A stretch of DNA of 59,709 bases, taken from NCBI GenBank assembly GCA_005877775.1, contig VBOJ01000076.1:1-59709 (forward strand). Reading direction: 5' to 3'. The stretch comes from Nitrospirota bacterium (GTDB lineage Bacteria; Nitrospirota; Nitrospiria; Nitrospirales; Nitrospiraceae). A program made the position numbers and the translations under genes. The notes beneath the pieces were generated by a model. That model saw only the letters and a program-made list of their open reading frames with translations. It had not been told where the DNA came from and made no database searches. Below are positions 1 to 59,709 of the stretch, in pieces (the stretch's first letter is position 1; every line of letters begins with the position of its first letter).

Positions 1-391
1 GGACTGACTCACTTCCTGGTCGTTGCGACAATTGTTGCCCCCTGGGGAAGCAAAAGAAAAGCTTGATGAGACGTTAGGCGGTCAAGACAGGTGAGAGAGA
101 ACCAGGTCTCACTGGACACCTCCCCGTCAACAGCCTCGCCTGGCTAAAATGCATCTAGATCATCACGCATGCCGACTACTCGCGATGCGTGATTCGCTCC
201 TACCGGAGGGTGGGATTCGCACGGGGGGACCGTGGGGAGTGTGCCGCCGTCGAATGTCCCCCCCTAATTTCTCCACCGCTGCCTTTTTTAACTCCTTGCC
301 CTGCACAATCAGTCGGCGGAAAGTCTTACCGTGCTTGCTAGCTCCTCAGCGGAGCTAAAGTCTTTCTCAAGGTTCTCTGACATAAGTCCTC

Positions 392-769
392 CTAGGACCA
401 ACGAATATCCTCTTCTTCAACCTGAGCAGAACTCAATTCGAGCCCCTGAACAACTTGATGGAGGCGCGCCCGCCCACTAGGCGACACGTGGATAAATTCC
501 ACGCCAAACTCCCGCTTGCCGACCCACCGAACGGCGGCCGCTTCGATGGGGATCGGGTGCTCAAACCCAGGGACAGAGATCTGGAGTTCGAGGTAGGTGC
601 CGACCGATACCGGTATCTGGCTCTCAATTTTACCCCCTCCTGTAGACAGGTTGCCCACGAGGCCCTCTCCCTTGACCTTCTGCTGGGTTGTTACAATGGC
701 GCTACGGAATTGCACCCGGAAGCGGGGAGCCTTCCGTCGATCCTTTGGGTTCCTGACGCGAAGCGCCAT
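392..769 (-). CDS. PilZ domain protein
   Basis: RRKAPRFRVQFRSAI...GEGLVGNLSTGGGKIES...VRWVGKREFGVEFIHV matches the PilZ pattern (RxxxR, xLSxGG, GVEF). Confidence 0.8.
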   Translation of the reverse strand: MALRVRNPKDRRKAPRFRVQFRSAIVTTQQKVKGEGLVGNLSTGGGKIESQIPVSVGTYLELQISVPGFEHPIPIEAAAVRWVGKREFGVEFIHVSPSGRARLHQVVQGLELSSAQVEEEDIRWS

Positions 770-1014
770 AGCATCACCTCTCTCAACCGACAGAGTACTA
801 TACCACCCGTGAGGAAATCTTCACGCATACGGCATACCACAGGGATCTGATTCGCGGTAGCTTCACTCCTTCACGCCAGCGTGCCAAGTCAGCGATATTC
901 ATACTGAATGGACCTCTGCCTCGAAAGAACCAGGAGCGCGTTTCTCTTCGGCTGGTGAGCGCGTCAACGAGATCTGGCTGCAACTCAGACAAATTCCGGA
1001 GTCCTGCTTCTGAG

Positions 1015-1150
1015 GGCTATTCGTTCGAATCTGTGCCAGAATGCCGTACTCGCCTATTGGTAGCTCGGTTGGATCTCCGAGTTCTAGAGGTCTCAAAACC
1101 CATTGTCCCCTCCGTGGACCGTGGGTTCGAATGCCTACCCTCTCTGCCAT
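1015..1150 (+). pseudogene. Degenerate tRNA-like sequence (Ser/Leu-type 3' half)
   Basis: TAGCTCGGTTGG resembles a D-arm; GTCC-CCTCCGT-GGAC resembles a class II variable arm; CGTGGGTTCGAATGCCTACCCTCTCTGCCA resembles T-arm/acceptor/CCA, but the T-arm is imperfect and no complementary 5' acceptor strand is seen. Confidence 0.35.
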
Positions 1151-1247
1151 TAGTCAAGCAGCCAATAGTAAAAAACGAAGAGTAATTTTTCTAAGCAGGT
1201 CGCCTGATCTTTCCGAATTACAGGGATGACGTGCTCTTCCTAACCGG

Positions 1248-1652
1248 TCACCGGGTCCCACGTGAAGATGGAGGCTTCGAAGCGGCTTGACTCCGCTCCT
1301 GCATCAAGCGGTTGAGGGCGTCTCCGAGTTCGTGAAGGGAGAATCCTTTGTGTAAAAACTCGGTCACGCCCAATGCACGAGCCTGTTCCTCCTCCGTTTC
1401 CGTTCCAACTGCAGTCAGAATAATCACGGGAGCGTGGGGGTTGATCTGGCGAATTTGCCTGAGTGCCTCGATCCCGTTCATGTTTGGCATCTTGAGGTCC
1501 AGGATCGTGATGTCCGGGCGTTCGCGCCGAAACACATCAATCCCCTTCTGGCCGTGGTCCGCTGTGAGGACTTGATGCCCCTTCCGCCGTAACAGCGTGT
1601 CCAGCAGATCACGGATCTTGACGTCATCATCTACTGCGAGGACTCTAGCCAT
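1248..1652 (-). CDS. Stand-alone response regulator receiver (REC) protein, copy A
   Basis: MARVLAVDDDVKIRDLLDTLLRRKGHQVLTADHG...DITILDLKMPNMNG...VIILTAVG; CheY-like. Confidence 0.9.
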   Translation of the reverse strand: MARVLAVDDDVKIRDLLDTLLRRKGHQVLTADHGQKGIDVFRRERPDITILDLKMPNMNGIEALRQIRQINPHAPVIILTAVGTETEEEQARALGVTEFLHKGFSLHELGDALNRLMQERSQAASKPPSSRGTR

Positions 1653-1746
1653 CCTTCCCCTCCCTTACGCCTGGTTCTCCCTCTGGGCCCTCCATCATTT
1701 CTAGTGGACACAGGCCTCGGACAGGCCCGCTGCCAACGTCCAACCC

Positions 1747-2127
1747 CTACGATCTGTGACTCGAGTGTAGTGGTTCCGGAACCGAGTCTAGCACCTCCCG
1801 TACTTTGCGTGTCAATGTTTCTGGTGTAAACGGCTTCTGAAGAAAGGCGTTCGAAAGTCCCATCAAGTTATGCTGTGTCCTCACTTTGTCTGTATAGCCG
1901 GAGGTGTACAGCACCTTCGTGTCTGGCCGAATGGATGTCAGACATTCCGCCAGCTCTGGTCCGCTCAGCCCAGGCATGACCACATCAGTGAACAGCAAAT
2001 GAATGGGACCTTGGTGCTTCTCAGCGAGATGGATCGCTTCCTTGGCGTTCCGTGCTTGAAGAATGGTGTAGCCGTGCATCTGAAGGATAGTCTGTCCCAC
2101 TGCTCGAATCGTCTCGTCATCCTCCAC
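1747..2127 (-). pseudogene. C-terminal REC domain of the split hybrid histidine kinase
   Basis: In frame with the upstream kinase ORF, separated by one TAG at 2215-2217; the readthrough sequence LPRVEDEIEPTEPVPTYPEALRGTETILLVEDDETIRAV is a normal HK-REC linker. Confidence 0.75.
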
Positions 2128-2214
2128 GAGCAGAATCGTTTCGGTGCCTCGGAGGGCTTCAGGATAGGTAGGGACTGGCTCGGTCGGCTCAATCTCATCC
2201 TCGACCCGAGGCAG

Positions 2215-4704
2215 CTAAATTCGAAACGTGGATCCGTTGCCCACCTTGCTGGACACGTCAATGTGGCCGCTGCTCTGCTCGACGATCCCGTAGACGGTGG
2301 AGAGACCGAGCCCTGTTCCTTTGCCCACCGCCTTGGTGGTGAAAAATGGTTCAAATATGCGAGCCTGAGTGCCTGCATCCATTCCACATCCGGTGTCGCT
2401 GACCGCAAGCATGACGTAGGGACCGGGCGGCATGGCACTTTGGTTGCCGGAAGAGGGTCCATCCAGTTCGACGTTCGTGGTCTCAATCCTTAACTGCCCG
2501 CCCTGCGGCATCGCATCTCGCGCATTGACTGCCAGGTTTATGATGACCTGTTCGATCTGCCCAGGGTCAACTTTCACACGTCCTAAGTTCGGAGTCGGGC
2601 AAATGCTCAAATTGATATCCTCGTCAATCAAGCGCCGCACCAGCTTCATAATGTTCTGGACGACCGCATTGAGGTCCAGCACCTTTGGTTTCAGGATCTG
2701 CTGCCCACTAAACGCGAGCAGCTGCTGGGTCAGTGTGGCGGCTCGCTGCCCGGCTTCTTTGATCTCCGCGAGCCCATGGTGCAATGGGCTGTGGTCATGG
2801 ATTTCAGAAAGCAGCATGTCGCTGTAGCTATTGATCACAGTGAGGAGGTTGTTGAAGTCATGCGCGATCCCTCCAGCTAATTGCCCAATGCTCTCCACCT
2901 TCTGCGCCTGCCGAAGCTGTGATTCGCTCTTCTGGAGCGCCCCCTCTGCCAGCTTTCGCTCGGTGATATCTTGGTTCTGGGAGATAAAGTACATTGGGTT
3001 CTCTTGCGCGTCACGCACCAGCGAGACGCTCAACAGAACCCAGATGATTTGCCCCAGCTTGTGGAAATAACGTTTCTCCATCTTGTAGGTCTGAATCTCC
3101 CCAGCAAGCATCTGGCGCACATACTCAAGGTCAACCTCCAAATCGTCTGGATGGGTGATGGCTTGGAAATTCGCGCCTAACAATTCTTGCTCTGAATAGC
3201 CCACGATTTCGCACAAGGATCGATTGACCTGCAACCAACGGCCGTCCGGCGCGACGAGGGCCATCCCGATAGCCGCAGATCCGAACGCACTCCTGAACCG
3301 CTCCTGACTCTCGCGCAGGGCCTCTTCGGCTCGCTTGCGATCGGTAATGTCAAGACTTACTCCACCGAGAAAACGTCGCCCGGCGCTGTCCTTGACAGGG
3401 AATTTCAGAGACAACCAATGAGACTGATCACCTCTGGCGTCGGGAGCAGTCTCGTATAATTCCATGGTCTTGTTCTGGGCAAGCACTGCCCTATCATGTT
3501 CACGAAATTGCTTGGCTATTTCTGCTGGCCATAGGTCATAATCTGTTTTCCCCAGCCAATCGCTGGCTTTCGAATTGAAGCGATGCTCGATGAGCTTATT
3601 GACGTATGTGTAGCGGCCCTCTTCATCCTTCATGAAGGCCGCTGCCGGACTGTTGTCCATGAAAGCTCTGAACCGCTCTTCACTTGCGCGCAGGGCATTC
3701 TCGGTCTGTGTACGTTCATTGACCTCGTTTTTGAGGAGGTCGACGGCGCTACGAAGTGCGGTGGTGCGTTCCTGGACCCGTTGCTCCAACTCCTCCTGCG
3801 CGGAGCGAAGTGCATCTTCCACCCGCTTACGTTCTAACACAGCAGCGGCAAGGGTCAGGGCAATCATGACGCTAACGCCTAGGAACGCTTGCAGCAACAA
3901 GAGTGACTCATTCCGGGGGTCTCTGACAAAGGGGCCGAACCCATGCCAGGTGCCCCAGATCGCGATCCCTGAAAGAAGCAAGGTGGCCGTCGCGGTTTCG
4001 CGTGGACTCAATCGGAATGCCGTCCAAACCAGGATTGGGACACACAGGAAGGCCAGCGGATAAATGTTTGTTGTGATCGGGAATACTCCACCAAATACGG
4101 CCTGCCCCGCCAGCAACAGGGCCACGAGCAAGAGGCCAGCTTCCTTGACCTGAGCCAGAGTCAAACGAAGGCGAGCATTCTGGCTCCAGAGCAGCAGGAC
4201 CGGAGTCACAATGAGGGCCCCTCCCGCATCACCCAACCACCAGGTCAGCCAGATGCGTCCATAATCGGCCCAGTTGGCGTAGCCCCCTAGGGCAAGGCTC
4301 GTCACACCAAAAGTCGCGCTCACCGTCGTACTCACCATGGCTGCGAGCGCGGCAAATTTGAACACATCCTGCGGATGGTCGAAGGTGTGGGAGCCGTGGG
4401 CAAATCTGTTCACGAGGTAGGCGCCTACGAGACCCTCGAGCGTGTTACCCGTCGCAATGCCGAACGTAGTGGCGACGGACCCCGCCGTAGTGAGGTTGGC
4501 TAGGAACGCGCCCAAGAAGATGCCGGGCCAGACCCGATACCCCAGCACCAGGAACGCTGCCAGAGCAATGCCCGTAGGGGGCCAAACCGCTGTCGCGCTG
4601 GGATGCACGAAGGCCATCGACAGTCCAAGTTTGGCTGCGACGAAGTACAGGCCGGCCAAGAATGCAATAACCGCCAGACGTCCCCTCAATCCTGATTGCG
4701 TCAT
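2215..4704 (-). CDS. MASE1-PAS-PAS sensor histidine kinase (hybrid kinase core, ends at an in-frame amber codon)
   Basis: N-terminal membrane segment of MASE1 type (FVHPSATAVWPPTGIALAA), two PAS domains, GGIAHDFNNLLTVI H-box, DTGCGMD and GTGLGLSTVYGIV ATPase motifs. Confidence 0.9.
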   Translation of the reverse strand: MTQSGLRGRLAVIAFLAGLYFVAAKLGLSMAFVHPSATAVWPPTGIALAAFLVLGYRVWPGIFLGAFLANLTTAGSVATTFGIATGNTLEGLVGAYLVNRFAHGSHTFDHPQDVFKFAALAAMVSTTVSATFGVTSLALGGYANWADYGRIWLTWWLGDAGGALIVTPVLLLWSQNARLRLTLAQVKEAGLLLVALLLAGQAVFGGVFPITTNIYPLAFLCVPILVWTAFRLSPRETATATLLLSGIAIWGTWHGFGPFVRDPRNESLLLLQAFLGVSVMIALTLAAAVLERKRVEDALRSAQEELEQRVQERTTALRSAVDLLKNEVNERTQTENALRASEERFRAFMDNSPAAAFMKDEEGRYTYVNKLIEHRFNSKASDWLGKTDYDLWPAEIAKQFREHDRAVLAQNKTMELYETAPDARGDQSHWLSLKFPVKDSAGRRFLGGVSLDITDRKRAEEALRESQERFRSAFGSAAIGMALVAPDGRWLQVNRSLCEIVGYSEQELLGANFQAITHPDDLEVDLEYVRQMLAGEIQTYKMEKRYFHKLGQIIWVLLSVSLVRDAQENPMYFISQNQDITERKLAEGALQKSESQLRQAQKVESIGQLAGGIAHDFNNLLTVINSYSDMLLSEIHDHSPLHHGLAEIKEAGQRAATLTQQLLAFSGQQILKPKVLDLNAVVQNIMKLVRRLIDEDINLSICPTPNLGRVKVDPGQIEQVIINLAVNARDAMPQGGQLRIETTNVELDGPSSGNQSAMPPGPYVMLAVSDTGCGMDAGTQARIFEPFFTTKAVGKGTGLGLSTVYGIVEQSSGHIDVSSKVGNGSTFRI

Positions 4705-4797
4705 CCCGTCTTCCCCATTATGGACGTGATATGTATGACGCTATGTTCTCATCTGTTGTTTGTCAAGAAAACTCAATCAATCTGCGTCCGTCATCTG

Positions 4798-4902
4798 AGA
4801 TAGCAAATGGTGGATGGTTCATGGTTAATGGTCAATGGGTGATCGAGCAGGAGGATTCGAATTTTCCGCATTGACCATCGGCCATCATCCATTTGCCATC
4901 TA
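4798..4902. repeat. Imperfect intergenic inverted repeat
   Basis: agcaaatggtggatgg...ggtcaatg against cattgaccatcggccatcatccatttgcc; built from short degenerate words. Confidence 0.6.
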
Positions 4903-5156
4903 CACCGGATGACGAGTGACGGATGACGGGCTTTTCTATCGGAGAGTTACGAGAGGACATTCCGGATCTCGGCGATGCTCTAGGCGGGACCAATCACAAG
5001 AAATCTTGGGTCGCTGCGATGCAAGCCATGACCCTTCCAACTGTCCCTGTATGTGGGGAGTGGGATTCGTACGGAGGCTTTGATGGCGTCCGACTCCTCG
5101 AGGGGTGGCTGATTACCTTAGCGTGCGGATCGCCTGATCTTTTCCCATCATAGGGA

Positions 5157-5582
5157 TTATTTTCTCTTCCTAACTGGCCGCTGGGATCCGTGGGAAGATG
5201 GAGGTTCTGAAGCCGCCAAACCCCGCTCCTGCATCATGCGATTCAGGGCATCTCCTAGCTCATGAAGCGAAAATCCTTTTTCCAGGAAATGGGTCACCCC
5301 CAAGTCACGGGCCTGCTTTTCAAAGGTCTCCGTGCCAGCCCCTGTCAAAATGATAACGGGCGCCTGGGGATTGATCTCGCGGATCTTTCTGAGTACCTCG
5401 ATCCCGTTCATGTTTGGCATCTTGAGGTCCAAGATCGTGATGTCCGGGCGTTCGCGCCGAAACACATCAATCCCCTTCTGGCCGTGGTCCGCTGTGAGAA
5501 CTTGATGCCCCTTCCGCCGTAACAGCGTGTCAAGCAGATCACGGATCTTTGCGTCATCATCTACTGCGAGGACCCTAGCCAT
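5157..5582 (-). CDS. Stand-alone REC protein, copy B (paralogue of 1248-1652)
   Basis: Near-identical N-terminus MARVLAVDDDAKIRDLLDTLLRRKGHQVLTADHGQKGIDVFRRERPDITILDLKMPNMNGIE. Confidence 0.9.
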   Translation of the reverse strand: MARVLAVDDDAKIRDLLDTLLRRKGHQVLTADHGQKGIDVFRRERPDITILDLKMPNMNGIEVLRKIREINPQAPVIILTGAGTETFEKQARDLGVTHFLEKGFSLHELGDALNRMMQERGLAASEPPSSHGSQRPVRKRK

Positions 5583-5694
5583 CTTTCCACTCCTTTTCCC
5601 CTGGTTCTCTCTCTATGCCCTCCATCATTTCTAGTGGACACAGGCCTCGGACAGGCTCGCTGCCAACGGGCTGCGCTTTCTATCTATGCCTCGA

Positions 5695-5872
5695 ATGTAT
5701 CGGCTTCGGGACCGAGTTCAGCACCTCCCGTACCTTGCGTGTCAATGTTTCTGGTGTAAACGGCTTCTGAAGTAAGGCGTTCGAAAGTCCCATCAAGTTA
5801 TGCTGTGTCCTCACTTTGTCAGTATTGCCGGAAGTGTAGAGCACCTTCGTGTCAGGACGAATGGATGCCAGG
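5695..5872 (-). pseudogene. Truncated duplicate of the hybrid-kinase REC C-terminus
   Basis: Nucleotide near-identity with ~1770-1950 (cacctcccgtac.ttgcgtgtcaatgtttctggtgtaaacggcttctgaag); similarity stops abruptly at ~5872. Confidence 0.8.
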
Positions 5873-6577
5873 CCTTGGAGGCTTTTTGAGCAAAAGCCAA
5901 TATAACTCTAGTCGTGGCATGGTCAGACTGAACTGTTCGAAATCCACGGGTTTGGTGATGTAGTCCATGACTCCAAGCTTTCGACATTCCCGGAGGTCTT
6001 TTTCGGATCGTGAAGACGTAAGGACAACCACGGGCATTCGGCGGGTCCGCGAATCGCTTCTGATGCGTCGGAGAACTTCCAGCCCATCCACTTTCGGCAG
6101 TCCAAGGTCGAGGAGCACTGCCCCAGGACCTTGGTCCATTCGGCGGTGCGCATAGGCCCCTGTGCAGAAGATGAGTTCAAGGGCCTCGGCGCCATCGCGT
6201 GCGATGTGAACTTGATTGCTGAAATTGCATTTTCTTAACGCGCGGATCGCGAGCTGCGCTTCACTGGGACTGTCCTCAACCAGGAGAATTTCAACAATGC
6301 TCTCGTCCAACCGAATTCGGCCTGCATCCTTGTTCCCAGTCTGCGGTGCAGGCTCTGATGACAAGCTAGCCTTATTAAAGAGAGCTGAAAGAGAAACGTT
6401 CAGTGCTCCTACGAGCTTGGCCAGGGTGACTAACGAAGGGTTGCGTTGGCCTCGCTCAATGCTACCTATATAGGTAGGATGAAGCTCTGATTTCTCAGCC
6501 AGTTTCTCTTGGGACCAGCCCCGCCTTTGACGCAGGTCCCGCAATCTCTTTCCGACTAAGTTACAAATCCGGTTCAT
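5852..6577 (-). CDS. XRE-type HTH fused to an Rcp1-like REC domain
   Basis: LVGKRLRDLRQRRGWSQEKLAEKSELHPTYIGSIERGQRNPSLVTLAKLVGAL (HTH_3) followed by VEILLVEDSPSEAQLAIRALRK...VLLDLGLPKVDGLEVLRRIR...VVVLTSS...YITKPVDFEQF. Confidence 0.85.
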   Translation of the reverse strand: MNRICNLVGKRLRDLRQRRGWSQEKLAEKSELHPTYIGSIERGQRNPSLVTLAKLVGALNVSLSALFNKASLSSEPAPQTGNKDAGRIRLDESIVEILLVEDSPSEAQLAIRALRKCNFSNQVHIARDGAEALELIFCTGAYAHRRMDQGPGAVLLDLGLPKVDGLEVLRRIRSDSRTRRMPVVVLTSSRSEKDLRECRKLGVMDYITKPVDFEQFSLTMPRLELYWLLLKKPPRPGIHSS

Positions 6578-6798
6578 CCTCTTAACTTACGCACCTTGTT
6601 CATTCTCCTTATATCGAGTTCCGGCATTATGTAAAAACTATAGAAAACAGCCAGAGACAATTGGCATGCCTCCGTCCCGTGTGTCCATGAATGTACTGTA
6701 ACGTTCAGCACGCGCGCTGTGGAAAGGGGACAAAACCTAAAACCTTGAGGGTCGTTGTAAGGGAAAGTCAGACAGAAGGAGGGAAAGTTCTGAAAACG

Positions 6799-7479
6799 CT
6801 ATCCTGCTTTGATTGGCTTGTTCGGTGTCAGCAAGCCGCACTCCAGTGCCAACCGAACAAGATCAGCGCGCTTCCGCAGTCCGAGCTTGTGCATCAGCCG
6901 GGCGCGGTAGGTCTCCACTGATTTGGTGCTCAGCTTCAGACGGTCGGCCACTTCTTGGCTCGTATAGCCCTGGGCCACCAGTACGAGCACTTCGCGCTCC
7001 CGCTCACTCAGCTTCTTTATTGCGGGAGGTGACGTTGCCGAATCGTTTAGGACATGAGGTGAAAACGCGTCTTGGGCATTCTTCTCGCTCATGGAGAGAT
7101 ACACAGACGTGCGTCCATGCGCCACCGCGCGAATGGCGCTCAGCAACTCGGTGTCCGCAGCGGATTTCACGACAAAACCTGTCCCTCCCGCAGCCAGGAC
7201 TGAGCGGAGATAGGACGGGTCGTCATGCATGGTCAGGGCCAGCACGCGCGTTCGCGGACATGTCTGGCGGATGCTCGTGATGGCCGGGATGCCACCGTAC
7301 TTGGGCATCGTGAGATCCATGAGCACGACATCCGGTTGAGTCTCAATGGCTTTCTCCACAGCCTCAGCCCCATCGGCCGCTTCGGCGACAAGCTCGATGT
7401 CCGGCTGGGCAGCGATGAGAGACTTGAGCCCGGTCCTCACCAAAGAGTGATCATCGGCAATGAGTACTCGAATCTTCAC
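6799..7479 (-). CDS. NarL/FixJ-family response regulator (REC-LuxR HTH)
   Basis: MKIRVLIADDHSLVRTGLKSLI...LSEREREVLVLVAQGYTSQEVADRLKLSTKSVETYRARLMHKLGLRKRADLVRLAL. Confidence 0.93.
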   Translation of the reverse strand: MKIRVLIADDHSLVRTGLKSLIAAQPDIELVAEAADGAEAVEKAIETQPDVVLMDLTMPKYGGIPAITSIRQTCPRTRVLALTMHDDPSYLRSVLAAGGTGFVVKSAADTELLSAIRAVAHGRTSVYLSMSEKNAQDAFSPHVLNDSATSPPAIKKLSEREREVLVLVAQGYTSQEVADRLKLSTKSVETYRARLMHKLGLRKRADLVRLALECGLLTPNKPIKAG

Positions 7480-9617
7480 GTGGTATTCCTCTCGAGCGGG
7501 ATCCTCACGTGGATGGTGGTTCCTTTCCGCCGCGCTGATTCAATGGCTATGGTTCCTCCCAACATACTCACGCGTTCGGACATCCCATACAGGCCCATGT
7601 GGAACGAAGATGGAGCCGACTTCGGATCGGAGCGAAGCTCGACGCCAATGCCGTCGTCTTCCACAACCATCTGGATGTCTGATACATGACGGTTGAGCAA
7701 AATGCTCACGCGTTTTGCAGCAGCATGCTTCACGATATTCGTCAATGCCTCTTGTGCGATGCGAAAGAGCGCTGTCTCTATATGAACAGGCAGTCGCTCA
7801 CCCGCCAGTCCTATAGTATCCACTTCCGCAGCTATTCTGTGGGCATGGGCAAAGTCCGAGGCATAGCGCTTGAGCGCTGCTCCCAGCCCCATATCGTCCA
7901 ACATGGATGGACGCAACCCGTGAGCCAGTCGTTGGACTTCCTTCATGGCTTGCGAAGTTACCTTCCGCAGACGAGCTGCTTGTGCCTTTACCTCCTTTAA
8001 TGTGCGTGAATCCTGGATTGTGCGGAGTCCAACCAGCAAGAACATGAGCGATTGGCCGGTCTCGTCGTGGAGCTCCTGCGCAATCCGCCGTCGTTCTTCT
8101 TCTTGCGCGGAAATCACTCTTTCGAGGAATCGGGCCTGAATTTCTTCCGCTCGCTTGCGTTCGGAGATGTCGCGGATGGTGCCGGCCACATATTCCTTCC
8201 CGCCGAGTGTGACATAGTTCGAGGTCACTTCAACCGCCACGACTTCGCCGGTGCTGCGCCGGTGCAGCGTCTCGAAAGTGCGTGATTTACTCGTCTTGAG
8301 GTCCTGCCAGAATTTTTCATACTCCTCAATCGGATAGTTGGGGTCCAACTCCGGGACCGACATCCGGAGCAGTGCTTCCGCCGGATACCCGTAATGCCGA
8401 CAGGCCGCCTCGTTGACGTATACAAAGCAAAAGCCTTGCTCCGGGCTCAGCCAGTAAATCGGGTCGTGAGTCTGATCAATGACGTGTTTGAAAAACTGCA
8501 GATGGGCTTCCGCCTGCTTGCGGTCCTCGATATCGGTACTCGTTCCGTACCACTTAACGATGTTTCCATGCTCGTCGCGCAGCGGCACGGTGCGGATCAA
8601 GAACCAGCGATATTCCCCGTCAACGCGGCGCAAACGCATTTCATCCTCGTACGGTTCCCCAGCAGCCATGCTCACAAACCACTCTTTCATGACCCTTGGA
8701 AGGTCTTCGGGATGAACTGTGCGCGTCGGCTCTTCAAGTGCCTCCTCCAACGAGAGGCCCGTATATTCCATCCAACGCTGATTGACGAAATCAACGGCGC
8801 CGTCAGGCAGAACGCTCCAGGCCATCGTGGGAATTGTGTCGATCACAAGCCGAAGATGATCGTCGCTTCGCCGCAAATCATCTTCCGCCCGCTTGCGCAT
8901 AGCGATTTCGTTTCGCAACTCATCGATGGTAGCCTTGAGCTGGACGGTGCGTTCGTCAACCAATGTCTCTAATTGATCATTTAACTTTTTTAGCTCTGCC
9001 TTCGTCCGCTTGAGTTCCGCGCTTTCGATCCGTTCCCACGTGCCTTTCCTCTCTATGAGGGCAAATTGATGATACTGCACCACATCAAGAATCGCTGTGG
9101 CTTCACATTTATCCAGTGCGTAGGTGCAGAGGAGGAGCATCTTATATTCACGGACAGTTTTGTCGAGCAATTGTTCGTACTCGGCGAAATCCTTCCAACT
9201 AGCTTTGGGAAGCGTAGCGATGTTGCAGGGGACGTCTCCTGTTACCCGCATCCCATCGTAGCCCCGAGCCAGCGCTTGAGCGTGCTTGTCTATCCAACCC
9301 TGAAGAACCTGGTCAAAATCGACGCCTCCGCCTTTGAGGTGCCAATCGGTAACGGGAACGATCTCGATTCGGCCGTCTTGTACATATCGATCGAACTGAG
9401 GCATCGTCTCCGTCATTGCTCGTCTGGCGTCATTTTCATCGACGCAGGTCGACGTCACCCACAGACAGAATTCGTTATTCTCCAATCCGGTTTTGAAATA
9501 CGGAACCAACAGGTCAATCAAGTCATCTTTGGTCTCGTAGAATTGACAGAAGTGCGTCCCCCAGGGTGTTTCATCAATGCTAGGAATTCCCACCGTTCGA
9601 AGTTTGTTATCCATCAT
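7476..9617 (-). CDS. MEDS-PAS sensor histidine kinase (HisKA_3/HATPase)
   Basis: N-terminal GTHFCQFYETKDDLIDLLVPYFKTGLENNEFCLWVTS (MEDS/DcmR sensory type), PAS/PAC repeats, EEERRRIAQELHDETGQSL HisKA_3 box; overlaps the regulator start by 4 bp. Confidence 0.9.
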   Translation of the reverse strand: MMDNKLRTVGIPSIDETPWGTHFCQFYETKDDLIDLLVPYFKTGLENNEFCLWVTSTCVDENDARRAMTETMPQFDRYVQDGRIEIVPVTDWHLKGGGVDFDQVLQGWIDKHAQALARGYDGMRVTGDVPCNIATLPKASWKDFAEYEQLLDKTVREYKMLLLCTYALDKCEATAILDVVQYHQFALIERKGTWERIESAELKRTKAELKKLNDQLETLVDERTVQLKATIDELRNEIAMRKRAEDDLRRSDDHLRLVIDTIPTMAWSVLPDGAVDFVNQRWMEYTGLSLEEALEEPTRTVHPEDLPRVMKEWFVSMAAGEPYEDEMRLRRVDGEYRWFLIRTVPLRDEHGNIVKWYGTSTDIEDRKQAEAHLQFFKHVIDQTHDPIYWLSPEQGFCFVYVNEAACRHYGYPAEALLRMSVPELDPNYPIEEYEKFWQDLKTSKSRTFETLHRRSTGEVVAVEVTSNYVTLGGKEYVAGTIRDISERKRAEEIQARFLERVISAQEEERRRIAQELHDETGQSLMFLLVGLRTIQDSRTLKEVKAQAARLRKVTSQAMKEVQRLAHGLRPSMLDDMGLGAALKRYASDFAHAHRIAAEVDTIGLAGERLPVHIETALFRIAQEALTNIVKHAAAKRVSILLNRHVSDIQMVVEDDGIGVELRSDPKSAPSSFHMGLYGMSERVSMLGGTIAIESARRKGTTIHVRIPLERNTT

Positions 9618-9916
9618 GTTACCGATGATGGACCCAGTGAGGTGAGGATAGTACCGACTGGCAGGGAAATCCCGACAGAGACGGAGGAGAAATTCGAGAG
9701 CGCTCGACGGTTCGGGGGCTGTAGGATTTACTCATTGGCACCCCCAGATCAACCAGCGTAAGTCTAACGCAATCTGTCAGGGAAACGCTAGGGGCAACGC
9801 TCGTCTGTCCAGGCCATACGCTGAGGCTGTCACACTGTGAAACGGCCGGCCAGCGAGAGGGGGCGTTATAGGTGCGCTTCTAGGATGGGAGGTTCAAGGC
9901 TTCGGTGGGCAAGGTC

Positions 9917-10258
9917 TTATGACAGGAACTTCAGCAATTCTCCTTTGTGCAGAAACTCCTTCACCCCGAGCTCGCGCGCCTGGGCCTCGGCAGCGTGCGT
10001 GCCCGACCCAGTAAAGATCATGAAGGTGGCCATGGAATCAATCGCGCGAATTTCTTTCAGGACCGCGATCCCGTCCATGACAGGCATTTGCAGGTCCAGA
10101 ATGGTGATGTCGGGCCGATCCCGGCGAAACATTTCGATGGCCGTTCGCCCATCGTTTGCTACAAACACCTTGCGCCCCTCACGCGTTAACTGGCGGCTCA
10201 GCAACTCGCGGATGCTCGCTTCGTCATCAACCACAAGAATCCTGAGAATCTTCGTCAT
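9917..10258 (-). CDS. Stand-alone REC protein
   Basis: ILRILVVDDEASIRELLSRQL...DITILDLQMPVMDG...FMIFTGSG...EFLHKGELLKFL. Confidence 0.85.
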   Translation of the reverse strand: MTKILRILVVDDEASIRELLSRQLTREGRKVFVANDGRTAIEMFRRDRPDITILDLQMPVMDGIAVLKEIRAIDSMATFMIFTGSGTHAAEAQARELGVKEFLHKGELLKFLS

Positions 10259-10634
10259 GCGATGGCTCCTCTTACACTCGCTGCTCTAGGGTCGTCTGCG
10301 AACTGCGTCCTGCTGGCGAGCACCTCTGACCTTCTCCGGCTAGCCATAGAGGAGCCGGGCCCCTCGTTCCAGGGCGGATACTCCCGGTCAGACCCTTCCC
10401 GATAATCGAACACTCATGGAGGACTTCAGGACGTTCCCGATGATATCCAGCGACTGCGGAAAACAGTCTATGAAACTCTCTCAATGAATTGATTATTTTT
10501 CAACGTTTATCGATTTTTCTGCACTGAAATTGTGGGGATTTCGGCCCGCAGGTGGCGAGCCTTTGCCCGATGAGCGTGATTGTCCAAAGCCAGGCAGGCG
10601 GACGGGGCGGGACCAATTACAAGGAGGTGTACTG

Positions 10635-12161
10635 CTAGGATGGTTCGCTCAATGTCTTGGCGAGCAAGGCTCTCCGCAACTCCAGCATGGCGAGCGTGTC
10701 CCGCGCGCAGTACTTGAGCAGCTCCTCGCGGATGCGCATCTTCTCGACCCAGTCCGTCTCTTGGAACACCATCCTGTAGTACTGCTGTGCCGCGAGACCC
10801 CCTTCCTGAATTTCAAGGTCGCTGTAGCCCAGCGCCGGCACGACCGCCGGCAGCACGGATTTGATCGAGAAGGAGCCCTGGAAGCCAGGATGATAATAGT
10901 GGTCCCGAATCACAGTGAAGAGGTCCCAGAGTCTCGCCATCACTCGTGTCAGGTCTCCCTTGAGTGCGGGCAGAGCTTCAATCAGTCTTTCCAGAATGGA
11001 CCGTTCATACCCGGAATAGACACAGATGCTGCCTTCACTTCCTACGGACTCCAGGAATGCCACCGCCAGCTCTTCACGAGAGTCCTTGGGGTCCTGGCAG
11101 AGATATTCTTCATGCAGCACTTGCCCATCCTCGCTCTCGATGTGGTTGGACCACTGGGTGGGAATCGTCTGATAAGGCCTCGTCAAGGGGTACTTCGGGA
11201 TACAGGGCATGAAGGTTTCGAAGTCCAGATGATGCACCGGGTAGCGAACCGTCTGGAGCGCCGCCTTGAGGTGGGGCCCGATCCATTCGACGTTGTCTTT
11301 CACTCGTCGCTGGACAACTGAGAGCTTGAACTGGGACGGAATCTCGTCAATCGTCTCGATCCCGTGCTTGACGAATTGTTGAATGGCCCGTTCTCCTCCC
11401 GGGAGGTAATAGACCCAGCGAGACGGCTTATCTTTGGTGCAATGGTCCCAGAATCGACATTCGTAGGGCTGGTGACAATGCCCATCCGGTTCGATCGTGG
11501 GCGGAGCCGGAGTGACCAGCATGGCCTTCATTTCCGCCAAGCGACTTGGCACGTCGGCTTGCCGGGAAGCCGCCAGTGCCGTCAGGTCCTGCACGACAAG
11601 CAATCGCTCCAAGTCCAGTTCGCCGCCTGGATAGACATACTGAGTATTGATGTGCATCAAATACGAGCCCGAAAGGGCAAGGCCTGCACCAGTCAGCACA
11701 TAGGTCTGGATCGCCAAATCGTTCACGTGCACGTCCTTGACCTTCGTCGAGGACTTGACCTCGATCAAGCGCCAGGCACTCGCGCCATCTTGCCCTAAAG
11801 TGACTCGCTCAAGGATGTCCACGCGCACCAAGACATGGTCAAACTCGAAGGCCCCCTCGAAGATGGCCGGCACGGTCGGATCACGGAGCAGCTCTGCCGT
11901 CCGCTGCAACGCCTCCGCTGCATGGCGGTGATCCGCCTCCACCAGAACGCCGCCCGGAAACCTTTGGCGAGCGAGTGTGCCGATCTCGGTACCCATGTCC
12001 AAAATCGCTTGCGTCTGCTCATCCGGCTCGGTGGCCAGTTCAGGCTGGTGGATCTCCAGATAGAGCCGTTTGTGGCATTGGAGGCCGGAGAGGAATTTGG
12101 ATTTGGAGAGACGGGGGGTGGCCGCACCCAACTCCAGTGGCCGATCAGGAAAGAGCAACAT
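10635..12161 (-). CDS. DUF2779 family protein (RecB/Cas4-like N-terminus plus DEDD exonuclease-like C-terminus)
   Basis: LSKSKFLSGLQCHKRLYLEIHQPEL start; LIEVKSSTKVKDVHVNDLAIQTYVL resembles a PD-(D/E)XK nuclease core; HHLDFETFMPCIPKYP resembles a DEDD motif. The longer ORF call extends over antisense of the MATE gene and is trimmed to ATG 12161. Confidence 0.7.
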   Translation of the reverse strand: MLLFPDRPLELGAATPRLSKSKFLSGLQCHKRLYLEIHQPELATEPDEQTQAILDMGTEIGTLARQRFPGGVLVEADHRHAAEALQRTAELLRDPTVPAIFEGAFEFDHVLVRVDILERVTLGQDGASAWRLIEVKSSTKVKDVHVNDLAIQTYVLTGAGLALSGSYLMHINTQYVYPGGELDLERLLVVQDLTALAASRQADVPSRLAEMKAMLVTPAPPTIEPDGHCHQPYECRFWDHCTKDKPSRWVYYLPGGERAIQQFVKHGIETIDEIPSQFKLSVVQRRVKDNVEWIGPHLKAALQTVRYPVHHLDFETFMPCIPKYPLTRPYQTIPTQWSNHIESEDGQVLHEEYLCQDPKDSREELAVAFLESVGSEGSICVYSGYERSILERLIEALPALKGDLTRVMARLWDLFTVIRDHYYHPGFQGSFSIKSVLPAVVPALGYSDLEIQEGGLAAQQYYRMVFQETDWVEKMRIREELLKYCARDTLAMLELRRALLAKTLSEPS

Positions 12162-12263
12162 GTTGCCGGAGAAGACTACACAAGGAGCACCCAAAAGTCC
12201 AGAGGTCCCGATGGCTGTTCTATGTGACCGCTCCGGAGCGACGCTTCTGGTAGGATAGGGTTC

Positions 12264-13625
12264 ATGTTGGAACAGTTGATCCAGAAGTCTCAACGGAACG
12301 TGAATCCCCGCATCAGCCAGATCCGCCGAACCGTCATGACTCTGGCCCTGCCTGTCACCATCAGCAGCTTGCTGCAACGGACCGAAGGCATACTGGATAT
12401 TTTCCTCGTTGGAGGGCTGGGAGCCACGTCCATCGCTGCGGTCGGGATCGGCCAGTTGCTGGTGTTTTGCATGATGACCCTTGTGGCAGGACTCTCGGTC
12501 GGCGCCACGGTCGTGATCGCGCAACTCTGGGGAGCCCGCCGTCTCGCCGATGCCGGTGAGGCTTCCTTCCATGTGCTCGGTCTCGCTTGCATTGCCTCTC
12601 TGGTCCTCACGGTTCTCGGGTTGGCACTGGACCGGCCGACGATGGAATTGCTGGGTGCAGCCCCTGACGTGATCGAGCTGGCCGGACCCTATCTGACCAT
12701 TATCTTTCTTGTCATGCCCGTCACGGTTCTCATTCAGGTGCTCACGGCCATCCTGCATGGAACGGGCGACACCCGGACGCCCATGTATGCCATGATCGGC
12801 GTCAATATTCTCCACGTGCTGCTGGCCTATCCCTTGATCTACGGCCGGTGGGGATTCCCGGACCTGGGCATCAATGGCGCGGCGGCGGCAGTCGGGGCCG
12901 CTGAAAGCGTCGGCGTCATCTTCCTCCTGATCCGCTGCTCCCGCCTGCTCATCAAGCCGGCTGGGATCCGGAGGGACCTCGTACGTGCGGTGTGGGACGT
13001 GGGCCTGCCGGTCTTCGGGGAGCGGGTCACCCAGCAAACCGGCATTCTCGTCTATACCAAACTGGTGCTGCTCTATGGGACGATCGCCTATGCGGCGCAT
13101 CAAGTAGGCCTGTCCATCGAGGCCTTTTCGTTCTTGCCAGGGTATGGGTTCGCGGTGGCGGCTGCCACGATGGTGGGACAGAGCATCGGAGCAGGGAAAT
13201 ACACGCGCGCCAAGCTGGAGAACTGGGAAGCGAACCGGCTGGCCTCATTTGTCATGGCCGGCATGGGATTTCTGTTCTTTTTCTTCCCCTATGTGCTCCT
13301 CCGAGCCTTCACGGACGACCAGGCCGTGATTGAACTGGGCACGTTGTTTCTCAAGATCGTGGCACTGCTTCAGATTCCGCTGGCACTGACGATGGTGCTC
13401 TCTGGGTCGCTGCGTGGCGCCGGTGACACCCGCTACATCCTGGGCGCCACGATCGTCGGCATGTGGGGAGTGCGGCTGCCGCTGGCCTGCATCGCGGCCC
13501 TCTGGCTGCACCTGAACCTGATCTATGTCTGGGGAGCCATGGTCGCGGACTGGACGATCCGGATGGGGCTGCTACTGTTCCGCTATCGCTCGGAACGATG
13601 GCGGGCGATTCAGGTCATTCGGTGA
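12264..13625 (+). CDS. MATE family efflux transporter
   Basis: 12-TM type; RTVMTLALPVTISSLLQRTEGILDIFLVGGLG, AAATMVGQSIGAGK, LSGSLRGAGDTRYIL. Confidence 0.9.
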   Translation: MLEQLIQKSQRNVNPRISQIRRTVMTLALPVTISSLLQRTEGILDIFLVGGLGATSIAAVGIGQLLVFCMMTLVAGLSVGATVVIAQLWGARRLADAGEASFHVLGLACIASLVLTVLGLALDRPTMELLGAAPDVIELAGPYLTIIFLVMPVTVLIQVLTAILHGTGDTRTPMYAMIGVNILHVLLAYPLIYGRWGFPDLGINGAAAAVGAAESVGVIFLLIRCSRLLIKPAGIRRDLVRAVWDVGLPVFGERVTQQTGILVYTKLVLLYGTIAYAAHQVGLSIEAFSFLPGYGFAVAAATMVGQSIGAGKYTRAKLENWEANRLASFVMAGMGFLFFFFPYVLLRAFTDDQAVIELGTLFLKIVALLQIPLALTMVLSGSLRGAGDTRYILGATIVGMWGVRLPLACIAALWLHLNLIYVWGAMVADWTIRMGLLLFRYRSERWRAIQVIR

Positions 13626-13628
13626 GAG

Positions 13629-13727
13629 GCTAAGGCTCAGGTTAAGGTTGAGCGGAACCCACAGTAGGTTACGATAGCCAACTCGCCGTTTCCGCTTACT
13701 GAACCTCAACCTCAGCCTTAACCTTAG
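13629..13727. repeat. Imperfect inverted repeat between convergent genes (possible bidirectional terminator)
   Basis: aaggctcaggttaaggttgagcgga against the reverse complement of tccgcttactgaacctcaacctcagcctt. Confidence 0.65.
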
Positions 13728-15067
13728 TGGCTTTTCGTAGAGGGTCTGGTGTCTTTCCCCGGTCCTTTGGTTAGCTCCATCCTGGTGACCCCCTTCACAT
13801 GTGCGCAAAGATCCCCAAGCCCAGGCGTGACCAGCCTGAAAGGCCCACCTTTGGACGCAGGAATCTGTTCTCCATCGAGTTGATAGATCAGGATGCCGTA
13901 TTCTGCCGCCTGCTTCAAGGTCAGGCTGGCGGAAAATTGGTCATCTTGGGAATGGAAGGTCACATGATCCGCACCGATGGCTCGGGCTGGAATGTCGAGC
14001 AGCCCTTTCACCTTGATTCCACGACCCTTCATGCCTGGTAACAGCGCACTTACGTCATGGACTTGATGTTCTGCTGGAAGTTTTTCCAATGCCGCTGAAT
14101 CCAGCGTGATCGGCTGAATCACCGCGCCGTCGATCCTCAGGGTTCCAGGACCGCTCCGCTCCCGCTCGGTGATCGCCTTGATCATCGCTGTGAGTGCTTC
14201 ATTGAGCGGAGTCGGAATGCCTAGGTCGCGGCCACGTCGGACGATATACCCGTTCAGAGAATCAATTTCGGTCGGCCGGCCTGCCTTCCAGTCATCATAC
14301 ATGGAGGTGTGGATGTCCCGAATCTCCTGTGACCAGCGCACGACTTTGTCGGCCATGTCGTCGGCCAAGGGTACTTTCAGACCGGCCGCCACCGCGACCA
14401 CCTCCCCGACGATCTGCTGGATGACCCCCAGCATCTCCGGGTGATCCAGCGCTTTGGACACCCGGTCGTTGATGATGACGGTGAGCGGGTTGAAGACGCA
14501 GTTCCAGCACATCTTCTCCCATTTGCTCCGCCGTATATCCTCCACCACCTCACAGGAAAGGCCAGCCTGAGTAAAGAGCTCGACGATCTGGAGTACGCGT
14601 TCGCTCCCATGCCCCATCAGTTCTCCGACGGCCACCGATCCACGCTTGTAATGCTCGATCACGCCGGGCTCGACGATTTTGGAATAGATGAACGCGACCC
14701 CGCCCACCACACAATCGCGCTGAAAGCGAGCGATCAGCCGGTCTTCCGTATCCACGCCGTTCTGCAGGGTCAAGAGCACGGTCGCGTCGGTCATCACCGG
14801 CTCAATCTGATCCATCACTTCATCCAGGTCATAGGCCTTGACCGACAGAATAATCAGGTGAGGCCTGGGCAACTCCCGTGGATCTGAAGCGGCCGGCGGC
14901 CAGACCGTCAAGGTATCGGCTGCGCTGCGAATCGTCAACCCTCGTTCGCTGACTGCCTGGAGCGTGCGGGGCCGCAACAGGAACGAGACGTTGTTATGGT
15001 GCTTGGCCAGATGCGCGCCGAAAAACCCGCCGACTGCCCCGGCCCCGACCATCATGATTTGTTGCAT
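13724..15067 (-). CDS. 2-dehydropantoate 2-reductase fused to a C-terminal molybdopterin-oxidoreductase-like domain
   Basis: MQQIMMVGAGAVGGFFGAHLAKHHNNVSFLLRP (ApbA/PanE) and WEKMCWNCVFNPLTVI; C-terminus HQVHDVSALLP...FHSQDDQFSASLTLKQAAEYGILIYQLDGEQIPASKGGPFRLVTPGLGDLCAHVKGVTRMEL resembles Oxidored_molyb. Confidence 0.85.
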   Translation of the reverse strand: MQQIMMVGAGAVGGFFGAHLAKHHNNVSFLLRPRTLQAVSERGLTIRSAADTLTVWPPAASDPRELPRPHLIILSVKAYDLDEVMDQIEPVMTDATVLLTLQNGVDTEDRLIARFQRDCVVGGVAFIYSKIVEPGVIEHYKRGSVAVGELMGHGSERVLQIVELFTQAGLSCEVVEDIRRSKWEKMCWNCVFNPLTVIINDRVSKALDHPEMLGVIQQIVGEVVAVAAGLKVPLADDMADKVVRWSQEIRDIHTSMYDDWKAGRPTEIDSLNGYIVRRGRDLGIPTPLNEALTAMIKAITERERSGPGTLRIDGAVIQPITLDSAALEKLPAEHQVHDVSALLPGMKGRGIKVKGLLDIPARAIGADHVTFHSQDDQFSASLTLKQAAEYGILIYQLDGEQIPASKGGPFRLVTPGLGDLCAHVKGVTRMELTKGPGKDTRPSTKSH

Positions 15068-15163
15068 GGCAACCCCGCTTGCTGTCACGAATCGAGCACG
15101 CTACTATACCATGCACTTTCGACCGGAAAAAGTGACGTATACTCGCTCACCCAAGGAGTCGTC

Positions 15164-15892
15164 ATGCAGCGGGAGCGTATTATTCGGGAAATCAGAACGC
15201 GACTCGCGACCGCCCGTGGCGTGACCGTCCTCACCGGAGCCGGTATCTCGGCCGACAGCGGAGTCCCGACGTTCCGGGGAGCCGACGGCCTATGGCGAAA
15301 CTTTCGGGCGGAGGATCTGGCTACTCCGGAGGCCTTCGCGCGAGACCCGTGCGTGGTGTGGGAATGGTACAACTGGCGGCGCGAACTCATCGCCACGAAG
15401 AGTCCGAATCCGGCGCATTATGCGCTCGTTGACCTCGAGAAGCGATTCGAGCGGTTCTGGTTGATCACGCAAAACGTAGACGGCCTGCACGGAGCAGCCG
15501 GCTCGCAGAAGCTCTCAGAGATTCACGGCAACATTTGGAAGGTGCGTTGTACTCGTTGCGGGCGTGTGGATGAGAATCGAGAGCTGCCGATTGCCATTCC
15601 TCCCTCATGCGCTGCCTGCGGCGGGTTACTGCGACCGCATATCGTGTGGTTCGGTGAAGCCCTGGCCACGGAGGATCTGAATCGGAGTTACGAGGCCCTC
15701 GGGCGCTGCGAGGTTCTGCTGATCATCGGCACGTCAGGGATCGTGTACCCAGCCGCATCCTTCGCACCGGTCGCCAAGGCAGCGGGGGCGTTTGTCGTCG
15801 AAATCAACCTCGATGCTACCCCCAACACCCAGGTCGTGGACGTTTCCCTGCAGGGTCGCACAAAGGATGTGGTGCCGGAGTTGCTCCCGTAA
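15164..15892 (+). CDS. cobB: NAD-dependent protein deacylase (sirtuin, CobB class)
   Basis: VLTGAGISADSGVPTFRG, ITQNVDGLH, IHGN, two CxxC pairs, RPHIVWFGE, IIGTSG; the YNWRREL segment suggests class III. Confidence 0.92.
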   Translation: MQRERIIREIRTRLATARGVTVLTGAGISADSGVPTFRGADGLWRNFRAEDLATPEAFARDPCVVWEWYNWRRELIATKSPNPAHYALVDLEKRFERFWLITQNVDGLHGAAGSQKLSEIHGNIWKVRCTRCGRVDENRELPIAIPPSCAACGGLLRPHIVWFGEALATEDLNRSYEALGRCEVLLIIGTSGIVYPAASFAPVAKAAGAFVVEINLDATPNTQVVDVSLQGRTKDVVPELLP

Positions 15893-15905
15893 GAGTGTCT
15901 CGTCT

Positions 15906-16124
15906 CTAAATGGTGCCGGTCGTGTGCTCTCTATAGCGATGGGGGCGGTCAGTCAGGAACCGGGCAAACTCTCTGGCTCCTCTCATGCGTTGGGTGATCG
16001 TCCCTTCCTTCATTTTTTGTTCTCTGAGATGCTGTTCAAACTTTTTCAGCGACTGGCTGATAAATTCCTCGAAGAGCGGCTTCTGAAATGGGAGTTTCAT
16101 GATTCGCGCCTTGGGTTGGATCAT
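15906..16124 (-). CDS. Small hypothetical protein
   Basis: 72-aa ORF abutting the HAD gene on the same strand. Confidence 0.45.
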   Translation of the reverse strand: MIQPKARIMKLPFQKPLFEEFISQSLKKFEQHLREQKMKEGTITQRMRGAREFARFLTDRPHRYREHTTGTI

Positions 16125-16858
16125 GTGATCCTCTCAACGAGTTGAGGCAGTTCTTCCAGTGAATGGATCGTCGGTGCCGGAGCGATCTGAGGGTTGACTT
16201 CGGTTGACTTCGTTGGCTCGCGCGCGATCAGAATGCCGGAGAGTCCGGCCTGACGAGCCCCTTCCACGTCATCACGGAGACTGTCCCCCACATGCGCAGC
16301 CTCATCCGGGTCTACCGCATGTTTCTCCAAAGCGAGTCGAAAAATCGCGGGCGCGGGCTTGGCTGCATGCGCAAGGCTGGAGATGGTCACTGTATCGAAC
16401 AAGTCGGCGATACCGAGGCCACGCAGCACATTGAACAACCGCGTATCGAAGTTGGAGATGATGCCCAGTTCGAACCCCCGCTCTTTCAGTTCCTTGAGGA
16501 TGCCCATCGTCTCAGGATAGAGCCTCCATCGTTCAGGACCGTCGAAAGCGTGAAAGACCTCCTCGAAATAGTCATCGAACCGCTCCAACATCCCGACACG
16601 GTAAAACACGTTATGGACGATGTCGAACCACCAGAGTCGTTCGCACCGCTTGATCTCGGATGGGTCGCTCACCGCAAAGAGCGGAGGCGGAGCCTCATGG
16701 AAGGCGCGCTTGAACGCTTCCTTCACAGCGGCGAGTGATTCACTGGTTCGCTTGAAACCATATTTCTCGGCATAGCTCACATAAATCTCTCCCACCGAGC
16801 CTTTCACATGGAAGAGGGTTCCTGCCGCGTCAAAGAAGATGACTTTGACCTTGCTCAC
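16121..16858 (-). CDS. HAD superfamily hydrolase
   Basis: VKVIFFDAAGTLFHVKG, GIISNFD, AHVGDSLRDDVEGARQAGLSGILI; GTG start at 16858. Confidence 0.88.
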   Translation of the reverse strand: MSKVKVIFFDAAGTLFHVKGSVGEIYVSYAEKYGFKRTSESLAAVKEAFKRAFHEAPPPLFAVSDPSEIKRCERLWWFDIVHNVFYRVGMLERFDDYFEEVFHAFDGPERWRLYPETMGILKELKERGFELGIISNFDTRLFNVLRGLGIADLFDTVTISSLAHAAKPAPAIFRLALEKHAVDPDEAAHVGDSLRDDVEGARQAGLSGILIAREPTKSTEVNPQIAPAPTIHSLEELPQLVERIT

Positions 16859-17370
16859 GATGACTCCAGCCGGCCGCGCCGGAGGTCTTGAGCCGGAATG
16901 AGACCCGCAGGGGTGGCGCTGCTCGCTGCCCGCAATCGTTCGATGCCGTCTCGACAGTAACCCAACGGGAGCCACCGGCACTGCCCGCAAATGCCCGGCA
17001 GGCTGTCGCCCGTGATCGCCGTCCGGATGCGTTCCAGAATCTCGCTCCACCGCACTCGGATTCCTGCCTGTAGCCCAAGCAGCCTGAGGACGTGTTGATC
17101 CTGCGTTTTCATACTTTCTTCAAACCCATCGCCCCTGAGGGAACAGCCTGCGGTGGCCAGATGGGGACAGGCTCCACACACCGTGTCAGGGGCATCCACG
17201 ACTTCAACCCATTGCTCGGGATGCTCGATCAAATCACGGTGAATTCGAGCCAGATTGTCAATAAAGGAGGGGCTATAGCCTTCGCCTCGAAATCCCTGGA
17301 GACAGAGGAGGGTGTGGGCTCTCAGCCGAACGTCTGCGCGACTCCCTTGACCGACGGCTTCTCCTGCCAC
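16855..17370 (-). CDS. DUF1284 domain protein
   Basis: VRLRAHTLLCLQGFRGEGYSPSFIDNLARI; CGACPHLATAGCSL; overlaps the HAD start by 4 bp. Confidence 0.8.
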   Translation of the reverse strand: MAGEAVGQGSRADVRLRAHTLLCLQGFRGEGYSPSFIDNLARIHRDLIEHPEQWVEVVDAPDTVCGACPHLATAGCSLRGDGFEESMKTQDQHVLRLLGLQAGIRVRWSEILERIRTAITGDSLPGICGQCRWLPLGYCRDGIERLRAASSATPAGLIPAQDLRRGRLESS

Positions 17371-17559
17371 GATGCTTCCCCCCTGAGTACTCGCATAATC
17401 CGGCGCTGCGAAGATTCACGGCCGCTGCGCACAGATTGTAAGCACCCGTCGTTGCGAAGTCAAAACGCTGCTCAAATAGCATGTTTCCTTGACAAAGAGG
17501 GGTCCCTTTGCTAGCTTCGATTGCGATCAGAATAATTTAACAATTTTGGTGACTTGCGT

Positions 17560-18730
17560 GGCCTCCTGCCTCTTCATTATTGACAGCAGTCCGGCCGTAC
17601 GGCGGCTGGTGGAGCAAGCGTCAAGCGCCGAAGGATACGAGGTGACGGCGTTCAATGATGGTCCCTCTGCCCTCGACGCGGCGAAGCGCCTGCGGCCCGA
17701 GCTGGTCATCGCTGATTATCATCTCGAGGGATCCAAGTTCACCGACTTTTGTGAAGAGCTGGCCAGACTGAATAGTATTCCGAATCTCTCCATCATTTCT
17801 CTGATCAACCCTGCGGATCGACCGAATGAAGAACAGTTGCGCTCTCTCGGGGTCAAAGCCTTCCTCAAAAAGCCCATCCACCCGGACCACCTTGGAGAGA
17901 CGCTCAAGAAACTCCGCAGCGAGACACCGCAAGCCGGATCCGCACCGAAGGGACCCGTCCGGAAAAACAGAACGTGGCCACCCATTTCTATGGCAAGTGA
18001 GATGGGAGGAGGCAGTTCCGCATCTCACCCGGATGACTTGAACAAGGTCGAGACACCCGATGAGAGGCGAGAGATCAATCCCGTTATCCCTCCTCCTCCA
18101 AGCAAACCGAAAGTCGCTGAGACCCTTGTCCAGGCAGGCAGCCGCGAAAAGCCGAAGACTCCAACAGAAGATGCCAGGCACGGCCCCTCGCCATCCCTCA
18201 CCCAATCCGTAGCGGAAGAGGTTGAGCGCAAGGTGTCACAACTGGTGCCTGATCTCGTCACACGACAGGTCGCCACACATCTCAAACAGATCGTTCAGTT
18301 TGAAATTTCGGCCCAGCTTGATACAGCCATTTCGCTTGAGCAGATTACCAAGGTCTTACGAGGGGCCGTGGAACGAGAGCTTCCGACCATCGCCGCCCAG
18401 CATCTCCCAGAATTGGAACGGACGATCCAGCAGAATCTCTCTGATGAGGCGGGTCAGTCGGTAGAAAAGATCACGGACAAGCTGGCCAGAGAACTCGTGG
18501 ACCCCACAGTGCGGAAACATCTGCCTGAGGTGGTGCGGCAGCAGCTTGGTTCGATCGACCAGCTTGTGACAGAGGCGATACGGGAATGTGCATCGCAGTA
18601 TGCCCGACAAGCGGTGGCAGACATTGTCCGCGAGATGGCAAAGGACACGATCAAACAGGCGGTGGAAGAGATCGTTCCGGACATGGCTGAAGCGAAAATC
18701 AAGAAGGAAATCGAGCGCCTGACGACCTGA
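17560..18730 (+). CDS. REC-domain protein with a long helical C-terminal region
   Basis: CLFIIDSSPAVRRLVEQASSAEGYEVTAFNDGPSALDAAKRLRPELVIADYHLEGSKF...VKAFLKKPI; C-terminus is repeated amphipathic helices; start uncertain (ORF from 17489). Confidence 0.7.
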
Positions 18731-18751
18731 ACCCGACTACACCACCGACGC

Positions 18752-18865
18752 CTATTTCTTGCCGCCTCGTTTCACCCGCCTGCTTTTCTCGAGCGCTTTC
18801 ATCCGTTGGATGTTTTTACGGTGCTTCTTTCGAACCTTCCGGTCCTTCTCTCGTCCTCTTGGCAT
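18752..18865 (-). CDS. Very small, highly basic protein (37 aa)
   Basis: MPRGREKDRKVRKKHRKNIQRMKALEKSRRVKRGGKK; ATG at 18865. Confidence 0.5.
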   Translation of the reverse strand: MPRGREKDRKVRKKHRKNIQRMKALEKSRRVKRGGKK

Positions 18866-19091
18866 GATGAGTTGATCTCCCCGCTTCTTCCCGTCTGTAT
18901 GCAACTGTATGCAACCGGGCGGCATGCGCCTTCGCGCCGCTTCCCACCGGCGCGATCTATACCACAACCCTCTTCATCGGTACAAGCGTAGGATCAATAC
19001 ATTGGCGCCCGGTATGACCCGCGCTCCTTGTCGGGTAACGGGCAGCATGTTAAAATCCTTCGCCGTTTGCTCCAACTCGGAACAGCCAACC

Positions 19092-21866
19092 ATGGCGTCT
19101 CAGCAACTAGAGAAAACCTACGACCCCAAGCAGGTCGAAGAACGGTGGTACCAGTTCTGGACCGAGAAGGGCTTTTTCCACGCCTCGGTTGATCATCCGG
19201 GGCAAGTCTATTCGATTGTCATCCCCCCACCCAACGTCACCGGATCCCTGCACATCGGTCACGCCCTGAACAATACGTTGCAGGACATCCTGATCCGCTG
19301 GCGCCGGATGCAGGGTCGCAACACCCTCTGGATGCCCGGAATGGACCATGCCGGCATCGCCACGCAGAACGTCGTCGAACGGAAACTGATGGAGGAGGGA
19401 ACCTCACGTGAGGCGCTGGGACGGGAGGCCTTCATCAAGCGGGTCTGGGAATGGAAGGCCCAGTCGGGTGGGACTATTCTCCTACAACTGAAGCGATTGG
19501 GGGCCTCCTGCGATTGGGCCCGGCTCCGTTTCACGATGGATGAGGGTCTCTCCAAGGCAGTACGCGAGGTGTTCATCCGGCTTCATGAAGATGGTCTCAT
19601 CTACCGGGGCGAACGACTGATTAACTGGTGCCCCCGCTGCCTCACCGCTCTGTCCGACATTGAAGTTGAGCACGAGGAAGCAAAAGGTAAACTCTATCAT
19701 ATCGAGTACCCGTTGGCTGATGACCCGAAGATCCGTCTCGTGGTGGCAACGACCAGGCCTGAAACCATGCTTGGCGACACCGCCGTCGCCGTCCATCCGG
19801 AAGATCCCCGCTACAATCATCTGATCGGAAAGAGGGTGAAGCTGCCGCTCACGGCTCGCGACATTCCGATCGTCGGTGATCCGATCCTGGTAGATCGGGA
19901 ATTTGGCACGGGAGTCGTCAAGATCACACCGGGGCACGACTTCAACGACTTCGAAGCAGGCGAACGGCACAGACTGCCTCGCCTCTCGATCCTTGACCGC
20001 CATGCCCGGTTGGATCCCGCAGGCCTCCAAGCCGCTTCGGTTGAAGAGCCGGTCATTCGCGAAATGGCATCGCTTCCTGTTGGGAAAGCGAGGCCAAAGA
20101 TCGAGCACCTGCTTAAAGCACGTGGCTTCCTGACCAAGGTCGAAGACCATAAGATGGCGCTGGGCAAGTGCTACCGGTGCAAAACCGTGGTCGAGCCATA
20201 CCTCTCGCCGCAGTGGTTCGTTAAGATTAAGCCGCTCGCTGAGCCCGCGATCAAGGCCGTGGAAGAAGGTCGAGTTCGTCTATTCCCTGAAGGATGGGTG
20301 AGCAACTATCTCGGTTGGATGCGGGACATCAAGGACTGGTGCATCTCTCGTCAAATCTGGTGGGGCCACCAGATTCCAGCCTGGTACTGCCGCAGTTGTA
20401 ATGAGGACGCGATCCTCGAAACCGCCTCAAAGAAATCGGTTTCGATCGCCGCCGGGGCCAAACCAATTGTGGCCAGAACAGCTCCGGCTCACTGCCCAGA
20501 CTGCAGCGCCAGCGAATTCATTCGCGACCCAGACGTCTTGGATACCTGGTTCTCCTCGGCCCTGTGGCCCTTCTCGACACTGGGCTGGCCGGAACAGACC
20601 CCTGAGCTCAAGACCTTCTATCCAACGAGCACGCTCGTCACCGGCTTGGACATCCTGTTCTTTTGGGTCGCTCGCATGATCATGTTGGGGCTCAAGTTTA
20701 CCGGTCAAGTGCCGTTTCGTGACGTCTACATCCACGCGTTGGTTCGGGACGTCGAAGGCCAGAAGATGAGCAAGTCCAAAGGGAACGTGATTGACCCATT
20801 GAGCGTGATGGACCAGTACGGGACCGACGCGCTGCGCTTCACGCTGGCGTCCATGGCCTCACCGAGTCGTGACATCAAGCTGGCTGAAGAACGGATCGAG
20901 GGCTACCGGAACTTCGGCAACAAGATCTGGAACGCCGCCCGATTTATTCTGATGAATCTCGATGGCCCGCGCGAGCGCGTTCAGCCGAAAGATCGCTCGT
21001 TCCCGGATCGGTGGATTCTGAGCCGTCTGAATAGCAGTATCCTTCAGGTGAACGACTCGCTCCAACAGTACCGCTTCGACCAAGCCTCCTACCAGATGTA
21101 CCAGTTTATCTGGCATGAGTACTGCGACTGGTATCTTGAGTTGATTAAGCCGACACTCCAGCAAAAGGATTCCCTCGAAGCGAGGAGAACTCGTCAGACG
21201 CTCATCGAATCGTTCGAGACCCTGCTGCGGCTGCTGCATCCCTTCATGCCCTTCATCTCAGAAGAGATCTGGCAGACTTTGCCCAAACCAACAGGCGACA
21301 GCCAGAGCATCATGATTCAGCGCTACCCAACTCCCCTACCGGAGTGGGATGCGAAGGACGCCCAGATACACTTTTCGACTTTGGAGCGATTCGTGACCTT
21401 GGCAAGGACTGGGCGAAACTTATTGAACTATTCGCCGGCGAAAAACCTTACCCTCTACGGTGTGACCTATAATCAGGACGAATTCAACCGGTTAGAAAGT
21501 CTGAAGCCATACCTCGAAAATCTGAGTCGAGGGTCTGTGCAGATCGACCTTAAGAATGATCGGTATGATGATGGTCTTGCCAAAGATGTGCTTCGATTCG
21601 TGGCTGAAAGCATGACGGTGGGGTTGCGAGTAGAAGGAGAGGTCGATCTGCAGAAAGCCCTACAACGTACAGTCAAGCAGTTAGCCGATGTGACTGAGGA
21701 AATAGACCGCTTAGCAAAGAAACTGAAGAACGCAGATTTCGTTGCCAAGGCTCCGCCTGAGGTCATTGAAGAGCACAGACAGCGTGTGATGCGAGCGAAC
21801 CACGAGCAAGCATTGCTTCAAAGCAGCCAAGAACAGCTTCAAGCACTGATTCAGTCACGAATCTGA
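19092..21866 (+). CDS. valS: Valine--tRNA ligase
   Basis: PPPNVTGSLHIGHALNNTLQDILIRWRRM (HIGH), GQKMSKSKGNVIDP (KMSKS), C-terminal coiled coil. Confidence 0.97.
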   Translation: MASQQLEKTYDPKQVEERWYQFWTEKGFFHASVDHPGQVYSIVIPPPNVTGSLHIGHALNNTLQDILIRWRRMQGRNTLWMPGMDHAGIATQNVVERKLMEEGTSREALGREAFIKRVWEWKAQSGGTILLQLKRLGASCDWARLRFTMDEGLSKAVREVFIRLHEDGLIYRGERLINWCPRCLTALSDIEVEHEEAKGKLYHIEYPLADDPKIRLVVATTRPETMLGDTAVAVHPEDPRYNHLIGKRVKLPLTARDIPIVGDPILVDREFGTGVVKITPGHDFNDFEAGERHRLPRLSILDRHARLDPAGLQAASVEEPVIREMASLPVGKARPKIEHLLKARGFLTKVEDHKMALGKCYRCKTVVEPYLSPQWFVKIKPLAEPAIKAVEEGRVRLFPEGWVSNYLGWMRDIKDWCISRQIWWGHQIPAWYCRSCNEDAILETASKKSVSIAAGAKPIVARTAPAHCPDCSASEFIRDPDVLDTWFSSALWPFSTLGWPEQTPELKTFYPTSTLVTGLDILFFWVARMIMLGLKFTGQVPFRDVYIHALVRDVEGQKMSKSKGNVIDPLSVMDQYGTDALRFTLASMASPSRDIKLAEERIEGYRNFGNKIWNAARFILMNLDGPRERVQPKDRSFPDRWILSRLNSSILQVNDSLQQYRFDQASYQMYQFIWHEYCDWYLELIKPTLQQKDSLEARRTRQTLIESFETLLRLLHPFMPFISEEIWQTLPKPTGDSQSIMIQRYPTPLPEWDAKDAQIHFSTLERFVTLARTGRNLLNYSPAKNLTLYGVTYNQDEFNRLESLKPYLENLSRGSVQIDLKNDRYDDGLAKDVLRFVAESMTVGLRVEGEVDLQKALQRTVKQLADVTEEIDRLAKKLKNADFVAKAPPEVIEEHRQRVMRANHEQALLQSSQEQLQALIQSRI

Positions 21867-21875
21867 GGAAATCTC

Positions 21876-22754
21876 ATGAGGGTCCCGCCCTGGCAACAGA
21901 TTCGGACAGCGGTTCGGACGGCGTTGGAGGAGGATACCGCGCTAGGCGACGTGACGACCTCTGCCCTGTTTCCTAAGCCGGTTCACGCCAAAGCCACGAT
22001 CCTTGCCGAACAACCTGACGGACTCATTGTGGCCGGACTTACAGTGTCCCTTGAAGTCTTTTCGCAGGTCGATCCGACGCTGGAATGCGCTTCTTTGCTG
22101 AAAGACGGAGACCGCGCAGCCAGCGGCTCAGCTATCCTCGAAGTCACAGGAGACGGTCGATCAATGCTGAAAGCCGAACGAGTCGCTCTGAATTTCCTTC
22201 AGCGACTCTCCGGCATTGCGACTCTAACGGCAAAGTTCTGTGAAGCGGTTAGGGGCTATCGCGTCAAGATCGTGGATACGAGGAAAACGACGCCGGGGCT
22301 GCGCATCTTAGAAAAATGGGCCGTCACTCTTGGCGGGGGACATAACCACCGGCAGAATCTTTCTGATGGCATCTTGATCAAGGATAATCACCTCGCGTTG
22401 GCCGGTCGCGATATCGCCCGCGCCTGCCGGTTGGCCCGTGAACGGGCTCCCCACGGCTTGAAGATCGAAGTCGAGGCCCAGACCCTTGACGAGGTGCGGG
22501 CCGCCCTCGATGGAGGCGCAGACATCATTCTTCTGGACAATATGGACCTGCCATCAATCAGGAAGGCCATGGATGTGATCAAGGGTCGAGCACTTATCGA
22601 AGTCTCGGGAGGAGTCACCTTAGCCAACGTTCGGGAGATCGCCGCTGTTGGGCCAGACCTGATCTCCATCGGTGCCTTGACCCACTCCGCCACGGCTGCC
22701 AATCTCAGCATGGACATCGTGCCGGCTCGGAGCCGGCGGTCCAAGAAGCGGTGA
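21876..22754 (+). CDS. nadC: Nicotinate-nucleotide pyrophosphorylase (carboxylating)
   Basis: AEQPDGLIVAGL, ALNFLQRLSGIATLTAKF, DTRKTTPGLRILEKWAVTLGGGHNHRQNLSDGILIKDNHL. Confidence 0.96.
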   Translation: MRVPPWQQIRTAVRTALEEDTALGDVTTSALFPKPVHAKATILAEQPDGLIVAGLTVSLEVFSQVDPTLECASLLKDGDRAASGSAILEVTGDGRSMLKAERVALNFLQRLSGIATLTAKFCEAVRGYRVKIVDTRKTTPGLRILEKWAVTLGGGHNHRQNLSDGILIKDNHLALAGRDIARACRLARERAPHGLKIEVEAQTLDEVRAALDGGADIILLDNMDLPSIRKAMDVIKGRALIEVSGGVTLANVREIAAVGPDLISIGALTHSATAANLSMDIVPARSRRSKKR

Positions 22755-22758
22755 TGGT

Positions 22759-23592
22759 ATGTCGTTGCCGACCGCCTCCCAGACCCTCACTCCTGAAACC
22801 ATCCGCGCGGCTCTGCGCACCAAAACGTTTGGTCGAACGCTCCATATCCTGCATGAGACCCCCTCCACCAATACCGCCGCCATGGCCCTGGCCCAGAAGG
22901 GAGCAGAGGACGGCACGGTCGTGGTCGCGGAACGGCAGACAGCAGGACGGGGACGACTCGGCCGGAGTTGGTATTCACCTGCCGGAGAAAATCTCTACTG
23001 CTCAGTAATTGTGCGACAGACCCAGTCCCAAACCCGACTGGAGGAGTGGCTGTCCTGGCTTCCACTCCTTTCGGCAGTCGCAGCAGCTCGTGCCATCCAG
23101 GCAGTCGCTGCCTTACAGGCTCGACTGAAATGGCCCAACGACATCCTCATCAATCAACAGAAGCTGGGCGGGGTGCTCTGCGAGAGCAACGGCTCCCGCA
23201 GCCAAGGCAGGTTCGTGGTGGTGGGAATCGGGATCAACGTGAACACCCCCCGACATGCGTTTCCTGACGAGCTCCGTGACCTTGCCACCTCACTGGCGGC
23301 CGAGGCCGGCCATCGTATTAATCGCGTTGCACTCTTATCCGCCCTCTTGTCGGAGTTGGAGCTTTGCATTGGAAACCTCTCTGCGCAGCCGTCCGCTGAG
23401 GTGAAGCGTGAATACACGAAGCTGTGTTCCACGCTCGGCCGCCAGGTACGAGTCAGCCTGGCCAGCGGGGAGAGTGTGGAAGGACAAGCTGACGCAATCA
23501 ATCCTGACGGCTCACTGAGACTCATACGGAACGGAGCGAATGCCGGAACCATCCTTGATCTTCGAGCCGGAGACGTGACCCACGTGCGTTGA
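22759..23592 (+). CDS. birA: Biotin--[acetyl-CoA-carboxylase] ligase without N-terminal HTH
   Basis: ETPSTNTAAMALAQKGAEDGTVVVAERQTAGRGRLGRSWYSPAGENLYCS, KWPNDILINQQKLGGVLCE. Confidence 0.94.
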   Translation: MSLPTASQTLTPETIRAALRTKTFGRTLHILHETPSTNTAAMALAQKGAEDGTVVVAERQTAGRGRLGRSWYSPAGENLYCSVIVRQTQSQTRLEEWLSWLPLLSAVAAARAIQAVAALQARLKWPNDILINQQKLGGVLCESNGSRSQGRFVVVGIGINVNTPRHAFPDELRDLATSLAAEAGHRINRVALLSALLSELELCIGNLSAQPSAEVKREYTKLCSTLGRQVRVSLASGESVEGQADAINPDGSLRLIRNGANAGTILDLRAGDVTHVR

Positions 23593-23692
23593 GGACATTC
23601 AACGTTCACCGTTCAACGCAAGAAGCTGAGAGTCAAGCTTGAAGTTCTCATGCTTTGCGCTTAACGATTAACGAAGAACGATTCACGAAGCT

Positions 23693-24466
23693 ATGCTGCT
23701 TGCCATTGACATTGGAAACTCCAACGTAGTCTGGGGGACTTTCAAGAACCAGACCTTGAAACATCACTGGCGTCTCAATACCGATCCAGCCAAAACCTCT
23801 GACGAGTATGGAGCGATTTTCCAACGTCTGCTTCGCGCCTCTGGGATCGGGCCGGATCAGGTCACCGGTGTGATCCTCTCCAGCGTGGTGCCGTCCCTGA
23901 CCCCTGCGTTCGAGCAGATGTCGGAGGCATTGTTCCACCACAAGCCGCTCGTGGTCTCTCCCGATCTTGATACCGGTCTCAAGCTTTCCTACACCAATCC
24001 CCGTGAACTCGGAAGCGATCGGCTGGTCAATGCCGCAGCAGCCTATGCACGCTACAAAAGCGCGCTCATCATCATTGATCTGGGAACCGCCACGACCTTC
24101 GGTGCGGTCACTCAGGCCGGCGAGTATCTGGGGGGTGTCATCGCGCCGGGTCTGAGCATTGCCGCCGACGCGCTACATTCCCGAACGGCCAAATTGCCTA
24201 AGGTCGATCTGGTTCGTCCCAAGACGGTCATCGGGAAGGACACAATCAGCAGCATCCAGTCAGGGCTGATCTTCGGGTACGCCGGACTGGTCGATGGAAT
24301 CGTGGTCCGCATGCAGCAGGAGCTCGGGCAGAAAGCCAGAGTGCTCGCCACCGGCGGTCTGTCATCAGTCATTGCTCCCGAATCCCGCACAATCCAAGAG
24401 GTATGCCCTTTCCTGACGCTGGAAGGGCTGGAATGGCTCTACCGCCGGACGCACGGTGACGGCTAG
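23693..24466 (+). CDS. coaX: Type III pantothenate kinase
   Basis: MLLAIDIGNSNVVWG, NPRELGSDRLVNAAAA, IIDLGTATTFGAV, LGGVIAPGL. Confidence 0.95.
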   Translation: MLLAIDIGNSNVVWGTFKNQTLKHHWRLNTDPAKTSDEYGAIFQRLLRASGIGPDQVTGVILSSVVPSLTPAFEQMSEALFHHKPLVVSPDLDTGLKLSYTNPRELGSDRLVNAAAAYARYKSALIIIDLGTATTFGAVTQAGEYLGGVIAPGLSIAADALHSRTAKLPKVDLVRPKTVIGKDTISSIQSGLIFGYAGLVDGIVVRMQQELGQKARVLATGGLSSVIAPESRTIQEVCPFLTLEGLEWLYRRTHGDG

Positions 24467-24584
24467 ACCCTAGCCTCTCTCTTCGGTCCCTTACTCCGGA
24501 TCAGGTTTTCCCTCAACAAAAGTGAGCCAACTGGTTGACTTTAGGACTTCCGGTGGCTATCTCACGGGCGCATAGGATCTAACT

Positions 24585-25214
24585 GTGAGCGAGAAAGATA
24601 AAAAGCTACATACAATCAGTGAGTTAGGCCGAGGCTCCTCTGAAGCCAGGGAAGAGGAAGACACCCAAGGTACAGAACCAGAATCAGTGGAGGAGCTTAA
24701 GCAGGCCTTAGCAGCCAAAACGGAGGAGATCAAGGCGCTACAGGACAAATATCTCCGGTTGGCAGCCGAGTTCGACAATTACAAGCGATTATCGCAGCGA
24801 GAACAACGCGACTATGCGCGCTTCGCGAATGAGAGCCTTCTCAAGGAGTTGCTCCCGATCATTGATAACCTTGAACGGGCGATTCGGGCTTCAAAGGAGA
24901 ACCAGGGACGCGACGGACTCATCCAAGGAGTGGAACTCATTTTGAAGCAGTTCATGGAAACCCTGGCAAAGCTCGGCGTGCGCCCGATCCCCAGCGTCGG
25001 AATGGCCTTTGATCCCTCTCGCCATCAGGCAGTCGCTCGCGTGGAATCGAACAACGTCCCGCCAGATTCAGTGGTTGAGGAATGTCAGCGCGGGTACTAT
25101 TTGCACGACCGGGTCTTGCGGGCAGCCATGGTCACAGTCGCGGCAGGCAAGAATACAGATCAGGGGCCGGCCTCTGGAGGACCTCAGGAGTCACCGAGTG
25201 GCGCACCGAACTAA
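24585..25214 (+). CDS. grpE: Nucleotide exchange factor GrpE
   Basis: KYLRLAAEFDNYKRLSQREQRDY...PIIDNLERAI...GMAFDPSRHQAVA...GYYLHDRVLRAAMVTVA; GTG start. Confidence 0.95.
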   Translation: MSEKDKKLHTISELGRGSSEAREEEDTQGTEPESVEELKQALAAKTEEIKALQDKYLRLAAEFDNYKRLSQREQRDYARFANESLLKELLPIIDNLERAIRASKENQGRDGLIQGVELILKQFMETLAKLGVRPIPSVGMAFDPSRHQAVARVESNNVPPDSVVEECQRGYYLHDRVLRAAMVTVAAGKNTDQGPASGGPQESPSGAPN

Positions 25215-25244
25215 ACGACAAGAGTCGGAGGAAGGAGAACACAC

Positions 25245-27164
25245 ATGGGCAAGGTCATAGGCATTGATCTCGGGACAACCAATTCGTGCGTCGCCATCAT
25301 GAGCGGGGGAGAGCCTGTCGTCATCGCCAATGCGGAAGGAAGTCGAACCACTCCTTCAGTCGTCGCGATCACGGACAAAGGAGAACGGCTCGTCGGCCAA
25401 ATCGCCAAACGCCAGGCGATCACCAACCCGGAAAACACGATCTATTCCATCAAGCGGCTCATGGGTCGCAAGTTCCGCAGCCCTCAGGTCCAAGAAGCGT
25501 TGAAGCGTCTCCCGTACAAGGTGGTCGAGGCTAGCAACGGCGACGCCCATGTCGAGATCCGCGGGAAGCGCTATAGCCCAGCCGAGGTGTCTGCGATGAT
25601 TCTTCAGAAGATGAAGCAGACCGCGGAGGACTATCTGGGCGAAAAAGTGACCGAAGCGGTCATCACCGTGCCGGCCTATTTTGATGACAGCCAGCGTCAG
25701 GCCACCAAGGACGCGGGGCAAATCGCAGGCCTCAATGTGCTCCGCATTATCAACGAGCCGACCGCCGCGTCACTGGCCTACGGGCTCGACAAAAAGAAGG
25801 ACGAACGGATCGCCGTCTACGACCTGGGCGGCGGAACCTTCGATATTTCGATCCTCGAGATCGGTGAAGGTGTGTTTGAAGTGAAATCCACCAATGGGGA
25901 CACGTTCCTCGGCGGGGACGACTTTGATCTGCGGATCATGGACTGGCTGGTGGACGAGTTTAAGAAAGACCAGGGCATCGACCTTCGCAAGGATCGGATG
26001 GCGCTCCAGCGTCTGAAAGAAGCAGCCGAACGGGCCAAGATCGAACTCTCCTCTTCGCAGGAGAGTGAGATCAACCTCCCCTTCATCACCGCGGATGCCA
26101 ACGGACCGAAGCACCTGGTGATCAAACTCACTCGCGCGAAACTCGAGCAACTGGTCGATGATCTGATTCAGCGCACCATCGAGCCGTGCAAAAAGGCCAT
26201 GGCCGACGCCGGCGCGACAGCGCGCGACATCAATGAGGTGGTGTTGGTCGGCGGCATGACTCGGATGCCGAAAGGTATCCAGGTCGTGCGCGAGTTCTTC
26301 GGGAAAGAACCTCACAAGGGAGTCAATCCGGACGAAGTCGTCGCGGTCGGTGCCGCGATTCAAGGTGGCGTGCTGAAGGGCGACGTGAAGGACGTGTTGC
26401 TTCTGGACGTCACCCCGCTGACGCTGGGCATCGAGACCTTGGGCGGGATCTTCACGCATATCATCGAGCGCAATACCACGATCCCGACCAAGAAGAGTCA
26501 GATCTTCTCCACCGCAGCCGATAACCAAAGCGCGGTCACGATCCGTGTCTTCCAGGGCGAACGCGAGATGGCGAACGACAACAAGCTGCTCGGCCAGTTC
26601 GACCTGGTGGGTATTCCGCCGGCCCCCCGAGGGATGCCTCAAATCGAAGTGACGTTCGATATCGATGCCAACGGGATCGTACACGTTTCTGCGAAGGACC
26701 TCGGAACACAGAAAGAACAGTCCATTAAGATCACCGCCTCCAGCGGTCTGAGTAAGGACGAAATCGATCGGATGGTCAAAGAAGGACAGGCCCATACCGA
26801 AGAGGACAAGCAACGGAGGAAACTGGCCGAAGCCCGCAACCAGGCTGACAACTTGATCTACAGCACGGAGAAAAACCTCACGGAGCACGGGGATAAGATC
26901 AGCGACGACGATAAGAATAAGATCAAAGACGCCGTCGCGGCGGTTCGCAAGGCCATGGAGGGCACCGATCCGTCGGCCATCGAGTCGACCATGCAGGCCC
27001 TGAACACCGTCTCCCATAAACTGGCTGAGGAAATGTACAAGAAGACCACGGCCTCAGCGGAAGGCTCCCAGGGTCCTGCCCAGGGCAACGGCGGCGCCTC
27101 TGCGAAAAGCGATGACAAGGTCGTGGACGCCGAATTCGAAGAGGTGGACAAAGACAAAAAGTAA
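25245..27164 (+). CDS. dnaK: Molecular chaperone DnaK
   Basis: [55 protein letters not shown]. Confidence 0.99.
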
Positions 27165-27184
27165 GCTACAATACCGCTAGTAAG

Positions 27185-27219
27185 GACCGGGCCCTGCGGC
27201 CGCAGAGCCCGGTCTTTTT
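27185..27219 (+). terminator. Rho-independent terminator-like hairpin between dnaK and dnaJ
   Basis: gaccgggc-cctgcggccgcaga-gcccggtc followed by ttttt. Confidence 0.8.
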
Positions 27220-27233
27220 CACCCAGAACCGAA

Positions 27234-28367
27234 ATGGCTCACGTGACAAAACGCGACTACTACGAAACGCTCGGAGTTGACCGCAGCGCGTCGGACGAGG
27301 ATCTGAAGAAAGCCTACCGCAAACTAGCCCGCCAGTATCACCCCGACCTGCAGACCGGAGAGCAACAGAAAAAAGTTTCAGAAGAGAAATTCAAAGAGGT
27401 CAACGAGGCCTACGAGGCCCTCAGCGACCCTGAGAAGCGCAGGCGCTATGACGCATTCGGACACGCAGGTGGACCGCACGGCGTTGGTGGTGGATTCGAA
27501 GGCTTCGATTTCGGCCGCGGCGGGTTCGGCGACGTCTTCAACGATATCTTCGAGGACTTTTTCGGAGGCGGCGGTCGTGGACGACAGCGGGCAGAGCGTG
27601 GATCAGACTTGCAGTACAACCTGGAGCTCTCGTTCGAGGAATCAGTCTATGGCAAGGAAGCTAAGCTGAGGATTCCACGGTGGGAACTCTGCCAGGAATG
27701 TAAGGGCACCGGCGCGCGATCGGCCTCAGGTCTGAAGACCTGTCCCGGTTGCAAAGGGGCCGGCGAGCTCCGTTTCCAGCAAGGTTTCTTCAGCGTCAGT
27801 CGGCCCTGCAATCAGTGCAAGGGAAGCGGCCAGATAATTTCGGACCCCTGTGGAACCTGCCGAGGCCGGAAGCGGGTGTATCGAGAACGCACGCTGTCCG
27901 TCCACATTCCCGCCGGAGTCGAATCGGGGATGCGGCTCCGCTTGGCCAACGAGGGTGAGCACGGTCAGAACGGCGGTCCTCCAGGCGATCTGTACGTGGC
28001 GATTGCCGTGAAGCCTCATCCATTCTTCAGGCGAAAAGGGAACGACATTGTCTGCGATGTGCCGGTCAGTTTCATCACCGCGACGCTCGGCGGCAAGGTG
28101 GAGGTCCCGACTCTCACCGGGAATACGGTGATCAAAGTACCGGCCGGCACGCAGCATGACAAGGTTCTTCGTCTGAAGGGACTCGGGGTTCCCAATTTGC
28201 AGGGTCATCAGACTGGGGATCAGCTCATGAGGATCAAGGTCCAGATTCCGACCAAACTGACTCCCAAGCAACAAGAGTTGCTGACGGAATTTGCAAAAGA
28301 GAGCGGGATGCCCGCGGACAGCGAGGGGGACGGCTTCTTCGATAAGATGAAAACGTTTTTTGAGTGA
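27234..28367 (+). CDS. dnaJ: Chaperone DnaJ
   Basis: [32 protein letters not shown]-domain with HPD, G/F region, four CxxC zinc-finger repeats. Confidence 0.97.
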
Positions 28368-28406
28368 GTAGCCTCCCTGCCTGCCTAGCCACTACCTCTT
28401 CAGCAC

Positions 28407-29147
28407 ATGCCGGTTTATTTCATAACCTCTGATCAGGTGCAGAGGGGGACGGCGACCATCACGGGCCCCCTGCTCCACCACGTACGAACCAGCCTCCGTA
28501 CTCGGATCGGCGACAGCCTCTGGGTGGGAGATGACCGACGCCGGCGGCACCTGATTCAGGTCACCCAACTCGACCGTCATCAACTTGTCGGCCGGGTTCT
28601 GGAACAGCACGAGGGACCAATCCGCCGAAGCCCGGCTGTTACGATCGGACAGGCCTTACTGAAAAGCGATCGAATGGACTGGGTCATTCAGAAAGCGACC
28701 GAGCTCGGTGCCGCCTCGTTCGTCCCGCTCATAGGACGACACGTGGTCATTCGGCCCAAAGCCGCGCGTGTCGCGACTCAACAGCAACGTTGGCAACGGA
28801 TCGCACTTGAGGCAGCTCAACAGGCCGAACGTTGGGAGATTCCAACCGTCGCGACCCCATGCGAAGCCACTGCGTTTTTCTCCCAACAGCCTCCTGCGGA
28901 TGTGAACTTGATCTTACGTGAACGAGCCCCCGGCCAAAGTCTCGCGTCGATCCCCTTGCCGAATACCCCCGAAAGCACCATTGTGATTGCGACGGGTCCT
29001 GAGGGGGGCTGGGCTCGGGAAGAACTCGGGATCGCCCTGGAGCACGGGTTTACACCTGTCACCTTAGGAAAGCTGATCCTGCGGGCTGAGACGGCCGCGC
29101 TGGCTGCGTTGAGTATCCTTCAGAGTCGAGTCGGGGAGCTCGGTTAG
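28407..29147 (+). CDS. rsmE: 16S rRNA (uracil1498-N3)-methyltransferase
   Basis: KSDRMDWVIQKATELGAASFVPLI, ATGPEGGWAREEL, LILRAETAALAALSILQ. Confidence 0.93.
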   Translation: MPVYFITSDQVQRGTATITGPLLHHVRTSLRTRIGDSLWVGDDRRRRHLIQVTQLDRHQLVGRVLEQHEGPIRRSPAVTIGQALLKSDRMDWVIQKATELGAASFVPLIGRHVVIRPKAARVATQQQRWQRIALEAAQQAERWEIPTVATPCEATAFFSQQPPADVNLILRERAPGQSLASIPLPNTPESTIVIATGPEGGWAREELGIALEHGFTPVTLGKLILRAETAALAALSILQSRVGELG

Positions 29148-29290
29148 AGGACGTGAGGGGTGTGGGGGCGTCCAGCACGTGCCGCGTTATCGCGTCAGTA
29201 GCGTCAATAGAGTGCCGCGTCTCTTGCGCAGGACGCGTTGACGCTAAAGACGCAACGGACCCCTTACGCCTGACGCCTCACGCCTTACGA
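29148..29290. repeat. Imperfect inverted repeat between convergent genes
   Basis: gcgtcagtagcgtcaa against the reverse complement of ttgacgctaaagacgc; outer arms cgtgagg/cctcacg. Confidence 0.6.
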
Positions 29291-29300
29291 GCGTCGGCTA

Positions 29301-30275
29301 CTACCGCGCCGTGATGTGGAGAATCGTGCCCCGTTCGCCGCTGGCCCAGCCGTGGTTCGGATCGGGGAACGAGAGACCGAACAGAGAAGCTTTGGCCCCG
29401 TTTTCCTGCTCGACCCAGGTGAAGCCCGCGTCGGTCGTGCGAAAGATGGAGCCCCGTTCTCCAACAACCCAGCCCGCCTTGGGGCCGGTAAAGCGAACCT
29501 TGATCAAATCCGTCAGCCTGGAACAAGTACTGACGCAGGCTAAGGTCCGGTCGATCCACCGCTTGCCTCCATCAATCGTCTGAAACATTGCGCCCGCATT
29601 TCCAACGGCCCATCCGTTCAATTGGTCTGCAAAGAAGACGTCGAAAAAGGTGGCGGCGCTCTGAGTTTCTTGAGCGCTCCAAGTCAGCCCGCCGTCTTGC
29701 GTTAACAGGATGGTCCCCAGGGCTCCGACCGCACCTCCATGGTCGGTATCAGAAAAATACACCGCGTAGAGGACCGCATTCGTCCCGCTGGTCTGGTCGA
29801 GCCAATGAGCACCGCTGTCTTCCGTGTGCAAGATGGTCCCGGCAGCGCCGACAGCCCATCCCGAAGAGGGCGTCAGGAAATAGACTCCGTAGAGTGCCGA
29901 CTGCGTGCCGCTGGGCTGTCCTGTCCATGTTTCCCCGCCGTCCCTGGAATGAAGAACGATCCCATTCGACCCGACCACCCAGCCGCGTGACCTGTCCGCA
30001 AAAAACACCCCGGTGAGCAGCACGCCGGTCCGACTGGGCACTGGCTTCCACCGTTTGCCACCATCCACGGTCTTCAGGATCGTTCCGCCGGCCCCGACCG
30101 CCCACCCTACCTTGGCATCGAGAAAATAGACGCTCATCAGAGTGACTTCGGTCCCGCTCTTTTGCGTTGTCGGTACCACGCGCGGCTGTTCTGCCCCTGG
30201 CGCATCGGTGACAGCGAGCTCCAACACGACCAGCGAAATCAGGACGACGCGCCTTATCCAACTCCGAGACTGCAT
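29301..30275 (-). CDS. Secreted YCF48/HCF136-like beta-propeller protein
   Basis: Repeated GWAVG..GTILKTVDGGKRW units; N-terminal signal-like segment. Confidence 0.85.
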   Translation of the reverse strand: MQSRSWIRRVVLISLVVLELAVTDAPGAEQPRVVPTTQKSGTEVTLMSVYFLDAKVGWAVGAGGTILKTVDGGKRWKPVPSRTGVLLTGVFFADRSRGWVVGSNGIVLHSRDGGETWTGQPSGTQSALYGVYFLTPSSGWAVGAAGTILHTEDSGAHWLDQTSGTNAVLYAVYFSDTDHGGAVGALGTILLTQDGGLTWSAQETQSAATFFDVFFADQLNGWAVGNAGAMFQTIDGGKRWIDRTLACVSTCSRLTDLIKVRFTGPKAGWVVGERGSIFRTTDAGFTWVEQENGAKASLFGLSFPDPNHGWASGERGTILHITAR

Positions 30276-30282
30276 GGCCAGC

Positions 30283-31947
30283 TCAGTCTCGGCCACGGTC
30301 CGGACCGGTGTCCTTGAAATAGCCCTGATCCGGAAGCCCCTTGGCCTGGATGGTGAACTCTCCCGCTACCACACTCACCCATTGCTTCGATGTGCAACAG
30401 CTTCCGTCAGGGAGCAAATCCCACGACCCTCGCCGGACCACCAGCGGGCCCTTGGTCATATCTGGATGAAATTCATTGGCTTTCCCGATTCCAAATACGT
30501 GCCGTCTGGGCACTCGCACTTTGATTTCTGTGTCGCTCCAGGAGACCACGATAGCAGCGACGCCGTTAAAGAGCACTTCGCTTCTCGACACATTCTCCCC
30601 TAACTGCATTGGCAGAAAATCGTGGCCACCCTCATTGAGGCCGGGCTGTGTCTGTTCCGTCGTCTTCAAGAAATTTCCGAACCCTGACCCTTTGATCGTG
30701 ACAATCTCATCCAATCCCGCGGAGGCGGGCTGAAACGATTCGACCTTGGGGGTGGCCACTGTGAAGCTCCCGGCCACTGTGGAGACGATACCTCGCTCGG
30801 CGCAGCAGGAACCATCCGCTTTCGGAGTGGTCGCGCCGCGTCGAATCACGACTGGCCCGTCCTTGGCGCTGAAGGGCACCCAGACATCAATCTTGTCGTC
30901 ATGCCACCGATAGACCACGGCCGGCACGCCCCCGAATTCCACTCCATTCTCCCCTTTGTCAAAGTCCGCGAACGCAAAGGGAGTGGAGCCGCTCTCCGAG
31001 AAGAACCCGAAGTTCTCCCCGGAAATCCTCACCAGACTCCCGATCGGTGCACTGGCTGGCGACAGACCGGTCACCTTGGGCACGAGCACGGTGAAGTTCC
31101 CCACGGTCCGCTGCGTCTCTCCACGTTTGACCACGACCGGTCCATTGCTGGCTCCCAGCGGCACGTGAGCCACGATGACTCCATCAGTCCACTTGGCCAC
31201 CGTGGCCGGCTGGCCGTTCAAGAGGATGGCATCTCCGGGTTCCTTGCTTGCGCCAAATCCCTTTCCGAACAGCACAAATTTCGTCCCAATCGGTCCGCTG
31301 GTCGGATCAACTCGGACGGAGGGCAACACTTTCAGCGGCAGGGCGTTACTCACGCTGTATTCCACAGGGGCGCAGCAAGATCCGTCCGGCAAGGGGTCCG
31401 ATGAGGCGAGCCGGACAACCACATCGCCCGACTCAGCATTTCCGGGAACCTCGACCTCCAGTTTGTCATCTCGCCATTTCCTGACCCGTGCCGGTACGCC
31501 GCTGATGAGCACATCGTTGACTCCAAACATTGTGTTCGGATCCTTGGAGCCGGCCGTATTCCCGAAATGCTCGCCGGTGATCCGGAGAATCGTTCCCGGC
31601 TCCGTCTCGATTGGCTGCAACACGAGAAGCGTCGGGCGCTGAACTGAAAAGGTTCCGGCAGGGATCTTCTTTTTCCCTCTCATCACCTCCACCGGACCGT
31701 TGGTGGCCCGGAGCGGAACTTTCACCCCGATAAGGTCCGTTTCCCAGCGTTGGATCAGAGCCGGCGTTCCGTTGAACAAGACCCGGTTTTCCTGCGTTGA
31801 TTTGAATTGGCCGAACCCCTTCCCAGCAATGGTCACGGTTGCTCCTGGTGGAGCCGCATTAGGAACCAGCTCGGTCCCGGCCCAAGCCTGGCTCAACAAA
31901 CCAGTGAGCGGGAGGAACCCTAATGAAAAGAGGGCAACGATCCACAT
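30283..31947 (-). CDS. Secreted multi-IPT/TIG domain protein
   Basis: Signal peptide MWIVALFSLGFLPLTGLLSQAWA; repeated P..GPIGTKFVLFGKGFG / A.LNGQPATVAKWTD..I.AHVP units. Confidence 0.85.
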   Translation of the reverse strand: MWIVALFSLGFLPLTGLLSQAWAGTELVPNAAPPGATVTIAGKGFGQFKSTQENRVLFNGTPALIQRWETDLIGVKVPLRATNGPVEVMRGKKKIPAGTFSVQRPTLLVLQPIETEPGTILRITGEHFGNTAGSKDPNTMFGVNDVLISGVPARVRKWRDDKLEVEVPGNAESGDVVVRLASSDPLPDGSCCAPVEYSVSNALPLKVLPSVRVDPTSGPIGTKFVLFGKGFGASKEPGDAILLNGQPATVAKWTDGVIVAHVPLGASNGPVVVKRGETQRTVGNFTVLVPKVTGLSPASAPIGSLVRISGENFGFFSESGSTPFAFADFDKGENGVEFGGVPAVVYRWHDDKIDVWVPFSAKDGPVVIRRGATTPKADGSCCAERGIVSTVAGSFTVATPKVESFQPASAGLDEIVTIKGSGFGNFLKTTEQTQPGLNEGGHDFLPMQLGENVSRSEVLFNGVAAIVVSWSDTEIKVRVPRRHVFGIGKANEFHPDMTKGPLVVRRGSWDLLPDGSCCTSKQWVSVVAGEFTIQAKGLPDQGYFKDTGPDRGRD

Positions 31948-32119
31948 TGGTGCTTCTCCTGGAAACGTGAGGATAGGTTCGTCCCTCAGCGTGGCAACAC
32001 ACCTCACACACGAGAGGGATGAAGGCCGGAACGGGGTACGCCGTCGAGCGAAGGGACGTGAGGCACTATAACAAGCGTGTTTTTTTCTTGTCAAGCAAGG
32101 CCCTGGCGGCACAAACCGG

Positions 32120-33085
32120 CTAGAAGCCTGGAAGGGTGGGTAACGCCGCCTTCGCCGCTGCCCGCACCTCCTGGTCCAAGTCCTGCTTGGCCAGGCGCTC
32201 GATGGCAGAACGGGACTTGGCGTCACGAATTGATTCCAGGGCCCGTACGGAGGCAAGCCGCACGCCGGGGTCAGCATGCTCAAGGAGTGCGATCAAAACC
32301 GGGACTGCTCTCGGGTCCTGAAGTCGACCGAGTTCTTGGATCGTTTTTTCGCGTGCCAGCCCCGCATAGAGCGTCTCAAATGTGGGGAGGGTCGACGCGG
32401 TAGAGGGGAGTTCATCAGTGGGCGAAACGGTTATTGGTTCTTCTTTCACCTGCAGCCGCCGCAAACCCTCGATCAGCGAGCCGATTGTGTCTCGGCGAGA
32501 GACGACAAATCCCTTGATAATGTCACCAAGAAAATAAAAGTACGGGTTGGTTTCAAACTTGCGAAGAACCTCCAAATAGGGCGCATTGGTAGACTCGGTA
32601 AGGCCCGAGGATTCACGGATCACCAGACGCAGAAGCTCTCCCTCTGTCGGATGTTCAAGACTGGCCACAAAAGCGATGTCAGTTTCATACAGACCGATAC
32701 GAAATTGTCTTCCTCGTTCTTCCCTATACTCGACCTTCAGAATAAGATCGTGTGGATCGGTCTGGTTCTGGACGACTGCAATCCCTGCTGAATGCAGTTT
32801 CATCCTCAGGGAAGGCACAACCGGAAAAGAGACCCGGCCTCGTGGCCTCCAGGTTGAAGACTTTACATCCACATAAAGGGTTGTGGTTCGGTTCACCAGC
32901 TGATCCGCTGCATCACTCAACACCCGCTCCTCGGCTGACGTCACCAGAGGCCCCATCACCAGACACATCACGAACAAGGAAAGCAGAACCCCGGACCCGG
33001 CCGTCACGAACACCTTCCACCATCCTTTCTCTTGAAGGCCACCCCGAATCACCTGCCCAAGACGCCCCTCTTGCGCGGCAGTCAT
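32120..33085 (-). CDS. Membrane-anchored protein with C-terminal HEAT repeats (paralogue 1)
   Basis: Hydrophobic N-terminus; RAVPVLIALLEHADPGVRLASVRALESI HEAT unit; shares NPYFYFLG with its neighbour. Confidence 0.7.
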   Translation of the reverse strand: MTAAQEGRLGQVIRGGLQEKGWWKVFVTAGSGVLLSLFVMCLVMGPLVTSAEERVLSDAADQLVNRTTTLYVDVKSSTWRPRGRVSFPVVPSLRMKLHSAGIAVVQNQTDPHDLILKVEYREERGRQFRIGLYETDIAFVASLEHPTEGELLRLVIRESSGLTESTNAPYLEVLRKFETNPYFYFLGDIIKGFVVSRRDTIGSLIEGLRRLQVKEEPITVSPTDELPSTASTLPTFETLYAGLAREKTIQELGRLQDPRAVPVLIALLEHADPGVRLASVRALESIRDAKSRSAIERLAKQDLDQEVRAAAKAALPTLPGF

Positions 33086-33137
33086 CCCTATCAATGCTAC
33101 AAGCAAACCACCAAGCTCGACAAGGCCCTGGCGAGAC

Positions 33138-34034
33138 TCAAGGAACCTTCGAGGAGCCTGGCAGGCCAGCCAGCGCGGCCGCAGCAGCTTGTCGAACTTC
33201 TCGGTCTCCCTCCTGTTGGGCCATACGCTCAATGGCAGGCCTGGCCTCGTCAGCCCGAATCGCACCCAAGGCACGGACCGAGAGCAGGCGGACTTGTCGG
33301 TTGCCATGCCCAAGAAGGGTCATCAGGAGCGGCACAGCCTGGGGGTCTTTGAGCCGACCCAGTTCTCGAATCGTATTCTCGCGCACCAATTGAGGGTACA
33401 GCGTCTCGCCATGAACCATCTCAAGCCTCCCGTCCCCCAGATCGGGCGCGTGCAGGTCACTTCTCCGATGCTCGTTGTCTATCAGTCGTTGCAGGCTCTG
33501 AAGCAGGACACCGGTTCGGTCAGGACGGGAAGTGATGCTTGCTCTGACAAACTGCCCCAGAAAATAAAAATAAGGGTTGGTTTGGAACCGTTCGAGCGCT
33601 TCCAAATAAGGAGGGGTGCCTGACTCTGGGTTGGCCGAGGATTCCCGGATCGTCATGTCAAGGAGCGAGCCAAGCTCCGGATGCTCGAGTTGGATCACAC
33701 AGGTGATATCCGTTCCATACATATCAAACTTATATTGCTTACCCCGCTCCTCCCGATAGTCCACCTTTAGGGTGAGCTCATGGGAATCGGTGGGGTTTCG
33801 GACAACGGTAAACCCTGCCGTAGCCAGGCTGGTTCGGAGCGAAGGCGTCACATCAGTGAGACTCTTGCCGCGTGGCATCCAAGTGGAGAACGCGATATCT
33901 ATAGAAATGGTCTTGGCCTGACCGACACGTTCATACTCCGCATCCGTCAAGGTCCGCTCGCCAGCCGACGCGGACAAGCCTCCCCACAGGAGCCCTATCG
34001 CCACGACACCCGACACGAGACTCGGCTGGCGCAT
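33138..34034 (-). CDS. Secreted protein with C-terminal HEAT repeats (paralogue 2)
   Basis: Signal peptide; [22 protein letters not shown] and NPYFYFLG shared with 32120-33085; HEAT repeats. Confidence 0.75.
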
Positions 34035-34072
34035 GCTGTCACTCCACCAACACCGACGCGAAGGCGAGAGGC

Positions 34073-34531
34073 TCAGCGGACCTGCAGAATAATCTCCAGT
34101 TCCACCGGCGCATTGAGCGGAAGTTCCGCTGCGCCGACGGCCACACGAGCGTGGCGGCCTGCCTCGTCAAAAATCTTGACCAGTAAATCGGAGGCTCCAT
34201 TGACCACTGCCGGTTGCTGGACAAATCCATCGGCTGAGGCCACATGACCGACCATCCGGACAACTTTCTTGACACGGTCCAGAGTGCCCAGTTCTTTTCG
34301 AACGATCGCCAGCGCATTGAGGAGGGCAATCCGCGCCGCCTCATAGCCCTGCTCCACGGTCAGATCTGTTCCCAGCTTCCCCGGAAGGGCCAGCTTTCCA
34401 TCGCGAAAGGGAACGACCCCGCTTAAGAACAAGAGGTCACCTGCCTGCACAGCCGGAATATAGGTCGCCACCGGCTGAGGCGGAGACGGCAACTGAATAC
34501 CCAGCTCAGTGAGTCTGGTCTCGTAGGACAT
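34073..34531 (-). CDS. RidA family protein
   Basis: [20 protein letters not shown]...[52 protein letters not shown]. Confidence 0.88.
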
Positions 34532-34549
34532 GGGTCTTGCGAGCTGAAT

Positions 34550-34620
34550 AGTTTTGAGTCTTGAGTTGTGAGTTCTTAGTGTAGCAATTCATCGCTCAGC
34601 ACTCACAACTTGTCACTGTG
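34550..34620. repeat. Imperfect intergenic inverted repeat 3' of deoB
   Basis: gagttgtgagttcttagtg against the reverse complement of cgctcagcactcacaactt. Confidence 0.5.
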
Positions 34621-34627
34621 AAGCCGT

Positions 34628-35803
34628 CTACCCAGTGGTCAGCGCGTCCAGGAAACTCTCTCCACAGTCCAACCGGGGAGCACCTAACACCTCGGCCACC
34701 GTCTGGCCAACATCGGCAAAGGTCCGGCGCGTGCTCAGGTTCACTCCTTGCGCGAGTCGCGGGCCAAATACGAGCAAGGGGACATATTCCCGAGAATGTT
34801 CGGTACCGGGCGTCGTCGGATCGTTGCCGTGATCAGCGGTCAGACAGAGCAGATCACCCGGCCCCACGGCATCCAGCAACGGTGGCAGTCGCGCGTCGAA
34901 CTCTTGCAAGGCCTTGGCATACCCTGGGGCATCGTTCCGATGGCCGTACAGAGTGTCAAAATCCACCAGGTTCACAAAGATCAATCCACGTGGCATGGTC
35001 TTGAGCAGCCGGACCGTTTCATCCAGGCCGGCGGCATTGTTGCCCGAGTGGATCGAACGCGTCAATCCCCGCCCGTTGAACAGATCTGCAATCTTCCCAA
35101 TACCCACGATCAGTTGGCCGGAGCCTTTGAGAACATCCAGCACGGTCGGACCAGGCGGCTCGACGGAAAAATCCCGCCGCCGCTCGGTCCGAACGAACGC
35201 ACCGGGCTCACCAGTGAAGGGACGTGCGATCACTCTCCCGACCCGATGGGGAGGGATCAATACCTTCCTGGCTGCTCGGCACATCCGGTAAAGCTCCTCC
35301 ACCGGCACCACACGTTCATGCGCAGCGATCTGAAAGACACTGTCAGTGCTCGTATAGACAATCGGCGCACCGGTTCGGAGATGCTCCGCGCCAAGCTCCT
35401 GGATGATCTCTGTCCCCGAGGCCGCTCGATTGCCCAGCACCTTCCGGCCAATGGTCTGTTGGAACTGATCGAGAACCTCCTTGGGGAATCCGCTCGGATA
35501 CGTGGGAAACGGCTCCTCCAGGAGAATGCCGGCCATCTCCCAATGCCCTGCCGTCGAATCCTTGCCCTTGGACAGTTGGCCCATCTTCCCAAAGCACCCA
35601 TCCGGATGCCCCATCGCACGAATACCGGCGAAGTGGCCGATGTTTCCCAGCCCGAGCGCCTCCAAATTGGGCAACGCCAGCCCCCCGACCGCCTCCGCCA
35701 CATGCGCCAGCGTGTTGCTCCCCACATCCCCATACTCCGCCGCGTCCGGCAGTGCTCCAACGCCGAGTCCATCGAGCACCATGAGAATGACGCGGTTAAT
35801 CAT
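34628..35803 (-). CDS. deoB: Phosphopentomutase
   Basis: [76 protein letters not shown]. Confidence 0.95.
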
Positions 35804-35938
35804 GGCGGCACTATAGCAGAAGGAAGCAGGTTTTGGAAAAGCAGTGAGGCTGACCTCTTGCTCATTTCAACAGGAGGTGAGGTAGGAGGCGAATCCAGCT
35901 AGATGAGATGGCACTGAGCACAATGCGTCGTGCATCCG

Positions 35939-36961
35939 TCATGACACCCGTCGGGCAGGACGCCGCTGGTACTTGTCCACCGCCCGGTTATGCTCGTCCA
36001 GTGTGGAGGAGAAGTGATGGGTCCCGTCGTTGCGGGATACGAAATAGAGGTACTTGGCCCGGATTGGATACAGCGCAGCTCGGATCGAGTGGAGGCCAGG
36101 GCTCGCGATGGGGCCTGGTGGCAGTCCTCTGACGCGATAAGTATTGTAGGGACTGCGCACGTCCAAGTCGCGCTTTTTCAGGTTGCCATCGAACGAATCG
36201 AGTCCATAGATGACCGTGGGATCGCTCTGCAGCGGGATTTTCCGTCGCAGGCGGTTGTGGAACACCGCCGAAATCAGATCTCGTTCTGAATCCACGCTCG
36301 TCTCTTTCTCGATCACGGAGGCGAGCGTGAGCACTTCGTGGACAGTCATGTTCACCTCCTTCGCCCTCTCGCGCAGCTCAGGTGTGAAGGATTCCCAGAG
36401 GCTCGTCACCATGGTAGTGATGATGTCCTTTGCCTTGGCATTCCTGGCCAACCGGTAGGTGTTCGGAAAAAGATAGCCTTCCAGCGTGGCCACGTCCAGG
36501 TTCAGGGTCTGGATAAACTGCTTGTCACGCGCCAGCCGAAGAAATTCATCCGGATCGGACAGTCCTTTCTGCCTCAGCAGGTCGGCGATTTGGACGAAGG
36601 TATAGCCTTCCGGAATTGTGACTGCATGGAGGACGACCTGGCCGTTCAGGATTCGCGAGAGGATCTCGGCGGGACGCATTGCGGCATGAAGCTCATACTC
36701 TCCCGCCAGCATGCGCCGATCGGCGGAGGCGATCTTTCCCAGGGTCAGGAAGCTACCACGGTTCCTGATCAGGCCCGCCTGTTCCAGCAAGATGGCGACC
36801 TGCCGCAGCGTCGCGCCTTCTGGAATAAGAACGATGCGGTGGGGCGGTTGGGCGGACGGGCTTGAGACCGGCGCGGTCATCCACCACACGCCCTGATACA
36901 CCGCCAGCGCGAGCGCGCCCAAGATGGCGAGTATCAGCAGCGGTGCCAGCCCACGCGTCAT
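35939..36961 (-). CDS. mltG: Endolytic transglycosylase MltG (YceG-like)
   Basis: LEGYLFPNTYRLARNA, LTLASVIEKETSVDSERDLISAVFHNRL, LQSDPTVIYGL, YNTYRVRGLPPGPIASPGLHSIRAAL. Confidence 0.95.
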   Translation of the reverse strand: MTRGLAPLLILAILGALALAVYQGVWWMTAPVSSPSAQPPHRIVLIPEGATLRQVAILLEQAGLIRNRGSFLTLGKIASADRRMLAGEYELHAAMRPAEILSRILNGQVVLHAVTIPEGYTFVQIADLLRQKGLSDPDEFLRLARDKQFIQTLNLDVATLEGYLFPNTYRLARNAKAKDIITTMVTSLWESFTPELRERAKEVNMTVHEVLTLASVIEKETSVDSERDLISAVFHNRLRRKIPLQSDPTVIYGLDSFDGNLKKRDLDVRSPYNTYRVRGLPPGPIASPGLHSIRAALYPIRAKYLYFVSRNDGTHHFSSTLDEHNRAVDKYQRRPARRVS

Positions 36962-37461
36962 ACCCCTTCAGATGTCTGATGGCCAGCCTTATCTGCCGAG
37001 GCCTGGCCACCTGGATCCCCTTCACCCGGAGCCTCTCCAGAAGATGAGCAGCTTTCCAGATAACTCTGGAGGAGAAGCGCCGCAGCCACTCGATCCACGG
37101 CTCCCTTGCGTTTTTTCCGGCTCACGTCCGCCTCGATCAGCATCTGTTCGGCTGATTTGGTGGTCAGCCGCTCATCCCACGCAATCACCGGAACGCTCAG
37201 GGCCCGTTGCAGTGTCTCGATCATTCGCTGGACCGCTTCGGCCTGTACGCCGACACGACCGTCCAGTTGGAGCGGAAGTCCCATCACCACTCTGCCGACG
37301 TCATGCCGACGGACCAGTTGCTGGATATGGGCGATATCCGCCTCAACTGATCGCCGCTCAAAGGTTTCGAGCGGCTGCGCGATCCAACCGAGCTCATCGC
37401 TGAGCGCGACGCCGATGCGTTTGCTTCCTGGGTCCAAGGCCAAAACACGCGTGCCGGCCAT
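36958..37461 (-). CDS. ruvX: Putative pre-16S rRNA nuclease / RuvX (YqgF)
   Basis: MAGTRVLALDPGSKRIGVALSDELGWIAQPLETF, VVMGLPLQLDGRVG, WDERLTTKSAEQMLIEADVSRKKRKGAVDRVAAALLLQSYL. Confidence 0.93.
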   Translation of the reverse strand: MAGTRVLALDPGSKRIGVALSDELGWIAQPLETFERRSVEADIAHIQQLVRRHDVGRVVMGLPLQLDGRVGVQAEAVQRMIETLQRALSVPVIAWDERLTTKSAEQMLIEADVSRKKRKGAVDRVAAALLLQSYLESCSSSGEAPGEGDPGGQASADKAGHQTSEGV

Positions 37462-37465
37462 AAGC

Positions 37466-40120
37466 TTACCGCTGAATCCCCTTTTCGACCAACTCAAACA
37501 CTTTTTCCAACGCACTCGCCAGCCCTGCCGGGTTTTTCCCCCCTGCCTGTGCCAGTTCCGCCCGCCCACCGCCGGTCCCGCCAATCTCGGCGGCCAGCGG
37601 CTTGATCAGCTCGCCCGCGGGGAGTCGTGCCGACAGATCAGAGGTCGTCGCAACCAGCAACGACGCCTTGTCGTCTTGGACCGACCCGAGCACGATGACG
37701 CCGGACTTCAGCTTCTCGCGGATCGAATCGGCCAGCGTCCGCAAATCCTTCATCTCCATCCCGTCCACACGCTGCGTGTAGACGCTTACACCGGCCACTT
37801 TTCGAGCCTGCCCGGCATCCGCCGCAGCTTGACCGGAGGCGAATCTGGCTTTGAGCTTTTCCAATTCCTGCTCCTTCTCCTTGAGCAGGGCCACGATCTT
37901 CCGGGTCTTCGTGAGGACATCACTCCGGTTGGTCTTGAGCACCTCGGCCAGCTCGTCGAGCTCCGCGTCTCGCTGCTTCAACAGGTCATACGCTCCAACA
38001 CCTGTCTGAGCCTCGATCCGACGCACCCCAGCCGCAACCCCGGTCTCCGACACGATCCTGAAGAGCCCGATCTCCCCCGTGTGCCGGCAGTGGGTGCCTC
38101 CGCAGAGTTCCTTGCTGAACGTATTGATGCTCACGACTCGAACCTGGTCCCCATACTTGTCCCCGAAGAAGGCCAAGGCTCCGGCAGCTACTGCCTCCTG
38201 GACCCCCATGATCTGCGTCCGCACCGCATCGTTCCGTCGCACACGCTCGTTGACCATTGACTCGATATCATCAATGTCCCGAGAGGACAGGGGCGTGAAA
38301 TTCGCAAAATCAAACCGGAGTCGGTTGGGGGCCACCAGCGAGCCATACTGTTTCACGTGCGGGCCCAAGAGTTCTCGCAATGCGGCATGCACGAGATGCG
38401 TGGCCGTATGGTTCCGCGCTGCGCTCAGCCGAAGGCCTGCGCTGACCGAGCCCATCACCCGCTCGCCCTCACGGATCCGGCCTGTCCGCACAATGCCTTT
38501 GTGCAGAGACAGGTCCGGCGCCGGTCTCGTCGTTTCCTGAACCTCGACCCGGCCTTCCGGTCCGATCAGCAAGCCGTGATCGCCAACCTGTCCTCCGCCT
38601 TCCGCATAGAACGGCGTGACGTCGAGCGCCAGTTCGACTTCTTCTCCTTCCACTGCTTCCTTGACCAGCCGATCCCCCTTGAGAATCGCCTTGACCAACC
38701 CCTCGGCCTCAAGCCGCTCGTACCCCACGAATCGAGTGGGAGCGACCCGTCCGCCCAACTCAGCCAGGACCGGCCGAACCTTCTCCTTTTCAAAGCCGGC
38801 GCCCTTTCGAGCCCGCTCTCGCTGCTCAGCCAGAGCCACCTCAAAGCCTTCGCGGTCTAGGGTCAATCCCTTGTCCCTAGCCGAATCCGCAGCCAGATCT
38901 AGAGGGTACCCATAGGTATCGTACAGCTCGAACAGTTTCTGTCCCGGAATCATCTTCTGATTGGCCTTCAATACGGCCGCGATGGCGGCTGCCAGCAGGG
39001 GTTCTCCTTTTTCAAGAGTGGCCATGAACCGTCCTTCCTCAGCCTCGATGACCTGGTGAACCGTGCCCCTTGTCTGCTCCAGTTCGGGGTAGGCTTGTTT
39101 CATTTGGGCGATCACTGAATCGGTCAAGCGATGGAGGAATGGCCCATCGAGCCCCAGTCCGAGCAATCGCCCGTACCGTCCGGCCCGCCTGATGATCCGC
39201 CGCAGCACATACCCGCGACCTTCGTTCGAGGGAAGGATGCCGTCCGCCACCATGAACACCATGCCCCGCAGGTGATCCGCGATGACCCGCATCGAACGGT
39301 CGTCGTCCCCGCTCGCCCCATAACGCCTGCGTGCTGCCTCCTCGATCGCACGGAGGATCGGTCGAAAGAGGTCGCTTTCATAGTTGCTGTGCACTCCCTG
39401 CGCCAAGGCTGCCAGACGCTCCAGTCCCATGCCGGTGTCAATGCTCGGCGTGGGGAGTGGTTTGAGCACGCCTTTGCTGTCACGGTCATACTGCATGAAG
39501 ACCAGGTTCCAGATCTCCAGATACCGGTCGCAGTCGCACCCGACCGCGCACGTCGGCTTGCCGCAGCTCAGCGCTGCTCCCTGATCAATCAGGATCTCGG
39601 AACAGGGGCCGCAAGGACCGGTGTCGCCCATCTGCCAGAAATTGTCTGTCTCCCCCAGCCGAACGATCCGAGCGGGCGGCACACCGATCATCCGTTTCCA
39701 GAGGCCATGGGCCTCATCGTCCTCGCGAAACACCGTGACCCAGAGCTTGTCCTTCGGCAACCCGACTACGCCTGTCAGAAAGTCCCACGCGAACCGGATG
39801 GCGTCCTCTTTGAAGTAGTCTCCGAACGAAAAGTTCCCGAGCATCTCGAAAAACGTGTGGTGGCGAGCGGTATAGCCGACGTTCTCGAGGTCATTGTGCT
39901 TGCCGCCTGCCCGCAGGCACTTCTGTACCGTCACCGCCCGCTTGTAGGGGCGGGTCTCCTCGCCCAGGAACACACCCTTGAACTGGTTCATGCCGGCATT
40001 GGTGAACAAGAGAGTGGGATCAGCTTGCGGAATCAGCGGGGAACTGGGCACGGACGTGTGCCCATGCTCGACAAAATACCTGGTGAAGGCTTGACGAAGC
40101 TCCTGTGCACTCTGATTCAT
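37466..40120 (-). CDS. alaS: Alanine--tRNA ligase
   Basis: HTSVPSSPLIPQADPTLLFTNAGMNQFKGVFLG, GDTGPCGPCSEI, NHTATHLVHAALRE, ELCGGTHCRHTGEIG. Confidence 0.97.
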   Translation of the reverse strand: MNQSAQELRQAFTRYFVEHGHTSVPSSPLIPQADPTLLFTNAGMNQFKGVFLGEETRPYKRAVTVQKCLRAGGKHNDLENVGYTARHHTFFEMLGNFSFGDYFKEDAIRFAWDFLTGVVGLPKDKLWVTVFREDDEAHGLWKRMIGVPPARIVRLGETDNFWQMGDTGPCGPCSEILIDQGAALSCGKPTCAVGCDCDRYLEIWNLVFMQYDRDSKGVLKPLPTPSIDTGMGLERLAALAQGVHSNYESDLFRPILRAIEEAARRRYGASGDDDRSMRVIADHLRGMVFMVADGILPSNEGRGYVLRRIIRRAGRYGRLLGLGLDGPFLHRLTDSVIAQMKQAYPELEQTRGTVHQVIEAEEGRFMATLEKGEPLLAAAIAAVLKANQKMIPGQKLFELYDTYGYPLDLAADSARDKGLTLDREGFEVALAEQRERARKGAGFEKEKVRPVLAELGGRVAPTRFVGYERLEAEGLVKAILKGDRLVKEAVEGEEVELALDVTPFYAEGGGQVGDHGLLIGPEGRVEVQETTRPAPDLSLHKGIVRTGRIREGERVMGSVSAGLRLSAARNHTATHLVHAALRELLGPHVKQYGSLVAPNRLRFDFANFTPLSSRDIDDIESMVNERVRRNDAVRTQIMGVQEAVAAGALAFFGDKYGDQVRVVSINTFSKELCGGTHCRHTGEIGLFRIVSETGVAAGVRRIEAQTGVGAYDLLKQRDAELDELAEVLKTNRSDVLTKTRKIVALLKEKEQELEKLKARFASGQAAADAGQARKVAGVSVYTQRVDGMEMKDLRTLADSIREKLKSGVIVLGSVQDDKASLLVATTSDLSARLPAGELIKPLAAEIGGTGGGRAELAQAGGKNPAGLASALEKVFELVEKGIQR

Positions 40121-40641
40121 GAGTCTCCGTTCCGTAACACCGCTTCAATCGTCTCCTCGGTAAACCCGTACCGCCTCAGCAAGGTCGCTCCGGCGGCGCG
40201 GCTGGCTGGGTTCCGCACGTCGTATTTCCGCCTCAGCAGTGCCAGGGCCAATTCGCGCTCACTCCGTTCTCCATAGACCTGGTCGAGTGTTCGCTCGATC
40301 GTGTCGCGCTCAAGCCCCTGCCCGATCATCTCTGCTTCGAGCCGTTCTCGACCCATCGGCCGACGCGCAAGCCGCGCGCTCGCCCATCGGAGCCCGTACC
40401 GTTCATCATCCAGATAGCCTTGTTCTACAAGCCGCTTGATCACCCGCCCGGCGCGAGCCGATGAGACCCCCAGTCTGATCAAATAGGCTCTCATCTGGGC
40501 GTCGGTTCTGTCCCGGCGGGCCAGATACCGAAGAGCTGCCTGCTCGGTCGGATCAACGACGGGAGAAAGGGACCGAAGTGTCTGACGGCGAGGCACACCC
40601 TTCGCGGCGGGAATGCGCTTCGCGACCATGTTTTGGTTCAA
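40117..40641 (-). CDS. recX: Regulatory protein RecX
   Basis: ALRYLARRDRTDAQMRAYLIRLG...VIKRLVEQGYLDDERYGLRWASARLARRPMGRERLEAEM; downstream of recA. Confidence 0.92.
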   Translation of the reverse strand: MNQNMVAKRIPAAKGVPRRQTLRSLSPVVDPTEQAALRYLARRDRTDAQMRAYLIRLGVSSARAGRVIKRLVEQGYLDDERYGLRWASARLARRPMGRERLEAEMIGQGLERDTIERTLDQVYGERSERELALALLRRKYDVRNPASRAAGATLLRRYGFTEETIEAVLRNGDS

Positions 40642-40664
40642 CGCCTAGGCTGCCGGCCCTTCAT

Positions 40665-41774
40665 TCAGGACACGGCACGTCCTGCGTGGGGCCGCTTCTC
40701 ATCCGTGCGTGACTCCGGACGTTTCTCCTCCGGACGACCCTCAAGCCGTTTTTCAGCTGGCCGCGCCGACAGGCTTGCCATCTCGCGCAAGCGGGCCTCG
40801 ATCTCCCTGGCCAACGCTTGATTCGCCTTCAGATAGTCCCTCACCGCCTCTCGTCCCTGACCCAGCCGTTCATGCTTATAGGAGTACCACGCCCCGGATT
40901 TTTCCAATACCCGTTTCTCCACGCCGAGATCCACCAGTTCACCGGCCTTGGAAATCCCTTCTGCGAACAGGATGTCGAACTCCGCCTGCTTGAAGGGGGG
41001 AGCCATTTTGTTCTTGACCACCTTGACCCGCACGCGGCTTCCCACCACCTCCTGCCCTTCTTTGATCGACTCGATGCGGCGAATATCCAGGCGGACCGAC
41101 GAGTAAAACTTCAGCGCGTTGCCCCCGGTGGTGGTTTCCGGATTCCCGAACATCACACCCAACTTCATCCGGATTTGGTTGATGAAGACCACGGTGGTCT
41201 GAGACTTGGAAATCGCCGCAGTGAGTTTGCGGAGCGCCTGGGACATCAGGCGCGCCTGAAGCCCCATGTGCTGGTCTCCCATCTCACCCTCGATTTCGGC
41301 TCTCGGCACCAGGGCCGCCACAGAGTCCACGACAATAATGTCCACGGCCCCGCTGCGGACCAGCGTTTCAGCGATTTCGAGCGCTTGTTCCCCGGTATCA
41401 GGCTGGGAGACCAAAAGATCGTCGGTATTGACGCCCAGTTTCTTTGCGTAGCCGAGGTCCAGGGCATGCTCGGCATCGATAAAGGCCGCAACCCCACCTG
41501 CTTTCTGAGCCTCCGCAATCGCGTGCAGCGTCAGGGTCGTCTTGCCGGACGCCTCTGGGCCGAAGATTTCCACGACTCTCCCACGTGGAACCCCACCCAC
41601 ACCGAGCGCAATGTCCAAGCCCAATGACCCGGTCGAGATGGCCGGCACGTCTGCCGGCAAATCGGCCGTCCCAAGTTTCATGATGGCCCCCTTCCCATAT
41701 TGCTTTTCGATCTGGGCAAGCGCCAGATCCAACGCGCGTTTTTTTTCGTCTTTTTCAATAGTCCGCTCGGCCAT
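40665..41774 (-). CDS. recA: Recombinase RecA
   Basis: [78 protein letters not shown]. Confidence 0.99.
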
Positions 41775-41980
41775 TGGGGCCTCCTATTGTTCTTCGCTCG
41801 TGGATGGGCATGTTACCACCTAACGACAGACGCTCGCGAACCCGTATCACAGGTCTCCGACATTGATGCCGGGAAAGGTCGAAGCCCTTTTGATTTCTTG
41901 TGGTCCATTGGGCGTGAAGGTTTGCCCATTATACTCAACTCATGCAGGTAAGCATAGCCTCTCAATCAGGACTGAGGACT

Positions 41981-42073
41981 GAGTAACGAGTGATGAGTGG
42001 TGAGTACCTGAATCCATGCGGTTTGACCCTCATCCTTCACTTCTCGTCCCTCATCACTCAGCACTCGTTGCTC
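41981..42073. repeat. Near-perfect intergenic inverted repeat 3' of thpR
   Basis: gagtaacgagtgatgagtggtgag (41981-42004) against ctcatcactcagcactcgttgctc (42050-42073): 21 of 24 complementary. Confidence 0.75.
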
Positions 42074-42074
42074 T

Positions 42075-42671
42075 TCAGCATAGCGGCACTTCACAGAGTC
42101 TTGTATAGACGGCGCCTGACGGCTTCAAGTCGCTTTTCATGAGACAGACCGAATGCACCGCGAGGCTCCCGACTCGGACCGGTTGCCTCATCAGCCCGCT
42201 GTCCGCCAATCCCCTCCCGACCTCTCGCGACCGCTCTTTGATCCTGGCCAACGTGAGGTGTGGACTCAGCGGTCTGGACTCCGGAGGAAATCCCACGCCT
42301 GTGAGCGCGGCCTCAACCTCCGCAGCCAGGCGCATGAGCGCATCAACCTGGCCGAACAATCCTGTCCAGAGCACGCGCGGCGCCCGAAGGTCGGGAAACA
42401 CTCCAAGCCCTCCAACCTCTACCGCAAACCGAGGCTGCGTCTGTACGGCAAGGAGCAGCGCTGCCCGAATGTCTTGGACCAGCGTCTCATCAATGTCTCC
42501 CAGGAACTTCAACGTCAGATGAATCGAATCCGGCCGGACCCACTGCACACGGACCCCTGGAGCACTGTGTCGCACCTGCTTCATCAGCTGCTCCTGCACC
42601 TGCCCCTGGGCCGTCGCGAGAGCCTTCCGGAGTTCTTCATCCAACTCGACGGCAACAAAGGTCCTGATCAT
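42075..42671 (-). CDS. thpR: RNA 2',3'-cyclic phosphodiesterase
   Basis: MIRTFVAVELDEELRKAL, SIHLTLKFLGDID, LSPHLTLARIK (two HxTx motifs). Confidence 0.93.
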   Translation of the reverse strand: MIRTFVAVELDEELRKALATAQGQVQEQLMKQVRHSAPGVRVQWVRPDSIHLTLKFLGDIDETLVQDIRAALLLAVQTQPRFAVEVGGLGVFPDLRAPRVLWTGLFGQVDALMRLAAEVEAALTGVGFPPESRPLSPHLTLARIKERSREVGRGLADSGLMRQPVRVGSLAVHSVCLMKSDLKPSGAVYTRLCEVPLC

Positions 42672-43957
42672 GATCGTGCGCGGGACCCACGCCTGACCAA
42701 CCATTGCCGCAACAGCTCCAACGCGGCTTGCGACGCCCGTAGCTTGATGGAGTGGCGATCTCCATGAAATCGAAACTCTCGGATTAGACTGGACTGGCTG
42801 TTCCTTCCTGCGTTCAAGCCAACATAGACTAACCCGACCGGCTTCTGGGCTGTGCCGCCGCCTGGGCCGGCGATCCCTGTGACGCTGAGCCCCACTCCGG
42901 CATGACTTCGCAGACGTATGCCTCTGGCCATCACCGCAGCGACCTCTGGACTCACCGCGCCATGACGACGAACGAGGAGTTTCGGGACGCCAAGCAACTC
43001 GATCTTGGCTTGGTCGCTATAACAGACCGCGACACGATCAAGGTAGGTGGAACTGCCCGGCACCTGGGTGAGCCGGTGCCCGATTAAGCCCCCGGTGCAG
43101 GACTCAGCCACCGCGAGCGTTAATCCGCCCGACGCCAAATGCCGGCCGACCACTTCTTCCATCGTCTCGTCGCCTTCGCCATAGACGTAGGCTCCGACCC
43201 GCTTCCGTATGGCTTTCACCAAGCGATCTAAGACACGTTCCCCCTTGCTGTCCGCTATTAGCCCGATCCCGCAAGTAGTCAGGGACACCGTCACGCCCAG
43301 AGGTGAAGCCAGCAATCCCAGCCGTACGCCGCTTTCCGCACGGACCAGCCCCTTCAGCCGTAGATCTAGGTCGGATTCAGCAAGCCCGAATGTCTGCAGC
43401 ATCCGCCGCGCGATTCGTCCTTGCCGTCCCCGTGCTGCCGCCTCTCGGGCGAGCTTCGGAGCGACTGCCACAGCAAACATCTGTTTGGCTTCGGATGGCA
43501 CCCCGGGTAACGCCACAAGCACGCAGCCCTTCCACTTCAGGTAAAAGCCCGGCGCCGACCCGACTGGATTGGGAAGCACCTCCGCTCCGGACGGAATGAG
43601 GACCTGGCGCAGTTGCGCGCGGGTGGGAGTCCGTCCCCACACAGCCAGCCGTCGGCGCATCCCCTCGAACGCCTCAGCCCGCCGACGCAGTGGACGTCTA
43701 GTTGCGCGCGCCACCGCCTGCCTGGTCCGGTCATCCAGAGTGGGTCCCAGTCCCCCGGTGAGTACGATGACCTTGACACGGCCGGAAGCGGTTCTGATCG
43801 CCTCAACAATATCAGCCTCCTCATCCCCCACCACTGATTTGAACCGAACTTCGATGCCGGCTGAGGCAAGTCCCTCCGTCAGAAACAGCGAGTTGGTATC
43901 CAGCCGTCCTCCCAGCAGCAACTCGGATCCAACCGCGATGATTTCCGCCTGCTGCAT
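42668..43957 (-). CDS. cinA: CinA family protein (MoCF-like plus nicotinamide-nucleotide amidase-like)
   Basis: AEIIAVGSELLLGGRLDTNSLFLTEGLA, VLTGGLGPTLDD, TLAVAESCTGGLIGHRLTQVPGSS, SVTGIAGPGGGTAQKPVGLVYVGL. Confidence 0.95.
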   Translation of the reverse strand: MQQAEIIAVGSELLLGGRLDTNSLFLTEGLASAGIEVRFKSVVGDEEADIVEAIRTASGRVKVIVLTGGLGPTLDDRTRQAVARATRRPLRRRAEAFEGMRRRLAVWGRTPTRAQLRQVLIPSGAEVLPNPVGSAPGFYLKWKGCVLVALPGVPSEAKQMFAVAVAPKLAREAAARGRQGRIARRMLQTFGLAESDLDLRLKGLVRAESGVRLGLLASPLGVTVSLTTCGIGLIADSKGERVLDRLVKAIRKRVGAYVYGEGDETMEEVVGRHLASGGLTLAVAESCTGGLIGHRLTQVPGSSTYLDRVAVCYSDQAKIELLGVPKLLVRRHGAVSPEVAAVMARGIRLRSHAGVGLSVTGIAGPGGGTAQKPVGLVYVGLNAGRNSQSSLIREFRFHGDRHSIKLRASQAALELLRQWLVRRGSRARS

Positions 43958-44006
43958 GGTGACTTCGCCTTCTCCGCCTCAGCACGAGGAGATTCCAGGG
44001 AACCAA

Positions 44007-44615
44007 TCACTCGATCAGTGAAAAATCCAGATCAAAAGAGACCTGCCCTCTGCCGGCTGGAAAGACCGAGATTTTGGTCTTGGCGCGAGGATCCAGCTCC
44101 TCGTAGGGAAAGGACGCCACGACCTTGGCTCGATAGGCGGGAGGCTGCGGCCAGACCGACGTGCGGCTGGCCTGGCCATCGAAGCGCACCTTGATCGGCT
44201 TGATCGTACGCCCCCCCTGCTCGACCACCATGTAACTATCCACGGCAAAATCTGGGCGGTCGCCAAACATGATAACGCTGATCAACAGCGCCCCGTCCTC
44301 TAGGATCCGCGCGATCTCGGATTCAGTGGGAGTTGCCGACCGCAATGCAAAATGCGCGGCCATCACGGTGAGCCCCACCATCTTGGTCATCAGAAACCCG
44401 CGCGGCTCCAGTTCATTAGGGGTGCCGAACCAGGCATAGAGGCGGTCTGGGGGGATTCTCGCGACAGCAGCGGCTCGTCCTCGCTCCAGCGCTTCCTCAA
44501 TTTGAGCACGAGTGGGCTGGACTTCTATCGCCTCAGCAGTCATACAACAGACCAAAACATGAACCAGCGGCACACCAATTCGAAACGTTCCGTGCCGAAC
44601 GGACAACCCACCCAT
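44007..44615 (-). CDS. Secreted hypothetical protein
   Basis: Signal-like N-terminus and continuous ORF; no family recognised. Confidence 0.6.
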   Translation of the reverse strand: MGGLSVRHGTFRIGVPLVHVLVCCMTAEAIEVQPTRAQIEEALERGRAAAVARIPPDRLYAWFGTPNELEPRGFLMTKMVGLTVMAAHFALRSATPTESEIARILEDGALLISVIMFGDRPDFAVDSYMVVEQGGRTIKPIKVRFDGQASRTSVWPQPPAYRAKVVASFPYEELDPRAKTKISVFPAGRGQVSFDLDFSLIE

Positions 44616-44757
44616 GAGCGTGAGGCACTATCAGATCGTCCGGCCCCTGTCAACGGCCCGGGCAAGGGATTCCGGTGAGTTGACAAACGGGGGGCAAGTG
44701 GTAGAAAATTTACGTCTTGTACGGTTCACAACCGTTGGAGTTGTAAGGAGGAAGGCG

Positions 44758-45465
44758 ATGGGGAGCCCTGAGCAGAGCAGCAAGCGTCAGTATGTCAACT
44801 TCGCGTTCTACAAGGTTGATCCTGCCTGGCGCAGACTGCCGGACGATGAACGGAGCCGGGGTAAGCAGGAGTTTCTCCGGGTCCTGGAAGAATATTCGGG
44901 CAAAGTCATGATCATTCCTTACACCTTGGTGGGAATTCGGGGCGACTGTGACTTCATGCTGTGGCGGATCAGCTACGAACTGGAACTCTTTCAGGAAATG
45001 ACGTCGAAACTGTTGGCCACGGGATTGGGGAAGTACCTCAGCACGCCTTACTCTTATCTCTCGATGACCAAGCGTTCCATCTATGTTGACCACCATGTCC
45101 ACGAGGGCCAGGAGAGCAAACGTCTGACGATCGTCCCAGGGAAAGGCAAGTACATCTTCGTCTATCCATTCCTGAAAACTCGCGAGTGGTTCCTGTTGAC
45201 GAAGGCGGCCCGCCAAGGGATGATGGACGAGCATATCGAAGTCGGGCACAGGTTTCCGTCTGTGAAGCTGAACACCACCTATTCTTTCGGCCTGGACGAT
45301 CAGGAATGGGTGGTAGCCTTCGAGAGCGACAAACCTGAGGACTTCTTGGACTTGGTGATGGCCCTGCGCGAAACGGAGGGCAGCCGATATACGCTGCGCG
45401 ACACCCCGATCTTTACCTGCATCATGAAGAGCGTGAAGGAGATGCTCGACACATTGGGCGGATAA
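44758..45465 (+). CDS. Chlorite dismutase / HemQ superfamily haem protein
   Basis: YVNFAFYKVDPAWRRLPDDERSRGKQEFLRVLEEYSGKVMIIPYTLVGIRGDCDFMLWRISYELELFQEM...YLSMTKRSIYV...YIFVYPFLKTREWFLL...GMMDEHIEVGHRF; aaggagg upstream of ATG 44758. Confidence 0.85.
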   Translation: MGSPEQSSKRQYVNFAFYKVDPAWRRLPDDERSRGKQEFLRVLEEYSGKVMIIPYTLVGIRGDCDFMLWRISYELELFQEMTSKLLATGLGKYLSTPYSYLSMTKRSIYVDHHVHEGQESKRLTIVPGKGKYIFVYPFLKTREWFLLTKAARQGMMDEHIEVGHRFPSVKLNTTYSFGLDDQEWVVAFESDKPEDFLDLVMALRETEGSRYTLRDTPIFTCIMKSVKEMLDTLGG

Positions 45466-45567
45466 ACCGAGTGCCTTCTTGTGCACCGCCTATGAGGGCG
45501 TTCGCATTGAACGTGGCGGTTCGCTGCGTGAACCACTCAAGCTGAGACAGTCCCCAGGAGACCACCG

Positions 45568-45807
45568 ATGAAGTGCCCGAAGTGCAGAGGCCTGCTGATC
45601 CAGGAAGACATGCGGGAACACGGGGGGCAGTTTCAGGGATGGCGTTGCGTTCAGTGCGGGCTCCGGCTTGATGAAACGATTGTCCAGAACCGACTCACTT
45701 CTCCCTCCGAGGATGAACCCGGCGACCTCGACGAATCTGCCACTACCTACCCGACCAACCTGGTCAGACCACTAAGCCGACATAAGCGCCCGGCCCGGGT
45801 CTCTTAG
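45568..45807 (+). CDS. Small zinc-ribbon protein
   Basis: CPKCRGLLIQEDM...WRCVQCGLRLD (two CxxC). Confidence 0.65.
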   Translation: MKCPKCRGLLIQEDMREHGGQFQGWRCVQCGLRLDETIVQNRLTSPSEDEPGDLDESATTYPTNLVRPLSRHKRPARVS

Positions 45808-45810
45808 TTC

Positions 45811-45859
45811 ACCCCGTACCACAACAACACGCCACGGGGTTAAACGCGTGGTACGGGGT
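45811..45859. repeat. Perfect 12-bp inverted repeat (hairpin)
   Basis: accccgtaccac (45811-45822) / gtggtacggggt (45848-45859), 25-nt loop, immediately after the zinc-ribbon gene. Confidence 0.8.
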
Positions 45860-45902
45860 TCACTCACCGTTGAAGCAGATCCGCACGTCCTGTCGTTGAG
45901 GC

Positions 45903-46601
45903 ATGGCAACCGGCTCTCCGATCTCAGCCCATTCCCATCATCCACTGGCCGCCCTGCTTTCGGCGCTCCTGCCGGGATTAGGCCATGCCATCAGGCGAAG
46001 ACCCGAGCAGGCCGCCACCACGTTCGTGATCACCGCCGCATTGCTGGGTTGTGCATGGGGCATTGGCAGCCTGACAGGACGTGGGGCCGCGATCTTCTTT
46101 CTCATGCTCCTTGTCCTACCCTGGTGGGCGTTCCAGAGCTACGATGCCTTTCTTCCCCATGCGCCAGCGCAGGCAGGATTGGCGAGATTCGGTTGCACGC
46201 TCAAGGTGGTCTGGTCACGCGCTCACGACGTTCGGTATTTAGGAGCACTGTTCCTTCTTACCGCCTTCACGGACTTGTACATCATCATCGCCAACCCTGA
46301 CTACGCACTGACCATCTTCTGTACCAAGCCGGCTGGTCTCTGGGGAGGTCTGGCAAAAGCGCAGTCGCCCACCCTCCACACGCTGATCGGCTACGGATTC
46401 ATGCGCCTGCGCCGCTGGTCCCTGCTGCTCTATCTGGCCTATGCGGCCTTTGGTTTCCTCAACGCGACCGCAAACTATGCCTGCTTTGGGTACGGACGCG
46501 TACGAACCGTGTTTTTGCTGACCCTGGCTGCCTTCACGGCCTATGTGCTCTGGCGTCGGCAGTGCTTCGACGCGATAGAGGTCGGCATTCCACGGCTTTG
46601 A
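45903..46601 (+). CDS. Integral membrane protein, hypothetical
   Basis: Several hydrophobic segments; no family recognised. Confidence 0.6.
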   Translation: MATGSPISAHSHHPLAALLSALLPGLGHAIRRRPEQAATTFVITAALLGCAWGIGSLTGRGAAIFFLMLLVLPWWAFQSYDAFLPHAPAQAGLARFGCTLKVVWSRAHDVRYLGALFLLTAFTDLYIIIANPDYALTIFCTKPAGLWGGLAKAQSPTLHTLIGYGFMRLRRWSLLLYLAYAAFGFLNATANYACFGYGRVRTVFLLTLAAFTAYVLWRRQCFDAIEVGIPRL

Positions 46602-46670
46602 CAGCGGGAGGTCCGCTGTGTTATCAGCAAAGCTGGGCATCAGCCTATTCAGGACTCCAAAGCCTGCCGC

Positions 46671-46895
46671 ATGGTAAAGGATATGGAAGACACGACGGCA
46701 CTCTGTGCGATCAGGTACCCGGATGGGTCAGTCAGCCTGTATGTGGACGAAGCCTATGCCATCGAGCGGGGGGTCGATCCTGCCCAGCTCGTTCGCGTCG
46801 ACATACCGAGAGATCTCTACGCCAGCGGCACAGTCCAGCAAATCCGCGAATACGTGGCCACCTACTTGGAGTCAAGAGAGAATGGCGCTGCCTAA
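46671..46895 (+). CDS. Small hypothetical protein
   Basis: 74-aa ORF overlapping the next ORF start by 14 bp. Confidence 0.5.
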   Translation: MVKDMEDTTALCAIRYPDGSVSLYVDEAYAIERGVDPAQLVRVDIPRDLYASGTVQQIREYVATYLESRENGAA

Positions 46896-48102
46896 TTCTT
46901 CTGTCCCGGTCGTGAAGAAGGACACCCTCGCCGCCACCCTCCTCTCTGCAGAGCAGGTTGAGGCCGTCATCAAGGACCTGCCGGTCCAGGGGCGCATCGT
47001 GCTGCGCTTGTTACTCCTTCAGTACCTCGACGTCACGGCTGAGGATATCGAATATATGGCGGTGGACCGTCCGGATCCCCGCTTTCAGGCCGGGACCCAG
47101 CCCAAAACCCCGATCGTCTCTCGTGAAGCTCTTCAGATGATCGCGGATCGAGTCGAGCAATACCGATCTCGGGTTCGCCGGAAACGGGAGCGCACATGGC
47201 TTCAAATGGAATGTTTGCGAAAGCAGATCGCACTGAGTGAATCGTTCTGCTCCTTGGCGAAACAGCTCCTCGTCTCCCGGTTCGGGGTCGATTCAGACAG
47301 GGTCCAGGAGCTCAAGAAACAAGCGCGCACGGCTCTTTCCAAACCAGCGCTTCGAACGCTGGAGCTGAAATGGGAAAAGGGCGAGATCGAGGAAGAGGAC
47401 TACCGCAGAGAACGCCTGTCCATTGAGTACCAGACAAGACTCAGGAAGCTGGAGCGGGAGCGTAAACGTCTCGAGACCGTTGAACGCGAGCACGCCATAG
47501 GTGCTGGAGTGCCACTCCAGGATCATGAGATCGCGCACATCTGGGGCATTCCGGCCAGCAGCCTCGCTGGACGCAAGCTCAAATATCTCAACCAGTATCT
47601 GCAGAGCCTCCAGGCAAAAGTCCGGGCCTCCACATCAGCCACTGATCAGGCAGCCCTGCCACCGGTCGATCTGTGGAAAGATACCTTTGCTGCCCTTGCC
47701 GCTCGCCCCATCGAACACTCGGTGGCTGCCTACGACGGCCTAGAGAAGACCGAGGAGGCCCTCCTCGAGAAGCTGAGGGCCTTTGCAGATGGTACATTCC
47801 CTGAGGAAATCGAAACCCGCTTCTGGCTGACGATCGTCCAGGAGTCCAGCCAACTCACCGAATATGGCACCAGGCTTCAATCGCTCTTTGCCCTCCAGCG
47901 ACTGGCCGCCATTCTGGCCGAGATGGACACCACACCGAACGCGCTTGAACAAGAGTTACTCAGTCGGATTTCCCCGAAGCCAAAACTGGCTGCTGGTGAG
48001 CCGTTGGAAGAGAAGAAAACAGAAGCCCCCCAACTCAGTGAGATGGGAGAGCATGTCCTGAAAAGCTTCACGGGCGAAGAGCACCACCATCTGCGCTCGT
48101 AA
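46882..48102 (+). CDS. Coiled-coil-rich hypothetical protein
   Basis: MALPNSSVPVVKKDTLAATLLSAEQVEAVIKDLPVQGRIVLRLLLLQYLDV...; highly charged helical centre; ATG in frame at 46882. Confidence 0.6.
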   Translation: MALPNSSVPVVKKDTLAATLLSAEQVEAVIKDLPVQGRIVLRLLLLQYLDVTAEDIEYMAVDRPDPRFQAGTQPKTPIVSREALQMIADRVEQYRSRVRRKRERTWLQMECLRKQIALSESFCSLAKQLLVSRFGVDSDRVQELKKQARTALSKPALRTLELKWEKGEIEEEDYRRERLSIEYQTRLRKLERERKRLETVEREHAIGAGVPLQDHEIAHIWGIPASSLAGRKLKYLNQYLQSLQAKVRASTSATDQAALPPVDLWKDTFAALAARPIEHSVAAYDGLEKTEEALLEKLRAFADGTFPEEIETRFWLTIVQESSQLTEYGTRLQSLFALQRLAAILAEMDTTPNALEQELLSRISPKPKLAAGEPLEEKKTEAPQLSEMGEHVLKSFTGEEHHHLRS

Positions 48103-48244
48103 AGCCACCTCCTGTTTCGATCCAGCCCGAGTCCTACCGTCATCGTCAGATCGCCGAATGGACCTTCCGCCTGCTATATATGCGCCTTGAAATTCATCTG
48201 AATGAAGGTGGTATAATGGGCCGGCTTATAGGGAATCTTGTGCG

Positions 48245-48667
48245 ATGACTGCTCGCCTCCCGCGCACACTCTTCATAGCCTCCCGAACGGCCTCGCTGGC
48301 GACAGCCCTCCTGCTTGCAGTAGCGCTCACCAGATTTTCAACGGCTGGCATGCTGGAGATCACCGAATTGCTCTCCCACGCAGACCAGTACGATAAGCAA
48401 TTGGTGGTAGTCGTAGGGCTGGTCACAGAGATGCGAATTGCGACGAACAGGGAAGGGCAGCCCGCTTACGGATTCCTGCTCAAGGACGTCAATGGTTCAG
48501 TCAAGGTGGTGGGGTTGGGCAAAGCAGACGTCCGCGACGGAGACCAGGTCATTGTGGAAGGAATCTTCAGCCGTCTTCGCCAAACAGGACGAGCTATCAT
48601 CTATAATGAGATCAAAGCCAGCGTGATCCGTTCCTTGGACAGACTCAATCCTGACCTGATTGGCTGA
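48245..48667 (+). CDS. Secreted OB-fold-like hypothetical protein
   Basis: Signal-like N-terminus; LVVVVGLVTEMRIATNREGQPAYGFLLKDVNGSVKVVGLGKADVRDGDQVIVEGIFSRLRQTGRAIIYNEIKAS resembles an OB-fold. Confidence 0.6.
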   Translation: MTARLPRTLFIASRTASLATALLLAVALTRFSTAGMLEITELLSHADQYDKQLVVVVGLVTEMRIATNREGQPAYGFLLKDVNGSVKVVGLGKADVRDGDQVIVEGIFSRLRQTGRAIIYNEIKASVIRSLDRLNPDLIG

Positions 48668-48783
48668 CGATCTTTCTGTTCATTCTCCTGCCTGATTGCG
48701 TTGAGATCGACGCCCCACCACCTGCCAGGGCACCAGCATATCTCTTGACGCGGCACGCACCACTTGGTACAAACTCCGGCTGT

Positions 48784-48859
48784 GGCGGTGTAGCTCAGTT
48801 GGTAGAGCAGCGGACTCATAAGCCGCGGGTCGGCGGTTCGATCCCGCCCACCGCCACCA
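48784..48859 (+). tRNA. tRNA with CAT anticodon (tRNA-Met; tRNA-Ile2 not excluded)
   Basis: GGCGGTG/CACCGCC acceptor, TAGCTCAGTTGGTAGAGC D-arm, anticodon loop CTCATAA, GGCGGTTCGATCCCGCC T-arm, encoded CCA. Confidence 0.93.
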
Positions 48860-48880
48860 GCCTTCGCGCCCGCGAGGGCT

Positions 48881-48908
48881 GCCCGCCATAGCTTGAGCGA
48901 CGGCGGGC
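48881..48908. repeat. REP-like hairpin after the tRNA
   Basis: gcccgcc (48881-48887) / ggcgggc (48902-48908). Confidence 0.55.
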
Positions 48909-48957
48909 AAAACTACTTTCTCGCTACGGCTGGCATGCCACCCTGAAGCTGATTACC

Positions 48958-49315
48958 GGAAGCCCTGCAACTAGCTCGTCACGCAAGAGTCAGACGCCTG
49001 CATCTATCCGCCTTGAGAGGCGAGTCGGCGACGGTTGGAGGTTCGATTCCTCTCGCCAGCTTCAGCACTCAAGGAGAACCTCCAACCGGGGAGTTCCGAA
49101 GAGGGTATGCCCTCTTCGTGGAGATCGTACAAGGGGGAAGCCCTGCAACTAGCTCGTCACGCAAGAGTCAGACGCCTGCATCTATCCGCCTTGAGAGGCG
49201 AGTCGGCGACGGTTGGAGGTTCGATTCCTCTCGCCAGCTTCAGCACTCAAGGAGAACCTCCAACCGGGGAGTTCCGAAGAGGGTATGCCCTCTTCGTGGA
49301 GATCGTACAAGGGGG
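48958..49315 (+). repeat. Two tandem copies of a 178-bp unit with a tRNA 3'-end-like segment and strong hairpins
   Basis: ggaagccctgcaactagctcg... starts at 48958 and 49136 and appears identical over the unit; contains GGTTGGAGGTTCGATTCCTCTCGCCAGC, cggttggaggttc/gaacctccaaccg and cgaagaggg-tatg-ccctcttcg. Confidence 0.9.
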
Positions 49316-49332
49316 CTGGCCCCCTTTGTAGG
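49309..49332 (+). terminator. Terminator-like hairpin after the tandem repeat
   Basis: aaggggg-ctgg-cccccttt. Confidence 0.5.
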
Positions 49333-49558
49333 AGGCGGTGAGGGAAGCTTCAGAGCCGAACCGGCGACGGCGACGGCTCGTTACCCTCCACCAATACCAC
49401 CAAACTATCCCCCTACAGCTAACGTGTTCACTCAAAACAGACCTGCGGATTACCGGTTCAGTTTTGGACTTTCGGGTAGCGAGCAATCTTGACTTCTCCT
49501 TTTCTGTCAATGTGTTGCTGGCAATGTGGCTGTTGGAAGTATATTAGAAAATTAATTG

Positions 49559-49588
49559 TTGACAAATTAACTCAATTTAGTCTATTAA
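49559..49588 (+). promoter_or_regulatory. Sigma70-like promoter candidate
   Basis: TTGACA-N18-TATTAA in an AT-rich stretch upstream of the 49623 ORF. Confidence 0.45.
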
Positions 49589-49622
49589 ATGGATTAATCA
49601 CGATCGGAATTGTAGGAATATA

Positions 49623-50681
49623 ATGATTCCACCGTTCCTCAAACGGGACCGCCTCGCCCCCAGCCTACTGCTTGGACGCATCTTGCTGATTCTTGTCGTC
49701 ACCCAATTCACCGACACAACCAGTCTCTCTGCCTGGGACTGGGTGCCTTCGGAAGAGGAGATTCAAAAGTACCGAAAGAGTTGGAACCCGTTTTCGCACG
49801 GCCCCATTCTGCTTCAAGCGGTTGATATCCAACCAAAAGGCCAATTGTCAATCCGTGAGTTTTTGTTCTCGCAGATCGGCGAGAGCACCTTTGGCAACCG
49901 GCTCAGCTTTCCAACCGAGAGCAAACCTGGCCCGGTTCATGTCTATCAGGTTTCCCCATCGGTCAACAGCGCGTATGGCATCACCGACCATATCGAGCTC
50001 GGCGTTGCCATCTCCATGAATGCCTTTTGGGCAAGACAAAATGGAAAGGAAACGACCGATACAGGTCTGGGTGATACATCCCTGATCATGAAGTACCGTC
50101 CCATCGTCCAAGACCCAGACGGGTGGCGGCCGACAATCACCCATTTCACTCAGCTCGTCCTTCCCACAAGCCAATGGATCACTGGCACGGAAAGACCACC
50201 AGGTGGGTTTTCATCGCTCGGCCGGCTACCGAACACCCGATTTGGCGAGTGGGGGTTCACACAAGGCATCATGACTCGAAAAATTCTCGAACCGTTTCGA
50301 ATCAGTGCAGCCGTCTTCTATACGTATGCAGCCCCTGGAAATACCGCGGGGCGTAACACTTACAGTGGAGATGTGATTAATACTCGCCTCATCTTTGAGC
50401 ATATCCTCGATGACAAGAAAGGGTTCGGGTACAACATCGAGATCAGTACCCTTCACGGATCGACGTGGCGCACAGATGGTCATTCGATTAACAGTGGGCA
50501 GTTACACGGCTTCTCCATCATTGGGGTGGAACCGGCCCTTCAATGGAAAATGGGTGAGCATTGGGTCGCAGCTGCAGGATGCCTGTTCACCGTGGCGGGA
50601 CAAAACGCAATAAACGCAATCTACCCGAATTTTTCGATCTTCTGGTACTGGAGCAAGACCGGCAAGGTGATCATGCGGTAA
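49623..50681 (+). CDS. Outer-membrane beta-barrel-type protein (paralogue 1)
   Basis: Signal-like N-terminus; KYRKSWNPFSHGPILLQAVDIQPKGQ, TDTGLGDTSLIMKYRPIVQDPDGWRPT shared with 55642-56781. Confidence 0.7.
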   Translation: MIPPFLKRDRLAPSLLLGRILLILVVTQFTDTTSLSAWDWVPSEEEIQKYRKSWNPFSHGPILLQAVDIQPKGQLSIREFLFSQIGESTFGNRLSFPTESKPGPVHVYQVSPSVNSAYGITDHIELGVAISMNAFWARQNGKETTDTGLGDTSLIMKYRPIVQDPDGWRPTITHFTQLVLPTSQWITGTERPPGGFSSLGRLPNTRFGEWGFTQGIMTRKILEPFRISAAVFYTYAAPGNTAGRNTYSGDVINTRLIFEHILDDKKGFGYNIEISTLHGSTWRTDGHSINSGQLHGFSIIGVEPALQWKMGEHWVAAAGCLFTVAGQNAINAIYPNFSIFWYWSKTGKVIMR

Positions 50682-51783
50682 CGGTCGCCATTCCATCTCG
50701 ACGTGGCACCAAATGAACGGCGCCGGCTTTGATCGCGGCCACAACCGCAACCCCAGGGGCAAGATGTAAGTCGTCCAGGGCGGACCGGGTCACAATCGCG
50801 GAGAGTGAAAATCCGCTGTCAATTCCCACGCGAACCAATGCTCCCAGCGAACTGACCTCACGCACCTTTCCGACAAGGTGGTTCCTGGCGCTCGTCGCTC
50901 CAGCCCCAACAGCTTCAAGGACAACGTCCTCCGCCCTGATGCAGACAAACACCGCTGATCCTGACTCCTCGGTGGCGAGCGCCACGAGCTTCGTCCCGGC
51001 GACTTCGACCGTGGCAAGGCCATTCGACGACTCGATGATCCGCCCCTGCACGACGGTTTCGACGCCGACGACACGGGCCACTTCGGCATTCAACGGACGG
51101 CTAAACACCTCCTGCGGCGTGCCGATCTGAAGCACTCGACCTTCATGGATCACGGCCATTTGATCTCCAAGCGCCAACGCCTCTTCCCAGTCATGCGTTA
51201 CCACCACAGACGGGATCGCGAGTTGCTTGAGCAAGGTCCTGAGCTCTCCGCGCAGCTTGGAACGAGTCGGAACATCGAGCGCAGAAAGGGGTTCGTCAAG
51301 CAATAACAGACGTGGATGGCGCGCAATCGCCCGCGCGAGAGCAACCCGTTGCTGTTGACCTCCGGACAGTTGAGCAGGTCGCAAGTGTTCCACGCCCTGT
51401 AACTGAAGAAGAGTGAGAACCTCCACGACACGCCGTTGTCGTTCGTCAGCGGTCAGCGCGCCCAACCCATAGGCAATGTTGCCTGCAACCGAGTGGGTAG
51501 GAAACAAGGCGTACTCTTGGGCCATGTAGCCGATCGCCCGCTGTTGTGGAGGGAGCCTCACACCCGCAGCTGTGTCGAGCCAGGTATCCTCCCAGCACGT
51601 GATGCGCCCGCGTTCCGGCGACTCCAATCCGGCTAAGCACCGGAGCACCGTCGTCTTTCCGGCGCCGGATGGGCCAAACAGGATCAGGACAGTGGGCGGT
51701 TCAAGAGTCTGCGCAAAACGAGCGTCGATCGTCATTCGGCCTGGAAAGGACTTCGTGATGTCGACGATCATTTCTGAGGCCAT
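50671..51783 (-). CDS. modC: Molybdate ABC transporter ATP-binding protein
   Basis: GPSGAGKTTVLRCLAGLESPERG, LSGGQQQRVALARAIARHPRLLLLDEPLSALD, C-terminal TOBE domain (ARNHLVGKVREVSSLGALVRVGIDSG). Confidence 0.93.
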   Translation of the reverse strand: MASEMIVDITKSFPGRMTIDARFAQTLEPPTVLILFGPSGAGKTTVLRCLAGLESPERGRITCWEDTWLDTAAGVRLPPQQRAIGYMAQEYALFPTHSVAGNIAYGLGALTADERQRRVVEVLTLLQLQGVEHLRPAQLSGGQQQRVALARAIARHPRLLLLDEPLSALDVPTRSKLRGELRTLLKQLAIPSVVVTHDWEEALALGDQMAVIHEGRVLQIGTPQEVFSRPLNAEVARVVGVETVVQGRIIESSNGLATVEVAGTKLVALATEESGSAVFVCIRAEDVVLEAVGAGATSARNHLVGKVREVSSLGALVRVGIDSGFSLSAIVTRSALDDLHLAPGVAVVAAIKAGAVHLVPRRDGMATVTA

Positions 51784-52442
51784 AACGCCCACACTTTCCG
51801 GTTCATCGCATACACCGCCAGCAACACACCGTACGAGATCGCCAGGAGAAACAGCGCGGTCTTGGCAGCTCCCGCATAGTTGAGCGCTTGCACCTCATCA
51901 TAGATGTCAATGGACACAGTCCTCGTCTCCCCTTCGATATTCCCGCCAACCATCAGCACCACGCCAAACTCCCCCATGGTGTGGGCAAAGCTCAACACAA
52001 GGCCGGTCACAACCCCGGCCACCGATAACGGAATGATGAGCTTGAAGAAGGTCTTCACACGCGAGACACCCAGAGTCCAGGATGCCTCAACGAGACGACG
52101 TTCCACCTGATCGAACGCCGTTGCAAAAGGTTGGACTGCAAAGGGAAGACTGTAGAGCATCGAGGCGAACAGGAGCCCTTCAAAGGTGAACGGCAACGGA
52201 TGACCGACGAGACTCGTATAAAACCGTCCAAGCGGGCTGTGCGGACCGATCGCGACCAAGATATAGAAGCCCAGGACCGTCGGGGGCAGCACAAGCGGCA
52301 GCGCGACCACCGATTCGATCAGGAACTTCCAGCGCCATCGTGAGAAGCTCAACCAATAGGCAAGCGGCAACCCGATGACGAGCAAGATCAGAGACGTCAG
52401 GGTCGCGAGTTTCAGGGTGAGGGCGATCGCTATCCAGTTCAC
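51768..52442 (-). CDS. modB: Molybdate ABC transporter permease
   Basis: GLPLAYWLSFSRWRWKFLIESVVALPLVLPPTVLGFYIL, TLGVSRVKTFFKLIIPLS, SFAHTMGEFGVVLMVGGNI; GTG start likely at 52442. Confidence 0.93.
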   Translation of the reverse strand: MNWIAIALTLKLATLTSLILLVIGLPLAYWLSFSRWRWKFLIESVVALPLVLPPTVLGFYILVAIGPHSPLGRFYTSLVGHPLPFTFEGLLFASMLYSLPFAVQPFATAFDQVERRLVEASWTLGVSRVKTFFKLIIPLSVAGVVTGLVLSFAHTMGEFGVVLMVGGNIEGETRTVSIDIYDEVQALNYAGAAKTALFLLAISYGVLLAVYAMNRKVWALWPQK

Positions 52443-52525
52443 AACTGCCTGCGCCTCCCCGCATAAACTTGGCTGCAACGTACGTGATAGTAGGGAGGCG
52501 CCGCTAGAAAAGTCATCGGACTCGC

Positions 52526-52729
52526 CTATTTCCCGATCATCACTTCCGTCGCCTTGATCGCGACCGTCACCGCATCATTCACCTTGATCCCCATGTTCTT
52601 GACCGAGCCTTCAGTAATGGCCGCAACGAATTCCAGGTTGCCGACTTTCACTGTTACCTCCGCCATGGCCTGTCCCTGTTTGATATTGGTCACCGTCCCC
52701 TGAAATTGATTTCTGGCGCTCAGCTTAAT
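52526..52729 (-). CDS. mop: Molbindin (Mop) single-domain protein
   Basis: KLSARNQFQGTVTNIKQGQAMAEVTVKVGNLEFVAAITEGSVKNMGIKVNDAVTVAIKATEVMIG; apparent ATT start at 52729 four bases after a GGGAGGT SD. Confidence 0.85.
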   Translation of the reverse strand: MKLSARNQFQGTVTNIKQGQAMAEVTVKVGNLEFVAAITEGSVKNMGIKVNDAVTVAIKATEVMIGK

Positions 52730-52761
52730 CGTAACCTCCCTTATGAGTAGAGTGTGGAGCC

Positions 52762-52881
52762 CCACGGCTTGACAGCTGTGGTCCCTTTGTTGACTTCGGC
52801 GGAACCCGCCGAAGCGCGTCCACCTTCGCCAAGGCTTCGGAGGAAACCCGCTCGCATTCCTCCACGGCTTGACAGCCGTGG
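52762..52881 (-). promoter_or_regulatory. Hairpin cluster in the mop leader
   Basis: ccacggcttgacag(c/t)(c/t)gtgg hairpins at 52762-52781 and 52862-52881; cttcggcgg-aac-ccgccgaag at 52794-52814; competing ccgaagc/gcttcgg pairing 52809-52840. Confidence 0.5.
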
Positions 52882-52905
52882 CTTCCTGCGTAGGCGGGTG
52901 AATGA

Positions 52906-53598
52906 TCAGTGATGTGCCTCTGATTGCGATTCGTCGGTCTTACAACTCCCCGGCTTGAACTGATCGAACCCGATCATAAAGCCTTCCGGACCGCCGACCT
53001 CCAGTCGAACAGCTCGGCAGTCGCCGCGTCGCACATCGGGCTTGAGCCGAAAGCGCACAACTTTGTTTCGCTCAGCCTCGTCACGCTGAGCAACTGGAGA
53101 CGTCCGTAAGGACTGCTCCAACTCCTGCTGCACCGCTGCGACGTTTGGGACGGCGTAATTGATCTGAACCCATCCGGTCGGCCGTGCGGCTTTTAAGTCC
53201 TGGCGTACGACAATCAGCACATCTCGATAGCAGTAGCCCCGCAGCCGATCAATCTGAGGGTGCTCCATGGTCTGCACCCTCTGGGCCCGCAGGATGGTTT
53301 CAAAAAATACCTCGTAGAGCGTGATGTCGGCTGTTTCGATCTGGATCCCTTCGAAACCCGGTGAATTGCTCATGAAATGATCCGGTGCAGACTTTCCCTT
53401 TTGAGCAAGCTCACCGCTCGTGACTAGCTGGCAGGCATGGATCGACTCCAGGGGCAGGCTCGAGGCTGCCTCGCTTCCATGCTGTTGGGTAAACTCAGCC
53501 GCCAACGCAACAGGGCCGAGCAAAATCAGGCTGAGGATCAAAGTAACCACAATCAGTTTATTTGAGAAGGTGGAGATCGTCGAAATATGTGACAGCAT
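52906..53598 (-). CDS. Secreted hypothetical protein
   Basis: Signal-like N-terminus LIVVTLILSLILLGPVALAAEF; no family recognised. Confidence 0.6.
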   Translation of the reverse strand: MLSHISTISTFSNKLIVVTLILSLILLGPVALAAEFTQQHGSEAASSLPLESIHACQLVTSGELAQKGKSAPDHFMSNSPGFEGIQIETADITLYEVFFETILRAQRVQTMEHPQIDRLRGYCYRDVLIVVRQDLKAARPTGWVQINYAVPNVAAVQQELEQSLRTSPVAQRDEAERNKVVRFRLKPDVRRGDCRAVRLEVGGPEGFMIGFDQFKPGSCKTDESQSEAHH

Positions 53599-54238
53599 CT
53601 GATTTTGTCCATAAGCCGATTCGACCGCTAGTGAAAGCCTGATCGGATAGTTTCAGGGCGGTGCGCCCATTAAAGAATACCTCAAACTCCTGGCCATGGG
53701 CCACCACGCGCAGCGTATGCCATTTGCGAACCGGAATCACCTGATCGAAGTTCATGAGCAGATGTCTGACTCCCTTGACAACCCGATAAGCCCGTATGTT
53801 CTGTTCAAGTGGGTTCGCTCGCGCCAGGTAATAGTTCCGGTCATCCGACGCCCGCCAGATCAGGCCGCCTCCCATGTCGCCTTTGCCGCCTACTGCGAGG
53901 AACGAAACCTGGAGATCAAGATCGTCCGCCGCCATATCCTCAACAAGGACCGTCTTGTAAGCATGTTCGGCGCCGGTATTCATCCGTTGCGCCAACACAT
54001 GGGATGGGCTTGGAGCTTCCTTGAGTTCCATGATTTGCCAGTCGCCTGCCGGCCGACCGTCGAACAAAGTACCAACGACGAAACCGTTCGGAAGCCTACC
54101 CACAGGTTCTGAATCAAAGCTCCATACATGGTCGGCAGACCATTGCGCGATCGCCACCAGTGCGGGCCCAGCAATCGTTGCGTAGAAGCCGATCAACAGT
54201 CCACACGCGATAATCCCGACAAGGCGCACTGCCATCAC
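53558..54238 (-). CDS. Secreted concanavalin-A-like fold protein (DUF1080/LamG-like)
   Basis: VWSFDSEPVGRLPNGFVVGTLFDG...GGGLIWRASDDRNYYLARANPLEQNIRAYRVVKGVRHLL...WHTLRVVAHGQEFEVFFNGRTALKLSDQAFTSGRIGLWTKSDAVTYFDDL. Confidence 0.7.
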   Translation of the reverse strand: MMAVRLVGIIACGLLIGFYATIAGPALVAIAQWSADHVWSFDSEPVGRLPNGFVVGTLFDGRPAGDWQIMELKEAPSPSHVLAQRMNTGAEHAYKTVLVEDMAADDLDLQVSFLAVGGKGDMGGGLIWRASDDRNYYLARANPLEQNIRAYRVVKGVRHLLMNFDQVIPVRKWHTLRVVAHGQEFEVFFNGRTALKLSDQAFTSGRIGLWTKSDAVTYFDDLHLLK

Positions 54239-54280
54239 GCTCCTCAGTCACAGCTGATATCACAGCACATCAGTATCAAC

Positions 54281-54622
54281 CTAGCCGGTCTTACACCGAA
54301 ACTGCATAGCCCAACGCCGGTGTCTGATCTCGTCTTCAGTTCCCTCCACGACACCGGACACGCTGTAAGAGCCTCGTGTCTCACCTTCCTTCCTGATCGT
54401 ATAGCCAGATGGACATTTCTGCTTCATCACGTCAAATGCCTGTGACCGGAAAGGCGAAAACATGGCTCCGCCCCGCTCTTCTTTGAAAATATAGGTCACG
54501 ACCCCGCCTGTCTCTGTCTCCTGGATCAATTTCACCGCATCAGAACAGCCAAGACAAGCGAAGAAGGCCACTGCTGGTAGCACGACATTCGTAAATCGTT
54601 TAGCTCGGCAACGTAAATCCAT
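54281..54622 (-). CDS. Small lipoprotein, hypothetical
   Basis: Lipobox-like LPAVAFFACLGCSD. Confidence 0.6.
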   Translation of the reverse strand: MDLRCRAKRFTNVVLPAVAFFACLGCSDAVKLIQETETGGVVTYIFKEERGGAMFSPFRSQAFDVMKQKCPSGYTIRKEGETRGSYSVSGVVEGTEDEIRHRRWAMQFRCKTG

Positions 54623-55406
54623 ACCGCTGCATGATCTCCTGTCCTTGCGATCCCTTCAAGAATTCCAGAAACCGTTTCGCAGACTCTTGGTTCTTAGACC
54701 CCATAAGGATCACCGCTCCTTGCTCCAATGGCGGATGCGCTTCAATGGGAATTTCCCAATATTTCCCTGCCGCCTTCATCGAAGGCGCCAGCGCCAATGA
54801 CAGCGCGACAATTCCGATATCGCAGGCGCCGGACTCAACGAATTGCGCGGCTTGCGAGATATTTTCACCCAGGACTATTTTGTCCTTCACCCGATCATAA
54901 ACCTTGAAGTGCTCCATGGCCGCGACGGCCGCACGCCCATATGGGGCATGTTTCGGGTTGGCGATCGCAATCTTCTTTACAGCAGGGTCCATCAGGGCAT
55001 CCAGCCCTTTCTGCACATCGACCTTCGAACCGATCGGCGCCCACAGCACGATGCGTCCGACGGCATACTTGTACAGCGAACCGGGGACAACAAGACCGGC
55101 CTCCTCAAGCCTCTGAGGATAGCGGATATCAGCCGAGAAGTAGAGTGTGAACGGGGCTCCGTTTGAGATCTGCGAAAAGAAATTGCCGGACGATCCCAAT
55201 GAGAGTTTGACACGGACGCCAGATTTCTTCTCAAATTCGCCGACCAGATCCTTGAACGCGAAGTTCAGGTCGGATGCGGCAGCAATGGTCAGGTCTTCGC
55301 TGAAGGCCATGGTCGGCTGTATCAACCCTAACGCGGTACTACCGACCAGCAACGCGGCACATACGACTCGCGCTATGCGTCTTGATTGCGCCGTTCTCAT
55401 CATCAC
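54600..55406 (-). CDS. modA: Molybdate ABC transporter substrate-binding protein
   Basis: LTIAAASDLNFAFKDLVGEFEKKSGVRVKLSLGSSGNFFSQISNGAPFTLYFSADIRYPQRLEEAGL. Confidence 0.93.
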   Translation of the reverse strand: MMMRTAQSRRIARVVCAALLVGSTALGLIQPTMAFSEDLTIAAASDLNFAFKDLVGEFEKKSGVRVKLSLGSSGNFFSQISNGAPFTLYFSADIRYPQRLEEAGLVVPGSLYKYAVGRIVLWAPIGSKVDVQKGLDALMDPAVKKIAIANPKHAPYGRAAVAAMEHFKVYDRVKDKIVLGENISQAAQFVESGACDIGIVALSLALAPSMKAAGKYWEIPIEAHPPLEQGAVILMGSKNQESAKRFLEFLKGSQGQEIMQRYGFTLPS

Positions 55407-55641
55407 CCGATCTCCCTTAGTCCATGATGGTATCGTTTACCATAAAGATTCAACCGTATGCTTAGAAAAAGATCTGGTACTGGATGCGGATCGCGTTTTC
55501 GATCACGGTCCCTGCATTCGCATCGAGCGGCACTGAACCTGAAGGACAGTTGGCAGGACAGGGACCAGTGACTCGTAGCGACGCACTCCCATCAAGACCA
55601 CAATCCACACAACCGTCGGCTCAGTCGGAGGGACTAGCGGA

Positions 55642-56781
55642 TCAACGCATCATGACCGGTCTTCCCTTGCTGCCCCAATAGTAATACATGGTGAAATTGG
55701 GATAGATGGCATTCAACTGACTCTGGCCAATCGGGGTGAACAGGACACCGCCAGCCATGACGATGTTGTTCGAAAACTTGTACTCTATTGAGGGCTGAAT
55801 CCCAATTACCGAAAAGGTGGGACTGCTCTGTGGGAACCCTTGCACGGAGCCCATGGCAGGCACATTCACGTCATGACCATCGAGTCGCCAAGCGAGGCCG
55901 TGCAAACCTATCAGCTCGATCACATACCCGAATCCTCGGGAATCGTCGAGGACATGCTCCAGCATGAGGCGCCAATTTACGAGGTCACTCGGATACTTGT
56001 TCTGCCCCGCTGTGTTTCCTGGAGTGGCATAGGAATAGTACACCGCCCCCATCAGGCGGAACGGCTTGAGGTTTTTGCGCATCATGATCCCCTCAGTGAG
56101 GCTCAGATTGCCAAACCGTGTGGATGGGAGACGTCCGATGGGAGCAAACCCTCCGGGAATGGGGGTAGTGCCCGTCCATTGACTGGTCGGTAAGACGACG
56201 TTGTGGTAGAACGTCACGGTGGGGCGCCAACTATCAGGATCCTGCACGATGGGCCTATGCTTAAGAAAGATCGACGTGTCCCCCAGCCCATTCGCATTGT
56301 GGGTGCTGTTGGGATTGAAATTCTGCTGCGTGGCAAACCAATCGATCCAACTGACCGCAACCGAAGCCTCCAGTGAGTCGGTTACTCCATACTCGAATGG
56401 CACTATGATGAAGTTCGCATTAAGGTGAACGGGCGAGTCAGTCAGCTTGCCGGTCCCGAAGGTATTCCCAAACCGTTGGTGCCCCAACTCACCGAAGAAA
56501 TAGGGATGGATGACCGTCTGCCCTTGCGGCTGGATGTCGATAGCCGGATTAAGCATCGGACCCGCGGCAAACGGATTCCAGCTCTTGCGGTATTTTGCGA
56601 TGTCCTCCGCCGGAGCTGGCGGGAAGATGCGGTTGATGAAGTTGTAGCAGCGCAAACAGACGTCATCGAGATCAGCCCGCGCTAATGGTGGAAAAATGAT
56701 ACCAACTGTGACCACTCCCAGCATTAGAATGGCCACGAGATATGACCACGTTCTCTTGCTTTTTATTGCTACCTTTCCCAT
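55642..56781 (-). CDS. Outer-membrane beta-barrel-type protein (paralogue 2)
   Basis: KYRKSWNPFAAGPMLNPAIDIQPQGQ, NGLGDTSIFLKHRPIVQDPDSWRPTVTFYHNVVLPTSQW; signal peptide; paralogue of 49623-50681. Confidence 0.7.
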   Translation of the reverse strand: MGKVAIKSKRTWSYLVAILMLGVVTVGIIFPPLARADLDDVCLRCYNFINRIFPPAPAEDIAKYRKSWNPFAAGPMLNPAIDIQPQGQTVIHPYFFGELGHQRFGNTFGTGKLTDSPVHLNANFIIVPFEYGVTDSLEASVAVSWIDWFATQQNFNPNSTHNANGLGDTSIFLKHRPIVQDPDSWRPTVTFYHNVVLPTSQWTGTTPIPGGFAPIGRLPSTRFGNLSLTEGIMMRKNLKPFRLMGAVYYSYATPGNTAGQNKYPSDLVNWRLMLEHVLDDSRGFGYVIELIGLHGLAWRLDGHDVNVPAMGSVQGFPQSSPTFSVIGIQPSIEYKFSNNIVMAGGVLFTPIGQSQLNAIYPNFTMYYYWGSKGRPVMMR

Positions 56782-57045
56782 ACCACCTCTCTCAAAGTTT
56801 TCAGGCCTATGATCTCATTGAGAGTGACTAGAATAGATGAAGTTTGTAAAGTATAATTGACACACGTAATAAAAAAAATCGCCGACGCGGCAATTACCAA
56901 GGGCTCCGCGGCCCCAGCGTGAGGGGTGAGGCGCGAGGCTTGAGGCGACCAGAATGCTGTGAGGCTGCAGGCCAGAAGCAAGGAGAAAGCCGCAAGCACT
57001 CTGCGCCTTTTGCCTTCCCTCTTCATACCCTTCGATCCTTCCTCT

Positions 57046-58236
57046 TCACTCATCACGAAGGCTTCTCACCTTGCCTGTCTCATTCGTGTCATAGCCTCCC
57101 AGGGCCTCGATCTCGGCCCGAAACGGGCGGCTCACAATCGTATCCAGCAGGTTGGCCAGACCAGGATGGGTCGTTAGATAGGACGTCGGTACCACCAAAT
57201 CGTACCGTTCCTTCTGGAGCGGAATGAAATCCAGCCCCAACAGCCTGGCAGCCGACCGCACACCGATTCCGGTGTCAGCCTGGCCTTCAGCAATGAGTCG
57301 TGCCACGTCGAAGTGGGAGCCGGCAGTCCGGTGATAGCCTTTAACCTGGCTCGCCTTGATCCCCGCCTCGCTCAGCTTCCGGTCGAGCAACAGCCTGGCG
57401 CCTGACCCCGGTTCACGGTTCACCAAGACCATATCCTTCCGGGCTAACGCCGCCACCTCTCTGATTCCCTTCGGATTGCCTGACGGAACCAGCAGACCTT
57501 CCTCCCAGATCGCAAAGGTCACCACCGTAAACCCATGTCCTTTGAGGTGCCGCCTGAGATAGGGCAGGTTTGATTCTCCTGATTTCGGATCCACGATATG
57601 GAGGCCGGCCACATGCACCTCGCCCCGTTTCAGGGCCTCGAGCGCTGTCGCGCTGCCCATCGTCCATCCCACCACGGTGGTACTGTCGCGGCGGCGACGG
57701 AGGTACTCTCCGGCCAGGAAGATGGCAGGATCACAGCCGGCGACCGCGATGGCTCCTTCCACCGCCCGACGATCTCTGAGCAACTGGACCTGGACTCGTG
57801 TGCTGAGCCTCGCGCGGCCTCCAGAAGAACCAGGGCGCTTGATCATCAGCCCATCGGCTGGAACTGTGTAGTTCAGCACCTCGCCCAGAGCGGCCACTGG
57901 TCTGACCACCATGCGATCCCCGACCCGCGCGACTTTCACACGAACAGGCGCTGGATCGGCGGCATATTGATGAGACCCGGTCAGGTCCCCTTCGATGACT
58001 TCTCCGCTGGACACCAAACTGAACAGATCCTCCACCCGGCAATCAAACGCCCCTGCCAACCGAAGCGCCACTGCGGTCGTCGGCAGGTATTGATTCGCTT
58101 CAATGGCGTAGATCGCCTGCCTGGTGATCCCGGCCATGCTCGCCAAGGCACTCTGGGACAGCCCTTTGGCCGTTCGCAGACTCCTGAGACGATTCTCGAT
58201 GTTACTGGCGGGCTCCGCCTTATTCTTCTCGCTCAT
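57046..58236 (-). CDS. XRE-family regulator with C-terminal PBP-like substrate-binding domain
   Basis: IENRLRSLRTAKGLSQSALASMAGITRQAIYAIEANQYLPTTAVALRLAGAF HTH; VAGCDPAIFLAGEYLRRR...TTVVGWTMGSATALEALKRGEVHVAGLHI...NREPGSGARLLLDRKL...ADTGIGVRSAARLLGLDFIPLQKERYDLVVP. Confidence 0.88.
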   Translation of the reverse strand: MSEKNKAEPASNIENRLRSLRTAKGLSQSALASMAGITRQAIYAIEANQYLPTTAVALRLAGAFDCRVEDLFSLVSSGEVIEGDLTGSHQYAADPAPVRVKVARVGDRMVVRPVAALGEVLNYTVPADGLMIKRPGSSGGRARLSTRVQVQLLRDRRAVEGAIAVAGCDPAIFLAGEYLRRRRDSTTVVGWTMGSATALEALKRGEVHVAGLHIVDPKSGESNLPYLRRHLKGHGFTVVTFAIWEEGLLVPSGNPKGIREVAALARKDMVLVNREPGSGARLLLDRKLSEAGIKASQVKGYHRTAGSHFDVARLIAEGQADTGIGVRSAARLLGLDFIPLQKERYDLVVPTSYLTTHPGLANLLDTIVSRPFRAEIEALGGYDTNETGKVRSLRDE

Positions 58237-58270
58237 AACGATTGACTCCTGTAACAGAAAGGCGTACAAA

Positions 58271-58867
58271 ATGTCAAGTATTATGGCTTCAAGTGAAGTA
58301 GAACGTGATCTACGTACGCTGTTGAACCAGATCCAACGGATCGCTCCGTCCGATGCTTCGGTGCTGATCCGGGGAGGAACTGACTCTATCCGTAAAGCAT
58401 TCGCTTCAAAAATCCATGCCTTGAGCTCTCGCCATAACGCGCCTTTCGTAGCCCTTGATTGCGACAGCCGAAATCATGCTGAACTTGAACGTCAGCTATT
58501 TGGAACCCAGAGCGAGATTGACGACTCGAAAGATTCAAATAATCATGGCCTGATCATCGCCGCGCACGGTGGGACCCTTTTTCTGGATGCCATCGAAGCC
58601 TGTAGAGGCAGGCTTCAGCTACGCTTGCATCGTGTGCTCGATCAGGGTCGGTCCTATGAGAGAAAAGGGATCGGTTCCATGAGCGCGAACGTACGCCTGA
58701 TCGTCGGCACAGTATGCGACCTTGAAGAGCTTGTCCTTGCAGGTAAGTTCTTGGACAACCTACTCTACTCTATCAGCGCAGCCACACTTCGAATTCCTCT
58801 GCTGTGCGAACGGCAAGAAGAGGTTGTCCAGACAGTGGAACACCTATTGCAAACGCCGCCTCAGTAG
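58271..58867 (+). CDS. Degenerate sigma-54-activator-like AAA+ domain protein
   Basis: ELERQLFGTQSEID...HGLIIAAHGGTLFLDAIEACRGRLQLRLHRVLDQGRSYERKG...NVRLIVGTVCDLEELVLAGKFLDNLLYSISAATLRIPLLCERQEEV; Walker A and GAFTGA not conserved. Confidence 0.8.
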   Translation: MSSIMASSEVERDLRTLLNQIQRIAPSDASVLIRGGTDSIRKAFASKIHALSSRHNAPFVALDCDSRNHAELERQLFGTQSEIDDSKDSNNHGLIIAAHGGTLFLDAIEACRGRLQLRLHRVLDQGRSYERKGIGSMSANVRLIVGTVCDLEELVLAGKFLDNLLYSISAATLRIPLLCERQEEVVQTVEHLLQTPPQ

Positions 58868-59110
58868 ACACGTTCGGCGATAATTCTCTCAGGCAGGAAC
58901 GAGAAAAGGGCTGAGACAACCGATGTTCCAGCTGCCATAAGAACCTGTTTGGTGTTCGCGCATATGCTGGATGATGACTCAGGTTCACGATCTTGGGAGT
59001 CGAGCCGGCGATCCAGTGGCGGTTTGGCACCTTGACAATTTTGAGCAGAAAGCGTAACCGAATTTGCGTGGCGACCGGACCAATCACACTCTCATAATCT
59101 GGAGGCCACA

Positions 59111-59659
59111 ATGAAACGAACGGTGGGAGTCCAGGCAAGCATCCTGACGCTTTTAATGGCGAGTAGCCTGGCTGTTTCTCTCGTGATCGCGGCCGATACC
59201 TCCCAAGAGAGAGCGGTCAAATACATCCTGGCGACAGTCCAAGCATTTCGGACTGTATATTCGAAAGCCATCGTTGAACATGTTCAGAAAGGGGGCGTCA
59301 GGCCTAGTGAAAATTGGCACAAAGATGATCATGCGATCATGCTGAATGCACAATTTGTGAAGGCGGCTGGCGCTGAGCTCAAAGACTTTGAATTGGGATT
59401 AATCGGGCTCACGCCGATCTACAAGTTCAACCTTCCCAAGACCCAGGCTGAAGCCGATGCCCTGAAAAAGATGATGGCCAGTCCGGACTTCAAGGTGCTC
59501 ACATTTGCCGACGGCAACCAGTTCAAAGGCCTTGCGGCGGACCATGCGATCGTCCAAGCCTGCGTGGATTGTCACAATAGCCACCCGAGTAGTCCAAGGA
59601 AGGATTTTAAGCAGGGTGATCTGATGGGCGCGATCGTAGTCAGGATTAATAATAAGTGA
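59111..59659 (+). CDS. Tll0287-like (DUF3365) c-type haem protein
   Basis: Signal peptide; AFRTVYSKAIVEHVQKGG...ACVDCHNSHPSSPRKDFKQGDLMGAIVVRI with a single CxxCH. Confidence 0.85.
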   Translation: MKRTVGVQASILTLLMASSLAVSLVIAADTSQERAVKYILATVQAFRTVYSKAIVEHVQKGGVRPSENWHKDDHAIMLNAQFVKAAGAELKDFELGLIGLTPIYKFNLPKTQAEADALKKMMASPDFKVLTFADGNQFKGLAADHAIVQACVDCHNSHPSSPRKDFKQGDLMGAIVVRINNK

Positions 59660-59709
59660 TAGTTAATCTTCCAAGGTAGAAGCTTGGATGTTTTTGCTAT
59701 TCCGCTGTC

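Follow-up and report, generated by a model that had tools for sequence, protein, structure and literature searches.

A rearranged copy behind tRNA-CAT of an apparently undescribed family of structured tRNA-tail elements in Nitrospira and its relatives

Genes for tRNA are usually seen as being regulated through their promoters and through decay, and as passive integration sites; the T-loop is one sublocation of such integration, reportedly distinguished by Williams in 2002. The closest described systems are the islands that integrate at tRNA genes, including those of the Islander type, with attL and attR, and those that are cis-mobilisable. As PMC4383910 describes them, these islands regenerate their target and displace a fragment of it. 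The tRNA-tail elements described here share with them insertion at a tRNA 3' end, a direct repeat of that end and possible tandem arrays, but they are only about 150-190 bp long, have no gene, and carry a structured core and a segment antisense to the local T-arm (here antiT), none of which belongs to att geometry. MITEs and REP-type palindromic repeats are likewise short, non-coding, hairpin-rich and repeated across genomes, and one subset of our cores lies inside a MITE; the tRNA class, however, has no terminal inverted repeats, which are confined to the second, MITE-borne class, and it occupies specific tRNA genes and carries tRNA-specific flanking segments.

Three RNA systems also invite comparison. 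The trailer sponge 3'ETS-leuZ of E. coli resembles the present case in that the candidate RNA comes from a pre-tRNA trailer; it reportedly pairs with small RNAs, whereas a tRNA-tail trailer would pair with its own tRNA and carry a second 3' end and a core. Group I and group II introns in tRNA genes, through their IGS or EBS, similarly place a structured core after a segment that complements the adjacent tRNA and covaries between sites. The tRNA-tail element, in contrast, has no Rfam intron match, and the tRNA upstream is complete at 66 tRNA-adjacent loci, so that no splicing is needed; an intron of either group was rejected on these grounds. Riboswitches and attenuators such as the T-box have the same kind of mutually exclusive helices, here among the tRNA strand, antiT and the second copy of the tRNA end, but for the tRNA-tail element there is no known ligand or downstream regulated gene, and the RNA controlled would be the tRNA itself.

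The window, by which we mean the whole 59,709-nucleotide stretch of DNA analysed, comes from a 3.06-Mb draft genome in 309 contigs, and the parts of the tRNA-CAT locus given below lie on the forward strand. A resident tRNA gene with anticodon CAT occupies 48784-48859 (ARAGORN; 68.1 bits with the Rfam tRNA model), and is the only tRNA that ARAGORN reports in the window, with no second complete cloverleaf. After a gap of 98 bp comes the tandem on which the sequence-only reading had remarked, an exact repeat of 178 bp in 2.0 copies, 100% identical, at 48958-49135 and 49136-49313, far beyond chance expectation. The gap itself (48860-48957) is a palindromic spacer, GCCTTCGC..GGGCTGCCCGCC..GGCGGGC, which matches positions 27329-27407 of contig C249 at 76% and is a different repeat, present too behind the tRNA-Thr(UGU) gene of the same genome. 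A palindromic repeat of the form GCCTTCGC...GGCTGCCCGCC...GGCGGGC lies close to several tRNA genes of this genome or directly behind them (window 48860-48945; L008 3330-3420; L010 about 1190-1260, minus strand), and a further repeat downstream of tRNA genes, located after the CCA, has the form TACCGCACTTCGTGTGA or TACCAAGCTTCGCTTGA and continues into a CCGCC...GGCGG hairpin (L014, L037, L039, L053 and others). Beyond the element, at window positions 50671-52478, are reading frames that by their sequence resemble an ABC transporter ATPase and permease pair, perhaps for molybdate.

Within each 178-bp unit, a remnant of the right end of the core, CTTGAGAGGCGAGTCGGCGACGG (49012-49034 in unit 1, repeat family D2; 49190-49212 in unit 2), retains 83% identity with the true core end at 49348-49370. 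It is followed by GGTTGGAGGTTCGATTCCTCTCGCCAGC (49033-49060, and again 178 bp on at 49211-49238), a T-arm and acceptor 3' strand with no 5' half. The likeness of this 28-nt piece to a tRNA-Thr 3' end, proposed at the outset, became an identity on comparison with the tRNAs of the genome: it equals the 3' end of the tRNA-Thr(UGU) that contig C249 carries intact. The perfect 13-bp inverted repeat that had been expected to sequester this T-arm was likewise located in both units (49032-49044/49076-49088 in unit 1). Its second arm is antiT (49076-49088, matching at 13/13 positions; 49254-49266 in unit 2), which begins 15 nt past GGTTGGAGGTTCGATTCCTCTCGCCAGC, complements the 5' part of that piece, namely the Thr(UGU) variable loop and T-stem 5' strand, and stands in the same position relative to the core as antiT does in the 66 tRNA-adjacent elements.

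Unit 1 contains a partial core, comprising P1 and the 5' arm of P2 (49089-49135 by profile match; 49089-49212 by covariance model, 42.8 bits). A nearly complete core, P1-P2-P3, spans 49267-49370 and scores 115.3 bits (E 4.9e-18) with covariance model R1, of which it is itself one of the 25 founding cores. Helix P1, the hairpin CGAAGAGGG-TATG-CCCTCTTCG, occupies 49275-49296 and is present in unit 1 as well (49097-49118), as had been claimed; P2 occupies 49305-49330, and P3, which has an internal loop of the tandem G-A type, 49334-49365, all three being visible in the sequence and covarying in the family. The hairpin after the second unit had been thought terminator-like, but there is no T-run at 49305-49330 and GGAGGCGG follows; it is P2, and a rho-independent terminator is ruled out. 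Since P2 belongs to the core at 49267-49370, the end of unit 2 and the sequence downstream of it form one nearly complete core, part of which lies beyond the interval originally considered (48860-49332). Behind the core, at 49374-49405, is a decayed second copy of a tRNA 3' end of the tRNA-CAT type (CGGCTCGTTACCCTCCACCAATACCACCAAAC), whose best local alignment, with a score of 34, is to the Met-type second copy of G003, as against 17 for the Thr type.

The left module of the window copy (Thr-UGU 3' end, spacer, antiT and P1) resembles the intact tRNA-Thr(UGU) element of a genome of the same genus (L028 in G001). The orthologous tRNA-CAT of that genome (L234) has no element, and the tRNA-Thr(UGU) of the window genome has none in the roughly 275 bp behind the gene. 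The window copy is chimeric: its left module is of the Thr-UGU type, its locus is that of tRNA-CAT, and it has undergone tandem duplication. The simplest account, judged from the sequences, would be that two elements recombined, so that the Thr-UGU left module came to adjoin the core end and decayed second copy belonging to tRNA-CAT, and that duplication came next. Because its left module is recombined and duplicated, this copy is probably not intact. A three-unit array behind tRNA-Gly(GCC) in the one-contig assembly of G041 indicates that tandem arrays are not merely an assembly artefact. In another genome (G110), the tRNA-Gly(CCC) and tRNA-Gly(UCC) elements (L122 and L123) share a spacer of about 100 nt and antiT and have different cores, a module exchange as in the window.

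Almost certainly, the window copy belongs, in rearranged form, to a family of non-coding tRNA-tail elements, about 150-190 bp long, that appears to be undescribed. A DNA search with window positions 49245-49380 gave matches in 22 of 61 genomes (the host and its relatives), mostly directly behind tRNA genes, and including a third family, f2 (G046, G051). The covariance model detects the core in 81 of the 147 genomes sampled from the same family and, across a phylum-wide sample, in 42 of 246, every one of them from the window genome's order (from its own family or from f3). When 84,980 species genomes were scanned with a stricter pattern, every matching record was titled Nitrospirae or Nitrospira; the matches include Ca. 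Nitrospira defluvii (FP929003.1) as well as Nitrospira moscoviensis (NZ_CP011801.1), both of which carry the element behind tRNA-Gly(CCC). With Rfam 15, nothing on the core exceeds a gathering score, which only tRNA genes and one SRP RNA reach, and a known RNA family is thereby ruled out. Viral contigs, phages and plasmids searched with the core gave no match, which counts against a phage or plasmid origin. In the open full-text literature, no description of such a tRNA-tail element was found.

The association with tRNA genes is strictly oriented: a same-strand tRNA lies within 300 nt upstream of 67 of the 104 full-length copies, and an opposite-strand tRNA of none (0/104). The typical order is a complete tRNA, a spacer, antiT, P1-P2-P3 and a second copy of the last ~25 nt of that tRNA, spanning T-loop to CCA. 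This second copy often has one extra T-stem base, placed in the 5' strand in ordinary tRNAs and at the boundary of T-loop and 3' strand in tRNA-Ser. Among the hosts are tRNA-Gly(CCC), with 23 copies, and Thr(CGU), with 13; others are Thr(UGU), Gly(UCC), Ala(CGC), Asp(GUC), Met(CAT), Ala(GGC) and Ser(CGA, GGA), and more distant copies lie behind Gly(GCC), Leu(GAG) and Ser(GCU, UGA). Redundant tRNAs with C34 (Gly-CCC, Thr-CGU, Ala-CGC, Ser-CGA) host 43 of the 66 tRNA-adjacent copies, a count drawn from samples that are not independent. Four elements sit between tRNA-Gly(UCC) and a downstream same-strand tRNA-Thr, and probably lie within a tRNA operon.

Several loci depart from this order. At L061 the first 3' half of tRNA-Gly(CCC) is deleted, so that the 5' half joins antiT and the core and only the second 3' end is left; this is either a pseudogene or a tRNA that requires the long fold. 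At seven others (L070, L073, L138, L018, L119, L129, L059) only a tRNA 3' half, from the anticodon loop, precedes the element. These look like the displaced ends of islands integrated at the anticodon loop, and we have set aside retrotransposition of tRNA halves in favour of such ordinary islands. A complete core away from any tRNA occurs at about 3280-3425 of L009 (minus strand; contig C250 of G000), with a GGGTGGAGGTTcaaaACCTCCACCC hairpin before it; it lies upstream of a reading frame that, by its sequence, resembles an RRM-type RNA-binding protein.

A second context is provided by a MITE with inverted repeats of the CTAGCCCGCATTATTCACGA type, inside which about 20 core copies sit (L103, L114, L092, L099, L100, L105, L116 and others), none of them beside a tRNA. 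Shorter MITEs without a core occur in the same genomes (plain copies L183 and L196), and the repeat end is found 30-76 times in six of the seven genomes searched and 7 times in the remaining one; no transposase was identified for this MITE family. In these copies a self-contained hairpin (for example GAGGCGGGG-taac-ACCCCGCCT) stands at the position of antiT, and since it fills that place, we read the pairing of tRNA T-arm and antiT as a structural helix, P0.

The core itself, about 104 nt long with three hairpins, shows the covariation expected of a structured RNA. Among 25 aligned cores, 15 of the 28 pairs are altered on both sides and 97.7% of cells remain paired; none of 500 shuffles reached so high a value, and sliding the partners abolished the signal. 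The covariation that the sequence-only reading had wished to see in relatives is thus strong, and exceeds both controls. Mismatched cells of P1 and P3 on the tRNA-sense strand are G-U far more often than A-C (61 against 11), a bias suggesting that this strand folds, whether as RNA or as single-stranded DNA; P2 has no such excess (24 against 21).

The antiT segment comprises 12-17 nt complementary to the T-arm of the local tRNA. It matches its own tRNA in all 66 tRNA-adjacent elements tested, at 9 to 12 of the best 12 nt, so that the antisense arm is kept complementary to whichever tRNA precedes it. In most tRNAs the target runs from the end of the variable loop through the T-stem 5' strand into the T-loop; in tRNA-Ser and tRNA-Leu, which have long variable arms, it is the T-loop and the 3' strand instead. 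At 50 of the 52 distinct loci, antiT has its better partner in the functional first tRNA copy, not in the second, so that mimicry of tRNA by a structured RNA, as first imagined, is not supported as the main idea, even though a true tRNA-Thr 3' end and a covarying core are indeed present. Between the tRNA strand and antiT, 48 distinct loci hold 107 two-sided changed cells against 38.8 expected, and the Thr(CGU) loci by themselves, in which the T-stem varies from genus to genus, hold 19 against 7.6 (0/500 shuffles as high in either case); the register of antiT was chosen to give the best match, a choice that raises the percentage paired in both counts and is an unlikely source of matched two-sided changes this large. 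We dropped G-U asymmetry in antiT as a proof of RNA pairing, the deviations of this type (26/470 against 9/250, p = 0.28) showing no significant enrichment.

Computed minimum-energy folds agree with a P0 helix: it reaches at least 8 bp in 41 of 59 native sequences, compared with 10 in which antiT was swapped between isotypes and 2 in which it was shuffled, and the mean gain over tRNA and trailer folded apart is 8.9 kcal/mol, against 5.2 (swapped) and 4.9 (shuffled). The 5' acceptor strand pairs with the second copy in 57 of the 59 native folds, but also in 57 swapped and 55 shuffled ones; this pairing is therefore not evidence for a function of antiT, and the preference may be an artefact of the energy model.

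Overall, these observations suggest that the element folds together with the tRNA preceding it. We favour, with slightly less than even confidence and on the strength of sequence comparison, a co-transcribed RNA that would pair in cis with its own tRNA through P0. The element would be transcribed as a pre-tRNA trailer and would act at the RNA level: antiT would capture the variable-loop end and T-stem 5' strand of the tRNA, followed by P1-P3 and a second T-arm, P4. Because this fold and the normal cloverleaf are mutually exclusive, the element would act as a switch among tRNA, anti-tRNA and a spare tRNA end, one that would delay, divert or condition the maturation of its tRNA. At the same time, since the normal tRNA is transcribed first, folding during transcription would favour it, and this counts against the P0 model; patchy presence, decayed copies and empty sites fit an element that is dispensable or selfish no less well than they fit a regulator.

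The main rival, a possible if doubtful reading in our judgement, is a DNA-level mini-element integrated at the tRNA T-loop or 3' end by a tyrosine recombinase supplied in trans, wherein the ~25-nt repeats would be attL/attR identity blocks that rebuild the tRNA, and antiT and the hairpins would be recombinase-binding sites or folded single-strand recombination structures. Consider the genus of Ca. N. defluvii, in which the tRNA-Gly(CCC) site is filled in some genomes and followed by an uninterrupted downstream flank in others. The empty site of G061 reads CGCCCGCTCCA-AACAAATCTTTCC, and the filled site of G030 has the element and then CGCCCGCTCCA-AACAAGTCTTTCT, a comparison that defines the element as a discrete unit. 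Empty and filled orthologous sites thus differ by one unit flanked by a direct repeat of the tRNA 3' end, T-loop to CCA, the very geometry of tRNA-integrating islands, and tandem arrays would be accounted for by repeated integration or by recombination between att-like repeats. Against this stand the absence from the element, too short to encode one, of an integrase or any other gene, and the lack of core matches among viral contigs, phages and plasmids noted above. Nor does a recombinase site explain why antiT tracks a T-stem strand that lies outside the identity block, or why compensatory changes run throughout P1-P3. Core sequences, moreover, cluster by tRNA and not by genome: the nearest neighbour lies at the same tRNA in another genome for 48 of 63 cores, and at another tRNA in the same genome for 1, so that there is no sign of recent hopping between tRNAs inside one genome. 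Synteny is not decisive as a proof of vertical descent, since single-copy tRNA loci are syntenic regardless, and an origin of the spacer as duplicated downstream flank is ruled out by a shared prefix of only 0-3 nt in 56 of 63 loci.

The same empty sites bear on an unlikely alternative, a selfish homing element devoted in each lineage to a single tRNA and copied by way of an RNA or single-stranded intermediate, for which antiT would be the targeting guide. Its tRNA-specific lineages, patchy presence and precise empty sites would resemble those of homing introns, and antiT does resemble a guide or exon-binding sequence, but no reverse transcriptase, nuclease or other gene is linked to it. In addition, several empty genomes (G081, G061, G098) are closer to the filled G030 than are other filled ones (G118, G106, G075, of which G106 and G075 hold decayed copies), so that empty sites may be losses through recombination between the ~25-nt repeats.

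We consider very unlikely a simple scar, in which the element would be a functionless duplicated attachment site or tRNA fragment. Fragments of tRNA left by integration are common (PMC9897764), displaced 3' halves from the anticodon loop are present at the seven loci that include L070 and L073, and the window copy is itself rearranged. The integration-site remnant duplicated by recombination that the sequence-only reading had offered is borne out in its ~25-nt tRNA 3'-end repeat and in the recombined and duplicated state of the window copy, for which alone a scar could still hold. For the family a scar is contradicted, because a covarying core recurs in more than half of the sampled family genomes and behind no fewer than ten kinds of tRNA gene. 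Same-tRNA pairs with core identity of at least 0.88 have spacers that resemble each other only as much as unrelated sequences do (0.49 against 0.488) and second copies that average 0.89; the pairs were picked by core identity, so that only the contrast with spacer and flanks is informative.

Finally, a trailer RNA cut from the pre-tRNA and acting in trans as a sponge or decoy, which would bind mature tRNA, pre-tRNA or the modifying enzymes through antiT and the T-arm mimic, would draw on the complementarity of antiT to the functional tRNA, on the extra base of the second T-arm that lowers self-pairing with antiT, and on the reported precedent of 3'ETS-leuZ, but it is highly improbable, as antiT matches the adjacent tRNA and P0 pairing in cis covers the same facts.

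Returning to the cis-acting RNA, we tentatively propose, as a doubtful further step, a new RNA class, limited in the genomes sampled to the order that includes Nitrospira, that would make the transcript of a tRNA gene bistable: either a normal tRNA, or a long form in which antiT captures the T-arm strand and the spare 3' end closes the acceptor stem around a structured insertion of about 170 nt. If true, the bistable transcript would use the tRNA itself as the basis of a switch or of a selfish structure. Regardless of mechanism, annotators should be warned that tRNA-like fragments occur in these genomes. The tRNA-tail element would represent either RNA-level control exerted on individual tRNAs or a new minimal mobile element that targets tRNA genes, and because its carriers include cultured or well-studied organisms such as Nitrospira moscoviensis and Ca. 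N. defluvii, both readings are directly testable.
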